Positions 1 to 64,000 of a stretch of 64,000 nt of DNA are shown piece by piece (the first letter of the stretch is position 1; each line of letters begins with the position of its first letter). Both the position numbers and the translations under genes were made by a program. Under the pieces are notes generated by a model that had not been told where the DNA came from, searched no databases, and worked only from the letters and a program-made list of their open reading frames with translations. This DNA is from Anaerolineae bacterium. GTDB lineage: Bacteria; Chloroflexota; Anaerolineae; UBA3071. Where the stretch lies: positions 1-64,000 of the forward strand of contig JARYMM010000006.1 in NCBI GenBank assembly GCA_029907105.1. Direction: 5' to 3'.

Positions 1-77
1 GCAGCGAATGGGGGCGCGCCTCGCAATGACACAGGCCAGGCTGACTCTCGCTCTCGCCACTAAAGTGAAATACACCC
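1..77. repeat. Right-hand part of a MITE-like element, truncated by the window edge
   Basis: Positions 1-73 match 13590-13662 with one mismatch (a44/g); ends in gtgaaatacaccc, the inverted counterpart of gggtgcatttcag at 13466. Confidence 0.85.
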
Positions 78-211
78 CTCTGACCCCGGTCGGTTGACAA
101 AAGCAGCCAGACGTGCTAACATGCGCGGCGCTGCCCTGCGTCAGGGATAGATTTCATCCGACCCCCTCAGAGCAAATCCACTGAGACTACCACTTTATCG
201 GAAGAAGAGAT

Positions 212-1678
212 ATGATCAGACCCAAACTGGAACTGTTGACGCCGGAAACTGTGGACCGGATTATCGCCGAGGCCCGCGAACTGCTACAGGACCCCGGCGT
301 GCGCATCCACTCCGACGAAGCACTGGAACTGCTGGCCGATGCCGGCGCAGTCGTGGACAGACAGAGCCGCGTGGCGCGCATCCCGCCCGACCTGGTGCAG
401 CAGGCGGTGGAGAGTGTCCCGTCGTCCTTCCACCTCTACAACACCGCGGGCCAACCCGTCGTGCACTACGGCGACGACGACGTGCACTTCGACCCCGGCT
501 CGGCGGCCATCAAGATCCTCGACCACGACAGCAGACAAGCGCGGCCGCCCGTCACCGCCGATGCTGTGCGTTACGTCAAGCTGGCGGAGATGCTGCCCCA
601 ACTCGACGCCGTGAGCACGGCCCTGGTCTGTGCCGACGTGCCCAAGGCCATGGCCGACCTCTACCGCCTCTACCTGGTGCTGCGCTACAGCACGAAGCCG
701 GTGGTCACCGGAGCTTTCGCCATCGAGACCTGGCCGGTCATGAAGGAGCTGCTGGTGGCCGTGGCCGGCAGCCAGGAGGCCCTGCTGGCCAGGCCCATCG
801 CCATCTTCGACGTCTGCCCCTCGCCGCCGCTACTGTGGAGCGACATCACCTGTCAGAACCTGATAGACTGCGCCCGCCACGGCGTGCCGGCAGAGCTGGT
901 CTCCATGCCTCTGGCCGGCGCCACCGGCCCGGCCACGCTGGTCGGCTCCGTCGTGCAGCATGCCGCCGAAAACTTGAGCGGCGTGACCATCCACCAGTTG
1001 GCGAAGGCCGGCAGCCCCATCGTTTGGGGCGGCTCGCCAGCGGCCTTCGACATGCGCACGGGCACGACGCCCATGGGGGCGATGGAAACGATGATGATGG
1101 ACATGGCCTACGCCCAGGTGGGCAAGCACCTGGGGCTGCCCACCCACGCCTACATGGGCATGAGCGATGCCAAGATCGTGGACACGCAGTGCGGCTTCGA
1201 GTCGGGCATCGGCACGGTGCTGGCGGCGCTGGCGGGGATCAACATGGTTTCCGGCGCGGGGATGCTGGACTTCGAGAGCTGCTTCAGCCTGGAGAAACTG
1301 GTGGTGGACTGCGAGATCATCGGCCAGGCGCGGCGGCTGCTGCGAGGGATGGACGTCAGCGAGGAGCCGCTGGCCCTCCACATCGTGCGACAGGTGGGCC
1401 ATGCCGGCAACTTCCTGGCCACCGAGCACACCCGGCGCTGGTTCCGCCGCGAGCTGACCATGCCCTCAGCAGTGATAGATCGCGATTTTCGCCGTACCTG
1501 GGAGGAGAAAGGCAGCCGGCCCGCCGCCCAGCGGGCACACGAGCGGGTGGAGGAGCTGATCGCCGCCTACGAGCCCCTGCCCCTGCCCACCGCCGTGGTG
1601 CGGGAATTGGAAGACATCACCCTGCGGGCGGCCAGGGCCTGTGGGCTGGACGCTTTGCCCGCCCTGCCCGAGGGCTGA
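212..1678 (+). CDS. Trimethylamine methyltransferase (MttB) superfamily protein, non-pyrrolysine type
   Basis: 488 aa uninterrupted ORF with MttB-like sequence (GAMETMMMDMAYAQVGKHLGLPTHAYMGMSDAK...); no in-frame amber codon. Confidence 0.85.
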   Translation: MIRPKLELLTPETVDRIIAEARELLQDPGVRIHSDEALELLADAGAVVDRQSRVARIPPDLVQQAVESVPSSFHLYNTAGQPVVHYGDDDVHFDPGSAAIKILDHDSRQARPPVTADAVRYVKLAEMLPQLDAVSTALVCADVPKAMADLYRLYLVLRYSTKPVVTGAFAIETWPVMKELLVAVAGSQEALLARPIAIFDVCPSPPLLWSDITCQNLIDCARHGVPAELVSMPLAGATGPATLVGSVVQHAAENLSGVTIHQLAKAGSPIVWGGSPAAFDMRTGTTPMGAMETMMMDMAYAQVGKHLGLPTHAYMGMSDAKIVDTQCGFESGIGTVLAALAGINMVSGAGMLDFESCFSLEKLVVDCEIIGQARRLLRGMDVSEEPLALHIVRQVGHAGNFLATEHTRRWFRRELTMPSAVIDRDFRRTWEEKGSRPAAQRAHERVEELIAAYEPLPLPTAVVRELEDITLRAARACGLDALPALPEG

Positions 1679-1686
1679 AGGGGCCA

Positions 1687-3222
1687 TCACCGCCTCGAAG
1701 CAGGCCAGACGGCCGATGGGGATGCGGCCAGCGGAGAGCCGGCGGGCCGCTGCACGAGAGGTGTTGCTTTCCTCGCCGCCCTGGCCGGAAATGCCGAAGC
1801 GATGGCCTGCCACAGGCCGACGATGGCCATCAGGCCGAAGCCGCCCAGGTAGAGGCAGAGAAAGGGAATGGCCCAGGTGTGGCCTCGCGTCCAGGCCACG
1901 GCGATGGTCAGCGCAGCATAGAGCGCCAGCAGCAGCTCGCCCAGGACCATCCAGTCCAGGCGCAAGGCGTAGCGCTGGCCCTGCCACTGGCCGTTTTTCC
2001 CCTCCAGGCGGAACTTGGGCGTGCGGCGGAAGCGGTTTTCCCGCCCCAGCAGTCCCTCCACTATGGCCACGCTGTTGCTGAGGGCAATCCCGCTGCCCAG
2101 CAGCACCAGCAGCGGCAGGTGACTGTAGCGCCGCCACCAGTTGGGATAGAGCGCCCGTTGTCCCACGGCGTAGAGCAGCGGCGGCCCCAGGCTGGCCAGG
2201 CTGAGGTAGGCCAGCGGCCAGCTCAGCCGCGCCCCGCTCAGCAGCAGCGGCAGCGTGCTCAGCAGCATCAAGACCATCAGCGGATGGGCCAGGTAGCCGC
2301 TCAGATGAACGAGCCCTTCCAGCCGGGCGGCCAGCGAACGGGACGACCGCCAGACCTCTCCCGCCAGTTTGCGCAAACACTGAATGGAGCCTTTAGCCCA
2401 GCGAAACTGCTGGCGCTTGAAGGCCGCCAACTGTGGCGGCACCTCGGCCGGGGCCACCACCTGGGGCAAATAGGCTGCCCGCCAGCCCCTGACCTGCGCC
2501 CGATAACTCAGGTCCAGGTCCTCGGAAAGGGTGTCCGCGCTCCAGCCACCGCTCTCCTCGATGCAGGCACGCCGCCACAGGCCGGCCGTGCCGTTGAAAT
2601 TCATGAACCAACCCGACCGCTGCCGTGCCGTCTGCTCGACGACGAAGTGACCATCGAGGGCCAGGGCCTGGGCGCGGGTCAGCGGCGAGTAGTCGGCGTT
2701 GAGATGGCCCCAGCGGGTCTGCAGGAAGCCCAGGCCAGGATCGGCCAGGAAGTAGGGCACGGTGCGGCGCAGGAAGTCGGGCGCCGGCACGAAGTCGGCA
2801 TCGAAGAGGGCGATCAACTCGCCCGTGGCATAGCGCAGGCCGTGGGCCAGCGCGCCGGCCTTGTACCCTTCCCGCCCCTGACGACGCAGCAGGGCAATGT
2901 TCACCCCCCTGGCGCGGTGGAATTCCACCCGCGCCCGGGCAAGGGCCGTGGTTTCGTCCGAGGAATCGTCCAGCACCTGGATTTGCAGGCACTCTGGCGG
3001 ATAGTCGAGTTGAGCTACGGCGTCAATGAGCCGCTCCACCACGTGCACCTCGTTGTAGATGGGGAGTTGCACGGTGACGCCGGGCAGGCGGCTCAGCGGT
3101 GGCTCGGCCGGCTGCCGCTGTCGCACCCGCCAGTAGACCGCGGTCAGCAGCAGGCTGTTGGCCCCGTAGAGCGCCAGAAGCAGCGCAGCGACGACGTAGA
3201 TGATTGCGAAGAGCGCAGTCAC
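1687..3222 (-). CDS. Processive family 2 glycosyltransferase (CslA/cellulose-synthase-like), membrane
   Basis: DDSSDET, DADF, SEDLDLSYR and QQFRW motifs plus TM segments; likely GTG start at 3222 (VTALFAIIYVV). Confidence 0.85.
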   Translation of the reverse strand: MTALFAIIYVVAALLLALYGANSLLLTAVYWRVRQRQPAEPPLSRLPGVTVQLPIYNEVHVVERLIDAVAQLDYPPECLQIQVLDDSSDETTALARARVEFHRARGVNIALLRRQGREGYKAGALAHGLRYATGELIALFDADFVPAPDFLRRTVPYFLADPGLGFLQTRWGHLNADYSPLTRAQALALDGHFVVEQTARQRSGWFMNFNGTAGLWRRACIEESGGWSADTLSEDLDLSYRAQVRGWRAAYLPQVVAPAEVPPQLAAFKRQQFRWAKGSIQCLRKLAGEVWRSSRSLAARLEGLVHLSGYLAHPLMVLMLLSTLPLLLSGARLSWPLAYLSLASLGPPLLYAVGQRALYPNWWRRYSHLPLLVLLGSGIALSNSVAIVEGLLGRENRFRRTPKFRLEGKNGQWQGQRYALRLDWMVLGELLLALYAALTIAVAWTRGHTWAIPFLCLYLGGFGLMAIVGLWQAIASAFPARAARKATPLVQRPAGSPLAASPSAVWPASRR

Positions 3223-3392
3223 GCTCTGATGGCCTCCTCGAATTCCTGGCAGCCTGTCCGGCCGACGGGCTGCGGTAACAAAAGATGAGTATACCACCCC
3301 TCGCCCGTTCGGACAAATCACAGGGTTTGACAAGAGAGGCCGCTGATGGTAGGATTGGCCAGCAGAGCCTGACTCCGGTTCGAGGTTCAGGG

Positions 3393-3986
3393 ATGAGCGA
3401 GGGAGAAACGATCCCCCGCCGCCTGGTGGTGGGCATCTCTGGTGCCAGCGGCACCATCTACGGCATCCGCCTGCTGCAGGTATTGCAGGCCAGGCCGGAC
3501 GTGGAGACCCATCTGGTGCTGAGCGCGGCGGCGCGGACGATCATGCGGTTGGAGACCGAGTGGGAGCCAGCGGCGGTGGAGGCGCTGGCCGACGTCGCCT
3601 ACGCGCCGGACGACCTGAGGGCGGCCATCGCCAGCGGCAGTTTCCGCACGCTGGGCATGGTCATCATCCCCTGCAGCATCAAAACCCTCTCGGCAGTGGC
3701 GCACAGCTATGCGGCCGACCTCATGGCCCGCGCCGCCGACGTCACGCTGAAGGAAGGGCGCCCGCTGGTGCTCGTGGTGCGGGAGACGCCGCTGCACCTG
3801 GGCCATCTGCGGCTGATGGTGCAGGTGGCGGAGATGGGGGGCATCATCTTCCCGCCGGTGCCGGCCCTCTACGCCCGCCCGCAGACGGTGGATGAGCTCG
3901 TGGACAACACCGTGGGGCGGGTGCTGGCGAGGCTGGGGATCGAGAACGAGCTGTATGCCCGTTGGAGGGGAAGTGAAGGGGGATGA
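3393..3986 (+). CDS. ubiX: UbiX-family flavin prenyltransferase
   Basis: MSEGETIPRRLVVGISGASGTIYGIRLLQ; CSIKTLSAVAHSYA; RETPLHLGHLRLM. Confidence 0.92.
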   Translation: MSEGETIPRRLVVGISGASGTIYGIRLLQVLQARPDVETHLVLSAAARTIMRLETEWEPAAVEALADVAYAPDDLRAAIASGSFRTLGMVIIPCSIKTLSAVAHSYAADLMARAADVTLKEGRPLVLVVRETPLHLGHLRLMVQVAEMGGIIFPPVPALYARPQTVDELVDNTVGRVLARLGIENELYARWRGSEGG

Positions 3987-4064
3987 GGGGGCTGAGGGGG
4001 GCTTGTCAGACCCATCAGTCCTTTAGACGCTTGCAAAATTCTGTAGCAAGGAGGACAGACAAAC

Positions 4065-4982
4065 GTGACTGACCGCATCAAACTCTGGATAGCGGAGACC
4101 CGAGCTCCGTTCTTCACCGCGACCATCGTGCCCATTTTGCTGGGTTCCATCATCGCCTGGGCGCGGGGCGAGCCTTTCCACTGGGGATGGTTCCTGCTGA
4201 CGCTGCTCGGCGGCCTGCTGATGCACGCCGGGGCCAACATGATCAACGACTACATGGACCACCTGCGGGGCACCGACGCCGCCAACGTGGAATTCGTCCG
4301 CCCCTTCACCGGCGGCAGCCGCATGATCCAGGAAGGGCTGCTGACGCCTCGACAGGTGCTGAGCGCATCGGTGCTCTGTCTGGCCCTGGGGAGTCTGGTG
4401 GGGCTGTACCTGGCCAGTGTGCGCGGCTGGGCCATCCTGGTGCTGGGGGCCATCGGCCTTTTCTCCGCCGTCTTCTACGTCACCCCCGGCTTCTCCCTCT
4501 CTGCCCTTGGCGTGGGAGAGCTCTTCATCGGCCTCAACTTCGGCGTGCTGATGACGCTGGGGGCTTACTACACCCAGACGGGGCGCTTCTCCTGGGAGCC
4601 GGTGGTGGCCTCGCTGCCCGTGGCCCTGCTCATCGCCGCCGTGTTGTACATCAACGAGTTCCAGGACGCCGCTGCCGACGCCGCTGTGGGCCGCACCCAT
4701 CTGGTCGTGCGTCTGGGCAAGCGGCTGGCCGCACAGGGCTATGCCGCGCTGATGGCCGCCGTCTACGTGACGCTGGCGTTGGGCGTGTTGCTCAACGGCG
4801 TCACCCCTGTGGCGCTGTTGGGCTTGTTGACCATGCCCATGGCGGCCAAAGCGGTGCAGGTGGCGCGGGTCCACTACGACGATTCGCAAAAGTTGGTTCC
4901 CGCTAATGCGCTCACGATTCAGGTGCACCTATTCACGGGATTGCTGATGTCCCTGGGCTATCTGTTGCAGGGATTGTCATAA
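4065..4982 (+). CDS. UbiA-family prenyltransferase (1,4-dihydroxy-2-naphthoate polyprenyltransferase-like)
   Basis: NMINDYMDHLRGTD motif, multiple TM segments, NEFQDAAADAAVGRTHLVVRLG. Confidence 0.85.
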   Translation: MTDRIKLWIAETRAPFFTATIVPILLGSIIAWARGEPFHWGWFLLTLLGGLLMHAGANMINDYMDHLRGTDAANVEFVRPFTGGSRMIQEGLLTPRQVLSASVLCLALGSLVGLYLASVRGWAILVLGAIGLFSAVFYVTPGFSLSALGVGELFIGLNFGVLMTLGAYYTQTGRFSWEPVVASLPVALLIAAVLYINEFQDAAADAAVGRTHLVVRLGKRLAAQGYAALMAAVYVTLALGVLLNGVTPVALLGLLTMPMAAKAVQVARVHYDDSQKLVPANALTIQVHLFTGLLMSLGYLLQGLS

Positions 4983-5015
4983 GACATAACACAAGAGGGG
5001 GCGCAGGGGGATAGG

Positions 5016-6302
5016 ATGGCAGCCATTATCGTCGTGGGCGCTCAGTGGGGGGATGAGGGGAAAGGGCGGGTAGTGGACCGGCTGGCGGCCCAGGCCGATC
5101 TGGTGGCTCGCTACAATGGCGGCGATAACGCTGGCCACACCGTCGTCGCCGAAGGCCATACTCTCAGACTGCACTTGGTGCCCTCCGGCATCCTCTATCC
5201 GCACGTGACCTGCCTGATCGGCGCTGGCGTGGTGGTTAACCCGGCCCGGCTGGTGCAGGAGATGGACGCACTGGCCGAACTGGGCCTCGATATCGGCCCC
5301 CGGCGGCTGAAGCTTAGCGCCGCTGCCCACATCATCCTGCCCAGTCATCAGGCATTGGACGGGGCGCGCGAGGCAGCACGCGGCCAGGCAGCCCTTGGCA
5401 CCACGCGACGGGGCATCGGCCCCGTCTACGCCGACAAAGCAGCCCGTGTTGGCATACGAGCCGGAGCCATGGCTGACCCCGAGGCCTTCGCCCGCTCTGT
5501 CCGTCACGCCATCGAGACCCACAATGATCTGCTGACCAGCATCTACAGTCAGCCTCCGCTCGATGCGCAGGCGATCGCCGCCGAGTTCCACGAATATGCC
5601 CGGCGGTTGGCACCCCACCTGACCGATGGCTCAGCGCTGGTGGGGGAAGCACTGGCGACTGGCCGGACGGTGCTCTGCGAGGGGGCACAGGGGACGCTCC
5701 TCGACCTCGACCACGGCACTTACCCCTTCGTGACCAGTTCATCGCCTGTGGCCGGCGGCGCGCTAACCGGGCTGGGCTTCGGTCCTGCTTATGTTGAAAG
5801 GGTCATCGGCGTGGCCAAAGCGTACACCACTCGCGTGGGAGCTGGCCCCTTCCCCACCGAGCTGACCGACGCCGTGGGCCAGCGGTTGCGGGAGGCAGGG
5901 GGCGAGTACGGCACCACCACCGGCCGTCCTCGCCGCTGCGGTTGGCTCGACCTGCCCATCCTGCGCTACGCTGCCCGCGTCAACGGCCTCACTGAACTGG
6001 CGTTGACCAAACTGGACGTGCTCAGCGGGTTAGAAGTGCTGAAGGCGGCCGTGGCCTATGAGCGGAATGGAGAACGCACTCAGTACTTCCCGGCCGAGTT
6101 GGGGATGGAGGCATTGGCCTTGTGGCGACCGGTCTACGAGCAGTGGCCTGGCTGGGCCGAGGACATCCGAGATGCGCACCGCCGGAGCGACCTGCCGACG
6201 GCGGCGCAAGCCTACGTGACCCGCATCGAGGAGCAAATTGGCCTGCCGGTGACCTTCATCGGCGTCGGGCCGGAGCGGGAGCAGGCGATCGTCTCTCAAT
6301 GA
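5016..6302 (+). CDS. purA: Adenylosuccinate synthase
   Basis: VGAQWGDEGKGRVVD; GDNAGHTVV; TTTGRPRRCGWLDL. Confidence 0.97.
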   Translation: MAAIIVVGAQWGDEGKGRVVDRLAAQADLVARYNGGDNAGHTVVAEGHTLRLHLVPSGILYPHVTCLIGAGVVVNPARLVQEMDALAELGLDIGPRRLKLSAAAHIILPSHQALDGAREAARGQAALGTTRRGIGPVYADKAARVGIRAGAMADPEAFARSVRHAIETHNDLLTSIYSQPPLDAQAIAAEFHEYARRLAPHLTDGSALVGEALATGRTVLCEGAQGTLLDLDHGTYPFVTSSSPVAGGALTGLGFGPAYVERVIGVAKAYTTRVGAGPFPTELTDAVGQRLREAGGEYGTTTGRPRRCGWLDLPILRYAARVNGLTELALTKLDVLSGLEVLKAAVAYERNGERTQYFPAELGMEALALWRPVYEQWPGWAEDIRDAHRRSDLPTAAQAYVTRIEEQIGLPVTFIGVGPEREQAIVSQ

Positions 6303-6316
6303 TGACGAGGTTGTCA

Positions 6317-7615
6317 ATGCTTGAGCGTTATTCTCGCCCCCAGATGCGGGCCATCTGGACGCAGGAGAACCAGTACCGGCAGTGGCTGCGGGTCGAGCTG
6401 GCCGCCGCCGAGGTGATGGCTGAGCTAGGCCGGGTGCCCCAGGAAGCCTGGGCTCAGATTCGAGAACGAGCCGACTTCACCGTGGAAGGGGTGGCCGCAC
6501 GAGAAGCGGCGACCCGCCACGATCTGGTCGCTTTCCTGGAGGAGGTCATCGCCCACGTGGGAGAGGAGGCCGGCCGCTATCTCCACCTGGGGCTGACCTC
6601 CTCGGACGTGAAGGATACTGGTCTGGCCCTGCAACTGGTCGCCGCCCTGGACATCCTCCTGAACGAGGCCGACGATTGCGTTGCCGCGCTCAAAGCACGT
6701 GCCTTGGCCGAACGGAACACGATAATGGTCGGTCGCACCCACGGGGTGCACGCCGAACCGGTGACGTTGGGGTTGACGTTGGCGCTGTGGGCTTTCGAGA
6801 TGGCGCGGAACCGGGAGCGTCTGGCGCGGGCGCGGGAGATCGCCGCTGTGGGCAAGCTCTCCGGGCCGGTGGGGGCCTACACCAGCGTGGACCCTGAGAT
6901 CGAGCGACGAGTGTGCGAACGACTGGAGCTGCGGCCAGCCTCCATCAGCAGCCAGGTCCTGCAGCGGGACCGGCAGGCTGAGGTGATGTGGGCCTGCGCG
7001 ATAACGGCAGCGACGGTGGAAAAGATCGCCACCCAGGTGCGCATCTGGTCACGCACGGAACTCGGCGAGGTGGAGGAGCCGTTTCGCGCCGGGCAGCGGG
7101 GCTCCTCGGCCATGCCGCACAAGCGCAACCCCATCCTCAGTGAGCGGCTTTCGGGGCTGGCGCGGCTTTTCCGAGGCTGGTTGGTGGCAGCGCTGGAAGA
7201 TGTGGCCCTGTGGGATCAGCGGGACATGACCCACTCCTCGGTGGAACGCTTCATCCTGCCCGATGCCACCATCACGCTGGACTATATGCTCGATCGGCTG
7301 CGGGAGCTGATAGAGACGATGGTCGTGTATCCGGAGCGGATGGCGGCCAACCTGGCCCGCACGCAGGGGCTCATCGGCAGTCAGCAGGTGCTGCTGGCAT
7401 TGGTGGAGCGGGGGATGGGACGCCAGGAGGCATACGAACGGGTGCAGCGAGCGGCGATGGCAGCCTGGCGAGGGGAAGGTCACTTCGCCGCTCTGCTTGC
7501 TGACGACGAGGTCATTGCCAGCTTCATCTCGCCGGAGGAGCTGAACGGGCTGCTCGACCCGACGGCAATGCTGAGACATGTGAATGAAGTATTCGAGCGT
7601 TTGCAAGAGGTGTGA
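6317..7615 (+). CDS. purB: Adenylosuccinate lyase
   Basis: MLERYSRPQMRAIWT; GLTSSDVKDT; GSSAMPHKRNPILSE. Confidence 0.97.
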   Translation: MLERYSRPQMRAIWTQENQYRQWLRVELAAAEVMAELGRVPQEAWAQIRERADFTVEGVAAREAATRHDLVAFLEEVIAHVGEEAGRYLHLGLTSSDVKDTGLALQLVAALDILLNEADDCVAALKARALAERNTIMVGRTHGVHAEPVTLGLTLALWAFEMARNRERLARAREIAAVGKLSGPVGAYTSVDPEIERRVCERLELRPASISSQVLQRDRQAEVMWACAITAATVEKIATQVRIWSRTELGEVEEPFRAGQRGSSAMPHKRNPILSERLSGLARLFRGWLVAALEDVALWDQRDMTHSSVERFILPDATITLDYMLDRLRELIETMVVYPERMAANLARTQGLIGSQQVLLALVERGMGRQEAYERVQRAAMAAWRGEGHFAALLADDEVIASFISPEELNGLLDPTAMLRHVNEVFERLQEV

Positions 7616-7647
7616 GACCTCTCAACTATCGGGCGGCGAGGAAGACC

Positions 7648-8958
7648 ATGCAAGCTGAACTGATCATCGCTCATGCCGCTCAATTGCTTACCGTGGCCGG
7701 GGGACACGGCCCCAAACGGGGTACGGCCATGGCCGATGTGGGTATCATCGAGGATGGCGCGCTGGCGGTGCGGCGGGGGCGCATTGTCGCCGTGGGGCCG
7801 ACGAACGAGGTACTGGCCGACTTCGCCGCCGCGCGCGTCGTTGACGCCCGTGGCAAGGTGGTCCTGCCCGGCTTCGTGGACCCGCACACCCATCTGGTGT
7901 GGGCCGGCGACCGGGCCGGCGAGTTCGAGCAGCGGGTGGCCGGGGCCACGTACATGGAAATCATGGCCTCCGGCGGAGGCATCATGTCCACCGTGCGGGC
8001 CACCCGCGCCGCCCCGCTGGATGAACTGGTGGCCCAGAGCCGCGCCCGTCTTGACCGCATGCTGGCCCACGGCACGACCACCGCCGAGGTGAAGACCGGT
8101 TACGGGCTGGAGCTGCAGGCGGAGTTGAAGATGCTGGCCGCCATCGCCCTGCTCGACGCCCAACATCCGGTTGACCTGGTGCCCACCTTTCTGGGCGCCC
8201 ATGCGGTGCCTGCTGAATACGCCGGCCGCGCCGACGAATATGTGGACCTGGTTGTGGATGTGATGCTGCCTGCGATAGCACAAGGGGTTAAGGGTTACGG
8301 GTCAGGGGAAAACGATCTAACCCCCAACCCCTCCCCCATAACCCCTGTCTTCTGTGATGTCTTTTGCGATCAGGGAGCCTTCACGTTGGAGCAATCCCGA
8401 CGCGTCCTGGAGGCGGCCAGGGCCTATGGCATGGGGCTGAAAATCCACGCCGACGAGTTCGAACCCCTGGGCGGCACGCGGCTGGCCGTGGAGCTGGGTG
8501 CGATCTCCGCCGATCACCTGGTGTGCACGTCGCCGGAGGAGATCGAGCTGTTGGCCCAATCGGACACCATCGGGGTGGCGCTGCCGGGCACGCCCTTCGG
8601 GCTGGGGCATCACCAGTACACGCCGGCGCGGGCGTTCATCGAAGCGGGCGGCGCGTTGGCCCTGGCCACGGACCTCAACCCCGGCACCTGCTGGTGCGAG
8701 TCCATGCCCTTCATCATCGCCCTGGCCTGCCGATACATGCACCTGACGCCGGCCGAGGCCATCACCGCCGCCACGCGCAACGCGGCCTGCGCCGTAGGCC
8801 TGGGGGAGGAAACGGGGAGCCTGGAGGTAGGCAAGCGGGCCGACGTCATCATCCTGGAGGTGGACGATTACCGCCATCTGGGTTACCGCTTCGGCACCAA
8901 TCCGGTGCAGACGGTCATCAAACGAGGAGAGATTGTGAAGGAGGGAAGCACAGCATGA
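7648..8958 (+). CDS. hutI: Imidazolonepropionase with an in-frame repeat-derived insertion
   Basis: GFVDPHTHLVWAGDRAGEFEQR; FCDVFCDQGAFT; ALATDLNPGTCWCESM; insertion GVKGYGSGENDLTPNPSPITP precedes VFCDVFCDQGAFT. Confidence 0.95.
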   Translation: MQAELIIAHAAQLLTVAGGHGPKRGTAMADVGIIEDGALAVRRGRIVAVGPTNEVLADFAAARVVDARGKVVLPGFVDPHTHLVWAGDRAGEFEQRVAGATYMEIMASGGGIMSTVRATRAAPLDELVAQSRARLDRMLAHGTTTAEVKTGYGLELQAELKMLAAIALLDAQHPVDLVPTFLGAHAVPAEYAGRADEYVDLVVDVMLPAIAQGVKGYGSGENDLTPNPSPITPVFCDVFCDQGAFTLEQSRRVLEAARAYGMGLKIHADEFEPLGGTRLAVELGAISADHLVCTSPEEIELLAQSDTIGVALPGTPFGLGHHQYTPARAFIEAGGALALATDLNPGTCWCESMPFIIALACRYMHLTPAEAITAATRNAACAVGLGEETGSLEVGKRADVIILEVDDYRHLGYRFGTNPVQTVIKRGEIVKEGSTA

Positions 8959-10079
8959 GCACAGTCTACTTTGTACCGGCCCGGGTCAGGCGCTGGGACT
9001 ACAGCGCCAGCCTGGCAGCAGGGCTGGAGCGTCTCATTGAGAAACTGGACTTCAGCCAGGCCATCGGCAAAGACGAGGTTGTGGCCGTCAAAACCCATTT
9101 CGGCTCACACGGGGCCCACCGCATTGTGCGGCCGGTGTTCCTGCGCAAAATCGTCGAGGGCGTCAAAGCGGTCGGCGGCAAGCCCTTCGTCTGCGACACG
9201 GTGCGCATCAACGGCTGGGACTATCTGGAGGTGGCCAACCAGAACGGCATCAACCCGCAGTCGGTGGGCTGTCCGGTGATCCTGGCCGATGGGCTCTTTG
9301 GCTTCGACAGCATCGAGGTGAAGGCCGGCCCGGTGCTGGGCAGCGTGCGCGTGGCCACGGCCATCCACGATGCGCCGGCCATGATCGTGGTCAGCCACTG
9401 CAAGGGGCACATCGAGTCCGGCTATGGCGGCGCCATCAAGAACCTGGCCATGGGCGGCGTGGCCGGCCGGGATCGCGGCGGGGATTGGAGGCAGGCCCGC
9501 GGCCACCTGCACGCCGCTGCCGGGGAGTCTTCGGTCATCCGCGACCCCGAACTGTGCACCCTCTGCCTGCAATGTCTGCACGTCTGCCCCACAGAGGCCA
9601 TCTTCGAGGACGATACGGGGCTGCGGGTGGACGACGAGAAGTGTTGGCGCTGCGGCCGTTGCGAGCGCGTCTGTCCGGAGGGGGCCATCAAGCTGCAGAA
9701 GCGGGGGCAGAACGAGTTCCAGATGGCCCTGGCCGAGGGGGCCCAGGCCGTGTTAAGCACCTTCCAGCCGGGCAAGGTGCTCTTCTTCAACTTCGTGCTG
9801 GAGGTGCAGCCGGAGTGCGATTGCATGCCCGGGGCCGATACGCCCGTGGTGCAGGATCAGGGCATCCTGGCCTCCAGGGACATCGTGGCCATCGAACAGG
9901 CGGCGCTGGACCTGATCAACAACGCCTTGCCCCTGCCGGGGTCTTTGGCCGAAGAGCGGGGCGTGAAGGCCGGCCAGCGCGTCCTGGCCGCGGCGTTGGG
10001 CGTGGATGGGCAATTGCACATTGACGCCGCCGCCCGCATCGGGCTGGGCAGCCGGGAGTATGAGTTGGTGGAACTGTGA
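8955..10079 (+). CDS. DUF362 domain protein with two 4Fe-4S ferredoxin motifs
   Basis: CTLCLQCLHVCPTEA and CWRCGRCERVCPEGA; DUF362-like N-terminus; ATGA overlap with hutI stop. Confidence 0.88.
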   Translation: MSTVYFVPARVRRWDYSASLAAGLERLIEKLDFSQAIGKDEVVAVKTHFGSHGAHRIVRPVFLRKIVEGVKAVGGKPFVCDTVRINGWDYLEVANQNGINPQSVGCPVILADGLFGFDSIEVKAGPVLGSVRVATAIHDAPAMIVVSHCKGHIESGYGGAIKNLAMGGVAGRDRGGDWRQARGHLHAAAGESSVIRDPELCTLCLQCLHVCPTEAIFEDDTGLRVDDEKCWRCGRCERVCPEGAIKLQKRGQNEFQMALAEGAQAVLSTFQPGKVLFFNFVLEVQPECDCMPGADTPVVQDQGILASRDIVAIEQAALDLINNALPLPGSLAEERGVKAGQRVLAAALGVDGQLHIDAAARIGLGSREYELVEL

Positions 10080-10112
10080 AACCGAAGAGGCCGATTGCGA
10101 GGCATTGCCGGC

Positions 10113-11108
10113 CTATCCGCTCTCGTTTGCGTTACCGCCCGTTAACTCGTAGCGCCATATGCCGTTCACCCCGGTCACCCTCACCTTTCCCGCCGCCTCC
10201 ATCACGTCCAGGTGCCCCAGGACCTCGGAGACGGCCAGGAAAGTGTCTATGGCCCCCAGGCGGGGAAACAGCGCCTGCACGATGGCCCACACCGTCTGCG
10301 GGCCGGCGGATAGCACTGCCCGGATGTTGTCCAGCCGCTCCTGGTAGAAGGCAAACCGCCGCTCGATCAGCGCCCGGTGATCCTCGATCGGTTCGCCGTG
10401 CCCCGAAAGCACCAGGTCAACGTCCATCTCCGCCACCCGCCGCAGGCTGGCCCAGTACTCCACTAACGGACGGCGACGTTCTGCGCCCTCCCGCTCCGGC
10501 GGCTCGATGATGGCGTTGGAGCTGATGTGCTTGATGAGGTGGTCGCTGCCCAGCAGCAGCCGCGTCTCCCGCTGGTAGAGGCAGATGAGGCCGGCGGCGT
10601 GGCCCGCTGTGTGCAGCACCTCCCACCTCATCTCGCCCAGGCGGAGGGTGTCTCCCTCGTCCACCAGATGATCTACCCGCACAGTGCTGCTGTGGCGGTT
10701 GACGTGGCGGAAGCCGCCGGCCACGCGCAATTGTACGGCCAGCGGCACCCCCGCCGCTCTCAGCAGGCCGGCGTACCAGTTCAGGCTTCCCCCGCTTTCC
10801 TCGTCCCCGCTCAGGCGGGCTGCGCAGCGCGGATGGGCAAGGACCTGCGCCCCGCTGCGCTCGGCCAGCGTCGCCGCCAGGCCGTAGTGGTCGGCATGGT
10901 CGTGGGAGATGACGATACGCTGCAGATCACGCACGCCATAGCCCAGCGCCGCCAACCCCGCCTCCAGTTCCTGCAACGCTTCCGGCGTGCGCGGGCCGGT
11001 GTCCAGCAGGGTCAGTGGCTCCCCCTCCAGCAGGTAAACGTGCACCGGTCCCACGGGGAAGGGGGTGGGAAGAGTGATTTGATGGATTGATGCTGGCCAG
11101 TGGGTCAT
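10113..11108 (-). CDS. MBL-fold metallo-hydrolase
   Basis: ISHDHADHYG; HTAGHAAG; start MTHWPASIHQI at 11108 (longer ORF start is repeat sequence). Confidence 0.88.
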   Translation of the reverse strand: MTHWPASIHQITLPTPFPVGPVHVYLLEGEPLTLLDTGPRTPEALQELEAGLAALGYGVRDLQRIVISHDHADHYGLAATLAERSGAQVLAHPRCAARLSGDEESGGSLNWYAGLLRAAGVPLAVQLRVAGGFRHVNRHSSTVRVDHLVDEGDTLRLGEMRWEVLHTAGHAAGLICLYQRETRLLLGSDHLIKHISSNAIIEPPEREGAERRRPLVEYWASLRRVAEMDVDLVLSGHGEPIEDHRALIERRFAFYQERLDNIRAVLSAGPQTVWAIVQALFPRLGAIDTFLAVSEVLGHLDVMEAAGKVRVTGVNGIWRYELTGGNANESG

Positions 11109-11109
11109 G

Positions 11110-11222
11110 ATGCAAGAGACAGGAGACGGGGAGAGGGGGTGAGGGGGAGACAAGGAGACGGGGAGAGAAAGAGCGAGGTGTCTTTCTCCCCGTCTCCCAG
11201 TCTCCTTGTCACCTTGTCTCGC
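11110..11222. repeat. Word-repeat fold-back element (ggagac/gggaga words then tctcc/ctcccc words)
   Basis: gagacaggagacggggagaggg...gacaaggagacggggagagaaaga then tctttctccccgtctcccagtctccttgtc. Confidence 0.8.
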
Positions 11223-11266
11223 ACCTTCCTTCCTCAAGTGCTGAGCATGGAAGCTCTGCTTTCCAT

Positions 11267-11740
11267 TCAGGCAGGCCGACTCTTGACCAGCGCCTGCCAG
11301 GTGCCCTTCTGCACCACCTCGCCGCGCTGGTTGATCACGCTGACCTCCAGGATCACCATGCCGCTGCCCAGCCGGGGCAGGGGGCGGGTCTCGCTCACCG
11401 TGGCCGTGGCGTGGATAGTGTCGCCGATGAAGACGGGGGCGCGGAACTTCCAGCTCAGCTCGCGGAAGGCTTCTGCTGTGCCCTCGATGAGGCCCAGGCG
11501 CGTGATCAGGCCGCTGGCGATGGAAAGAATGAGCAGGCCGTGGGCGATGCGCTGGCCGAAGACCGTCGTTTTAGCAAATTCGGCGTCGGTGTGCAACGGG
11601 TTCCAGTCGCCGGTCAGAGCGGCGAAGTTGACCACATCCGTCTCGGTGATCGTGCGCGCCGCAGTGGCCGCACTGAAGCCCACAGCAAACTCCTCGAAAT
11701 AGCGACCGCGGGTGAGTGACTGGTCGGTGGGTGAGGTCAT
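11267..11740 (-). CDS. MaoC-family dehydratase (hot-dog fold)
   Basis: FEEFAVGFSAATAARTITETDVVNFAALTGDWNPLHTD; GQRIAHGLLILSIASGL. Confidence 0.88.
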   Translation of the reverse strand: MTSPTDQSLTRGRYFEEFAVGFSAATAARTITETDVVNFAALTGDWNPLHTDAEFAKTTVFGQRIAHGLLILSIASGLITRLGLIEGTAEAFRELSWKFRAPVFIGDTIHATATVSETRPLPRLGSGMVILEVSVINQRGEVVQKGTWQALVKSRPA

Positions 11741-11805
11741 GGGATCAGCTCCTGGTCTGGGCAAGTTCGTCAGTCGCCTGCGCAGGTCCCGACATCCTCG
11801 GAGAC

Positions 11806-12594
11806 TCATACACTATCCGGCAGCGGACGCTCCTCCGGCCCGTCGTATTCGTGTGCCGTGGGGTCAATGCGGCGCATGGGCCGCTCGCGGGTCTGCTCCT
11901 CGTAGACGTGGGCCACCAGCCCCACCGTGCGGCTGATGGCGAAGAGCCCGTTGCCCAGCTCCGGCGGGAAGCCCATCTCACACAAGATGGTGGCGATGGC
12001 CCCATCCACGTTCATGGGCAGATCGCGGCCCAGGGCTTCGCGCATGGCCGCGCGCAGGGCCTGCGCCATCTGCACATAATCGCCGGCCACGCCCAGTTCT
12101 TCGGCCAGGGCGAAGAGGCGCCGCGTGCGCGGGTCATCCGTGTGCACGCGGTGGCCATAGCCAGGGAGGCGCTTGCCCTGCGCCCTGTACTCGGCCAGCA
12201 ATTCTGCCGCCACGGTCGGGGCGTCTTTGCCGCTCTGCCGTTGCCGTTCGACCGCTTCCAGCAAGACCCTCATGCAGTCCTCGATGGCCCCGCCGTGGTG
12301 GCGGCTGATGGCCATGATGCCGGCGGCCACGGCCGTGGTCAGCGGGGCGCCGCCGGAGGCCACGGTGCGTGCCGCCAGGGCCGAGGGCGGCGTCGCCCCG
12401 TGGTCCACGCTGGAGACGAGAATGGCATCCATCAGCCTGCCATGCGCTTGCGAGGGCAGCTCCCCCTTCAGCACCAGGTAGACCACCTGGCCGAAGGAGA
12501 GCCGGCCCATCAGCTCGTCAATACGCACCCCGCGCACGGCGACCTTGTTCGGTTCGATTTTGGTGATGGCCGTGCGCCATTTCTCTTCAGTCAT
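11806..12594 (-). CDS. Citryl-CoA lyase / citrate synthase-like protein
   Basis: DHGATPPSALAARTVASGGAPL; LPGYGHRVHTDDPRTRRLFALAEELG. Confidence 0.85.
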   Translation of the reverse strand: MTEEKWRTAITKIEPNKVAVRGVRIDELMGRLSFGQVVYLVLKGELPSQAHGRLMDAILVSSVDHGATPPSALAARTVASGGAPLTTAVAAGIMAISRHHGGAIEDCMRVLLEAVERQRQSGKDAPTVAAELLAEYRAQGKRLPGYGHRVHTDDPRTRRLFALAEELGVAGDYVQMAQALRAAMREALGRDLPMNVDGAIATILCEMGFPPELGNGLFAISRTVGLVAHVYEEQTRERPMRRIDPTAHEYDGPEERPLPDSV

Positions 12595-12785
12595 GCTTTC
12601 CTCCGCTTGCATCTGCGTTCCTGGCTGAGATTGACGTATGCCTCATGGACAGCTTTTGGCTGATCACCTCGAGCAGTTCTTGCGCAACGTTTAGAACATG
12701 GTCTGCTTCTTGCCTGGTTGCCCTGTATTGACCGTAGACGGTGCGGTGTCGCTTCCTCCGTGCCCGGTCAAACTCGTCCACCAGG
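12587..12785 (-). pseudogene. Possible C-terminal remnant of a HEPN-like small protein
   Basis: YSRLVDEFDRARRKRHRTVYGQYRATRQEADHVLNVAQELLEVI resembles the C-terminal half of small HEPN proteins; N-terminal half missing, overlaps next ORF. Confidence 0.4.
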
Positions 12786-13175
12786 CGAGAGTATGGCTGT
12801 CCCAGGCAGGTTGATGAGCTCACCTTCTGTCAGTTGGAAGTCAAACCACTGGTCACATTGCCACTCTGCTCCCACGCGGCGACATTCCACCCTTGCTTCT
12901 CGCTCTTCCCAGGGCACCGTGCGGCCGGGCCGGAACCAGGCCACTACCTGCACCGTGGCGAAGTAGCCATCATTCTCCTCTTCGCGCACGCTCACGTCCC
13001 GGTACGGCTCCCCCTGCGCCTGAGCCCATTGCTCGAAGACCCCCTGCACAGCTCCCGCCACCTCCGCCGAGGGCGTGGGCGTGAGCCGAGCCTCGGCGGT
13101 GAGGGCGGCCAGGAAGACCAGGAGACCGACGGCACCGATCAGAGCCAGCAGTCGGATAACCTTGCGGGTTGACAT
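12768..13175 (-). CDS. Hypothetical membrane-anchored/secreted protein
   Basis: N-terminal TM/signal segment KVIRLLALIGAVGLLVFLAALTAEA; 136 aa. Confidence 0.55.
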   Translation of the reverse strand: MSTRKVIRLLALIGAVGLLVFLAALTAEARLTPTPSAEVAGAVQGVFEQWAQAQGEPYRDVSVREEENDGYFATVQVVAWFRPGRTVPWEEREARVECRRVGAEWQCDQWFDFQLTEGELINLPGTAILSPGGRV

Positions 13176-13269
13176 GGCGCACCTCCTGCGCTTCGCTTCG
13201 GAGAGCCCTCGATACAACGTTCACCTCAACTTCAGGTTTCCTCCCCGGCTGGCCAATTGGAGTACGAAT

Positions 13270-13418
13270 GGGTGACTGCTCAGGCCTGGAGAAATAGCGC
13301 GCTGATTCCGCAGATGTCACGCAGATGAACGCAGACAAATCGGAGAAAAATCAGCGTCAATCAGCGTGCTTCTGCGCGAATCTGCGTTCTATTTGCCTAC
13401 TGGCTGAGCAGTTACCCC
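13270..13418. repeat. MITE-like element with terminal inverted repeats and cgcagat/atctgcg word core
   Basis: gggtgactgctcaggcc ... ggctgagcagttacccc termini; core cgcagatgtcacgcagatgaacgcagac ... tcagcgtcaatcagcgtgcttctgcgcgaatctgcg. Confidence 0.75.
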
Positions 13419-13464
13419 AATTCTACATGCTCAGGGTGGAGATGTCAAACTCCTTCCGGTGACC

Positions 13465-13667
13465 GGGTGCATTTCAGTTTTTTGGAAATGTCATTGCGAG
13501 CCGAAGGCGAAGCAATCTCCTGCCAGCTAGTGGGAGATTGCCCTTCGGCAAAGCTCAGGGCAGGCTTCGGCACAAACCATGCCCTGAGCGCAGCGAATGG
13601 GGGCGCGCCTCGCAATGACACAGGCCAGGCTGGCTCTCGCTCTCGCCACTAAAGTGAAATACGCCCG
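13465..13667. repeat. MITE-like palindromic element, complete copy
   Basis: Outer imperfect TIR gggtgcatttcagtttt / taaagtgaaatacgccc; inner perfect TIR tgtcattgcgag (13489-13500) / ctcgcaatgaca (13609-13620). Confidence 0.85.
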
Positions 13668-13766
13668 CTTGCCTTCCGCGCCTTGACAGCAGCCTGGCCT
13701 GGTGCTAGAATATGGCCCATCACAACACAGCGAACACCGAACTCCGAACCCTTACAGGAGGAATAG

Positions 13767-14660
13767 GTGAAGAAAATCGTCGAATGTGTGCCCAACTTCA
13801 GCGAGGGACGGCGGCAGCCGGTCATTGACGCCATCGCCAAGGCCATCGCCTCCGTGCAGGGCGTGCGCATCCTCGACGTGCAATCGGATGCCGACCACAA
13901 CCGCACGGTGGTGACCTTCGTAGGCGACCCGGAGGCGGTGACCGAAGGCGCTTTTCAGGGGATCGCCACCGCGACGCGGTTGATTGACCTGAACCACCAT
14001 CGCGGGGAGCATCCCCGCATCGGCGCCGCCGACGTGGTGCCCCTGGTGCCCGTGCGCGGCGTGACCATGGAGGAGTGCGTGGCCCTGGCGCGGCAGCTCG
14101 GCCAGCGCGTGGGCGAGGAGCTGAACATCCCCGTCTACCTCTACGAGGAGGCGGCCACGCGGCCCGACCGCCGCAACCTGGCCGACATCCGCCGCGGGGA
14201 GTACGAAGGGCTGAAGGAGGAAATCCTCACCAACCCCGACCGGGCGCCCGATTTCGGCCCGGCGCGGCTGGGGCCGGCCGGCGCCACCGTCATCGGCGCC
14301 CGGCCCTTCCTCATCGCCTACAATGTCTTCCTGACCACCGACAACGTGGAAATCGCTCGCCAGATCGCCCGCGCCGTGCGCCATTCCAGCGGCGGCCTGC
14401 GTTATGTCAAGGCACTGGGGTTGTTGGTCAACGGCAAGGCGCAGGTGTCCATGAACCTGACCGACTTCCGCCATACGCCCGTGCACCGCGTGGTGGAGAT
14501 GATCCGCCGCGAGGCGGCCCGCTACGGCGTGGCCATAGAGCGCAGCGAGCTCATCGGCCTGATCCCCCAGCAGGCGCTGTTCGACGCCGCCCAGTGGTAT
14601 CTGCAACTCGACGGCTTCACCCCCGACCAGGTGCTGGAGAACCGACTGCAAGAGGCGTGA
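13767..14660 (+). CDS. ftcD: Glutamate formimidoyltransferase (short form, no cyclodeaminase domain)
   Basis: KKIVECVPNFSEGRR; NHHRGEHPRIGAADVVPLVP; LTDFRHTPVHRVVE. Confidence 0.93.
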   Translation: MKKIVECVPNFSEGRRQPVIDAIAKAIASVQGVRILDVQSDADHNRTVVTFVGDPEAVTEGAFQGIATATRLIDLNHHRGEHPRIGAADVVPLVPVRGVTMEECVALARQLGQRVGEELNIPVYLYEEAATRPDRRNLADIRRGEYEGLKEEILTNPDRAPDFGPARLGPAGATVIGARPFLIAYNVFLTTDNVEIARQIARAVRHSSGGLRYVKALGLLVNGKAQVSMNLTDFRHTPVHRVVEMIRREAARYGVAIERSELIGLIPQQALFDAAQWYLQLDGFTPDQVLENRLQEA

Positions 14661-14756
14661 GCAAGAGGCAGGAAGCAAGAAGCAAGAGGCAAGAGGCAAG
14701 AAGCAAGAAGAACGGGCGTTTGAGCTTTGGAGTTTGAGCTTTGGAGTTTCTGGTAG
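14660..14756. repeat. Word-repeat element: (gcaagagg/gcaagaag)n followed by two gagctttggagttt units
   Basis: 14661-14698 identical to 51172-51209 (38 nt); ttgagctttggagtttgagctttggagttt. Confidence 0.85.
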
Positions 14757-15214
14757 ATGGCCACAACCTCATCGGCAGCGGCCAGTTGCCGGGCATCTCC
14801 CTGGCCGATGAGGACGACGAGCGGAAGCTGGTGCATTTGCTGCGCCGTTACCGCAGCCACGGGCGCAAGAAGATCACCGTGTTCTTCGACGCCGGGCTGC
14901 CCGGCGGCCTCTCCCGTGAGCTTTCCGGCGGCGGCGTGAAGGTCATCTTCGCCAGTGCCGAGCGGCGCAGCGCCGACGAGCTCATCGCCGCACGGCTGCG
15001 CCAGGCCGCCCGGCCGCGCGAATTGACCGTGGTCACCTCCGACCACTCCCTGGCCGCGCTGGCCCAGGCGCGGGGCGCTCAGGTCATGTCCGCCGCCGAG
15101 TTCGCCGCCCGGCTCACCGCCCCGCTCCCCTCCTCGGTACGGCTCCGTGAAGAGCCCCTGCTGTCGCCGCAGGAGGTGGAGGAGTGGTTGGCCTTTTTCG
15201 AGGAAACGGAGTAG
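14741..15214 (+). CDS. NYN domain protein (YacP-like putative ribonuclease)
   Basis: FLVDGHNLIGSG; VFFDAGLPGG; SADELIAARLRQ; VVTSDHSLA; TTG start lies inside the repeat. Confidence 0.8.
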   Translation: MEFLVDGHNLIGSGQLPGISLADEDDERKLVHLLRRYRSHGRKKITVFFDAGLPGGLSRELSGGGVKVIFASAERRSADELIAARLRQAARPRELTVVTSDHSLAALAQARGAQVMSAAEFAARLTAPLPSSVRLREEPLLSPQEVEEWLAFFEETE

Positions 15215-15233
15215 GGCAGGGCTGAGAGCTGTC

Positions 15234-16082
15234 CTACTGTGCCGCCTCACGCAGCCGGCGCAGGCAGCGCCGCGGCACGTAGACGCTGCCCAGATCGGCC
15301 TTTTCGGGCAGAGGGCCGTGATAGTCGCTGCCACCGGTGGGGATGAGGTCGAAGCGGCGGGCCAGCGCCAGCAGTTGATCGGTCATCGCCGCCGTGTGGC
15401 GAGGGTAGTAAGCCTCCAGTCCCACCAGGTCCGCCGCGCACAGGGTGGCCAGTCGCGTCTCCAGGTCGGCGATGGCCGCCACCCCATCGGTCATGTCGCC
15501 CAGGGGGTGAGCCAGCACAGGCAGGCCACCGGCGCGGGCGATGGCGCGGCAAGCCTCGACCGGTGAGAGTTTGAAGCGCTCGGCATAGGCCGGGCCGTGA
15601 CGGTCAATGTAACGCTCGAAAGCCTCCCGCCGCGTGGCCACATGGCCCGCCTCCACCAGGGCCATGGCCACATGCAGCCGGCCGATGATCTCCCCACCGG
15701 CCAGCTCCCGCACCCGCTGGAAGGAGACGGGCGCCCCTAAATCGGCCAGTTTTTGCACCATCTGCTGTGCCCGGACGACCCTGCCCGCCTCGATGCGGCG
15801 CAGGAGCGCCCCCAGCTCTGCATCCCGCCAGCCGTCGTGGAAGAAGTAGCCCAGGATATGCACCTCGCCCTCGGGCACATCGGTGTTGATCTCCACGCCG
15901 GGGATGACCTCGATGCCCCAACGGGCAGCGGCGGCCAGGGCCCCGGCGATGCCGTCCACCGTGTCGTGGTCGGTGATGGCGATGGTTTCCAGGCCCAGGC
16001 GGGCAGCATAAGCCACCACCTCGGCCGGGGGCAGCAGGCCATCGGAGGCGTTGGTGTGGCAATGCAGGTCAATGGCGTTCAT
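15234..16082 (-). CDS. PHP-domain phosphoesterase (TrpH/RNase AM-like)
   Basis: MNAIDLHCHTNASDG; AITDHDTVDG; PGVEINTD; LAHPLGD; GGSDYHG. Confidence 0.92.
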   Translation of the reverse strand: MNAIDLHCHTNASDGLLPPAEVVAYAARLGLETIAITDHDTVDGIAGALAAAARWGIEVIPGVEINTDVPEGEVHILGYFFHDGWRDAELGALLRRIEAGRVVRAQQMVQKLADLGAPVSFQRVRELAGGEIIGRLHVAMALVEAGHVATRREAFERYIDRHGPAYAERFKLSPVEACRAIARAGGLPVLAHPLGDMTDGVAAIADLETRLATLCAADLVGLEAYYPRHTAAMTDQLLALARRFDLIPTGGSDYHGPLPEKADLGSVYVPRRCLRRLREAAQ

Positions 16083-16302
16083 GGGCAGGCCGCCGTTCAA
16101 CATGTGTGTCCATCTCGCCACCATTCTACCCCACCCGGCGCGGGAGGACAAGTTGGCAGGGGCACTTGGGCGCGCGCGGCGAAAGACCGGGGAGTAGGAG
16201 GGGGACCTCTATCGTTTGACGAACGGCTATGGCTGTGGTAGAATGATCACAGCCCCGGAAGCACAGGGCCTTGTTCCCCATCTACTCACACCGGAGGAGT
16301 TC

Positions 16303-16722
16303 ATGAAGAGTTACCGCAAGGAGCTTTGGTTCCACGCCCCCACCCGCCGCGCCTTCATCAACATCACGCCTCAGGTGGAAGAATGCCTGCGCGAAAGCGG
16401 CATCCAGGAGGGCCTGTGCCTGGTCAACGCCATGCACATCACCGCCTCGGTCTTCATCAACGACGACGAGCGCGGCCTGCACCAGGACTACGACGATTGG
16501 CTGGAGCAACTGGCCCCCCACGAGCCGGTCAGCAAGTACCGTCACAACCGCACCGGAGAGGACAACGCCGACGCCCACCTCAAGCGGCAGATCATGGGGC
16601 GGGAAGTGGTGGTCGCCATCACCGGGGGTCGGCTGGACTTCGGCCCCTGGGAGCAAATCTTCTACGGCGAGTTCGACGGACGCCGCAGGAAGCGGGTGCT
16701 GGTGAAGATCATCGGCGAGTAA
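16303..16722 (+). CDS. YjbQ/UPF0047 family protein
   Basis: [59 protein letters not shown]. Confidence 0.92.
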
Positions 16723-16734
16723 AGGAGATTGACG

Positions 16735-18000
16735 ATGCCACGCGATTTCCAGCAGAACCTGGACAAGTACGCCGAAGTGATCCTGAAAGTGGGCGTCAAC
16801 CTGCAAGCCGGCCAACGGCTGCTCATCGGCTGGCCGGCCGCCGGGCTCTACGGCACGCCCATCGAGCTGGCCCCCCTGGTGCGCATCATCGCCAGGAAGG
16901 CCTACGAGATGGGTGCCCGACTGGTAGAGGTGCTCTGGAGCGACGATCAGATCCGCTTGATCCGCTTCCAGCACGCGGCCAGGGATACCTTCGCCGAGAT
17001 CCCCCGCTGGCGGGCGCAGGCAGCGATCGAAGCTGCCCAGGCCGGCGATGCCCTGCTGCGCCTCAGCGCCGAGGACCCGGACCTGCTCAGCGGGCAAGAC
17101 CCTGAGCTGATCGCCCTGGTCAACGCCACCAACGCCGAACACCTCACGCCCTTCTACCAGATGCTGACCAGAAACGCCATGAACTGGAGCATCGCCACCG
17201 CACCGGTCAGCGGCTGGACGGAGAAGCTTTTCCCCGATCTGCCTGCCGACGAAGCCCAGGCCCGCTTCTGGGATGCCCTCTTCCAGATTTGTCGCATCAC
17301 CGCCGACGACCCCATCGCCGCCTGGCAGGAGCACGTCCGCCAGTTGGTGGCCAGGAGCGAGACCCTCAACCGCAAGCAGTACGCAGCCCTGCACCTGACT
17401 GCGCCAGGCACCGATCTGACCATCGGCCTGCCCAAGCGGCACATCTGGTCGGGCGCCCGCATGCGCACCCAGGCCGGCATCGCTTTCACCGCCAACATCC
17501 CCACCGAAGAGGTCTTCACCATGCCCCACGCCGGCCAGACCGAGGGCATAGTCACCATGAGCAAGCCGCTGGCCTACGGCGGCGCGCTGATCGAGGGCAT
17601 CCGCATGACCTTTTCCGGGGGACGGCTGACCCGGCTGACCGCCGACAAGGGCGAACAGTACCTGCGCAAAGTGCTGGAGATAGACGAGGGCGCCCGGCGC
17701 CTGGGCGAGGTGGCGTTGGTGCCGCACAGCTCGCCCATCTCGCAGATGGGCAGGCTGTTCTACAACACCCTCATTGACGAAAACGCGGCCAGCCACATCG
17801 CCGTGGGGCGCGGGTTCCGTTTCGCTGTGCAGAACGGAGCAGCGATGTCCGACGAGGAGTTCGCCGCCATCGGCGGGAACTCCAGCAAGATCCACATTGA
17901 CTGCATGGTCGGTTCGGGCGAGATGGACGTGGACGGCCTGACCGCGGAGGGCATGGCCGAGCCGCTGATGCGCGCGGGGGAATGGGCGTTCGAGGTGTGA
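16735..18000 (+). CDS. Aminopeptidase, M29 (thermophilic AmpS/T) family
   Basis: GVNLQAGQRLLIGWPA; ANIPTEEVFTMPHAGQTEGIV; QNGAAMSDEEF; HIDCMVGSGEMDVDG. Confidence 0.93.
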   Translation: MPRDFQQNLDKYAEVILKVGVNLQAGQRLLIGWPAAGLYGTPIELAPLVRIIARKAYEMGARLVEVLWSDDQIRLIRFQHAARDTFAEIPRWRAQAAIEAAQAGDALLRLSAEDPDLLSGQDPELIALVNATNAEHLTPFYQMLTRNAMNWSIATAPVSGWTEKLFPDLPADEAQARFWDALFQICRITADDPIAAWQEHVRQLVARSETLNRKQYAALHLTAPGTDLTIGLPKRHIWSGARMRTQAGIAFTANIPTEEVFTMPHAGQTEGIVTMSKPLAYGGALIEGIRMTFSGGRLTRLTADKGEQYLRKVLEIDEGARRLGEVALVPHSSPISQMGRLFYNTLIDENAASHIAVGRGFRFAVQNGAAMSDEEFAAIGGNSSKIHIDCMVGSGEMDVDGLTAEGMAEPLMRAGEWAFEV

Positions 18001-18005
18001 GAGTC

Positions 18006-19064
18006 TCAGTCCTGTTCCAGCTTCTTGCGCCGCCTTTCGGCGCGGCGGCTGATGCGGGTGAAGACGCGGCTTAAGCCCATGGCCTCCTTGGCCAGCCGCA
18101 ACGTCTCCGCCGCCTCCTCCCGCGTGCGCAACGTCCCTGCGTAGATGATCTCGTCCACCAGGCCGGCCTGGCCCTCATAGCAGGCACGCCGCTGGCGCAG
18201 GGGATCGAGAAAGGCGTTCAACGCCCGCGCCAGCTTCTCCTTCACCTCCACGTCCCCCACCTTCCCCTGCTGATAGCGCCGTTTCAAGTCCTCCACCTCC
18301 TCCCGGTCGGGGTTGAAGATGTCATGGTAGATGAAGACCGGGTTGCCCTCCACCGTGCCGGGGATGTGGGCATGGATACGCTTGGGATCGGTGTACATGC
18401 TGAAGACCTTCTTGCGCACCGTGGCCGCATCATCGGAAAGGAAGATGGCGTTGCCCAGGCTCTTGCTCATCTTGGCCTGACCATCGGTGCCGACCAGAGT
18501 GGGCACCTCCCCCACCATGCCCTGGGGAATGGGGAAGACCTCGCCGTAGAGGTAGTTGAAGCGGCGGGCGATCTCCGCCGCCAGCTCGACATGGGGCAGG
18601 TTGTCCTTGCCCACGGGCACCAGGTGCGCCCGCGGGGTGAGGATATCGGCAGCCTGCAACACCGGATAGCCCAGCAGGCCGAAGGGCATTTCCGTGAGCC
18701 CGGCGTCGCGGGCCATGTCCTTAAGGCTGGGCATCCGGCTCAGCCGCGGCACGGTGACCAGCATCTCGAAGAGCAGATTCAGCTCGTACACCTCGTGCAC
18801 CGCCGATTGCAGGTAGATGGTGGACTTCTCCGGGTCAATGCCCGAGGCCAGATAGTCCAGCACCATCTCCCGTGCCGTCTGGTCAATCTGCTCGATGGAC
18901 GCCTTGTCCGGTTTCGTGGTCAGCATGTTCAGGTCGGCGATGATGAAAAAGCATTCGTATTCGTCCTGCAGGGCCACGCGGTTCTTCAGGCTGCCCACGT
19001 AATGGCCCAGATGCATCTTGCCCGTCGGCCGGTCGCCGGTCAGTATGCGTTTTCGAGCTTCCAT
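18006..19064 (-). CDS. trpS: Tryptophan--tRNA ligase
   Basis: [33 protein letters not shown]. Confidence 0.97.
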
Positions 19065-19165
19065 TCTAGCCTCCCATCAGTATCTAATGCCCGGTATCCG
19101 ACACCCAGGCGGGGGGCAAGCAGCCCAAAATCCGCTGCCCATTTACGCCGGGTTGTCAGGCAGAT

Positions 19166-19395
19166 ACCAAAAGACCCCGCGTGCGACACGCGGTGTCTTT
19201 GCAGCCAGTCTCACTCGGCCTGGGCCAGATAACGGTGGCCTGTCCGGGAACGCCTACTGCGACCCACGTCGGTTCAGCGCCCAACTCCCCGGGCCATTCG
19301 CCGCCTGCGCTGGTGCCCCACTTCCACCTCGCAGGGGCTCTCTGCACCTCGCTTTGGCGGTTACTCGTCCGGTTCACAGTCGTTGCCGGGATCGG
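19166..19395 (-). promoter_or_regulatory. T-box leader (Trp, UGG specifier) upstream of trpS
   Basis: Minus strand: gacgagtaaccgcc...agagagcccc...ggtggaagtggggc...gcgaaTGGcccgggg...gcagtaggcgttcccggacaggccaccgttatctggcc...acTGGCtgcaaagacaccgcgtgtcgcacgcggggtctttt; specifier TGG at 19296-19294. Confidence 0.82.
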
Positions 19396-19466
19396 TTGTC
19401 CAGGCACATTATGCCACAAAACCCGATGCCTGTCAAACAGAGCCATGCGCGGCACAGGCGCACCGT

Positions 19467-20086
19467 TTACAGTTTGCAGTTCGGAGTTCGAGGTTTGGAT
19501 TTTCTCCGCCGATCGTAGGCCGGCAACTGGGTGAGATGGCGGAGGAAGATCACGCCCAGGCCGCCGATGCCCAGCGCCATCGCCTGCGGAGAGACAAGGT
19601 GCAGCCGGTCGAACAGCCAGAAGACAGGCACCATGAGCACGGCCATGAGCATCACCGCCCGCGGGCTATCGCGCAATGGCAGATAAGCCAGACCCCACAG
19701 GGCGGCGCCGACGAAGGGCAGCAATGGCTGCTGCCAGAAGAACAGGCCCACCAGCGTGCCCAGCCCCATCCCGCCGTGGAAGCCGATGTAGACGGGCCAG
19801 CAATGTCCGGCCACGGCGGCCATGCCCGCTGCCGGCAATGCCCACGGCGTCCCTGCGAGCCGCAGCGCCAGCCAGGCGGCCAGCACACCCTTGCCCATGT
19901 CCACCAGGGCAGTGATAGCGCCGGCAACCACGCCGGCCAGGCGGTACACGTTGAGGCCACCGATGTGCCCGCTGCCGCTGAAGCGCACGTCCGGCTTCTT
20001 CAGCAGCCGCGTCACCACCACACCGGTGGGAAACGCACCGATGAGGTAACCGAGAACGGCGGCAACGAGCAGGCGACCGACGAGCA
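19467..20086 (-). CDS. plsY: Glycerol-3-phosphate acyltransferase PlsY-like
   Basis: LVGRLLVAAVLGYLIGAFPTGVVVTRL; SGHIGGLNVYRLAG; VDMGKGVLAAWLA; AGHCWPVYIGFHGGMGLGTLVG. Confidence 0.85.
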
Positions 20087-20095
20087 TTGTGCCTC

Positions 20096-21028
20096 CTAGC
20101 ACGCCACCCGCAACCGGCGGCGCAGCACGCTCACCTCCAGCCGGTGGGCGTCGGTGCGCATGATTTCCCCGTCCACGTGCACGGGCAGCCCCTGCGGCGA
20201 GGAGACAACGACGTGAGCGGCCCGATCCACCATCACCGTGGGCTGGGTGGCGTGAGTGCCGCGAATGAAGTAGGGGAGCAGGCGGAACATGGCGGGGCGG
20301 CTCACCTGGCGAGCCAGCGTTATGTCCAGCAAGCCGTCGTCCTGCACGGCCTGCGGGGCGATCATGAACATGCCGCCGGTGCGGCGGCCATTGGCCACCG
20401 AGGCCATGAGCAGCGGCAGCGTGCGCTCCTGCTCGTTGTAACACACGGTCACCACAGGCGCTTTGTAGTACAGGAAGATGGTTTTGAGCGCCGCCACCAG
20501 GAAGACCAGGGCCCCGCGCAGGTAGCGCAGCTTGTAGCTTTCCACCGTGGTGGCAGCATCGAAGCCGGCACCGAAGTTGTTACAGAAGTAGCGCACGTTC
20601 CCCAGCTCGTCCTGGACACGGCCCACATCCACCACTCTCGTCCGCCCGGCGGTCAGCACCCGACAGGCGGCGGGCACGTCGCCCACAGGCACGCCCATGC
20701 ACCAGGCGAAGTCGTTGCCCGTGCCGATAGGAATGAAGCCGAGGGTTCCGGCCGGCTCTCCCGCCTCCCAGGCCGGCGTGCCCAGGCTGGCCTCCATGAT
20801 ACCGTTGAGCACCTCATTGGCCATCCCATCGCCGCCCACGGCGGCGACGACCTCCCAGCCCTCCCGCACGGCCTGCGCCGCCTGGGCCACGGCCGACAGC
20901 GGCCCCGTCGTCTCGGCGATCTCGAACGTGGCTCCTGCTTCCCTCAGCGTCCGGCGGACGGCCTCTCCTGCCCGCCGCCCCGCTCCGCTGCCTGAGACGG
21001 GGTTGAGGATGACTTTGATCGTGGGCAT
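20096..21028 (-). CDS. Diacylglycerol/lipid kinase family protein (YegS/BmrU-like)
   Basis: ILNPVSGSGAGRRAGE; VAAVGGDGMANEVLNGI; GFIPIGTGNDFAW. Confidence 0.93.
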   Translation of the reverse strand: MPTIKVILNPVSGSGAGRRAGEAVRRTLREAGATFEIAETTGPLSAVAQAAQAVREGWEVVAAVGGDGMANEVLNGIMEASLGTPAWEAGEPAGTLGFIPIGTGNDFAWCMGVPVGDVPAACRVLTAGRTRVVDVGRVQDELGNVRYFCNNFGAGFDAATTVESYKLRYLRGALVFLVAALKTIFLYYKAPVVTVCYNEQERTLPLLMASVANGRRTGGMFMIAPQAVQDDGLLDITLARQVSRPAMFRLLPYFIRGTHATQPTVMVDRAAHVVVSSPQGLPVHVDGEIMRTDAHRLEVSVLRRRLRVAC

Positions 21029-21150
21029 ATTCCCCTCCGCTGCACGATGCGCTCGGCTGTTTTGACGATAACAACACCACCGACGGCCTGGAGTTGCTGA
21101 CCTTCTCCCCAGGCCGTCGGTGATGTGCAGAGGGGGCGAACAGCGCGCTC

Positions 21151-22134
21151 TCAGGCCATCTCCTCGTTCGCCAGGCGATTTATCGTGTCATATACAGCCT
21201 GCCGGTCAATGGAATCCGGCAAGGGGCCAACCGTGGTCAGCTTGCGCTCGACGATCTCGCGGGCGAACAGCGCACTGCGTTGCAGGGAATTCCCATCGAG
21301 CAGCGCCACCAGAAAGCCGGCCCAGAAGGCATCGCCGGCGCCGGTGGCATCCACAACCTGGACAGGCCGCGCCGGAATAGGCGTGATCCTTCCCTCCTCG
21401 GAGAGAAGGATGCCCCTGGCTCCCATGGTGAAAACCACAACCTTCGGACCCATCTCATGGAGCAGCGCAATGCTCTCTTCCGGCGCCCTGTCGCTGCCAA
21501 AGATGCGCCTGGCATCGTCCAGTGAGGGCTTGGTGATGGTGGCATAGCCCAGCATCCGGCGCAGGACGTCCTTCGCCTCCCGATAATCGGGCCAGATCTG
21601 AGGGCTGTAATTGGGATCGAGGGAGATGATCTTGCCATGTTGGTGGGCCAGTTGAAAGGCTCTCTCCACTGCTGCACGGGAGGGCTGCCGTGAAAGGGGC
21701 CAGGTAGAGGCATGGATCACCTTTGCCCGCTTGATGGCCCCCTCATCCACCTCCTGGGGCTCCAGGCGATAGTCGCCGCTGCGAAAGGCCTCGAAATCGG
21801 GCGTGCCCTGGGTGCGGGAAACGAACACAATGCTCGTGTGGACGCGGTGATCCATGATCAGGTAGTCGGTCACCACGCCGGCCCGCTGCAACTCCGCCTT
21901 GAGGAACTGACCGAAGGCTCCGATACCCGTCTTAGAGATGACTGCGGCGCGGCCGCCCAGCTTGGCCACGTTCACGGCGATGTTGGCCGGCGAGCCGCCC
22001 TGCACCTTGCGGAACGTACAGGCGTGACGCAGCGAGTCGGTCTCTTCGACAGAGATGAAATCAATCAGTGTCTCGCCGATGGCCAGAACGTCCAGATCAC
22101 CTTTCAGGACACTCAGCTTTGGCAATGCTCCCAT
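21151..22134 (-). CDS. PfkB-family carbohydrate kinase (fructokinase-like)
   Basis: LDVLAIGETLIDFIS; GGSPANIAVNVAKLGG; DATGAGDAFWAGFLVALL. Confidence 0.92.
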   Translation of the reverse strand: MGALPKLSVLKGDLDVLAIGETLIDFISVEETDSLRHACTFRKVQGGSPANIAVNVAKLGGRAAVISKTGIGAFGQFLKAELQRAGVVTDYLIMDHRVHTSIVFVSRTQGTPDFEAFRSGDYRLEPQEVDEGAIKRAKVIHASTWPLSRQPSRAAVERAFQLAHQHGKIISLDPNYSPQIWPDYREAKDVLRRMLGYATITKPSLDDARRIFGSDRAPEESIALLHEMGPKVVVFTMGARGILLSEEGRITPIPARPVQVVDATGAGDAFWAGFLVALLDGNSLQRSALFAREIVERKLTTVGPLPDSIDRQAVYDTINRLANEEMA

Positions 22135-24577
22135 TTCGCAGGGCCTCCAATTGCCGGTAGATGGCCTGACGATCAATCAGACGCTGAACGTGGCCGACCT
22201 CGCGCAGTTTGAGCGCCGCCACCTCATGGGCAAAGCGCACACAGAAGGGCCAGGATCGGCCATCGAGACGGGCGACGAGCAACCCCGCCCAGAAGGCATC
22301 GCGCCCTCCGGTCACACTGACCACCTGCACCAGCGGCAGCGGCCCTACCCGTTCAACTGTTGTGCCCTCAGAGACGGTCACCAAGCCGCCGCTGCGGGTG
22401 ACGATAACCACCTTCGCCCCCAGGCTGTGGAACTGGCGCAGGCAGGCGGCCTCCAGATCGTCTTCCTCCATATTGGGATCGAACAGCCGCCGTGCGTCTT
22501 TCAGAGAGGGCTTGACGATGGTTACATAGGGCAGTATCTGCGCCAGCACCTCCCAGGCCTCCACTTTGTCCGGCCAAACTCGGGAGCTATAGTTCGGGTC
22601 CAGCGAGACCAGCTTGCCTTCCCGATGAGCCAGCCGCAGCGCCCGGCGGATGGCCGAACGCGCTGGCTCATGCGCCAGCGCAAAACAGGAGGTATGCACC
22701 GCTCGGGCGCGAGCGATCAACTCCTCGGAGACATCGTGCAAGGTCAACAGCACGTCAGCACCCCGATTGACCTGAAAGTCAGGCACACCGGTCGTTTGGG
22801 TCGAGAACACACTGGTCGTCGGCTTCTCGGTGGTGTGGAGCAGGGCCTCTGTGCTCACGCCGTGGCGCTGAAGCTGTTCCTCCAGGAACTCGCCAAAACG
22901 GTCCACACCGACCTTGGAGAGCACCGCCGATCGGGCCCCAAGCTTGGCCACGTAGACGGCCACGTTGGCTGGCTGCCCGCCCAGATAGCGAGTGAAGCGG
23001 TGAGCTGAGCGCAGCGAATTGACCCGCTCGTGAGAGATGAAATCCACCAGCGTCTCTCCCACAGCCAGCACGTCGAGCTTGAAGTAGAGATCATCCAATT
23101 CGTTGAGCGTCACATCGTTCTCCACACGCGGGTCGAGGAAATAGGGATGGATGGGGAGAGGAGGAGAAAGGTGGCTTCTCCTTGCCCCCTTGTCTTCCCG
23201 CCCCCTTGTCAGAGCCTGCAGGTAGCCCTCTGCCGTGCGCTGCCAGGTGTAACAGGCCAGGACGCGCTGACGGCCTGCCTCGGCGTAGTGCTGCCAGAGA
23301 CCGGGGTTGCTGACCAGAGCAAACAGACTGGCGCTAACCTCCTCAAGATCGGTAGGGTCAATCAAAAGCCCATATTCCTCGTCACCCTGGCGCAGGCTCT
23401 CGCTGGGGCCGCCAAACTTGGTGACCACTGCTGGTAAACCAGCAGCCATGGCCTCAAGCGGAGCCAGCCCAAAGGGCTCATAGAGCGCCGGCAGGACAAA
23501 TATCGAGCGCAACCTGGCAAAAAAGCGGTAACCCGCCGCCAGGGCGCCCTGCCCCTGCAATGCGAACATGGAGACCTGGCCGCGCAGCTGCTCCCGTTCG
23601 ATGACCTCCATCAGGCTATCCAACACCGCCCGTTCCGTGTCTCCAGCATCCCGATAATCTCGGAGCGGATCTTCCAGGTCGCCGGTGATGATCACCAGGT
23701 TCGCCTGCTGGCGCAGCTCTGGACTGGAGGCAAAGGCCTTCACCAATCCAAGGTGGTTCTTCTTGGCATCCAGACGGCTGGAGGCGATGATACAGGGCAG
23801 ACGCAAACGCTCAGGCCACAGATCGCGGGCCAGAGCCGCTCTGATATGGGCGTGGACGGCCTCCTCTTCGCAATGGCGAGCGGCACGATCGAAGATGTCC
23901 ATGTTCACGCCCGGTGGCACAACGGCAAACCGTGCGTCATCTGTCCAGTCCACCGCACCCCGATAGGCGTTATGGCTGTACTGGCTGTAACGCTCCTGGG
24001 CAGTGCTGGTAATGTTGACTACGGAACGGTTCATGGCCAGCCGTTCGGCCGCCAGGCGGCGCGCAAAGTGATAGCGAGCATCCATCTCGGCCAGGTTGCC
24101 GCGCGTGACGTGTAGTTTGTCCATCTTCTGGGCACACAGCGAATGGGCAGTGAAGGTGAAGGGCACGCCGGTTTCCGCCTCTATGAGCACGCCGCACAGC
24201 CCGCCATCGCCGTAGTGCGTGGTCAAGGCATCCGGCAGACGGCCTTCTTGGCGGTAGAAGGCCAGGATGTTGGGAACCCAGTCCCGCACCAGGTGCGGCC
24301 ACAGCTCTTCTTTGGGCAGGAAATGAGGGGGGCCGGCCGGCAAGCGCACGATACGCACGTCGGGCACGCCGGGATAAGCGTCGAACGGTTCGGCGAACTC
24401 CGGCCACTGCGGGTCTACGATCTGCCGCGTCAGGATGTCCACCCGATGGCCCATCTCAGCCATGGCCAGCGCCAGTTGTTTCACGTAGACAAGCTGCCCG
24501 CCAAAGTCAGGATGCGCCGTCCAGTAGCTGTCCTGAGGATCGAAATTACCCTGGGGGTTGACAAAAGCGATGTGCAT
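22097..24577 (-). CDS. Sucrose-phosphate-synthase-like GT4 glycosyltransferase fused to a C-terminal PfkB-like domain
   Basis: MHIAFVNPQGNFDPQDSYWTAHPDFGGQLVYVKQLALAMAEMGHRVDILTR; LPALYEPFGLAPLEAMAAGLPAVVTKFGGPSES; C-terminal LDVLAVGETLVDFISHE...GGQPANVAVYVAKLGA...SVTGGRDAFWAGLLVARL. Confidence 0.88.
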   Translation of the reverse strand: MHIAFVNPQGNFDPQDSYWTAHPDFGGQLVYVKQLALAMAEMGHRVDILTRQIVDPQWPEFAEPFDAYPGVPDVRIVRLPAGPPHFLPKEELWPHLVRDWVPNILAFYRQEGRLPDALTTHYGDGGLCGVLIEAETGVPFTFTAHSLCAQKMDKLHVTRGNLAEMDARYHFARRLAAERLAMNRSVVNITSTAQERYSQYSHNAYRGAVDWTDDARFAVVPPGVNMDIFDRAARHCEEEAVHAHIRAALARDLWPERLRLPCIIASSRLDAKKNHLGLVKAFASSPELRQQANLVIITGDLEDPLRDYRDAGDTERAVLDSLMEVIEREQLRGQVSMFALQGQGALAAGYRFFARLRSIFVLPALYEPFGLAPLEAMAAGLPAVVTKFGGPSESLRQGDEEYGLLIDPTDLEEVSASLFALVSNPGLWQHYAEAGRQRVLACYTWQRTAEGYLQALTRGREDKGARRSHLSPPLPIHPYFLDPRVENDVTLNELDDLYFKLDVLAVGETLVDFISHERVNSLRSAHRFTRYLGGQPANVAVYVAKLGARSAVLSKVGVDRFGEFLEEQLQRHGVSTEALLHTTEKPTTSVFSTQTTGVPDFQVNRGADVLLTLHDVSEELIARARAVHTSCFALAHEPARSAIRRALRLAHREGKLVSLDPNYSSRVWPDKVEAWEVLAQILPYVTIVKPSLKDARRLFDPNMEEDDLEAACLRQFHSLGAKVVIVTRSGGLVTVSEGTTVERVGPLPLVQVVSVTGGRDAFWAGLLVARLDGRSWPFCVRFAHEVAALKLREVGHVQRLIDRQAIYRQLEALRNGSIAKAECPER
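23144..23210. repeat. Word-repeat element inside the coding sequence at the GT/PfkB linker
   Basis: Plus strand: atgggatggatggggagaggaggagaaaggtggcttctccttgcccccttgtcttcccgcccccttgtc; encodes REDKGARRSHLSPPLPIHPYF. Confidence 0.65.
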
Positions 24578-24620
24578 TCTGTCCCTTCCATGGGACATGG
24601 ACGAACACGGATCGGGATTA

Positions 24621-24703
24621 AGGTGACAGTCACCTGGTCAGCCAGATGTTGCGTCTCTCTGCAAAAAGCCTCCCGCATTTAGGCCAGGAAGTGACTGTCA
24701 CCA
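24621..24703. repeat. Pair of GTGACNGTCAC palindromes bounding an 80-bp segment
   Basis: aggtgacagtcacct at 24621 and gtgactgtcacc at 24691, mutually inverted. Confidence 0.55.
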
Positions 24704-24707
24704 CGTT

Positions 24708-26360
24708 CTATATCTTCAGCCACAAATACTGATAGGGGCGTAGGGCCAGTGCCAGTTGTCCTTCCTGAATGGGCGACAGATACTCACCACTCAACAGGTC
24801 GAACGGGGCGGCTGACAGGAGATCGGGCGATGTCAAAAGCACGGATTGTGGCTCGGAGGATAGGCTGTTGACGACCAGCAACTGCTCGTCGCCGTGCCTG
24901 CGCAGGTAGGCGGCCACCGCCTTCGAGTCAGTCTTCACCCAGGCGAAGTCACCCCGCCCGAAGGCGCTGTGCTCTTTGCGCACGCCGATCATGCGGCGCA
25001 TGGTATGGAGCAGGGAAGCGGGGTCGGCTTGCTGATCGGCGACGTTGACCCGGGATGGACCATAGACGGGGTCGTCAACGACGGGCGCGTAGAGCGTATC
25101 GGGAGAGGCGGTGGAGAACCCGGCGTTAAGGCCGCTGTCCCATTGCATGGGCGTGCGCACCCCATCCCGGTCGTCCAGCCAGATGTTGTCGCCCATGCCG
25201 ATTTCGTCGCCATAGTAGATGACCGGCGAGCCAGGCAGGGTGAAGAGCAGCGAGTTGGCCAGCTCGATGCGCGCCCGGTCGTTGTCCAACAGCGGGGCCA
25301 GGCGGCGGCGGATGCCCAGGTTGAGACGCATGCGCGGCTCAGGGGCATAGAAGTCCCACATGAACTGCCGCTCTTCGTCGGTGACCATCTCCAGGGTCAG
25401 CTCGTCGTGGCAACGGAGAAAGGTGGCCCACTGGCAGCACTGGGGAAGAGGCGGCGTGCGGGCCAGGATCTCCACCAGGGGCGTGCGGTCGGCGCGGGCC
25501 AGGGCCATGAAGATACGGGGCATGAGCGGGAAGTGGAAGTTCATGTGGAACTCATCGCCGCCTGCCCTGAGCCCTGCCGAAGGGTCGCCGAAATAGGGGC
25601 GCACATCTTCGGGCCACTGGTTGGCTTCCGAAAGCAGCATCGTGCCCGGCGCGTAAGCATCCACGAACTTGCGCAGCCGCTTGAGGTAGGCGTGGGTTTC
25701 CGGCAGGTTCTCGCAGTTGGTGCCTTCCCGCTCGTAGAGGTAGGGCGTGGCATCCACGCGGAAGCCATCCACGCCCAGGTCCATCCAGAACTGCACCACC
25801 CGCAGCATGGCCCGCTGCACTTCAGGATTGTCGTAGTTGAGATCCGGCTGATGATGGAAGAAGCGATGCCAGTAGTACTGGCCGCGAAGCGGGTCGTAGG
25901 TCCAGTTAGAGGGCTCATAATCCAGGAAGATGATGCGCGCCTCTGCGTACTTCTGATCGGTATCGCTCCAGACATACCAGTCGCGGTACTTCGCGTGTTC
26001 CGGATGCCCAGGATCACGGGAGGCCTGGAACCAGGGATGCTGGTCAGAGGTGTGATTGGGGATCAGCTCCACGATGATGCGCAGACCTCGCCTGTGCGCC
26101 TCCTCGATCAGCGTGCGCACATCGGCCAGCGTGCCGTAGTCGGGATGGACGTCGAAGGTGTCGCTTACGTCGTAGCCATCGTCGCGCAGCGGCGAGGGGC
26201 AGATGGGCAGCATCCAGATGGCATCTACGCCCAGCCACTGCAGGTAGTCCAGCCTGGAGATCAGACCAGGCAGGTCACCGATGCCATCGCCATTGCTGTC
26301 GGCAAAGGCGCGCACGAAGACCTCGTAGAAGACGGCGTCTTTGTACCAATCGTGGGACAT
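24708..26360 (-). CDS. treS: Trehalose synthase-like GH13 enzyme (maltose alpha-D-glucosyltransferase)
   Basis: [88 protein letters not shown]. Confidence 0.9.
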
Positions 26361-26371
26361 GGCGCTAACAT

Positions 26372-27274
26372 CTACCCCTTCACTGAACCGGCCAGGAGGC
26401 CACGCACGAAGAAGCGCTGCAGCGAGAAGAAGACGATAAGCGGCAAGAGCATGGAGATGAATGCTCCGGCGGTAAGCAAATGCCAATCGGTGCCGAAGGT
26501 TCCCAGCATGCCCAGGAGCCGCTGTGTGAGCACTTCGTTCTGAGCGCCGAGGAACACCAAAGCTACCAACAGATCGTTCCACACCCACAGGAACTGGAGG
26601 ATGGCGAAAGAAGCCAGAGCTGGCACGGCCAACGGCAGGATCAGGCGTACGAAGATGGTGAAGTGCGAGGCCCCGTCAATGAAGGCCGATTCCAGGATGT
26701 CGCGGGGCAACGTGCTGATGTAGTTGTACAGAAGGTAGACGGCCAACGGCAGGCCGAAGCCGGTGTGGGCCAGCCAGATGCCCAGGAACGTGCCGTTCAG
26801 ATCAAGCTTGATGTAGTCCCTCAGGATAGGAATCAGGGCGATCTGCAATGGCACTACCATGATGGCCACCACGCCGATGAAGAAGGTCCTGCGCCCAGGA
26901 AAGCTGATCCAGGCAAAACCATAGGCGGCAAAGGCGGCGATCAAAATGGGAATCACCGTCGCCGGAATGGTGACCGTCAGACTGTTCAAAACAGCACTCC
27001 ACAGCTTGATGTTCTCCTGTCCACGCCTGATCTTCTCCTGCAACCGGGAGTTACCGCCAGCACTGCCTATGACGATCCGATAATTGTCCAGACTGAGCTC
27101 TGCTTTGGCCGGGTTGCGCAAAACGGTCCACCAACCTGAAGCAAGGACAGCATCGCCGGAGCGGAAGGAACTGACCAACAGGCCCATCGTCGGCAACGTC
27201 CAGACGAAGGCGATGATGAGCAATGTGCCGTACACGAACGCTTTCGAGCCCCATGTTTGTCGCCGGCCAACCAT
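26372..27274 (-). CDS. Carbohydrate ABC transporter permease (MalG-like)
   Basis: [42 protein letters not shown]. Confidence 0.93.
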
Positions 27275-28401
27275 TAGAATGCCTCCGTTTGCTGGGCGAA
27301 CTGGCGCAGGTTGTAGTACATCACCGGGATGACGGCCAGCAAGAGCACAACGGCAATGGCCGCGCCTCGCCCAAAGTTGAAGGCCCGGAACATCTGACTG
27401 TATTGCTCGTTGGCAATCACCTGCGTGCCGAAGTTGCCACCGGTCATGGACTGCACGACGTCAAAGATCTTCAGCGTAAAGAGAATAATGGTCGTCGAGA
27501 CGGTGATCAGCGTGCCTCGGATGTAGGGTACGGTGATCTTGAAGAACGCCTGAAACTCGTTGGCGCCGTCAATCCTTCCGGCTTCCAGAAGCTCAGCAGG
27601 AATGCCCTTGATCGCCGCCGAAATGATCACCATCGCATATCCCGTCTGCAGCCAGATGACGATGACGACCAGGAACAGGGTATTCCAGGGCTGCTTCAGC
27701 AGCCAGGCCTGAGGCGGCGCGCCAAGAGCGGTCACAATGGCGTTGAGCAAACCGATTTGCTCGGCGCCCGGGGGCCTGAATTCGTAGATGAACTTCCAGA
27801 TCACCGAGGCCCCCACCATGGAAATCGCCATAGGCATGAAGATCAATGCCTTTATGATCGTCTCAAAGGCCGGATGCGTGCGATCGGCCAGCACGGCGAT
27901 AATCAGCCCGAAGCCGACGCTGAACGCGGTGACGACCACCAGCCAGATCAGGTTGTTGCGGAAGGATTCCAGCATGGCCTTACTGGTAAAGGCATAGACG
28001 TAGTTCTGGAACCCTACGAACTTCTCCCCCCTGGCGTCAAATAGACTCGCCCAAAGGGTTCTCAGCGTGGGGATGAAGAGATACCAGGCCAGGATGGCCA
28101 AGGCCGGCCCGACGAAGACAAAGGGTGTCAGTCGCCTCTTCCACTGTGCCGGGAACCGCTCGATGATCAGGTTGGCCATGAGGAATAGCGCCAGAACCCC
28201 GCCCACGCCCCAGATGATGGCCACAATGGCCGTCACCCATTGCGGTGCCTGCCCATCGCGCAGAAAGCGGAAGACCACCAAAAGAACGTAGAAGGTCACG
28301 GCGGGAACGAACAGGGAGACGAACAAGCGGCTGAGGTTAGTGCCCAACCATGGCAAGATCCCTGTTAGCCTACCCACCTCTTCAGTTGATGTCTGTTTCA
28401 T
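27274..28401 (-). CDS. Carbohydrate ABC transporter permease (MalF-like)
   Basis: IPAELLEAGRIDGANEFQAFFKITVPYIRGTLITV. Confidence 0.93.
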   Translation of the reverse strand: MKQTSTEEVGRLTGILPWLGTNLSRLFVSLFVPAVTFYVLLVVFRFLRDGQAPQWVTAIVAIIWGVGGVLALFLMANLIIERFPAQWKRRLTPFVFVGPALAILAWYLFIPTLRTLWASLFDARGEKFVGFQNYVYAFTSKAMLESFRNNLIWLVVVTAFSVGFGLIIAVLADRTHPAFETIIKALIFMPMAISMVGASVIWKFIYEFRPPGAEQIGLLNAIVTALGAPPQAWLLKQPWNTLFLVVIVIWLQTGYAMVIISAAIKGIPAELLEAGRIDGANEFQAFFKITVPYIRGTLITVSTTIILFTLKIFDVVQSMTGGNFGTQVIANEQYSQMFRAFNFGRGAAIAVVLLLAVIPVMYYNLRQFAQQTEAF

Positions 28402-28568
28402 GCTGTGTGTCTCCTCTGGAGAGCGCACGATCTATTCACAAGCACTGATAACGAGAGGGCAAGGCGGATACAACAGTCTGATGCTCCGTACCCACCTTGC
28501 CCTTCTGATCATTGTGTTCTCATCGCCCAAAACGACTCGGGCCGCCCCTGGATAGCTTTTGCCGGGCC

Positions 28569-29921
28569 CTATTTGACAGCAGCGTCAATGTCCGCTATAG
28601 CCTCATCCAGGGTTCGCGCGCCGCTGACCCAATCGGTGACCCCCTTCCAGAAGGCCAGATTGAGTTCCGAGGCCATCATGTCCGAACCATCAAAGCGGGC
28701 GGCGGTAGCCTTGGTGATGGCTTCGGCCATCGTCCGCTCCAGCTCAGTCGGATACCAGGTGAGGTCCTGCTTCACATGCGGGAACAGCGAGCCACCCTGT
28801 CTCGCCCAAGGCTCCACCGAGGCGGGGGTGCCCAGGAACTCGATGAACTTCTTGACCTCAGGCCGCTCCTTACCCTTGAAGACGACGTACTGATCGCCAC
28901 CGACCTCCAGGGTGAACGGCAGCGCCGGATCAATGGGCGGCAGCATGAAGACGCCTACCATCTCGTCCAGATTTGCCTGTACATCGCTGGGGAAGAAGTT
29001 GGTGACGAAGCTGCCCTGCATGTGCAGCCAACACGTGCGATTGTCGCCAAACATCCACGTGGGCGGAACCTTGAAGTCCGTCAAGGCGATGGTCTGGGGG
29101 CCGCCGTAGAACAACTCGGGATCCATCCACAACCCCTCCAGGATCTCCCACGCTTTCCTGACTTCAGGAGAATCGAACTTGATCTCGTGGGTGACCCATT
29201 TGTCGTAGACCTCCACCGGCTGAGTGCGCAGAAGCAGGTTCTCGATCCAGTCCGTTCCCTTCCAGCCCGTGGCTGCACCAGACTCGATGCCATCACACCA
29301 GGGGGCGATGCCCGTGGCCTTCAGCTCCTCTGTGAGGGCCATGAGTTCATCCCACGTGGTCGGGACCTTGTACCCACCAGCCTCGAAGGCCGGTTTGTTG
29401 TACCAGACCCATCCCTTGGCGTTGACCCGGTGGAACATACCGTACGGAACCCCGTCCACCGAAGACAGCTCCTTCCAGGCCGGGGTGTACTGCTCGTCGT
29501 ACACCTCCAGCGCTTCAGGCCACAGGGGAACCAGACGACCCTCTCGGGCAAACTTGGCCACCGCGCCGGGCTGGGGGAAAGCCGCGATGTCCGGTGGGTC
29601 GCCAGCCTCGACGCGCACCGTGATCAACGTCTCGAACTCAGCAGTGCCCATGTAGATCACGTCAATATCTGGGTTCTGCTCCTCAAAGACCTTGATCACG
29701 TTGTTGAAGGCTGTCTCTTCCTCAGCGCGGAAGGGCCCCATGACGAAGACCTTCCCGGTGTTCGCGCCGGCGACGAGAGGCGCAGGCGTGGCCGTCACCA
29801 CAACCTCCACCGGCACCTCTTTCACCACTTCCTTCTCCACCACCTGCGGTACGGCGGCAGGACAACCGCTCAGTACCAGAGCGACAATGGCCAAAAGGCC
29901 GAGAATACGCAGCGTTTTCAT
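28569..29921 (-). CDS. Carbohydrate ABC transporter substrate-binding lipoprotein
   Basis: Lipobox LVLSGCPAAV; SBP family 1 pattern; adjacent permeases. Confidence 0.92.
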   Translation of the reverse strand: MKTLRILGLLAIVALVLSGCPAAVPQVVEKEVVKEVPVEVVVTATPAPLVAGANTGKVFVMGPFRAEEETAFNNVIKVFEEQNPDIDVIYMGTAEFETLITVRVEAGDPPDIAAFPQPGAVAKFAREGRLVPLWPEALEVYDEQYTPAWKELSSVDGVPYGMFHRVNAKGWVWYNKPAFEAGGYKVPTTWDELMALTEELKATGIAPWCDGIESGAATGWKGTDWIENLLLRTQPVEVYDKWVTHEIKFDSPEVRKAWEILEGLWMDPELFYGGPQTIALTDFKVPPTWMFGDNRTCWLHMQGSFVTNFFPSDVQANLDEMVGVFMLPPIDPALPFTLEVGGDQYVVFKGKERPEVKKFIEFLGTPASVEPWARQGGSLFPHVKQDLTWYPTELERTMAEAITKATAARFDGSDMMASELNLAFWKGVTDWVSGARTLDEAIADIDAAVK

Positions 29922-30054
29922 CGTCTCTCTCCTTTATTGAGTATTGGAGGCACAAGACGGTGCCCATACGTTCGCAAGCGAGCTCGAGCCAGGCTCTGCA
30001 TCATTATGTATGATGCTGGTCATCACCTCCTATTCGCCTATCTGCAAAAAGGCA

Positions 30055-31053
30055 CTATCCCACTGTTGTCTGACGCACAACCAATTCCAGCGGGAGCTCT
30101 ACGCGCATGGGAGACCGCTCAGGGTCATCAATCTGTTTCAGAAGAAGCTCGACTCCCAGCGCCCCTGTCTCATAAAGGGGCTGATGAACAGTGCTCAGCC
30201 CCAGATATTCAGCCACCTCGATGTCGTCGTAGCCAATGACCGCCACGTCATCAGGCACTTTGAGCCCCCGGGCTTTCAGCGCCTCCAGCACACCCATGGC
30301 CCGGGTATCGCTGGCAACAAAGATAGCCGTAGGCGGATCATCCAGGCTCAGCAAACGCTCGGTCGCGGCTCTGGTCTGCGCACGGCTGTGGTCACTCTCC
30401 TGATGGTACTCCGGTTGAAAGGGAAGGCCAAAATCGGCGAGGGCCTGGCGATAGCCGCGGTAACGGTAGCGGCTGGAAGTGAAGCCGAAAGGATTGTCCA
30501 AGGGGTTGCTGATGTAGGCGATCTTACGGTGGCCCAACTCGATCAGGTGTCGCGTGGCCTTGTATCCCCCGGCCACATCGTCCGTCACCACCCGGGTGAG
30601 CAACGGATGGTCGGCATCCACCAATATCACGGGCACACCCGCTTCCGCCCATCTGGCCACGTCCTCATCGCCCGGCGAAAGCGAGATGATGATCAGCCCA
30701 TCAACACGATGGCTAGTTGGCACTTCCTGGAAACAGATGTCTCGCCTGGCCACGGTCTCGACGTTGTAGATGATGAGGTCGTATTCGCTTTCGGCGATGA
30801 CCGCCTCTACCCCCCGCAGTCGCTCAACGAAGGAAGGCCGGGTGAAGAAGGGCGTGATCACACCGATGGCAAGGGTTTTGCGTAGCGAGAGGCGCTGGGC
30901 AATGGGGCTGGGACGATAGTTGAATTCTTCGATCGCCGCCAACACCCGCTGCCGCGTCTTCTCCCGTACCTGGGGGCTATCATTGAGCACCCGGGATACG
31001 GTGCCAATCCCCACACCAGCGCGCTCGGCCACATCGTAGATGGTAACAGCCAC
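30055..31053 (-). CDS. LacI-family transcriptional regulator
   Basis: VAVTIYDVAERAGVGIGTVSRVLNDSPQVREKTRQRVLAAIEEFNYRPSPIAQRLS; GTG start near 31053. Confidence 0.93.
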   Translation of the reverse strand: MAVTIYDVAERAGVGIGTVSRVLNDSPQVREKTRQRVLAAIEEFNYRPSPIAQRLSLRKTLAIGVITPFFTRPSFVERLRGVEAVIAESEYDLIIYNVETVARRDICFQEVPTSHRVDGLIIISLSPGDEDVARWAEAGVPVILVDADHPLLTRVVTDDVAGGYKATRHLIELGHRKIAYISNPLDNPFGFTSSRYRYRGYRQALADFGLPFQPEYHQESDHSRAQTRAATERLLSLDDPPTAIFVASDTRAMGVLEALKARGLKVPDDVAVIGYDDIEVAEYLGLSTVHQPLYETGALGVELLLKQIDDPERSPMRVELPLELVVRQTTVG

Positions 31054-31175
31054 GGCTTGGTCTCCGCCGATCAGGCTCCTCTGCCCACGATTCAACGGCC
31101 CTTCGCCTGCGCTCAAGACAGGCATATAAGCCGTTCCGTCGGGCTTTTGGAGAGAGAGGCTCAGAACAGGCAATA

Positions 31176-31205
31176 TGGAAGCGCTTCCAAATGGAAGCGC
31201 TTCCA
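31176..31205. promoter_or_regulatory. Twin LacI-type operators TGGAAGCGCTTCCA
   Basis: Two perfect 14-bp palindromes at 31176-31189 and 31192-31205. Confidence 0.88.
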
Positions 31206-31346
31206 TTATACCACGGCCGGAAGAGGCTGTCAAATCCGCGTTCGAGGATTTGATGATTCTCCGCCATTTGGCCAGCGACGGAAGGTGTGATACAATGAGC
31301 GGGTAAATGAGAGGCGAGTTGTCCAGACAACAAGGGGAAGAAGAGC

Positions 31347-32348
31347 ATGGACTGGCCGGTCGTCGGACATGAGTGGGCAGTCAAGCTGTTGCAGCAGGCC
31401 CTGGCCACGGGGCAATTGAGCCACGCCTACCTGATCAGCGGGCCGCCGCAGGTGGGCAAGACCACGCTGGCCCGCGCCTGCGCCCAGGCCCTGCTCTGCA
31501 CCGCCGCAGAACCGCCCTGCGGCCAGTGCCTGGCCTGCCGCAAGGTGCAGAAGGGTATCCACCCTGACCTGTACGTCGTCGCCCCGCAGACAGCCAACCT
31601 GCTCATTGACCAGGTGCGAGAGCTGCAGCGACAGGCGGCCCTTTCGCCCGTCGAAGCACGGCACAAGGTCTTCATCCTGCGCCAGATCGAGCAGGCCACT
31701 GCCCCGGCGGCCAATGCCCTGCTCAAGACGCTGGAAGAGCCGCCGGCGCACGTGGTGCTCTTCCTCACCCTGACCGAAGGGGAACAGACCCTGCCCACCG
31801 TCGCCTCCCGCTGCCAGCAGATCACGCTGCGCCCACTGCCCACCGCACAGGTGGCCCAGGCCTTGCAGGAGAAGTGGCAGGTGCCCCCGCAGCGGGCGGA
31901 GCTGCTGGCGCGGCTCTCGCAGGGGCGGCTGGGTTGGGCGGTGACCATGCTCACCGATGCCAGGGCCTGGTCACAGCGCACCCAACGCCTGGACGACCTG
32001 TTGACCCTCAGCAGCCAGAACCGCGTGGAGCGCATGCGCTACGCCGAACGCTTGAGCCGCCAGGACGACGCCATCAGCGTGCTTCAGCTCTGGTCGAGTT
32101 GGTGGCGCGACGTGCTCCTGCTGCAACACGGCTGCGAGGACCAGGTGGCCAACATTGACCGCCTGGAGGTGTTGCGCGGCCAGGCCGGCCGCTACGACGA
32201 GCAGCAGGCGCGGGCTTTCCTGGAGGCGCTGACGAGCACCGGCCGTTATCTGGAGCAAAACGCCAACGCCCAATTGGCCCTGGAGGTGCTACTGCTGCGG
32301 CTGCCGCGGCCGGCAGCTCCACAAGGGGAATCCAACTTATCGAGGTGA
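31347..32348 (+). CDS. holB: DNA polymerase III subunit delta'
   Basis: GHEWAVKLLQQALATGQLSHAYLISGPPQVGKTTLARACAQALLC; CGQCLACRKVQKGIHPDL. Confidence 0.93.
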   Translation: MDWPVVGHEWAVKLLQQALATGQLSHAYLISGPPQVGKTTLARACAQALLCTAAEPPCGQCLACRKVQKGIHPDLYVVAPQTANLLIDQVRELQRQAALSPVEARHKVFILRQIEQATAPAANALLKTLEEPPAHVVLFLTLTEGEQTLPTVASRCQQITLRPLPTAQVAQALQEKWQVPPQRAELLARLSQGRLGWAVTMLTDARAWSQRTQRLDDLLTLSSQNRVERMRYAERLSRQDDAISVLQLWSSWWRDVLLLQHGCEDQVANIDRLEVLRGQAGRYDEQQARAFLEALTSTGRYLEQNANAQLALEVLLLRLPRPAAPQGESNLSR

Positions 32349-32456
32349 GAGAAGAAGTCGCACTATCGCATTTGCCGCGCACCAACAACCTTGCCGCTGC
32401 CCGTCGTGGCGCTGCAGCGCATTCCACAAGCCAAAAACGGAGGAAGATAACAAATC

Positions 32457-33344
32457 ATGCCAACGGTGGTGGGTATCAGCCTAAAACCCGTTTCAAAGAT
32501 CTACTATTTCAGCCCCGGTCGCCTGGACGACCTGACAGCAGGGGAGTATGTGATCGTCGAGACCGCCCGCGGACAGGCCCTGGGCCAGGTGGTCATGCCG
32601 CCGCGCGAGGTGCCCGAGACGGAGATCCCGGCGGACCTGAAGCCGGTGCTGCGGCGAGCCACCGCCTGGGATGCCATCCAGCAGGATCAGTACCATCAGC
32701 GCGAAGCGGAGACGCTGGCCCGCACGCGCGAAATCGTGGCCCAGCAGAACCTGCCCATGAAGGTGGTCGGCGTGGAGTACAGCTTTGACGGCAGCCGCCT
32801 CACCGTCTACTTTTCGGCCGAAAAGCGCGTTGATTTCCGCAACCTGGTCAAGGAACTGTCCAAGACTTTCCGGACGGCGGTGGAGATGCGGCAGATCGGC
32901 GCGCGCGACGAGGCCAGGCTGCTCAATGGCTACGGCCGCTGCGGCTATCGGCTGTGCTGCGCGGCCTGGATGCGGGAATTCGCGCCTGTCTCCATCCGCC
33001 TGGCCAAGTTGCAGGACCTGCCCTTGAACCCTGAGGAGATTTCCGGCTGCTGTGGACGGCTTCTCTGTTGCCTGCGTCACGAGAGCGATGTCTATGCCGA
33101 AGCGCTGGCCCGCCTGCCGCAGAAACGCAGCAAGGTGCTCACCAAACACGGCGAGGCGATTGTGGAAAGGGTAAACCCGCTGAAGGAGACGGTCGTGGCC
33201 AGGTTGGAGGGCAGTGAAACCCTGATCGAAGTGGAGATGAGCGAACTGGTCACGGCCGAGGCCGACAAGCAAGCGCCGCGCCCACGCCGCGCCCGAGGCC
33301 GTCGTCGCTCATCCTCGCGCCGACGAGCAAAGCCCCAGGCGTAA
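32457..33344 (+). CDS. ricT: PSP1/RicT (YaaT) family protein
   Basis: GYGRCGYRLCCAAWMREFAPVSIRLAKLQDLPLNPEEISGCCGRLLCCLRHE; follows holB. Confidence 0.93.
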   Translation: MPTVVGISLKPVSKIYYFSPGRLDDLTAGEYVIVETARGQALGQVVMPPREVPETEIPADLKPVLRRATAWDAIQQDQYHQREAETLARTREIVAQQNLPMKVVGVEYSFDGSRLTVYFSAEKRVDFRNLVKELSKTFRTAVEMRQIGARDEARLLNGYGRCGYRLCCAAWMREFAPVSIRLAKLQDLPLNPEEISGCCGRLLCCLRHESDVYAEALARLPQKRSKVLTKHGEAIVERVNPLKETVVARLEGSETLIEVEMSELVTAEADKQAPRPRRARGRRRSSSRRRAKPQA

Positions 33345-33453
33345 GTGGTAACTGCCTACCCTCGGCCTTGCAACGTGAGATATGGCGGTGGGTTGGCGTC
33401 ATTGCGAGCCCCGAAGGGGCTCGCAGTGACAGGGCAGGTAGTTACCATAAGCG
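33345..33453. repeat. MITE-like element: outer imperfect IR around an inner tcattgcgagcccc hairpin
   Basis: gtggtaactgcctacc ... ggcaggtagttaccat; inner gtcattgcgagccccgaaggggctcgcagtgac. Confidence 0.7.
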
Positions 33454-33492
33454 CCTGATCACTGTTCCGCCGTGGGGTAGCTCCACATCCTG

Positions 33493-34464
33493 TCATGCTG
33501 AGCGGGGTTCAGGCGTCAAACTTCGTTGCCCGGCCGACTCCAGCGAAGCATCCCCTTGCCTGCATGGCGAGGCGAGAACCTGTCTCTGTTGCCCGGCATG
33601 GTACGACGAGCGCACCAGCGGCCCCGCCTCCACCCAGGCAAAGCCCCTGGCCTCGCCCGCCGCGCGCAACTGCTCGAACTCCTCGGGGGTGTAATAGCGG
33701 GCAATGGGCAGATGGTAGCGGGAAGGTTGCAGGTACTGGCCCAGGGTCAGGATATCACAGCCGACGGCCCGCAGGTCGTCCATCACCGCCAGCAGTTCCT
33801 CCCAGCTCTCCCCCAGCCCCACCATCAGCCCTGACTTGGTCAGCCCCTGGGGATGCATCTCCCTGGCCCGGCGGAGGACCTGCAGCGAGCGCTCGTAGTT
33901 GGCCTGGGGGCGCACCGTCGGATAAAGCCGGGGCACCGTCTCCAGGTTATGGTTGAGGATGTCGGGAGCGGCGTCCATGACCAGTTGCAGCGCGGCGCGC
34001 TGGCCGCCGAAGTCGGGGATCAGCACCTCCACGGTGCAGTCGGGCAGGCGTTTCCGGATCTCGCCCACCGTGCGGGCGAAGATGGCCGCTCCGCCGTCGG
34101 GCAGGTCGTCGCGGGTGACGGAAGTGAGCACGGCATGGCTCAGGCCCATCAGGGCCACCGTCTCCGCCACCCGGAGCGGCTCGTCCTCGTCCGGCGGCGA
34201 GGGGCGTCCCGTCTTCACGTTGCAGAAACCACAGTTGCGGGTGCAGATTTCCCCCAGCAACAGGAAGGTGGCCGTGCCCTGGCCCCAGCATTCGCCGATG
34301 TTGGGGCAGGCGGCCTCCTCGCAGACGGTATGCAGCCGGTGGCCGCGCATCAGCGCTTTGAGACGGAGATAGTCGTCGCTGGTGGGGGCGCGCACCCGCA
34401 GCCAGGCCGGACGGCGGCCCGGCGTCAAGTGTTCTTCTGCACTGCGACTGCGGACACCATTCAC
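33493..34464 (-). CDS. lipA: Lipoyl synthase
   Basis: [58 protein letters not shown]. Confidence 0.95.
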
Positions 34465-35009
34465 CTGACCTGCTCCCTGGCCACAAAGCGCAGGCCGGCC
34501 AAAAACTCATCCCACAGCGGCCCCAATTCCTGCTGACGCCGCGGCGGCGCCTGGCCGCTGAGATCGTACAATCTCCCTTCCACGTCCACCAGCAGCCGTC
34601 GCTCGCCGGGGCAGGTGAAGCGCACCGCCTGGTGGCCCTGGAAGGTCACCCCCTCCTCGACGAGGCACTCCGGGGCGCGCCGATAGGGTGGGGACAGAAC
34701 CTGCACCGCCTCGGCCAGCGAGGCGTAGCCGGACAATAGCAGCACGCTTAGGCGCAATGCCTCCCCCTGCTGCGAGCGCTGCTGGGCGGTCAGCGGTTCC
34801 CGCAGCCACACGGCCGGTGGCCCCTCCGCCGAATCCGGGCGGCTATACACCTCCCAGCCCGCCGGCAGGCGCAGGCTCACCCCCAGCACCTCGCTCTGGA
34901 AAACGCCCGTCTGCGGCCCGGCAGGCGGCGTGAAAGGCGGCTGGCAGGCTGAAAGCAGCACACTCAGCCACAGCAGCCCGCACAGCAGCCGTGTCACTTT
35001 GTCTCCCAC
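34461..35009 (-). CDS. Hypothetical lipoprotein
   Basis: [15 protein letters not shown] lipobox; 182 aa. Confidence 0.6.
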
Positions 35010-35010
35010 G

Positions 35011-35046
35011 TCCCGCTCCTCTGCTCCTCCGCTCCCCTGCTCCCTG
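35011..35046. repeat. Word-repeat tract (gctcctcc/gctcccct)n
   Basis: cgtcccgctcctctgctcctccgctcccctgctccctg between two minus-strand genes. Confidence 0.65.
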
Positions 35047-36591
35047 TTACACCGGCATCAGGCCGTGCTTCTTGGCCGGGTTGGTGGCCACCTTGCCGCG
35101 CAGGATGTCCAGGGCGGCGATCAGCCGCGGCCGCGTCTCCCGCGGCTCGATGACCTCGTCAATCTGGCCCATGTCGGCGGCGGCATAGGGGTTGTGGAAG
35201 CGAGCCTTGTACTCGGCCACGAACTGCGCCCGCAGTGCAGCGGGGTCTTCGGCTTCTTGCAGCTCGCGGCGGTAGAGGATATTCACCGCGCCGTCGGGCC
35301 CCATGACGGCGATCTCCGCTGTGGGCCAGGCGAAGGCCAGGTCGCTGCGCATCTGCTTGCTGCTCATGGCGATGTAGGCCCCGCCAATGGCCTTGCGCGT
35401 GACCACGGAGATCTTGGGCACGGTGGCCTCGCAGTAGGCGTAGATCACCTTGGCCCCGTGACGGATGATGCCGCCGTGCTCCTGGTCCACGCCGGGCAGG
35501 TAGCCGGGGCAGTCCACGAAGGTGATGACGGGGATGTTGAAGGCGTCGCAGATGCGCACGAAGCGGGCGATTTTGTCGCTGCTGTCAATGTCCAGCACGC
35601 CGGCCAGGTGCAGCGGCTGGTTGGCCACGATGCCCACCACGTACCCGTCGAGGCGGGCCAGGCCGACGATGGCGTTGCGCGCGTAGTGGGCCTGCACCTC
35701 CAGGAAGCTGCCGCGGTCAAAGACGCGAGCGATGACTTCCTGCATGTCGTAGGGGGCCGTTTCGTCGAGGGGGACGATGTCGTTCAGCTCCTCATCCATG
35801 CGCTGCGGGTCGTCGTCCGGCTCCACACGACGGGGGTCCTCCACGTTGTTGGGCGGCAGGTAGCTGAGCAGTTGCTTGACCAGCAAGAAGGCCTGCTGCT
35901 CGCTCTCGGCGACGAAGTGGGCCACGCCGCTCTTGACGTTATGGGCCATCGCTCCGCCCAGCTCGCCGAAGGTCACCTCTTCGCCGGTGACCGTCTTGAT
36001 CACATCCGGGCCGGTGATGAACATGTAGCTGGTGCGCCGCACCATGATGACGAAGTCGGTGAGGGCCGGGGAGTAGACGGAGCCGCCGGCGCAGGGCCCC
36101 AGCATGAGCGAGATCTGGGGGATGACGCCGGAGGCCAGCACGTTGCGGGTGAACAGCTCGCCATAGGCGGCCAGGCTTTTCACCCCTTCCTGGATGCGCG
36201 CCCCGCCCGAATCCAAAAGGCCGATGACAGGGATGCCGCAGTCCAGGGCCAGGTCCATGATGCGGCAGATTTTCTGGGACTGCACCTCGGAGAAGGAACC
36301 GCCCAGCACGGTGAAATCCTGGGCGTAGATGGCCACTTTACGGCCGTTGATCGTGCCGAAGCCTGTGACCACTCCATCGCCGGGGAAGCGTTTATCGGCC
36401 ATGCCGAAGGCCGTGCAGTCGTGGGTAGCCAGCGCGCCCAGTTCCTGGAAGCTGCCTTCGTCCAGCAGCGCGGCCAGCCGTTCACGGGCGGTGAGCTTGC
36501 CCTTGTCGTGTTGCGCCGCCACCCGTTCCGGGCCGCCGCCGGCCACGGCCCTGGCGCGCATTTCCCGCAGTTTCTCGATGTGATCAGGCAT
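35047..36591 (-). CDS. Acyl-CoA carboxylase carboxyltransferase subunit (propionyl/methylmalonyl-CoA type)
   Basis: KLTARERLAALLDEGSFQELGAL; GGARIQEGVKSL; DCPGYLPGVDQEHGGIIRHGAKV; GGAYIAMSSKQMRSDL. Confidence 0.95.
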   Translation of the reverse strand: MPDHIEKLREMRARAVAGGGPERVAAQHDKGKLTARERLAALLDEGSFQELGALATHDCTAFGMADKRFPGDGVVTGFGTINGRKVAIYAQDFTVLGGSFSEVQSQKICRIMDLALDCGIPVIGLLDSGGARIQEGVKSLAAYGELFTRNVLASGVIPQISLMLGPCAGGSVYSPALTDFVIMVRRTSYMFITGPDVIKTVTGEEVTFGELGGAMAHNVKSGVAHFVAESEQQAFLLVKQLLSYLPPNNVEDPRRVEPDDDPQRMDEELNDIVPLDETAPYDMQEVIARVFDRGSFLEVQAHYARNAIVGLARLDGYVVGIVANQPLHLAGVLDIDSSDKIARFVRICDAFNIPVITFVDCPGYLPGVDQEHGGIIRHGAKVIYAYCEATVPKISVVTRKAIGGAYIAMSSKQMRSDLAFAWPTAEIAVMGPDGAVNILYRRELQEAEDPAALRAQFVAEYKARFHNPYAAADMGQIDEVIEPRETRPRLIAALDILRGKVATNPAKKHGLMPV

Positions 36592-36613
36592 AGGTCATCC
36601 TCCGCTCCGAAAA

Positions 36614-36772
36614 TGTCACCCTGAGCGCAGCGAAGGGTCTGAGTGCAGCGAAGGGTCTACCTCGAAAATAGACGCCTGGACCATTTTCGTCCCTGGTGGT
36701 GTCCGCAGGGACGTGACAACTCCTCTCATGTTGGAAGAGATTCTTCGCTCCCTGCGGTCGCTCAGAATGACA
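36614..36772. repeat. MITE-like element with tgtcaccctgagcg / cgctcagaatgaca termini
   Basis: Imperfect TIRs with tandem gcagcgaagggtct; contains the 65-nt repeat 36657-36721. Confidence 0.65.
36657..36721 (-). repeat. Dispersed 65-nt repeat, copy 1
   Basis: Reverse complement matches 60867-60931 at 63 of 65 positions. Confidence 0.93.
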
Positions 36773-36912
36773 CTCCGAGCGACATATAGTTGTAGTAATG
36801 AAGGAGAATCTCCCTCAGACTCCTCAGTTCCCTCTATCCCTGGCCTAGCTGACATCACCGGGAGCAGGCAATTTGGCCGCACGGGGGCATTGATGTATAA
36901 TTCCCCTGGCTC

Positions 36913-37004
<92 letters not shown>

Positions 37005-37007
37005 GTG

Positions 37008-37160
37008 CCCGGCAAAGGACGAACGACGAAGAACGGATTCGCCGTTCGTCCTTCGTCTTTCGTCGTTGCTCACCAAGCCCCTTCGCCCCGCCTTCGGTTG
37101 CAGCCCGGCCGCATGAGGGTCACCGAACCTCATTCCCCATTCCGCAATCCGCAATCACTT
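37008..37160. repeat. Word-repeat elements (gacgaa/ttcgtc fold-back; then cattcc/gcaatcc words)
   Basis: aaaggacgaacgacgaagaacggattcgccgttcgtccttcgtctttcgtcgtt; cctcattccccattccgcaatccgcaatc. Confidence 0.75.
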
Positions 37161-37165
37161 GCCTC

Positions 37166-38200
37166 TCACATCTCTACCAGCGCCTTGATCACCCCGTCCG
37201 CCCGTGCCTCAACCAGGGCAAAGGCTGCCGCCGCCTCCGCCAGCGGGAAGCGGTGGGTGATCAGCGAGCGCACGTCCACCAGCCCTTGTTGCACCAGGGC
37301 CATGGCGCGGGGATAGGTGTGTTTCATCCGCCGCACCAGCTTGAGGGTCAGTCCCTTGCGCCGCGCCGTGCTGGCCGGGAAGGTCAGGGTGTCCTGCAGC
37401 GACGGGATGCCGGCCACGATCACGCGGCCACCCGGCCTGGCTATGGCCACGGCCTGCGCCACCGTCTCCGCCGCCCAGGCCGCCTCGAAGACCACGTCCA
37501 CGCCACGGCCGCCGGTCAGCTCCTCGATCCAGGCCACCGGATCGGCCAGGTTGGCCTGACACACTCCATCGGCCCCCAGCCGTCCGGCCATAGCCAGCCG
37601 TTCGGGAACCAGGTCGGTGGCGTAGACGCGGCGTGCGCCGCCCAGCCGCGCCACCTGCAGGATCAGCAGCCCGATGGGCCCGCACCCCAGCACGGCGACG
37701 GTGTCGCCAGGCTTCAGCTTGGCCAGGTTCACCGAATGAAGGGCCACGCCCAGCGGCTCCAGCATGGCCCCGTCGGCGAAGCTCAACTCGTCCGGCAGGG
37801 GGAAGACCAGCCGGGCGGGATGGGCGATGAACTCGCGCAGGCTGCCCCTGGTGGGCGGCATGCTGACGAAGAGGATATGCGGACAGAGGTTGGGATGGCC
37901 GGCCAGGCAGAACTCGCAGTGGCCGCAGTTGATGGCCGGCTCCACAGCCACCGGCGTGCCTAGCGGCGGGCCTTCCACCCCCGCGCCCAGGGCAACGATC
38001 TGGCCGGCGAACTCGTGTCCCAGCTCGTGCGGCCCGGTAACCTTATCGGAGCCGATGCCGCCGTCCTGGAAGTAGTGCACATCGGAGCCGCAGATGCCCA
38101 CGGCGCGCACCCGGATGAGCACTTCCCCCGCCTGCGGCTCGGGACAGGGCACCTCTTCCACGCGCAGGTCGTGCCGGCTGTACAGGCGTGCAGCTTTCAT
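37166..38200 (-). CDS. Zinc-dependent medium-chain alcohol dehydrogenase
   Basis: MKAARLYSRHDLRVEEVPCPEPQAGEVLIRVRAVGICGSDVHYF; GHEFAGQIVALG; CGHCEFCLAGHPNLC. Confidence 0.93.
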   Translation of the reverse strand: MKAARLYSRHDLRVEEVPCPEPQAGEVLIRVRAVGICGSDVHYFQDGGIGSDKVTGPHELGHEFAGQIVALGAGVEGPPLGTPVAVEPAINCGHCEFCLAGHPNLCPHILFVSMPPTRGSLREFIAHPARLVFPLPDELSFADGAMLEPLGVALHSVNLAKLKPGDTVAVLGCGPIGLLILQVARLGGARRVYATDLVPERLAMAGRLGADGVCQANLADPVAWIEELTGGRGVDVVFEAAWAAETVAQAVAIARPGGRVIVAGIPSLQDTLTFPASTARRKGLTLKLVRRMKHTYPRAMALVQQGLVDVRSLITHRFPLAEAAAAFALVEARADGVIKALVEM

Positions 38201-38211
38201 GCGTTCCCTTC

Positions 38212-39303
38212 TCAATCCAGCACCAGGATCGCCGGCCGGGGGATGATCTGGCCGTCCACTTCCGCCTCTATCACAGGCCAGCCGGGGATGGCCGTCAGGA
38301 TCTCGTTGGCATGGGCGCCGACCAGGATGGTGTCCTCCGACTTGGTGCCGGTGATGGAAGGGTTCCAGGCGAAGGCCTGCCCCTCGTAGACCACCTCGTC
38401 CGATGCCGCCGTGGCCACATGCTCGCGCGGCTCGTAGGCCGCCGAGCCGCCCTGATGGTGCAGTTTCCATTCCTCGGCGTAGCCGGCCGCGGCGTAGGTA
38501 GCCACGGCCTGGGAGAAGACGTCGCCCAGGCGGGCACCAGGGCGGGTGGCGGCGATGAAGGTGGCATCCACGCGGGCGCAGGCTTCCTGCTTGCGCTGGA
38601 GCTCTTGCGGCAGGGGCCCGAAATGCACCAGCCGGGTGATGGAGCAGACCAGCCCCCACCTGCGGCCGCAGAGCACGAGCATGGCGTAACGTTCCAGGGC
38701 CTTGTCTGCGGGCAGGGGATGGCGGAAGCTGAAGATGCGCCGGTCGGTGGCGATGAGGTTGACAATGGGCTGCACGCCGCGCGCCTGCGTCTCACTGGCC
38801 AGCAGAGCAGCGATCTGGTACTCGCTTTGCCCGGGCTGCACCTGGCCGATGGCGGCGTCCATGGCCTCGGCGCAGAGCCGGCCCAGTTGGCGGAAGCGTT
38901 CCCCTTCCTCCGGCAGGAGGCGGGCGCGCAGTTGTGCGATCTCCGCCGAGAGGTCGGTAGCGCCGGGGTAGGGGACATCCGCGCCCAGGCGCAGGCCACC
39001 GGCCAGTTCGGCCACCGGGTTGGCGCCCTCGTACCAGAAGGGAGCCACGATCTGGAAGCCCTGCTGGTCGAGCTTCTCCTCCTGGGCCAGCCGCGTGGCC
39101 TCGATGTTGTTGGTCAGGACGTAGTCGCCCTGGGGGGTGAAGAGCAGGGAGGCGGCGCCCAGGTCGGAGGCCGTGTTAACGTAGGAGGCCGCCCCGCAGG
39201 TCGCCCAGGCGAAGCTGCTGACTCGCTGCAGGAGCAGGGCGTCCAGCCCATGCCTCTCCAGCAGCTCTTTGATCCGCTGTTGCTTTAGCTGTCGTTCGTT
39301 CAT
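38212..39303 (-). CDS. M24-family metallopeptidase (Xaa-Pro aminopeptidase-like)
   Basis: MNERQLKQQRIKELLERHGLDALLL; pita-bread fold-like C-terminal domain with LHHQGGSAAYEPRE. Confidence 0.8.
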   Translation of the reverse strand: MNERQLKQQRIKELLERHGLDALLLQRVSSFAWATCGAASYVNTASDLGAASLLFTPQGDYVLTNNIEATRLAQEEKLDQQGFQIVAPFWYEGANPVAELAGGLRLGADVPYPGATDLSAEIAQLRARLLPEEGERFRQLGRLCAEAMDAAIGQVQPGQSEYQIAALLASETQARGVQPIVNLIATDRRIFSFRHPLPADKALERYAMLVLCGRRWGLVCSITRLVHFGPLPQELQRKQEACARVDATFIAATRPGARLGDVFSQAVATYAAAGYAEEWKLHHQGGSAAYEPREHVATAASDEVVYEGQAFAWNPSITGTKSEDTILVGAHANEILTAIPGWPVIEAEVDGQIIPRPAILVLD

Positions 39304-39438
39304 GATTCCACCTCGTCGAGAGTATTGCCTGCTTGAAAGCAAGCGCAATATACCCGCGAAGCGGCGAAAAGTCAAACCCGCGCCCTCCAGCGCGCGGCTG
39401 ATTTGCCCATGCCAGGCCTTGTGTGTATAATCCCATCC

Positions 39439-39529
39439 GGAGAGGTCGCATAGCCTGGTCTAGTGCGCGCGCCTGGAGAGCGCGTAGGGTCGTTGGCCCT
39501 CGTGGGTTCAAATCCCACCCTCTCCGCCA
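39439..39529 (+). tRNA. tRNA-Ser(GGA)
   Basis: ggagagg...gcctGGAgagc...long variable arm...ggttcaaatcc...cctctccgcca; tataat at 39425-39430 region. Confidence 0.95.
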
Positions 39530-39561
39530 AAGCGGTGGCCCTCCGCCACCGCTTCTCTTTT

Positions 39562-39590
39562 TTGACAAAATCCCCAAGGTCGAGTACTAT
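39562..39590 (+). promoter_or_regulatory. Sigma70-type promoter for SRP RNA
   Basis: ttgaca - 17 nt - tactat; predicted +1 near 39597. Confidence 0.75.
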
Positions 39591-39596
39591 ACCGGC

Positions 39597-39864
39597 GGCC
39601 GTGCTAGATGGGGAGCTAGCGGTGCCCTGTACCCGAAATCCGCTATAGCGGGGTCGAATTCCCCCTCGAGGGCTTTGCGCGGGCAGCACTGCCCTGTTAA
39701 GTGGCGTTGAAGGCTGGGTCCTGCGCGGCAGGAGCCTGTGAACCCCGTCAGGTCCGGAAGGAAGCAGCGGTAAGCGGTCCCTCCTGGGTGCCGCAGGGTC
39801 GCCTGGCCGGAGCCGGCTGGCAGGGACAGGCTGCTAACGGCGGCTCGACAGGGGGTGCACGGCC
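39597..39864 (+). ncRNA. ffs: Signal recognition particle RNA, large bacterial type with Alu-like 5' domain
   Basis: S-domain gtcaggtccggaaggaagcagc; 5' ggggagctagcggtgccctgtacccgaaatccgc; termini ggccgtgc/gcacggcc pair over 8 bp. Confidence 0.9.
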
Positions 39865-39891
39865 AGCACTTATGACAAGAGGCGAATCATT

Positions 39892-40899
39892 TTGAGGAAT
39901 TTACTGGTCACCGGCGGGGCCGGCTTCATCGGCTCCAACTTCGTCCGCTACCTGCTGGACAAATACCCCGATTATCGTGTCGTCGTCTACGACAAGCTGA
40001 CTTACGCCGGCAACCTGGATAACCTGCTGGACATCCAGGACGACCCGCGCTACACCTTCGTGCGCGGCGATATCTGCGACGTGGCGAGGGTGGAAGCGGT
40101 CGTGCAAGAGTACGACATTGACGCCATCGTCAACTTTGCTGCCGAGACACATGTGGACCGTTCCCTCATGCAGCCGGGCAGTTTCATCCAGACCGACGTC
40201 TACGGCACCTACGTGCTGCTGGAAGCGGCGCGCAAGTTCGGCCTGGAACGCGTCCACCAGGTGAGCACGGATGAGGTCTACGGCCAGGTGCTGGAGGGGG
40301 CCTCCCTGGAAACGGATCCCCTGATCACCCGCTCGCCCTACTCCGCTTCCAAGGCCGCCGGCGATCTGATGTGCCTGGCCTACTTCACCAGTTTCGGCGT
40401 GCCGGTGACCATCACCCGCGGCTCCAATAACATCGGCCCCTACCAATACCCGGAGAAGGCCGTCCCTCTCTTCATTACCAACGCCATTGACGATATCCCC
40501 CTGCCCCTCTACGGCGACGGACGGCAGATGCGGGATTATCAGTACGTGCTGGATCACTGCGAGGGGATCGACGTGGTGCTGCACCAGGGTGTGCCCGGCG
40601 AGATCTACAACCTGGGCACCAGTGTGGAGACGGAGAACATCGTCATGGCCCGGTTGATCCTCGACCTGCTGGGCAAGCCGCACAGTCTCATCCAACACGT
40701 CACCGACCGTCCCGGGCACGACCGCCGTTACTCCCTCAACTGCGACAAGATCGCCGCGCTGGGCTGGCGCAGTCGCCACTCCTTCGAGGAGGCGCTGGAA
40801 AAGACCGTGCGCTGGTATGTGGACAACGAGTGGTGGTGGCGCAAGATCAAGACGGGGGAGTACTGGGAGTACTATAGACGGCAGTACGAAGGCCGGTAA
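39892..40899 (+). CDS. rfbB: dTDP-glucose 4,6-dehydratase
   Basis: LLVTGGAGFIGSNFVRYLLDKYPDY; HVDRSLMQPGSFIQTDVYGTYVLLEAA; TTG start. Confidence 0.93.
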   Translation: MRNLLVTGGAGFIGSNFVRYLLDKYPDYRVVVYDKLTYAGNLDNLLDIQDDPRYTFVRGDICDVARVEAVVQEYDIDAIVNFAAETHVDRSLMQPGSFIQTDVYGTYVLLEAARKFGLERVHQVSTDEVYGQVLEGASLETDPLITRSPYSASKAAGDLMCLAYFTSFGVPVTITRGSNNIGPYQYPEKAVPLFITNAIDDIPLPLYGDGRQMRDYQYVLDHCEGIDVVLHQGVPGEIYNLGTSVETENIVMARLILDLLGKPHSLIQHVTDRPGHDRRYSLNCDKIAALGWRSRHSFEEALEKTVRWYVDNEWWWRKIKTGEYWEYYRRQYEGR

Positions 40900-40989
40900 T
40901 CGAGATCAAAATCCAAAGCTCAAAATGCTCCTGGATTTTCCCCTTTGACTTTGCCGCCGAGTCGGATTATAATCTGGCCCGGAGGAAAG

Positions 40990-42294
40990 ATGAAGCCTGG
41001 CATCCGCCGAGGGTTGCTGCGATGGCTGTTGCCCGGCATGCACGTCAAGCGCTGGCTGCTCCTGCTCATCGCCGGCATCACCCTCTTCAGCCTGGGTTGC
41101 GCCTACCTTCTGCGGGCCCTCTATGACGTGCGGCCGCTGCCCTCGTTCTTCTATTATCTGACGTTGCAATTCATCCCCCGCTGGGGCCGGGCGCTGCTGC
41201 TGGGCGCGGTGGGGGGCGTGTTGATGGCCGTGGGGCTGGTGCGTCTGAACCGGGCGCTGCTGGCCCCCTTCCTGCGCCCCGGCCAGGAGAAGGTGGTGGA
41301 TGCGCTCTACCGCCATCGCCAGCGGCAGCGGGGGCCGAAGGTGGTGGCCATCGGCGGCGGCACGGGGCTCTCGGTGCTGCTGCGCGGCCTCAAGGAGTAC
41401 ACCGACCACCTCACGGCCATCGTCACCGTGGCCGATGACGGCGGGAGTTCGGGGCGCTTGCGGCGGGAACTGGGCGTGCTGCCGCCGGGCGATTTCCGCA
41501 ACTGCCTTGCCGCCCTTTCCGAAGCGGAAGGATTGACCACCCGTCTGTTCCAGTACCGCTTTGGTGAAGGGGCCGGGCTCGACGGCCACAGCTTCGGCAA
41601 CCTCTTCATCACGGCCATGGCCGGCGTCACCGGCAGCTTCGAGCAGGCCCTGGTGGAATCAAGCCGCGTGCTGGCCGTGCGCGGGCGAGTGCTCCCCTCG
41701 ACGTTGCAGGACGTCACCCTCTGCGCCGACCTGCGGGAGGAGAGGGAAGGGATGGAGGCCGGCTGGCGGCGGGTGGAGGGGGAATCGAGCATCCCCAGGC
41801 AGGCAGGCACCATCGAGCGGGTGTTTCTGGAGCCGGAGGAAGTGTCGGCCTATCCGGAGGCAGTCAAGGCCATCCTGGAGGCCGACCTGATCGTCGCCGG
41901 GCCGGGCAGCCTCTACACCAGCGTGCTGCCCAACCTGCTGGTGCCGGACGTGACCCAGGCCATCCGCACATCGAGGGCCATGAAGGTGTACGTCTGCAAC
42001 GTGGCCACGCAACCTGGGGAAACCGGCGGTTACAGCGTGAGCGATCACCTGCGGGCCCTGCAAAAGCACGTGGGGCCTGGCCTCTTCCATCTGGTGCTGG
42101 CCAATGACCGTTTTCTGGGGGCCATGGCCGGCCCATCGTGGGGATTGGAATGGGTGCGCCTTTCGCCGCAGGATGAGGTGGACTGTCGGCTGCTCACGGC
42201 GGACCTGGTGGATGAGACCTTCCCCTGGCGGCACGATTCGCACAAGCTGGCCCGCTGCCTGATAGAGCTGTACGAGACGCATTCGAGGGAGTAG
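40990..42294 (+). CDS. yvcK: YvcK/CofD-like protein with N-terminal membrane domain
   Basis: VVAIGGGTGLSVLLRGLKEYTDHLTAIVTVADDGGSSGRLRRELGVLPPGDFRNCL; N-terminal TM segments. Confidence 0.93.
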   Translation: MKPGIRRGLLRWLLPGMHVKRWLLLLIAGITLFSLGCAYLLRALYDVRPLPSFFYYLTLQFIPRWGRALLLGAVGGVLMAVGLVRLNRALLAPFLRPGQEKVVDALYRHRQRQRGPKVVAIGGGTGLSVLLRGLKEYTDHLTAIVTVADDGGSSGRLRRELGVLPPGDFRNCLAALSEAEGLTTRLFQYRFGEGAGLDGHSFGNLFITAMAGVTGSFEQALVESSRVLAVRGRVLPSTLQDVTLCADLREEREGMEAGWRRVEGESSIPRQAGTIERVFLEPEEVSAYPEAVKAILEADLIVAGPGSLYTSVLPNLLVPDVTQAIRTSRAMKVYVCNVATQPGETGGYSVSDHLRALQKHVGPGLFHLVLANDRFLGAMAGPSWGLEWVRLSPQDEVDCRLLTADLVDETFPWRHDSHKLARCLIELYETHSRE

Positions 42295-42308
42295 TGTCCG
42301 TTAAGCGA

Positions 42309-42341
42309 ACGGGGCGGGGAGTGTTCCCCGCCCCGTTTTTC
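42309..42341 (+). terminator. Rho-independent terminator
   Basis: acggggcggggagtgttccccgccccgttttt GC hairpin plus U-tract after yvcK. Confidence 0.85.
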
Positions 42342-42356
42342 GTGCCCTGTTTCAGG

Positions 42357-42429
42357 TGAGCCGCGAGGGAGTCGAACCCCCAACCCACGGATTAAGAGTC
42401 CGTTGCTCTGCCAGTTGAGCTAGCGGCCC
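42357..42429 (-). tRNA. tRNA-Lys(CTT)
   Basis: Minus strand gggccgctagctcaactggcagagcaacggactCTTaatccgtgggttgggggttcgactccctcgcggctca; CCA not fully encoded. Confidence 0.93.
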
Positions 42430-42529
42430 ATCTGATATACATTATACCAGGCTCGCCGTTTTTGTCAAACTGACCATGCCCACAATTGTCATTTGCGGCT
42501 CTGCCGAGCTATGCTATAATTGGCTCGCT

Positions 42530-43693
42530 ATGCGACGATCAGGACCTTGCCCGGCTTGGCTTCGGGCCAGCCTGTTGCTGTCCGCCATCTGGGCCTTGCT
42601 TCTCGGATACCCCAGTGCTGTATATCCGCCCACGGCCACGCCCCAGGGGGCGGAGATGATGTCCCCAACCCCAACCATCGTGCCGCCGGCCTCGCCAACC
42701 GCTACGGTCACCGCGGCCTCTTCGCCGGCCGCGCCCACCGCAACAGCGGCCCTCACCCGTCTGTTGTCCACACGCACCCCCACCCTTACCGTCACCACCC
42801 CTCTGCCCACAGCCAGGCCTTCGGCTACGGCCCGGCTCTCGCCTTCGCCCACGGCGACGCCACGTCCGCCCACCGCCACGCCCGCACCCATCCAGCCTGG
42901 CCGTCTCTGGCCCACGGCGGATACCACCCAGGTTGCCGACCACTACTGGCTGGCCCGGCCCTTCGCTCCTGATGTCCGACAGTGGCCTGACCCCACCTAT
43001 CTCTACGGTTCCACGGCCCGGGGACGCCTCCGTGCCCACCACGGTATAGACATTCCCAATGCACAGGACACGCCGGTGCTGGCTGTGGCTCCTGCTGTTG
43101 TGCTCTTCGCCGGCCGCGACGCCGACATCGCCTTTGGCCCCCAGACCGATTTCTACGGCCAGCTCGTCATCCTGCGGCTTGACCAGCGCTATGGCGACCG
43201 ACCTCTTTACGTCCCCTACGGTCATCTTTCGGCAATCTACGTCAGAGAGGGAGAGCACGTGGACACAGGACAGCCGCTCGGCGCGGTGGGCATGACCGGC
43301 ATCGCCATGGGGCCACACCTGCATCTGGAGGTGCGGCTGGGGGCCAACGACTACGAAAGCACGCGCAATCCGGGGCTGTGGCTGGAACCCCTGCCGGGGC
43401 ATGGCACCCTGGCCGGGCGGTTGCTCGACGCCGAAGGGCGCACCCTCCCGGAGGCCTCGGTGCTGATCTACAGCGGCGGGGATGAGGAGCATCTCTGGCG
43501 GGTGGTCACCGTGTACGCTGACGATCCGGGGCTCCACCCCGATGACCGGTGGGGGGAGAACTTCCTCCTCGCCGACGTGCCGGCCGGACGCTACCGGCTG
43601 GCCGCCCAGGTGGATGGACGGGTGGTCAGCCAGCAAGCGGTCGTTGAGGAAGGGCAGACGACATTCGTTGACCTGACCCTGAGGCGGGAATGA
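42530..43693 (+). CDS. M23/LytM peptidase with Pro/Thr-rich linker and C-terminal regulatory-like beta domain
   Basis: HHGIDIPNAQDTPVLAVAPAVV; GHLSAIYVREGEHV; GPHLHLEVRLG; PTATPRPPTATPAPIQPG linker. Confidence 0.9.
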   Translation: MRRSGPCPAWLRASLLLSAIWALLLGYPSAVYPPTATPQGAEMMSPTPTIVPPASPTATVTAASSPAAPTATAALTRLLSTRTPTLTVTTPLPTARPSATARLSPSPTATPRPPTATPAPIQPGRLWPTADTTQVADHYWLARPFAPDVRQWPDPTYLYGSTARGRLRAHHGIDIPNAQDTPVLAVAPAVVLFAGRDADIAFGPQTDFYGQLVILRLDQRYGDRPLYVPYGHLSAIYVREGEHVDTGQPLGAVGMTGIAMGPHLHLEVRLGANDYESTRNPGLWLEPLPGHGTLAGRLLDAEGRTLPEASVLIYSGGDEEHLWRVVTVYADDPGLHPDDRWGENFLLADVPAGRYRLAAQVDGRVVSQQAVVEEGQTTFVDLTLRRE

Positions 43694-43739
43694 GCCTGCT
43701 GCCCACCGGCCCTTCCTGTGTTAACCCCCTGGCGAATTC

Positions 43740-43806
43740 TTGACGTCTGGCGAGAAATCTGGTATCATATTATGGCAATGCGAAAACGATACATGACATC
43801 GTTTTC
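43740..43806 (+). promoter_or_regulatory. Promoter plus palindromic operator
   Basis: ttgacg-17-tatcat; gaaaacgat-7 nt-atcgttttc at 43782-43806. Confidence 0.72.
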
Positions 43807-44100
43807 ATGAGTCGGTTCCATTGTTTCGCCCTCTGTATCCCCAAGGAGCGACCGTTGCCAGGCATCAGCGATGTCGCCAGGCAGACAGGTGCCTCCCCGG
43901 CTACGGTTTCGCGTGTCATCCAGGGCGCGAAGAATGTGCGTCTGGCCACCCGCGAGAGGGTGGAACGCGCCATCCAGGAGCTGGGCTACGCGCCCGCTGC
44001 TGTGGCACAGAGCCTGCGCTCCAGGCACACTCGCTCGCCGGCCCTGGCGGTCTCCGACATCACCAATAGAGAGAGGAGGTGGTCCGCAGCAACAAGATGA
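43807..44100 (+). pseudogene. Truncated LacI-family regulator (DNA-binding domain only)
   Basis: PGISDVARQTGASPATVSRVIQGAKNVRLATRERVERAIQELGYAPAAVAQSLRSRHTRSPALAVSDITN then stop; no effector domain follows. Confidence 0.82.
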
Positions 44101-44223
44101 CAGACTGTCCAACGTGGACGAGGCAGGGATCGGGAAACGCCCCATCCGCTCCTGCCTGTTTTCCGAGGGGCATAGCCCAAAGGGGTGCTCACCCCGCCCT
44201 TTCCACAACGAAGGAGGACAAAG

Positions 44224-45792
44224 ATGTACCGCAAATTGTTTGCTGCATTGGTGGCCTTCAGCCTGCTCGTGGTCCTGGCCGGCTGCCCGGTGCCGCAGGT
44301 GGTCGAGAAAGAGGTGGTCAGGACCGTCGAGGTGGTGAAGGAAGTGCCGGTAGAGAAAGAGGTGATCAAGGAGGTCGTCGTCACCCCTACTCCCCTGGCC
44401 AAGCCCTTCGAGGGAGTGGAGGTCAACATCCTGACCTTCACCGGCCCCCAGATCGCTGAACCGCTGCAGCGGCGCGGCCCCGACTTCACCGCCCTGACCG
44501 GGGCCAAGATCAACGTGATCATCGTGCCCTTCAGCGACCTGTATCAGAAGATCCTGACCGACCTGGCTACAGGGACGAATGCCTTCGACGGTTTTGTGTT
44601 CGCGCCACAGTGGATGGTGGACTACATTGTCCCCGGTTACCTGGAGGATCTGACCGACCGGGTGGCCAATGACCCGGCCATCGAGTGGGAAGACATTGCC
44701 CCCTTCTTCCGCGATTTCAGCGCTACCTATGAAGGCCGCATCTACACCATCCCCCTCGACGGCGACTTCCACATGGGCTACTACCGCACCGACCTGATTG
44801 ACACACCGCCGAAGACATGGGACGAGTACCTCGCCCTCGCCGCGCAGTTCCACGGCCAGGATCTCAACGGTGACGGCGATCCCGACTATGGCTCCTGCAT
44901 CTCCAAGAAGCGCGGCGCTCAGGCCTACTGGTTCATCACCTCCATCGCCAGCGCCTTCATCCAGAGCCAGGGCACGTCGCAGGGCGCTTTCTTCGACACC
45001 GAGACGATGAAGCCTCTGTACAACAACGAGGCCTTCGCCAAGGCGTTGGAGATTTACAATGAGACCACGAAGTATGGCCCGCCGGATGAGCTCAACCTGG
45101 ACGTGGGCGACACGCGCAGCCTGTTCACCTCCGGCCGCTGCGCGCTCTCCCTGGACTGGGGGGACATCGGCACGCTGGCCATTGACCCCACCATCTCCGT
45201 GGTGCAGGACAAGACCGGTGCCTTCATCCTCCCCGGCGCGACAGAGGTGCTGGACCGGGCGACCGGCAAGCTGGTTCCTTGCGATGAGACCACCTGTCCC
45301 TACGCGATTGACGGCGTGAACCACGCCCCATTCGCAGCCTATGGCGGTTGGTCGGGCGGCATCAACGCCGCTGCCGATCCCATCGTCAAGGACGCGGCCT
45401 ACGCCTTCTTCTCCTACATGTGCCAGCCGGCGCAGTCCAATGTGGACGTGACCATTGGCAAGACGGGCTTCAACCCTTACCGCACCTCGCAGTTCCTGAA
45501 CCGCCAGCAGTGGGTGGAGGCGGGCATGAGCCCTGAGGCCGCGGCCAACTACCTCGGCGCTATCGAGGATAGCCTCAACAGCCCGAACATGGTGCTGGAC
45601 CTGCGCATCCCGCAGAACCAGCGCTATCAGCAGGTGGTGCTGGACACGGCCGTCAGCCAGTTCCTGGCCGGAGAGATCACTCTGGAACAGTGCATGCAGC
45701 AGATCTACGACGGCTGGGAGGAGATCACCGAAGAACTGGGACGCGCGGAGCAGCTCGCCGCCTATCGCGGCACTCTGGGCGTGAAGAAGTAG
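44224..45792 (+). CDS. Sugar ABC transporter substrate-binding lipoprotein
   Basis: MYRKLFAALVAFSLLVVLAGCPVPQ lipobox; SBP family 1 pattern. Confidence 0.92.
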   Translation: MYRKLFAALVAFSLLVVLAGCPVPQVVEKEVVRTVEVVKEVPVEKEVIKEVVVTPTPLAKPFEGVEVNILTFTGPQIAEPLQRRGPDFTALTGAKINVIIVPFSDLYQKILTDLATGTNAFDGFVFAPQWMVDYIVPGYLEDLTDRVANDPAIEWEDIAPFFRDFSATYEGRIYTIPLDGDFHMGYYRTDLIDTPPKTWDEYLALAAQFHGQDLNGDGDPDYGSCISKKRGAQAYWFITSIASAFIQSQGTSQGAFFDTETMKPLYNNEAFAKALEIYNETTKYGPPDELNLDVGDTRSLFTSGRCALSLDWGDIGTLAIDPTISVVQDKTGAFILPGATEVLDRATGKLVPCDETTCPYAIDGVNHAPFAAYGGWSGGINAAADPIVKDAAYAFFSYMCQPAQSNVDVTIGKTGFNPYRTSQFLNRQQWVEAGMSPEAAANYLGAIEDSLNSPNMVLDLRIPQNQRYQQVVLDTAVSQFLAGEITLEQCMQQIYDGWEEITEELGRAEQLAAYRGTLGVKK

Positions 45793-45942
45793 GACTCTGG
45801 CCCATCGCACTTACCTCAAGGCCCGGCTGGTAAGGGCCGGGCCTTGAGGTACTGCACCTTTGCGCCCCCTGCTCCCTTGCGATTTTGCGACCCTGCTCCC
45901 GCCGGACAGCCATGTCCTCGGATGGGTATTGGGGGAGGCGTT

Positions 45943-47079
45943 ATGCAGGCTGAACGAGCATTGGAAAACCCCAACGGGCGATGGCACAGGCTGAGCGAAT
46001 GGGCTGAACGCATGGCCGGCAATGTCTTCATCTGGCCGGCCGTTCTGGTCGTCCTCTTCCTGTCCATCTTCCCGCTCATTATCTCTCTCTATCTATCGTT
46101 ATCGCGCTTCAAGTTCGTCAAGGGCGGGTTCGAGATCAAGTTTGTCGGTCTGGCCAACTACGCCAAGTTGCTGTTCGGCAGCGAACGGACGCATTTTCTG
46201 GGCCTCCTGGCTACTCCCTCTCCTCTGGGCTGGCTCGTGCTGGCTGTCGTGGCCGCATTTCTGCTCCGCTCCCTGGTGCGCTATGCCCGCCGCGAAACCC
46301 GCTCCCTCGGCGGCCTGGTCGGCCGCATCCTGTCGGCGGCCATCTTGAGCTTCGGCGTCTGGCTGCTGGTGTGCACCCTCAGCAAGGGCGGCCGGCCCGG
46401 CACATTGGTCGTCACGCTGATCTACGTCTTTGTGGGCATTATCGTGCAATATCTTCTGGGGCTTGGCCTGGCCGTGCTGACCACGCAGCAACTGCCGGGC
46501 CGCCGCTTCTTCCGCGTCGTCTTCCTGCTGCCGATGATGATCACGCCGGTGGGAGTGGCCTACGTGTTCCGCATGTTGACCGATACCGACAAGGGGCCGT
46601 TCCGGCCCATCTGGCAGGCGATGGGGTTGGGGCTTTTCTCCTGGGTTAACGACCCCTGGGGGGCGCGGGCGGCGGTGATGATCGGCGACATCTGGCAGTG
46701 GACGCCCTTCATGTTCATCGTGCTGCTGGCCGCTCTGGAAGGCCAATCCGTCGAGTTGATCGAAGCAGCATTGGTAGACGGCGCCAATCGCTGGCAGATT
46801 TTCTGGAGCATCACCCTGCCCCAGATCCTGCCCGTCAGCACGACGCTGATCCTGATCCGCATGATCGAGGCCTTCAAAATCGTGGACCTGCCCAACGTGC
46901 TCACCAACGGCGGGCCGGGCACGGCCACCGAGTCCCTGACTTTACAGGCTTATATCAGTTGGCGGTCTCTCGACCTGGGCGGCTCGGCGGCCATCGCCTA
47001 CCTCCTGTTATTGATGGTCACCTTCATCGGCATGGCCTACGTTAACCTGATCCGCAGCCGCGTGGCGGAGGGGGGATGA
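45943..47079 (+). CDS. Sugar ABC transporter permease
   Basis: SVELIEAALVDGANRWQIFWSITLPQILPVSTTLILIRMIEAFK. Confidence 0.93.
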   Translation: MQAERALENPNGRWHRLSEWAERMAGNVFIWPAVLVVLFLSIFPLIISLYLSLSRFKFVKGGFEIKFVGLANYAKLLFGSERTHFLGLLATPSPLGWLVLAVVAAFLLRSLVRYARRETRSLGGLVGRILSAAILSFGVWLLVCTLSKGGRPGTLVVTLIYVFVGIIVQYLLGLGLAVLTTQQLPGRRFFRVVFLLPMMITPVGVAYVFRMLTDTDKGPFRPIWQAMGLGLFSWVNDPWGARAAVMIGDIWQWTPFMFIVLLAALEGQSVELIEAALVDGANRWQIFWSITLPQILPVSTTLILIRMIEAFKIVDLPNVLTNGGPGTATESLTLQAYISWRSLDLGGSAAIAYLLLLMVTFIGMAYVNLIRSRVAEGG

Positions 47080-48116
47080 TGGAAGCAATGCAAAGGCTGT
47101 TCCAGCGCCGATCACTGCACAGGCCCTCTCCTGTGGGGATGGCCTTGTCATACACCATGCTGGGGACATGGGCCCTGGTCGTGCTGTTCCCCCTGTACTG
47201 GCTGCTGGTGACCTCTTTCAAGCTGCCCGTTGATGTGAATATGGGGCCCTTTTATCTGCCCGGCGTGGATTTCAAGCCCTCGCTGCACGCCTGGGAGTAT
47301 ATCTTGGTGGGCGATCTCAGCAATGATACCATCCGCCCTTACATCAACACGGTGATCGTGGCCCTCACCAGCGCCTCGCTGGCGCTGATATTGGGCACTG
47401 CCGCCGCCTATGGTCTGACCCGCTTTCAGTATCGGCCGCGCCTGGGGGCTATCCTGTGCTTCATCGGCTGTCTGGCCCTGGCCATCATCGCCGTGACCCT
47501 GGGAGCGCCCTGGCAGATCGCGCTGGTCGTGGCCCTGGTCCTGTTCGTCATCCTGTTGCAGACCATCGGCAAGCGCTTCCAGCGCTCCCTGGGCAACAGG
47601 GACATCGCCTTCTGGCTGATCTCGCAGCGCATGTTGCCACCGGTGGCCGTGGTGATCCCCATCTACGTGCTGTTCCAGCGGCTGCATCTGCTGGACACAC
47701 GCACGGCCTTGATCATCACCTATCTGGCTTCTAACCTGCCCATCGTCGTCTGGCTGATGCGCGATTACTTCCAGACCATCCCCATCGAGCTGGAGGAGTG
47801 TGCGGCCATTGACGGTGCCTCGCGCTATCGCATCTTCTGGGCTATTGTGGTGCCCCTGGCCCTGCCCGGGCTGGTGGCCACGTTCCTGTTCGTGCTGGTG
47901 TTCGCCTGGAACGAGTACCTGTTGTCGTTATTCCTGTCCAGCTCGCGTGCGCAGACGTTGCCGCTGACCGTGGCGGCGCAGAACGCCACCCGCGGGCCGC
48001 AGTGGTGGTACATGTCGGTGCTCATCCTGATCATGATCGTCCCCGTCATCGCCATGGCCATCGCCCTGGAGCGCTACATCGCCCGCGGGCTGTTGGTGGG
48101 CGCCATCAAGGGCTGA
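47076..48116 (+). CDS. Carbohydrate ABC transporter permease
   Basis: IPIELEECAAIDGASRYRIFWAIVVPLALPGLVATFLFVLVFAWNEYL. Confidence 0.93.
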   Translation: MMEAMQRLFQRRSLHRPSPVGMALSYTMLGTWALVVLFPLYWLLVTSFKLPVDVNMGPFYLPGVDFKPSLHAWEYILVGDLSNDTIRPYINTVIVALTSASLALILGTAAAYGLTRFQYRPRLGAILCFIGCLALAIIAVTLGAPWQIALVVALVLFVILLQTIGKRFQRSLGNRDIAFWLISQRMLPPVAVVIPIYVLFQRLHLLDTRTALIITYLASNLPIVVWLMRDYFQTIPIELEECAAIDGASRYRIFWAIVVPLALPGLVATFLFVLVFAWNEYLLSLFLSSSRAQTLPLTVAAQNATRGPQWWYMSVLILIMIVPVIAMAIALERYIARGLLVGAIKG

Positions 48117-48156
48117 GGCCGAGGAAGGACGAATTTAATGAGGGGAAACGTCGGTC

Positions 48157-49644
48157 ATGCTCGAAACGGAGCACGTTGCCCGGAGGCTGGCCATGGCCTT
48201 GATGAGCAGAGACGACTATATTGAATCTCTGCGCGGTATGAACAAGCGGGTGTTTATCATGGGCCAGGAGGTCACGAACCCGGTTGACCATCCCCTGGTG
48301 CGGCCGTCGCTCAACGCCTGCGCCATGACCTACGAACTCGCCCGGCAACCCGAGTACGCCGGCCTGATGCTGGCCACCTCCAACCTGACAGGGCAGACGG
48401 TCAACCGGTTCACACACCTGCACCAGAGCACAGCAGACCTGGTGGCCAAGGTGAAGATGCAGCGCCTGCTCGGACAGATGACAGGGTGTTGCTTCCAGCG
48501 CTGCGTGGGCCTGGACGCGCTGAACGCCCTGGATTCGGTGACCTATGACATGGACCAGGCCCTGGGGACCAGGTACCATGCCACCTTTCGCCACTACCTG
48601 CGGCAGGTGCAGGAACGCGACCTGGTGGTGGACGGCGCCATGACCGACGCCAAAGGCGACCGCCAACTGCGCCCTTCACAGCAGGCAGACCCGGACCTGT
48701 TCGTGCACATCGTGGAGAAGACATCCGATGGCCTGGTGGTGCGCGGCGCCAAGCTCCACCAGACCGGAGCGCTGAATTCGCACGAGATCATCGTTATGCC
48801 CACACAGACGCTCTCGGAGAAGGAGCGGGACTACGCCGTCGCCTTCGCCGTCCCGGCCGACGCCCCCGGCATCGTGATGGTCTACGGCCGGCAGCCTTCG
48901 GACACGCGCCGGCTGGAAGACAGCCAGCTCGATGTGGGCAACCCCCAGTTCGGCGGGCACGAGGCGGTGATCATCCTGGATGACGTGTTCGTCCCCTGGG
49001 AGCGGGTGTTCATGGCCGGCGAATACGCCTTCAGCGGGCTGCTCGTCGAACGCTTTGCCGGCTATCACCGCCAGAGCTATGGCGGCTGCAAGACGGGCGT
49101 GGGCGATGTGTTGATCGGAGCGGCGCAGGCGGTGGCTCAGGCCCAGGGCACGGACAAGGCATCGCACATCAAAGACAAGATCGTGGAGATGATCCACCTC
49201 AACGAGACGATGTATGCCTGCGGCATCGCCTGCTCGGCGGAGGGCCAGGCGACGGCTTCAGGCACCTATCTGGTCAACCTTTTGCTGGCCAATGTGTGCA
49301 AGCTCAACGTGACCCGTTTCCCTTACGAGATCGCGCGCCTGGCCCAGGACATCGCCGGCGGCCTGCTGGTCACGTTGCCATCGGAGAAGGACCTGGCTCA
49401 TCCCGAAGTGGGGCCTTACCTGAAGAAGTATCTGCACAGTGTGGATCGCTATACGACGGAAGAACGCTGCCGGATGCTCCGGCTGATGGAGAACCTCACC
49501 CTGGGGCCGGGGGCGGCGGCCTATCTCACGGAATCCATGCATGGCGCCGGCTCGCCGCAGGCGCAGAGGATTATGCTGGCGCGGCTGGCCGACCTGGAGG
49601 AGAAGGTGCGCCTGGCGCGCAGGCTGGCAGGAATTGAGCAATGA
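48157..49644 (+). CDS. 4-hydroxybutyryl-CoA dehydratase / 4-hydroxyphenylacetate 3-hydroxylase superfamily protein
   Basis: SRDDYIESLRGMNKRVFIMGQEV; TGCCFQRCVGLDALNAL (C-x3-C); YHRQSYGGCKTGVGD (H-x6-C). Confidence 0.85.
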   Translation: MLETEHVARRLAMALMSRDDYIESLRGMNKRVFIMGQEVTNPVDHPLVRPSLNACAMTYELARQPEYAGLMLATSNLTGQTVNRFTHLHQSTADLVAKVKMQRLLGQMTGCCFQRCVGLDALNALDSVTYDMDQALGTRYHATFRHYLRQVQERDLVVDGAMTDAKGDRQLRPSQQADPDLFVHIVEKTSDGLVVRGAKLHQTGALNSHEIIVMPTQTLSEKERDYAVAFAVPADAPGIVMVYGRQPSDTRRLEDSQLDVGNPQFGGHEAVIILDDVFVPWERVFMAGEYAFSGLLVERFAGYHRQSYGGCKTGVGDVLIGAAQAVAQAQGTDKASHIKDKIVEMIHLNETMYACGIACSAEGQATASGTYLVNLLLANVCKLNVTRFPYEIARLAQDIAGGLLVTLPSEKDLAHPEVGPYLKKYLHSVDRYTTEERCRMLRLMENLTLGPGAAAYLTESMHGAGSPQAQRIMLARLADLEEKVRLARRLAGIEQ

Positions 49645-51152
49645 CCAGGGAAACCTATATCCTGGCCCACGATCTGGGCACCACGGGCAATAAAGCCAAT
49701 CTCTTCAACGGACGGGGACAGCCGGTGGCCAGCAGTTTCGTCGGCTACGAGACGGCCTACCCTCACCCCGGCTGGGCGGAGCAGGAGGCCGCCGGCTGGT
49801 GGCGGGCGGTGTGCCAGTCAACACGGCGACTGCTGGCGCAAAGCGGGGTTGCCGCAGGTGACATCGCCGTCATCAGCTTCAGCGGGCAGATGATGGGCGC
49901 GCTGCCCGTGGACGGGGAAGGCAGGCCACTGCGCCCGTCCATCATCTGGGCCGACCAGCGGGCCACGGCCGAGGCCGGGCTCCTGGCCGAACGCTGCGGC
50001 TTCCAGGAGGTCTATCGCCGTACAGGGCACCGCGCTGGCGCTTCCTATAGCGCGGCCAAGATGCTGTGGATCCAACGCCATCAGCCGGAACTGTATGCCC
50101 GCGCCCACAAGTTCCTGCAGGCCAAGGACTACGCCGCCTACAAGCTCACCGGCGTCTTCGCCACCGACTATTGCGATGCCTCGGGCACCAATCTCTTCGA
50201 CCTGGCGCGGCGCGACTGGGCGCTGGATATCGTGGAGGCTATCGGGCTGGACCCGCACAAGCTGCCGCCGGTACATCCGTCCACGGCTGTCATCGGCCGG
50301 GTGACGCCACAGGCAGCAGCGGAGACGGGCCTTCTGGCGGGCACGCCGGTGGTCATCGGCGGCGGCGACGGCGGCTGCGCCACCGTGGGGGCGGGTTCCG
50401 TGCAGCCGGGCGACGCCTACAACTACGTCGGTTCCTCGTCCTGGATCGCCGTGACCGCCGAGCAACCCCTCTACGATGCGCAGATGCGCACCTTCACCTT
50501 CGCCCATCTGGACCCGCAGCTCTGTTTCCCCACCGGCACGATGCAGTGCGCCGGCGGTTCCTTCGACTGGCTGGAGCGGCTGCTGCGCGGCGATGGCCAG
50601 GGCCAACTGTACGAGGAACTGAGCGCTGCGGCGGCGGAGGTACCGCCGGGGGCCGGTGGGCTCCTCTTCCTGCCCTATCTTATCGGCGAACGCAGCCCGC
50701 ACTGGAACCCGCGGGCGCGCGGGGCCTTTGTCGGGCTGACCATGACGCACGGCCGCGCCGAGATGGCCCGTGCCGTGCTGGAAGGCGTGGCCTTCAACCT
50801 CAAGATCATCCTCGATGCCTTCCTGGAGCAGGGGGCGGAGATCACCGCCATGCGGCTCATCGGCGGCGGGGCGCGCAGCCCCGTGTGGCGGCAGATCCTG
50901 GCCGATGTCTACGGGCTGCCCATCCTGCGGCCGGCGCTGCTGGCCGAGGCCACGGCGCTGGGCGCGGCCATCGCCGGCGGCGTAGGGGTGGGGCTGTTCC
51001 CCGACTTCAGCGTGGCCCACGAGTTCGTGCAGGTAGAAGAGGCAGAGCGGCCCAATGGCGCAGCGCAGGCGCGCTATGCCGAGGTCTATCCGCTGTTCCG
51101 GGAGGCCTATCGGCTGCTGGAGCCGATGTTCGAGAGATTGGGGCAGGTGTGA
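49641..51152 (+). CDS. FGGY-family carbohydrate kinase
   Basis: ILAHDLGTTGNKANLFNGRG; SFSGQMMGALPVD; YVGSSSWIAVTAEQP; LIGGGARSPVWRQILADV. Confidence 0.93.
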   Translation: MTRETYILAHDLGTTGNKANLFNGRGQPVASSFVGYETAYPHPGWAEQEAAGWWRAVCQSTRRLLAQSGVAAGDIAVISFSGQMMGALPVDGEGRPLRPSIIWADQRATAEAGLLAERCGFQEVYRRTGHRAGASYSAAKMLWIQRHQPELYARAHKFLQAKDYAAYKLTGVFATDYCDASGTNLFDLARRDWALDIVEAIGLDPHKLPPVHPSTAVIGRVTPQAAAETGLLAGTPVVIGGGDGGCATVGAGSVQPGDAYNYVGSSSWIAVTAEQPLYDAQMRTFTFAHLDPQLCFPTGTMQCAGGSFDWLERLLRGDGQGQLYEELSAAAAEVPPGAGGLLFLPYLIGERSPHWNPRARGAFVGLTMTHGRAEMARAVLEGVAFNLKIILDAFLEQGAEITAMRLIGGGARSPVWRQILADVYGLPILRPALLAEATALGAAIAGGVGVGLFPDFSVAHEFVQVEEAERPNGAAQARYAEVYPLFREAYRLLEPMFERLGQV

Positions 51153-51213
51153 GGGAGGCAAGAGGCAAGAAGCAAGAGGCAGGAAGCAAGAAGCAAGAGG
51201 CAAGAGGCAGGGA
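51153..51213. repeat. Word-repeat element (gcaagagg/gcaagaag)n directly after the FGGY kinase stop
   Basis: Shares identical 38 nt with 14661-14698. Confidence 0.9.
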
Positions 51214-51277
51214 GTAGGGCGGGCGGTGGCCCGTTTGTAAACATCGTGCACACAAGACCAGAAAGGAGCATGTCATC

Positions 51278-51586
51278 ATGAGAAGGCTCACGCACATCAG
51301 TCCAGGATCAGCATTCAAGGTCGGTCTCGTCGTCTATGGGTTGCTTTTCGCCATCTTCGGGCTCATTGCCCTCCTGTTCACCTCCATGGGCATACGCGCC
51401 CTGCGCAGCTTCATCAACATCGGAGGCATCGGCTTCTTCCGAGGTCTGCTGGCGTACATCCTCGGCGTGGTGCTCTACGGTGTGGTGGGCGGTGTGATCT
51501 CCGCCCTGGTCGCGGCCATCTACAACGGCGTGGCCAGTTGGACCGGCGGCCTGGAGATCCAGCTCAGCCCAGAAGCCAAGGAGTGA
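51278..51586 (+). CDS. Small hydrophobic membrane protein, hypothetical
   Basis: 102 aa with two hydrophobic segments. Confidence 0.65.
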   Translation: MRRLTHISPGSAFKVGLVVYGLLFAIFGLIALLFTSMGIRALRSFINIGGIGFFRGLLAYILGVVLYGVVGGVISALVAAIYNGVASWTGGLEIQLSPEAKE

Positions 51587-51982
51587 GTGAAGAGCCTGGC
51601 CCTCACCGTGCTGCCGGGGCGGCTGGCCATCTGTCGTCTGGCGGCAGATGCGCCCCTGCCCGCAGGGCTTGATCGCGCCCACTTCTGCTCGGTCACCCGC
51701 ACTCCGGAGGAGCTTTCGCTTGTCCTGCCGGAGGAGATGGTGGAGGCCGGCTGGCAGGCTGAGACAGGTTATCGCGCCCTGCAGGTGCTGGGGCCGCTCG
51801 ATCTCAGCCTGACCGGCGTGCTGGCCGCCCTGGCCGCACCGCTGGCCGCGGCCGGCGTGAGCATTTTCGCCATTTCCACCTACGACACGGACTATGTCCT
51901 GGTCAGGGAGGGCGACCTGGGGAAAGCACAGCGGGCGCTGGTGGCGGCAGGGCATGAGGTGACCGAGTGGCCGGGGCAATGA
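51587..51982 (+). CDS. ACT-domain protein (ACT/CASTOR-like)
   Basis: LALTVLPGRLAICRLAADAPLP; APLAAAGVSIFAISTYDTDYVLVREGDLGKAQRALVAAGH. Confidence 0.82.
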   Translation: MKSLALTVLPGRLAICRLAADAPLPAGLDRAHFCSVTRTPEELSLVLPEEMVEAGWQAETGYRALQVLGPLDLSLTGVLAALAAPLAAAGVSIFAISTYDTDYVLVREGDLGKAQRALVAAGHEVTEWPGQ

Positions 51983-52081
51983 GGCAGCGAGGCACCGGGG
52001 CACAATGAGGCACCGAGGCACCGGGGCACCGAGGCACCGAGGCACCGGGGCACCGAGGCACCGGGGCACTGAGGCACCGGG
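51976..52081. repeat. Word-repeat tract (gaggcaccg/gggcaccg)n
   Basis: Over ten imperfect copies starting at the ACT-gene stop codon. Confidence 0.95.
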
Positions 52082-52125
52082 TAACTTCGCTTGCTTTGAG
52101 TAAGCTGGACAGAAGAGGAGATGCG

Positions 52126-53214
52126 ATGGAGGAGCTCATCATCCACCTGCTGCCTGAGGTTTTCGGCGAGGGAGAGCGAGTTCTCGTCAAGGCCGGGGAA
52201 TTGTCTGCCGTGGCTTTCCGCTACGACAGCGGCGTGTGCGGGCTGCGGCTGCAAAACGAGCGCGGCCACATCATCCTGCTGCCCTTCCAGGGCCAGCAAA
52301 TCTGGGACGCCGTCTTCGGGGGCCGCACGCTGACCATGCGCTCCATGTTCACCGAACCGCGGCCGACGCAAGTCTACCTGGAGACCTACGGCGGCTTCCT
52401 GCTGCACTGCGGGGTCACAGCCATGGGCGTCCCTTCGGCCGAGGACACCCACCCGCTGCACGGCGAGCTGCCCAACGCGCCCTACCAGCGGGCCTGGCTG
52501 GCCATCGGCGAGGACGAGCGGGGCGTCTACATGGCCCTGAGCGGCGAGTATCAACACACCGTAGCCTTCCAGACCAACTACATCGCCCGGCCGGAGGTGC
52601 GGCTGTACGCCGGTTCGACGCGCATGCCCATTTCCATCACCATCGAGAACCTCAAGCGCACGGAGATGGAGCTCATGTACCTGGCGCACGTCAACTTCCG
52701 GCCCGTGGACGGTGGCCGGCTGGTCTATAGCGCCCCCTGCACGCCCGAGCACGTGCGCGTGCGCTCCAGCATCCCTTCGCACATCCGCCCACCGGCGGGA
52801 TATGCCGGGTTCCTGCAGGAACTGGCCGGGCATCCCGAGCGGCACAACGTGCTATCGCCAGGGCTGGCCTTCGATCCCGAGGTGGTCTTCTTTATTGACT
52901 ACCTGGCCGATGAGGCGGGGTGGGCGCACTCCATGCAGGTACATCCCGACGGCTCGGCCGATTTCATCAGCCATCGCCCTGAGCAGTTGGACCACGGCAT
53001 CCGCTGGATTTCGCGCACGCCGGATCAGGACGCCCTGGGCATCGTGCTGCCGGCCACCGCCGAGCCGGAGGGCTACCACGCCGAAAAGGCCAAAGGCAAT
53101 GTCCGCACTCTGCCCGGCGGCACTTCCGTTCGTTTCGACATGGAAGCTGGCTACCTGACGCCAGAAGAAGCACGGGATATGGAAGTCAAAATCAAACGCA
53201 TACTGGCCTGCTGA
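52126..53214 (+). CDS. DUF4432 family (aldose-epimerase-like) protein
   Basis: LRLQNERGHIILLPFQGQQIWDAVFGGRTLTMRSMF; HGELPNAPYQRAWLAIGED. Confidence 0.78.
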   Translation: MEELIIHLLPEVFGEGERVLVKAGELSAVAFRYDSGVCGLRLQNERGHIILLPFQGQQIWDAVFGGRTLTMRSMFTEPRPTQVYLETYGGFLLHCGVTAMGVPSAEDTHPLHGELPNAPYQRAWLAIGEDERGVYMALSGEYQHTVAFQTNYIARPEVRLYAGSTRMPISITIENLKRTEMELMYLAHVNFRPVDGGRLVYSAPCTPEHVRVRSSIPSHIRPPAGYAGFLQELAGHPERHNVLSPGLAFDPEVVFFIDYLADEAGWAHSMQVHPDGSADFISHRPEQLDHGIRWISRTPDQDALGIVLPATAEPEGYHAEKAKGNVRTLPGGTSVRFDMEAGYLTPEEARDMEVKIKRILAC

Positions 53215-53280
53215 TCTCGCAGAAGTGGCGGCTGCTGCCAGTATGTCGGAGACACAAGTGCCGCTGGTGGAAATCTTCCC

Positions 53281-53421
53281 ACCTGTGCGGTTGGTAGGTA
53301 GAGTAGTAGGACAACTGCGAGCAGTTGTCCTACTATTGCTCGCCTCCGGCGGCCGCTCCCTCTGTGCTCCGCGGCAAAAACAGAGCTGGTAGCCAGCAGC
53401 GCCCGTCGCAACCGCACAGGT
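53281..53421. repeat. Nested palindromic element
   Basis: Perfect 13-nt arms acctgtgcggttg (53281) / caaccgcacaggt (53409) enclosing 30-bp palindrome agtaggacaactgc-ga-gcagttgtcctact (53305-53334). Confidence 0.8.
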
Positions 53422-53546
53422 AGCCAACTTTGCCTGTGAGTTTTGTGGTGTCACAGAGGCAGATTCTTTGGCAAGAGTGGGAGTTACTAAGATGGCTTCT
53501 CAGGCAGAGAGAATGAAATCGTCTTCATCGGAGTGGAGGGATTGGG

Positions 53547-54575
53547 ATGAGAACTCTATGGGGCAAGGCAGGCTTTCGGTTTGAGATGCGGGAGGTGCCG
53601 ACGCCGGAGCCGGGGCCAGGCGAGGTAGTGGTCAAGATCGCCGCCTGCGGCATCTGCGGCACCGACCGGCACTTCCTGCGCCATAACCAGGAGTGGACGC
53701 CGCTGGGCCATGAGGTGGTGGGCACTATCGCCGCCGTAGGGCCGCACGTGGAACGCTGGCAGGGCGGCGAAACGGTCATCGTGGAGAACCACACCGGCTG
53801 CGGCGTCTGCGAGCAGTGCAAGAACGGCCGCGCCCTCTATTGCCAGAACCTGACCACTTACATGGAGGATCGCGCCGGCTTCGCCGATTACCTGCGGGTG
53901 CGGGCGGACATGGTGCAGGCTTATGATGCGGGGACGCTGAGCCCGCAGCAGGCGGCGCTGGCCGAGCCACTGACCGTGGCCCTCGACCTCCTGCAGCGCA
54001 CCGATCCGGACCTCAACGACGAGGTGGCCGTCTTCGGCCCGGGGGCTATCGGGCTGATGGTCACCCGGCTGGCCAAGCTGCGCGGGGCGCGGCGCGTCTT
54101 CCTGGCCGGCTCCAACCGCTCCACGCCGCGTGGCCGTCACCGGCTGGAGGTGGGCCGGCAGATGGGTGCCGACGTTGTGCTGGCCGAGGCCGAGGACGAC
54201 ATCGTGGCCGAAATCAAAGCCGCCGTGCCGCAGGGGGTGGACCGGGTGCTGGTCACGGCGCCGCCGCGCACACTGCCTGCAGCCTTCGAGATCGCCCGCT
54301 TCGGGGCCATCGTCGGCTTCATCGGCATCGAGTTCGGCGAGGGAGCGAACGTGACCTTCGATGCCAACGCCTTCCACTTCCAGAAGCTGCAACTGCGGGC
54401 CTCCCACGCCATCCCCAACCACTACTTCCCCATGGCGCTGGACTTGCTGGCCCGCCGCGTGGTGGATCCCGATTTGCTCCTCAGCCACGTCTTTTCTCTC
54501 GACGAGTACGAGGAGGCGTTTCGGGTTCTGACCGACCCGCAGCAGACGGCGATCAAAGTCGTATTGGTGCCCTGA
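53547..54575 (+). CDS. Zinc-dependent medium-chain dehydrogenase
   Basis: GEVVVKIAACGICGTDRHFLRHN; GHEVVGTIAAVG; GVCEQCKNGRALYC. Confidence 0.92.
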   Translation: MRTLWGKAGFRFEMREVPTPEPGPGEVVVKIAACGICGTDRHFLRHNQEWTPLGHEVVGTIAAVGPHVERWQGGETVIVENHTGCGVCEQCKNGRALYCQNLTTYMEDRAGFADYLRVRADMVQAYDAGTLSPQQAALAEPLTVALDLLQRTDPDLNDEVAVFGPGAIGLMVTRLAKLRGARRVFLAGSNRSTPRGRHRLEVGRQMGADVVLAEAEDDIVAEIKAAVPQGVDRVLVTAPPRTLPAAFEIARFGAIVGFIGIEFGEGANVTFDANAFHFQKLQLRASHAIPNHYFPMALDLLARRVVDPDLLLSHVFSLDEYEEAFRVLTDPQQTAIKVVLVP

Positions 54576-54577
54576 AA

Positions 54578-54650
54578 CAACAGGGATTGCGGAATGTGGA
54601 ACGCAGGACGAGAAATGAGGATTTCCATTCCGCAATTTGCAATGGTCGTT
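54578..54650. repeat. Word-repeat fold-back (attgcggaatg / cattccgcaat)
   Basis: gggattgcggaatgtggaacgcaggacgagaaatgaggatttccattccgcaatttgcaatgg. Confidence 0.75.
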
Positions 54651-54677
54651 AAGGATGTCACAAAAGGAGACGTATCC

Positions 54678-56396
54678 ATGACAGAAGCGATTCGTCTGGG
54701 AGAAACGGTGAGCGCAGAGGCGCGCACGCCGGCCATCGGCGTGTTCGTCGCCGGCGACCCGCGCATTGATGAGGAGAGCCGCCAGCGCTGCCGTAACATC
54801 GTCAAGATGGCTGCCGACATCCTGGCCCAGCGGGTGAAGCTGCCCGATGGCTCGCCGGCCAGGGTGGTCTGGTCGCCGGTGCTGGTGGACGGCGAAGCGC
54901 AGGCGGACCTGGTGGCCCGGCAGTTTCTGGATGCCGGCGTGCGGGTGCTGGTCTGCACACCGGACACCTGGGCCTTTCCACAGCTCAGCGTCATCTCCCT
55001 GCTGCAGCAGTTCCCCAAGGACACGCCGATCAACTTCACCTGCGGCAACAGCGGCCCTAAGCCGGGCGTGGTCTTCTCCCACGCCATCAACGGCGCGCTG
55101 GCCCAGTATGGCCGACTGGCCCATCTCAACGTGGGCACCTGGCCAGACACAGGGATGCATCCGGTGATGACCGAGGCCACCGCCCAGGCCATGGTGGACT
55201 GGGCCTTCGCCGCCGTGACCACGCAGGCGCTGAAGGGCCGCCGGGTGGTCATCTTCGGCCACGATTCCATGGGCATGGAGACCGCCCTGGCCCACGTCAT
55301 CCCCACGCGACGCCAGTTCGGCCTGGAGATCACCCGTCTGGACATGAAGCTCCTGGCCGACATGTTGCAGAAGGGGGCCTACGACGCCGAGGAACTGAAG
55401 GCTTTCCGGGCCTGGGTGGACCGGCATCTGGGCCCGCGGCTGGAGCTGCGCGACGAGGCCGATTCCCGGCGCTTCGATCAGAGCCTGGCCCTGTATCTCA
55501 TCGTGCGCGACCTGCTGAAGGACCTCAACGCGGTGGGCGGCGGCTTCATGAGCCAGTTGGAGTGGGGCTCCGACCCGCGGGGCATCCCGCTGCCGGTGGC
55601 CGACGCCATGGAGTCCTTCTTCAACTCCACCTTCGACCACAACGGGCGCAAGGTGCCCCTGCCCTTCGCCACGGAAGCGGACGTGCAAGGGCTGTTGACC
55701 ATGCTCTTCTTCTCCGCTTTGACTGGCGGCAATCCGCCGCTGTTCATGGACTTCCGCAAGGTGTGGGAGCGGTGGGAGCTGGAAGCTCTGGCTGCCGAGA
55801 TAGGGATGGAGCTGCCGGCAGACGAGCTGTGGGCGCAGAAGGGTCTGGTGGACGGCGACAACTCCGGCAGCGCTTCGCTGGACTGGGCAGCCGCGCCGGG
55901 GGCCAGCGTCGAGGAGATCATGGCCCGGGTGGGCTTCCCGCTGGCCGACGAGCACTACTTCCCTGGCCTGGGCAACTCGGTCACCTTCGTCTCCCCCGGC
56001 GGGCTGGAGGGCATCGCCGGCCGGCTGACCTACAGCAGCCTTTCGGGACTGTTCGGCCTGACCTGGGACGAGGCGACGACGGCGGAGGTGCCGGAACCGT
56101 TGGCCCGGGCGCTTTGCCAGGCGACGACGGCCACCTGGCCGCACACCTTCGTCGTGCCCAGGTACGCCACCATGGGCGAGTACAAGCACTTCGCCCCGGC
56201 CAACCACTTCCACATGATCCAGGGGCTGAGCCCAGCCCGGCTGGAGTACTGGATGGACTTGAACAACGTGCTTTCCCAGACCCCCTGGGCAGCCCGGCCA
56301 GCCTATATCGAGGGTGTGGACCGGCCGATCCCGCTGCTCTATCTCATGAACGGCGGCGAGACAAATGCCAAGCTCATGCTGGGCCGGGGGCTGTAG
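54678..56396 (+). CDS. L-fucose isomerase-like protein
   Basis: FucI-like: TPINFTCGNSGPKPGVVFSHAINGALAQYG; NHFHMIQGLSPARLEYWMDL; about 570 aa. Confidence 0.82.
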   Translation: MTEAIRLGETVSAEARTPAIGVFVAGDPRIDEESRQRCRNIVKMAADILAQRVKLPDGSPARVVWSPVLVDGEAQADLVARQFLDAGVRVLVCTPDTWAFPQLSVISLLQQFPKDTPINFTCGNSGPKPGVVFSHAINGALAQYGRLAHLNVGTWPDTGMHPVMTEATAQAMVDWAFAAVTTQALKGRRVVIFGHDSMGMETALAHVIPTRRQFGLEITRLDMKLLADMLQKGAYDAEELKAFRAWVDRHLGPRLELRDEADSRRFDQSLALYLIVRDLLKDLNAVGGGFMSQLEWGSDPRGIPLPVADAMESFFNSTFDHNGRKVPLPFATEADVQGLLTMLFFSALTGGNPPLFMDFRKVWERWELEALAAEIGMELPADELWAQKGLVDGDNSGSASLDWAAAPGASVEEIMARVGFPLADEHYFPGLGNSVTFVSPGGLEGIAGRLTYSSLSGLFGLTWDEATTAEVPEPLARALCQATTATWPHTFVVPRYATMGEYKHFAPANHFHMIQGLSPARLEYWMDLNNVLSQTPWAARPAYIEGVDRPIPLLYLMNGGETNAKLMLGRGL

Positions 56397-56455
56397 ACAG
56401 ATGGGAGACGGCGCGCGGAGGGGCCTCACGACTTGCGCAAACCGGCCACCGTTTC

Positions 56456-56513
56456 TTGACTTTTCGCCGCTTTCGCATATAATGGCGGCAGGGTCTTAAA
56501 ACGTTTTAGACCC
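56456..56513 (+). promoter_or_regulatory. Promoter with LacI-type operator overlapping +1
   Basis: ttgact-16-tataat; gggtcttaaaacgttttagaccc palindrome at 56491-56513. Confidence 0.85.
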
Positions 56514-56576
56514 GCCCTCTTTTCCCTGGACTCCGTCGCCGGAAAGCAGGCGGCTTTCTCCCCTGGGGGGTCAGAA

Positions 56577-57602
56577 GTGGGAAGAGTGACCATCAAGGAT
56601 GTGGCGCGGCGCGCCGGCGTATCCACAGGCACCGTCTCTAATACCCTGAGCGGCAAGCAGCCCGTGTCGGAGGCGACACGGCAGCGGGTGCTGGAGGCTA
56701 TCGAGGAGTTAGGCTATCATCCCAACGAGGTGGCGCGCAGCCTGGTCACGCAGCGCAGCCACACACTCGGCGTCGTGGCCATGGGTTTCGATTACTTCGG
56801 CCCTTCTCAGACTGTGACCGGCATCGAGAGAGAAGCCAGACGTCAGGGATACCTCGTCACCCTCAGTGTTGTCAGCCCTGACGATACAGACGCCGATGAG
56901 GTGCTGCAAGCCCTGGTGGACCGCCGCATGGATGGCATCATCTGGGCCGTGCCGGAGATTGGCGACAATCATGCCTGGATCGAGAACGGCATCCCCCTGG
57001 AATTACCCGTGGTGTTCACGAACATGGAGAGACGATCGGACGTCGCCGCGACGGTCGTTGACAACTTCGCCGGGGGGAAGACGGCCACGGAGCATTTGCT
57101 GAGCCAGGGGCGTCGTCGGATCGGGCACATCACCGGCCCCCTTGTCTGGTGGGAGGCCCGCGAGCGGCGACGGGGCTGGCAGGCGGCGCTGCGCGCCGCC
57201 GGCCTGGCCGATCAGACGACCTGGTGGGAAGAGGGAGACTGGTCGGCCAGGAGCGGCAGAGAAGCCATGGAGCGGCTGCTGGCCCGCTGCCCGCAGGTGG
57301 ATGCCGTCTTCGTACAGAATGATCAGATGGCCCTGGGAGCCATCACGGCCCTGCGTGGTCGTGGCCTGCGGGTGCCGGAAGACGTTGCCCTGGTAGGCTT
57401 TGACGATATCCCCGAGGCGGCCTACTTCGAGCCTCCCCTGACCACGATACGGCAGGACCTCTATGAGCTTGGCCGTGCCACTGTGCAAACGCTGCTGGAA
57501 CTCATTGAGACCCCTGATGCCCGACAGTGCTACATCTCACTAAAGCCCCAACTGATCGTGCGGGAGAGCTGTGGCGGTGTCATCTCCCGCGCACCGTCGT
57601 GA
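56577..57602 (+). CDS. LacI-family transcriptional regulator
   Basis: GRVTIKDVARRAGVSTGTVSNTLSGKQPVSEATRQRVLEAIEELGYHPNEVARSL. Confidence 0.95.
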   Translation: MGRVTIKDVARRAGVSTGTVSNTLSGKQPVSEATRQRVLEAIEELGYHPNEVARSLVTQRSHTLGVVAMGFDYFGPSQTVTGIEREARRQGYLVTLSVVSPDDTDADEVLQALVDRRMDGIIWAVPEIGDNHAWIENGIPLELPVVFTNMERRSDVAATVVDNFAGGKTATEHLLSQGRRRIGHITGPLVWWEARERRRGWQAALRAAGLADQTTWWEEGDWSARSGREAMERLLARCPQVDAVFVQNDQMALGAITALRGRGLRVPEDVALVGFDDIPEAAYFEPPLTTIRQDLYELGRATVQTLLELIETPDARQCYISLKPQLIVRESCGGVISRAPS

Positions 57603-57843
57603 TGAAAGGCGACAGAAGCGTGGTTGACGATTGGGCGTTTTGAGGATACGATGGAGTTTGTGCTGACCCTGTTAACCCCAGGACTGGTCCTGGGGACCTC
57701 TTTGAGCGTTTATGAAGGGAGGTGATAGCCGCCTGAGCATGTGGTTCTCCGCGTGTCGCTTCGTTGTCCAATTGGGGACAACACAACCTTCACACAGGGG
57801 GATCTGGCAAAGAAGCCCCATTGGTTTTGCGAGGAGGAATGAC

Positions 57844-58881
57844 ATGAACCTCAGAAGACTCAGTTTGTCCATTGGTGCGCTGGTCGTGTTGGTGCTGCTG
57901 ATCACGGCCTGCGCGCCGCCAGCGGCGGCACCGGCCGCGCCGGAAGCGGCAGCCCCCACTACTACCGGCAAGACCTGCGAAGGCGTGAAGATCATCTTCT
58001 TCCCAGGTGGCCCACCAGGGTGCCCCTTCGCCACCGTCGTTTACAACGGAGCCGTAGCGGCAGCGGCAGACCTGGGCGCCGATGTGGAATACATGTGGTC
58101 GGACTGGAACCCCGAGAAGATGGTCAGCCAATTCAAAGGGGCTATGGCCACCAAGCCTGACGGCATTGCCATCATGGGCCATCCAGGAGATGATGCCTTC
58201 GAGGCGGCCGTGGACGAGGCCAGGGCCAAGGGGATCATCGTTACCAGCCAGAACACGACCCTGCCCAGACTCGAAGCGCGGTACAAGGCCGATGGGTTCG
58301 GCTATGTTGGCCAGGAGCTCTACGAGTCCGGCTACATGCTGGGCCAGGAAGCCATCAGGAGAACAGGCTTCGGCAAGGGCGATCGGGCCATGGTCTGGGG
58401 GCTGTTGTCCGAGCCCACCCGCGGGTTGAGGACCAAGGGCGTCATTGACGCTCTGGAAGAGGCCGGGATGACGGTGGACTACATCGAGATTGACAAGGCC
58501 ACCGATGCTGATGCCACGGCAGGCACCCCGGTCTTCACCGGCTATGTGACGTCCAACCCCGATGTGAAGCTGGTCTGCACCGACCATGGCGGCCTGACCG
58601 CTACTCTGGAGACCTACTTGAAGGCGGCGGGCAAGGGCCCGGACGACATCTACGGCATCGGCTTCGATCTCTCGCCGGCCACGCTGGAGGCGATCCGCGG
58701 CGGATGGACGGACCTGGTGCTTGATCAGCAACCCTTCCTGCAAGGCTATCTGCCCATCGTGCAGATCTGCCTGACCAAGAAGTACCAGTTCTCCGGCCTG
58801 CACATTGACACGGGGTCCGGCTTTGCCCACAAGGACAACGTTGAGGCTCTGGCCCCGCTCGTGGAGAAGCAGATCCGGTAA
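57844..58881 (+). CDS. Periplasmic-binding-protein-2-type sugar ABC substrate-binding lipoprotein
   Basis: VLLITACAPPAAAP lipobox; RbsB-like pattern. Confidence 0.9.
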   Translation: MNLRRLSLSIGALVVLVLLITACAPPAAAPAAPEAAAPTTTGKTCEGVKIIFFPGGPPGCPFATVVYNGAVAAAADLGADVEYMWSDWNPEKMVSQFKGAMATKPDGIAIMGHPGDDAFEAAVDEARAKGIIVTSQNTTLPRLEARYKADGFGYVGQELYESGYMLGQEAIRRTGFGKGDRAMVWGLLSEPTRGLRTKGVIDALEEAGMTVDYIEIDKATDADATAGTPVFTGYVTSNPDVKLVCTDHGGLTATLETYLKAAGKGPDDIYGIGFDLSPATLEAIRGGWTDLVLDQQPFLQGYLPIVQICLTKKYQFSGLHIDTGSGFAHKDNVEALAPLVEKQIR

Positions 58882-59012
58882 TCGGGAGACAGGTAGATTG
58901 GTAGATTGGGAAACTGGTAGATTGGGAAACCGGTAGATCGGTAGATTGGGGCCAGGAAGCCCAACGTACCAATGTACCAATGTACCAATGTACCAATCTA
59001 CCAATCTGCCAA
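58882..59012. repeat. Word-repeat fold-back (ggtagattgg)n / (ccaatctacc/ccaatgtac)n
   Basis: aggtagattggtagattgggaaactggtagattggg...cgtaccaatgtaccaatgtaccaatgtaccaatctaccaatctgcc. Confidence 0.95.
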
Positions 59013-59027
59013 CCAGGAGATGGCTGT

Positions 59028-59783
59028 ATGGATTACATGCTTGAAATGAGAAATATCTCCAAACGCTTCGGGGAAGTGCAGGCGCTGCGCGACGTGAATT
59101 TTGTCGTCGCTCCCCAGGAGGTCGTGGGGTTGGTAGGCGACAACGGCGCGGGCAAGTCCACGCTCATCAAAATCGTCACCGGCTATTATCAGCAGGACAG
59201 CGGCGAGGTCTACTTCAAGGGCCAGAAGCTGGAAGACCTGTCGGTGGCCAAAGCCCGGCAGCTAGGGATCGAGACCGTCTATCAGGAACGGGCCCTGGCC
59301 GATCAGCAGACCCTGTGGCGGAACATTTTCATGGGGCGGGAGCTGACGACGCGCAACGGCTTCCTGGACGTGAGGAAGATGAAGCGGGAGACGGAGAAAT
59401 TGATGGTCGGCTCCATGGGCTTCACCTCGGCGGCGGTGGCACCCGACTCCGTAGTGCGCACCTTTTCGGGCGGTGAGAAGCAGGGCGTCGCCATCGTGCG
59501 GGCGCTGTACTTCGACGCCGAACTGATCATCCTGGACGAGCCGACAATGGGCCTGTCGCTGTCGGAGACCAGGAAATTGCTGGACTTCGTCGGCGGGATC
59601 AAAGAGGCCGGCAAGAGCTGCATCTTCATTGACCACAACGTTTTTCACGTCTACTCCGTTGCGGACAGGGTTGTAGTGCTGGACAGAGGTATGGTGGCAG
59701 GCGAATTCTTAACCAAAGATATCGCGCTGGACCAGCTCATGGACAAGATGTACCGGGTCGCTCAGACCGGACATCTGGATTGA
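59028..59783 (+). CDS. Sugar ABC transporter ATP-binding protein, single-domain (FrcA-like)
   Basis: VGLVGDNGAGKSTLIKIVTG; RTFSGGEKQGVAIVRALYFDAELIILDEPTMGLS. Confidence 0.93.
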   Translation: MDYMLEMRNISKRFGEVQALRDVNFVVAPQEVVGLVGDNGAGKSTLIKIVTGYYQQDSGEVYFKGQKLEDLSVAKARQLGIETVYQERALADQQTLWRNIFMGRELTTRNGFLDVRKMKRETEKLMVGSMGFTSAAVAPDSVVRTFSGGEKQGVAIVRALYFDAELIILDEPTMGLSLSETRKLLDFVGGIKEAGKSCIFIDHNVFHVYSVADRVVVLDRGMVAGEFLTKDIALDQLMDKMYRVAQTGHLD

Positions 59784-59830
59784 TGACTCATGGAGAGTCG
59801 GGCTTCTCCAGGGGGAAAAGGAGCCATCCC

Positions 59831-60868
59831 ATGCCCAATCACGCTGCAGAGGGAGTTGAAATGACCTCTACCGCCTCTCAAGCCCGGGTGCAGGCACGCC
59901 ATTTGCCCGCTCTGGCCCGCTTTGCCCGCACGTATGGCCTGCAGATAGGCATCATTTGTGTCCTGCTGGCCATATGGGGGCTTTTCACCATTGGGGCACC
60001 CAAGACCTTCCTCTCATCCGAAATCTACGCTGCCTACATGTCCACCATCCCGTTCTTTGCGGTGATGGCTTTGCCCCTGACCATGGTGGTGATCGCCGGC
60101 GAGATGGATCTCTCATTCCCTTCCATCATGGCCATGGGCATGCTAGTGTTTGTCAGGGTTTTTGAAACCACCGGCAGCGTGCTCCTCTCTTTTATCCTGT
60201 GCCTGGCCGCCGGATTCGCCATCGGGTTACTGAATGGAGTCATCGTGGTCAGGACAGGCATTCCCTCGCTTGTGGCCACCATCGGCACACAGTTCTTCTG
60301 GCGCGGTGCGGTTCTGGTCATCACCGGCGGGAGGCCCGCCTCCCTGGTCCCGATCAAAGGGACGCTCCTGTATAACGCCCTGGTGGGCAGGTGGGGCGGT
60401 TATGTGCCCGCGCAGATGATCTGGACCGTGGTGGTGGCTATCCTCGTGTGGGTCTTGTTGAACCGTCATCAATTCGGCGCGCACGTGTACCTGGTCGGGG
60501 ACAACGAAGACAGTGCCAGGTTAATGGGTGTCAACGCTGACCGGACGAAAATCATGGTCTTTGCCGTCGTTGGCCTTGCCGCGGCCTTCGCCGGCGTCCT
60601 GGCCAGCCTGGAAGTGAATTACTTCTGGGTGACCCTGGGGGAAGGATACATGCTGCGCACGCTGGCCGCCGTGTTCCTGGGCGGCACCTCGGTGTTCGGC
60701 GGCACGGGGACCGTCCTGGGCACTTTCGTCGGCTGCTTCATTATCGGGGCCATCGAAGCCGGCATTGTAGCCGTCGGCCTGACCGGCTTCTGGACGCAAC
60801 TGCTGTATGGCCTGATCATCATCCTCTCCGTGTCCATGCACGCCATGGTAAGGCGAAAATTAGAGTAG
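59831..60868 (+). CDS. Sugar ABC transporter permease (RbsC/FrcC-like)
   Basis: VIAGEMDLSFPSIMAMG; GLLNGVIVVRTGIPSLVATIGT; LAAVFLGGTSVFGGTGTVLGTFVG. Confidence 0.93.
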   Translation: MPNHAAEGVEMTSTASQARVQARHLPALARFARTYGLQIGIICVLLAIWGLFTIGAPKTFLSSEIYAAYMSTIPFFAVMALPLTMVVIAGEMDLSFPSIMAMGMLVFVRVFETTGSVLLSFILCLAAGFAIGLLNGVIVVRTGIPSLVATIGTQFFWRGAVLVITGGRPASLVPIKGTLLYNALVGRWGGYVPAQMIWTVVVAILVWVLLNRHQFGAHVYLVGDNEDSARLMGVNADRTKIMVFAVVGLAAAFAGVLASLEVNYFWVTLGEGYMLRTLAAVFLGGTSVFGGTGTVLGTFVGCFIIGAIEAGIVAVGLTGFWTQLLYGLIIILSVSMHAMVRRKLE

Positions 60869-60931
60869 TTGTCACGTCCCTGCGGACACCACCAGGGACG
60901 AAAATGGTCAAGGCATCTATTTTCGAGGTAG
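60867..60931 (+). repeat. Dispersed 65-nt repeat, copy 2 (inverted relative to 36657-36721)
   Basis: agttgtcacgtccctgcggacaccaccagggacgaaaatggtcaaggcatctattttcgaggtag. Confidence 0.93.
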
Positions 60932-60977
60932 AACCCGCTGCGAAGCGGGATGCGGAGCTGCCTTTTGGGGGAGGGGG

Positions 60978-62093
60978 ATGAAGCATCGGGATCGAGTGCA
61001 GATGGCGCTCAGCCACGAGGAGCCCGACAGATGCCCCATGCAGATCAGCTTTACGCCGGAGTTCGCTGCCCGCCTCAAGGATGAGCTGGGGCTGACGGAC
61101 GACAATCTGCACAATCCCCACGGCGGCGGCAACACCTACATGCTGGAGCGCATCCTGGACGAGGACATGCTCCTGACCTCGGTAGGCTGGGCCAATTCCT
61201 ATTACGCCACCGAAACGTACAGCGAGGATGGTGTCACCTATACCGACGAATGGGGCGTGGGCTGGAGGAACGTGGCCTACGAGACCCGCTTCGGCACGGG
61301 CCATTACACGGAGATGGTAGTGCATCCCCTGGCTGACGACGCAGCCATCGCTTCCTATGTGCCGCCCGACCCGCAGCGGCCGGAGCTGTACACCGAAGCG
61401 GCCAGGGTTATCGAGGAGTTCAGGGAGGAGTACTGGATCGTCGGCGTGACGGTCACCACCATCTGGGAGACGGCCTGGGCGCTGCGCGGATACGAACAGG
61501 CGCTGATGGACCTGGCCCTCAACCCCGACCTGATGGAGCAGATTCTGGACATCCCTTTCAACTATCACCTGGCCGCCGCCCAGAAGCTGGTGCAGATGGG
61601 CGTGGACATGATCTGGATCGGGGACGATGTGGGCGCGCAGCAGCGCATGCTCATCTCCCCCGCGACTTGGCGACGCTTTTTCAAGCCGCGCATGGCGGCC
61701 TTCATCTCCACGCTGAAGCGCACCAACCCTGCCGTCAAGGTCGCTTATCATTCCGACGGAGCCATTGAGCCCATCATCCCTGACCTGATCGAGATCGGAT
61801 TGGACGTGCTCAATCCCATCCAGCCGCGATGCATGGACCCTGTCCGGCTGAAGAAGATGTACGGAGACAGGCTGTGCTTCTGGGGCTCCATTGACGAGCA
61901 ACACACATTGCCCTTCGGGACGCCGGTGGAGGTACGGCAGGAAGTGATGGCCCGGCTGCAGACGCTGGGCAGGGGCGGTGGCCTGATCATCGGGCCGACC
62001 CATCATGTGCAGTTGGATACACCGCTGGAGAACTTCTGGGCCATGGTCCACGCCATCCGGGACACGCCCTACGCTTCTTTGTGGCACGGCTGA
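60978..62093 (+). CDS. Uroporphyrinogen decarboxylase (URO-D) superfamily protein
   Basis: MKHRDRVQMALSHEEPDRCPMQ; DMIWIGDDVGAQQRMLISPATWRRFFKPRM; YHSDGAIEPIIPDLIEIGLDVLNPIQP. Confidence 0.9.
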   Translation: MKHRDRVQMALSHEEPDRCPMQISFTPEFAARLKDELGLTDDNLHNPHGGGNTYMLERILDEDMLLTSVGWANSYYATETYSEDGVTYTDEWGVGWRNVAYETRFGTGHYTEMVVHPLADDAAIASYVPPDPQRPELYTEAARVIEEFREEYWIVGVTVTTIWETAWALRGYEQALMDLALNPDLMEQILDIPFNYHLAAAQKLVQMGVDMIWIGDDVGAQQRMLISPATWRRFFKPRMAAFISTLKRTNPAVKVAYHSDGAIEPIIPDLIEIGLDVLNPIQPRCMDPVRLKKMYGDRLCFWGSIDEQHTLPFGTPVEVRQEVMARLQTLGRGGGLIIGPTHHVQLDTPLENFWAMVHAIRDTPYASLWHG

Positions 62094-62119
62094 GTCAGGC
62101 TGCCTTCCGTGCGTCGAAG

Positions 62120-62275
62120 GGCAAGGCTGATGACGAAAGACGAGTTGAGTTCGGTGTTCAGGGTTCGGATTTCGGAGTGCGTTGTGGTCGCCGTCGAACT
62201 CCGAACTCCGAACACTTCAGCGTTGGTCATCCGTCCTTCGTCGAGTCCTTTGTTGAAGCTCCCTTCTTCTCTACT
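62120..62275. repeat. Composite nested word-repeat element
   Basis: Outer words gacgaaagacga...ccttcgtcga, inner words gttcggtgttc..ggttcggatttcggagt...aactccgaactccgaacac. Confidence 0.8.
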
Positions 62276-62328
62276 TTCCGCTAAGTTGGGGTTTTGAGCC
62301 ATTTTGGGCCATTTTGCGCTCCGATGAC

Positions 62329-62375
62329 CTACTACATGCGGTAGCCTGAATCAACAAAGCTACTACATGTAGTGG
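62329..62375. promoter_or_regulatory. Two palindromic boxes ctactacatgcggtag and ctactacatgtagtgg
   Basis: 62329-62344 and 62360-62375, start-to-start spacing 31 bp, upstream of the 62424 gene. Confidence 0.7.
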
Positions 62376-62423
62376 CAAAACAAGTTAGCGGAAACTAAAG
62401 TTCTTGGGAAGAGGGAATAAGGA

Positions 62424-63572
62424 GTGAAGCCACGAGACAGGGTCATGCTGGCCCTCAACCACCAGGAGCCCGACCGCATTCCCATTGACCTGGGCGGGAC
62501 GATTTGCTCCTCCATCCACAGGGATGCCTACATCGCGCTCAAGCAGCACCTGGGCCTGGAGGTGGAGGAGCTCCGGATGGTGGACTACATCCAGCAGTTG
62601 CCCTACCTGGACGAGGCCCTCCTGGAGCGGTTGGGGGCGGATTTCCGCATGGTGCAGTTGCCGGCAGCCACAGCGCCGGATGTGGCCATCTTCGAGGAAG
62701 GGAAGTACTACGCTCTTATTGACCGCTGGGGTTCCAAATTGCACATGCCCAAAGAAGGCGGACTGTACTTCGATTGGGTGGAGTTCCCCATCAGGGAGGC
62801 CAGCATGGAGGCCCTGGACAGCTACACCTGGCCAGAGCCCGATCCTCCCGAGGCCATCGCCGAGCTTCGCCAGCAGGCCAAATATCTCTATGAGCACACG
62901 GACTACGCCCTGGTGGGCAACGCCATCATCGGCGGGGGCATTTTCGAGCAGCCGGCCCGCGTCATGGGGCTGGAGAACTTCCTCATCGCCCTGGTGCGGG
63001 AGCCTCGCTTCGCCGACCGCCTGATGGAGCAGATCACCGACATCTACATCGAATCCTGCAACAACTACCTGGATCAAATCGGCGAGTACCTGCAGGTGTT
63101 CTGCTACTGGGATGACCTGGCGGGCCAGGATGGCTGGCTGATCTCGCCGGAGCTCTATCGCCGCATGGTCAAGCCCAAGCAACGCCGCCTGCTGGAGGCC
63201 ATCAAGCGCAAGACAGAGGCCAAAATCTACTATCACGGCTGCGGCGCGGTCTTCGACCTGATCCCCGATCTGATCGAGTTGGGCTTCGACATTCTCAATC
63301 CCGTGCAGGTCTCCGCCCGTGGCATGGACACCCGGCGGCTCAAGCAAGAGTATGGCCGGGACATCACTTTCTGGGGCGGCGGGGTGGACACTCAGCACGT
63401 GCTGCCTTTCGGCACGCCGGCCGAGGTGGCCGACGAGGTCAGGCGGCGCATTGATGATCTGGCCCCGGGCGGCGGTTTCGTCTTCGCCGCCGTGCACAAC
63501 ATTCAGGCTCGCGTGCCACCACAGAACATCGTGGCGGCATTCGAGACGGCGCTGGGGTATGGGCGGTATTAG
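62424..63572 (+). CDS. Uroporphyrinogen decarboxylase (URO-D) superfamily protein
   Basis: MKPRDRVMLALNHQEPDRIPIDLGGT; YHGCGAVFDLIPDLIELGFDILNPVQVSARGMD. Confidence 0.9.
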   Translation: MKPRDRVMLALNHQEPDRIPIDLGGTICSSIHRDAYIALKQHLGLEVEELRMVDYIQQLPYLDEALLERLGADFRMVQLPAATAPDVAIFEEGKYYALIDRWGSKLHMPKEGGLYFDWVEFPIREASMEALDSYTWPEPDPPEAIAELRQQAKYLYEHTDYALVGNAIIGGGIFEQPARVMGLENFLIALVREPRFADRLMEQITDIYIESCNNYLDQIGEYLQVFCYWDDLAGQDGWLISPELYRRMVKPKQRRLLEAIKRKTEAKIYYHGCGAVFDLIPDLIELGFDILNPVQVSARGMDTRRLKQEYGRDITFWGGGVDTQHVLPFGTPAEVADEVRRRIDDLAPGGGFVFAAVHNIQARVPPQNIVAAFETALGYGRY

Positions 63573-63612
63573 CCAATCAGCAAATCATAAATCGGCAAAG
63601 GAGAAAAGGTTC

Positions 63613-64000
63613 ATGGAAGAGGTGACTATCGGGTTCGTGCCGGCTCACCGCGTGCCTTTTGACGAGGAGTGGGCCGTGGACATGCGGCGCCGCACGCTGC
63701 AGGCGCTGGACAAGGTGGAGGGGCTGGATCTGGTCGTCCCCGACGAGAACTGGACGCAGAATGGCCTGGTGCGCGACGACAACGACGCCGAGGCGGTGAT
63801 TGACCTCTTCAGCTCGGCGGACGTGGCGGGCGTGATCATCGGCGCCATGACTTTCGGCGACGAGATTTCCGCCGTCAGCGTGGCCGAAGCGCTGGGCGTG
63901 CCTGTCTTGCTCTTTGGCACCAAAGAGGGCGAGTTCACCGCCGACGGCAACCGCCGCTCCGATTCCTTCTGTGGCACGCTGTCCATCTCCTCCGGGCTCT
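63613..64000 (+). CDS. L-fucose/L-arabinose isomerase-like protein, partial at window edge
   Basis: MEEVTIGFVPAHRVPFDEEWAVDMRRRTLQALDKVEGLDLVVPDENW; no stop before the window end. Confidence 0.55.
   Translation, partial: MEEVTIGFVPAHRVPFDEEWAVDMRRRTLQALDKVEGLDLVVPDENWTQNGLVRDDNDAEAVIDLFSSADVAGVIIGAMTFGDEISAVSVAEALGVPVLLFGTKEGEFTADGNRRSDSFCGTLSISSGL

Follow-up and report, generated by a model that had tools for sequence, protein, structure and literature searches.

In the stretch of 64,000 nt analysed here (the window), the imidazolonepropionase gene hutI contains a fold-back array of 7-nt words in frame with its coding sequence. We consider it likely that this segment is one of many degenerate arrays of 7-nt words that are scattered across the genome, use genome-specific words and, within genes, persist at permissive protein loops. 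In the genomes compared below, the words of such arrays are genome-specific, fold-back arrangements are frequent, and arrays recur in frame in the same loops.

The array in hutI and its protein

The array (Table 1) comprises four G-rich 7-nt words, the six-base spacer ACGATC and four complementary C-rich words in a 63-base stretch; written out in full, it starts with a single A and closes with a single T. The sequence is as quoted in the original prediction, which described G-rich words followed by their complement, and the 8-mers at its ends (AGGGGTTA/TAACCCCT) are indeed exact complements, 48 nt apart. The 7-nt unit and the G-quadruplex motif had been overlooked, as had the natural length variation of the loop concerned. 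The two arms consist of head-to-tail 7-nt words, with lag-7 values of 0.79 and 0.71. Self-complementarity extends to 42 of 64 bases, a value matched by 2 of 7,992 64-mers sampled in the window (mean 25.8, sd 3.2). The predicted RNA fold (-32.3 kcal/mol, z = -2.9) was equalled by none of 200 shuffles, and the DNA fold (z = -2.1) by three of 200. A known RNA element was rejected, as Rfam gave no match in window positions 7600-9000.

Table 1. Features of the hutI locus, in window coordinates
Feature	Position	Strand	Basis or remark
hutI, imidazolonepropionase	7648-8958	+	TIGR01224 477 bits; closest solved relative 2bb0
Fold-back heptamer word array in hutI, in frame	8283-8346	+	peptide GVKGYGSGENDLTPNPSPITP; sequence, self-complementarity, lag-7, HutI alignment, low-pLDDT loop
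G-rich arm: GGGGTTA AGGGTTA CGGGTCA GGGGAAA	8284-8311	+	sequence, lag-7, arm comparison
G-quadruplex motif (canonical) in G-rich arm	8284-8308	+	sequence
C-rich arm: TAACCCC CAACCCC TCCCCCA TAACCCC	8318-8345	+	complements G-rich arm; sequence, fold

The position within hutI, likewise proposed before, is borne out by a reading frame that begins with ATG, stays open through the repeat segment and ends with the stop at 8958, and whose product scores 477.2 bits against the curated HutI model TIGR01224 (cut-off 298). The nearest solved structure, both by sequence and by fold, is HutI of B. subtilis (2bb0; TM 0.92/0.97). An AlphaFold2 model built from 57 HutIs has a mean pLDDT of 93.5 overall, with values of 51-60 within the insert, which in this model occupies codons 213-233 between a helix (195-211) and a strand (235-241). 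The insert is thus predicted to be a disordered surface loop. In TIM-type barrels, loops that follow a helix and precede a strand face away from the active site. The residues which, from knowledge of the amidohydrolase superfamily, we take to form the metal/catalytic site (H80, H82, H267, H290 and D342) all lie outside the insert, most of them in invariant alignment columns. The insert is probably located on the non-catalytic side of the HutI barrel; because its site is an alpha-to-beta loop, which in such barrels points away from the active site, we infer that it is most likely a translated passenger.

A surface loop had been foreseen in the original prediction, and the structural model agrees; that this loop is short does not hold in general, since the segment between MLPA and DVFC, by which we define it, measures 30 to 123 nt across the HutIs examined. 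Similarly, the 21 residues said to be added are encoded, but the loop is naturally variable in length and the net gain is about 13 residues when compared with the closest orthologues, whose loops have 16 residues, and about 17 when compared with short-loop HutIs.

Arrays elsewhere in the genome

In about 0.97 Mb of the window's own genome, sampled by stretches, 58 dispersed arrays had a lag of 7 and 23 a lag of 8; lags 9, 10, 11 and 13 gave none. Tandem unit lengths in this sample were almost exclusively 7 and 8, plus their multiples or codon multiples, and the absence of other unit lengths suggests a fixed-length process that generates 7- and 8-nt units. A complementary array was present within 120 nt at 19 of 85 loci, compared with 2 of 85 when arms were swapped between loci.

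A pattern search of the whole genome for the hutI word, allowing one mismatch, gave 13 matches, several of them as opposite-strand pairs; with a looser form of the word and at most one mismatch, 32 matches were obtained versus 5 for the reversed control. As matches at three mismatches were no more numerous than those of the reversed control, only close matches were used. G-rich arrays of the hutI word are dispersed at about 20 places (20 were read) and vary in length. No pair of G-rich arms shares three identical words in register, and word order shared between arms is in modest excess over shuffles (169 vs 140.8, sd 7.7). Recent copying of whole elements was rejected, the arm-order test having revealed no near-identical arms. 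A further fold-back of the hutI word, apparently intergenic, is found about 1 kb past the window end (C100:65018-65085, L300). Several arrays each, apparently at higher density than elsewhere, were seen at L244, L246 and L250 (contigs C108, C112 and C120), many of them in long membrane-protein ORFs (DUF2298, TMEM260-like, PMT_2).

Arrays of the hutI word are present in frame in RtcA (RNA 3'-phosphate cyclase), MurF, MurD and a DECH helicase of the same genome, others being intergenic. In-gene arrays were counted only with Pfam or NCBIfam support, because some arrays gave a positive hexamer coding score on both strands. Each of the four proteins scores above its family cut-off and is 24-30 residues longer than the profile (RtcA, 354 residues against 325 profile positions; MurF, 448 against 418; MurD, 468 against 440; DECH helicase, 760 against 736). 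The peptide GVKGYGSG is common to MurF and HutI. MurF is a normally essential cell-wall enzyme. The genome has one MurF and one MurD over cut-off, and because each is single, the array-bearing genes very probably represent the working copies. Further arrays of the hutI word were detected in ORFs for an alpha-L-fucosidase, a GT4 glycosyltransferase and membrane proteins, and arrays of other words break Pfam domains such as GT2, GT9, DUF2298 and an NRPS AMP-binding C-terminal domain. Among 30 MurF genes, four have strong lag-7 arrays of differing words in the same loop, and none has such an array elsewhere in the gene. In RtcA, 18 of 19 relatives have a plain loop with no array; the remaining one, from another family, has a G-rich fold-back of its own at the same site.

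The window contains additional repeats. Within 10113-11237, the repeat part 11116-11235 is an octamer-type fold-back (GGAGACGG.../...CCGTCTCC) that yields the most self-complementary 64-mer sampled in the window (46/64); it lies a short distance upstream of what is probably the true start of a gene on the minus strand, and the ORF caller takes it for an N-terminal extension. Another octamer fold-back, at 58873-59016, has words like AGATTGGT and ACCAATGT, and its CAATCTAC-type word is found again on several other contigs of the genome. Separate arrays at 14633-14729 and 51130-51226 use the same 7-nt word (GCAAGAG/GCAAGAA), and an 8-nt word array (GGCACCGA/GGCACCGG) is present at 51951-52093. 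A direct repeat of about 100 nt (1-104 and 13590-13693, 86% identical) appears to represent a dispersed repeat distinct from the others. Two inverted copies of 80 nt (36653-36732 and 60856-60935) are 93% complementary and include an internal hairpin, GTCCCTGGTGGTGTCCGCAGGGAC.

The HutI loop in relatives and the origin of the arrays

Strong 7-nt periodicity, defined as lag-7 at 16/21 or better, was scored in 168 HutI genes: 16 of them show it within the loop and none outside it, most HutIs having no loop array. The 16 include one species entered twice (L062/L144); the window's array is not among them, being too degenerate for this strict threshold when scored whole (lag-7 0.71). The only lags that rise in the loop across the 168 genes are 7 and 14. 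The loop word differs in nearly every HutI lineage. Fold-backs are built from GACCGAA (L146), GAGATTG (L148), AATTCAA (L180) and GCAGATG (L154); other words are CAACACG (L159), AATTCGA (L156, L172, L163), AAAAGTC (L058), CACGCAC (L121), TGCATCC (L027), CGTCACT (L070), CAAAATT (L164), GAAGGAT (L138, weaker) and CAAATCC (L012, with a degenerate form in L039/L040). Loop arrays are frequently direct only, with no fold-back, as in L012, L121 and L027. The sequences analysed derive nearly all from metagenome assemblies; arrays are present in many independent assemblies, one of them on a 1.96 Mb contig (L159).

As to whether close orthologues have a non-repetitive segment of the same length, which would have spoken against the original prediction, the answer is divided: L041, L014 and L043, with about 70% identical HutIs, have non-repetitive loop segments of similar length, as do many other HutIs, but the three closest orthologues (L039, L040 and L012) carry a short array of a 7-nt word other than the window's. 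On a HutI tree built without the loop, array presence changed at least 9 times and the word at least 17 times, these counts being approximate because the quick search left many weakly supported forks. Every member of one eight-gene clade (support 100) has an array in its loop, and no two of these arrays are the same (that of L160, AAATCGA, was identified by eye), with about 80-83% DNA identity between the gene pairs measured. Two congeners share an identical AATTCGA loop at 84% identity in the remaining gene. In the L160 loop (HutI of G117), the AAATCGA array is broken by another hairpin-type repeat, CTGTCCTGGGCGAAGCGAAGGACC, possibly a nested insertion. Among the genomes examined, none that is closely related had an empty hutI loop; the search at family level reached one other genome only, which had no hutI at the threshold used.

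Words were also compared between whole genomes. GACCGAA, the hutI word of G039, has 15 matches in that genome including hutI and none in six other genomes, one of which is a congener. GAGATTG/AATCTCC, the hutI word of G216, has 145 matches there and one in the window's genome; it is also common in two further members of the G216 family. The window's hutI word is found frequently in its own genome as well as in G058, and it is absent or rare in G007, G074 and G086, the genomes of the closest HutI relatives.

The apparently tolerated takeover of a loop, as originally proposed, is supported by the alignment, the structure prediction, the sister copies and the recurrent occupation of the loop in relatives. 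Judged from these sequences, scattered repeats seem to have occupied dispensable parts of proteins again and again. According to our proposal, each genome would have its own set of words rather than a fixed family sequence, often arranged as words, a short spacer and then complementary words. Arrays would land in or overwrite many sites of the genome, and within genes they would be retained only at places such as surface loops and linkers, where additional residues are tolerated, provided that no stop arises and that the net length is divisible by three (three words are 21 nt, or 7 codons). They may spread by array copying between sites, e.g. through template switching at hairpins or a mobilisation akin to that of Rickettsia palindromic elements (RPEs). 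A further-reaching reading, whose chances we rate as slightly short of even, is that the Anaerolineae harbour an unrecognised class of sequence-plastic mobile repeat, in which species-specific lexicons of 7- and 8-nt words are actively copied from site to site and time and again overwrite the same permissive loops in core enzymes. If true, the loop would be replaced wholesale from species to species within a conserved gene. Against copying of arrays speaks that the arms of the hutI word family are not near-identical. No clear mobilising enzyme was found in the window's own genome, the sole tyrosine-transposase match being partial.

Local slippage combined with template switching stays a serious rival, because no two arms match over three words in register. 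An accidental repeat in the loop would grow by 7-nt slippage, and template switching at the fork would generate the fold-back with no copying between sites. We regard such a local origin as conceivable, if rather doubtful. It is in line with arms that are degenerate and not copies of one another and with the frequent direct arrays in the HutI loop, and template switching has been proposed as a source of coding palindromes (PMC6649704). It is weakened because the loop word matches the lexicon of its genome, being the word dispersed elsewhere in it. Moreover, close relatives with genes about 80% identical carry unrelated words, and slippage should also yield units other than 7 and 8, which are absent from the own-genome sample.

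The other explanations appear to us improbable to varying degrees. An array kept for its function, with an mRNA G-quadruplex or hairpin tuning hutI translation or with a binding peptide, would fit the G-quadruplex motif and the AATTCGA loop shared by the two congeners; yet G-rich words are not what other species carry, a fold-back is lacking in many arrays, loop peptides of relatives are unrelated and most HutIs do without an array, so that we think this improbable. Very improbable is a classical REP/RAYT element or MITE, in which a transposase of its own would mobilise a conserved palindrome. The arrays are dispersed, palindromic and also found within genes, like REPs and RPEs (PMC3733652, PMC2229807), but they have a degenerate 7-nt unit in variable copy number instead of a fixed family sequence or tag, the hutI segment has no Rfam match, and the single Y1_Tnp match in the genome is weak and partial (29 bits, positions 31-120 of 121). 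A REP/RAYT origin was rejected on this match and the missing tag. That we are dealing with an ordinary length-variable loop, whose low-complexity codons look repetitive by chance, accords with the range of 30 to 123 nt and with the long non-repetitive loops of several relatives. It is hardly credible given that lag 7, no multiple of a codon, is confined to the loop within the HutI genes and is in excess there over the other non-codon lags tested, and that the same word is found again in other genes and at intergenic sites.

In these bacteria, known for the most part from metagenomes, one HutI loop is seen filled by differing words in lineage after lineage, and the MurF loop likewise. These loops provide many natural replicates for studying how proteins gain loops from non-coding repeats and where inserts are tolerated, and they also bear on the process that makes units of 7 and 8 nt and almost no other length.

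Comparison with known repeat systems

Until now, in-frame repeats of a selfish type in core genes had been described chiefly in Rickettsia and in some bacteria with REPs. In the literature, as far as our partial coverage extends, we found no report in which 7-nt words particular to each species take one another's place in a single enzyme loop. RPEs (Ogata et al. 2000) are palindromes of 105-146 bp that share a family sequence and have inverted repeats at their ends; they occur in frame in conserved Rickettsia genes as well as between genes, add tens of residues that are apparently tolerated, and an RPE-bearing guanylate kinase has been found active, its affinity for the substrate being changed (PMC2229807). 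The arrays described here are likewise palindromic repeats in conserved genes (HutI, MurF, MurD, RtcA, DECH helicase) and at intergenic sites. In contrast to RPEs, they share only words and no family sequence of some 100-150 bp bounded by terminal inverted repeats; they are built from a degenerate 7-mer, size is variable, words differ between species and one loop is taken by different words. By analogy, the hutI arrays would work like RPEs, yet without a fixed family sequence.

REPs located within genes add 20-30 residues, in one case at about the same site in recB of two species, and those of the GTAG and CGTC classes have tagged stems, with a RAYT transposase for the GTAG class (PMC3733652). 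Our arrays resemble them as small palindromic repeats within known genes and differ in having no tag and no clear RAYT; no GTAG- or CGTC-tagged stem-loop was detected in the hutI element or in the listed G-rich arms. Tandem repeats also make disordered protein segments in Borg elements, whose in-gene units are always divisible by three (PMC9879509), whereas the unit here is 7 and the frame is kept by total length alone. STRR heptanucleotide repeats of cyanobacteria and the TAACTGA repeats of Beggiatoaceae are direct, dispersed 7-nt repeats; in the part of that source available to us they are mainly intergenic, with one or few words and no fold-back in an enzyme reported (PMC4679880). G-rich heptamers are also known from Xanthomonas and Nostoc, where they are dispersed and form G-quadruplexes; in Xanthomonas, 70-75 sites have two inverted arrays close together, e.g. 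of GGGAATC repeats, and 7-11% of the heptamer repeats are at least partly in genes (PMC4692102). Dispersed G-rich 7-nt words, inverted pairs and a G-quadruplex motif are shared with the arrays described here. That study, however, reported one word type per genome, mainly in intergenic positions (PMC4692102), whereas our arrays use many words per genome and stand in frame in defined enzyme loops across species.
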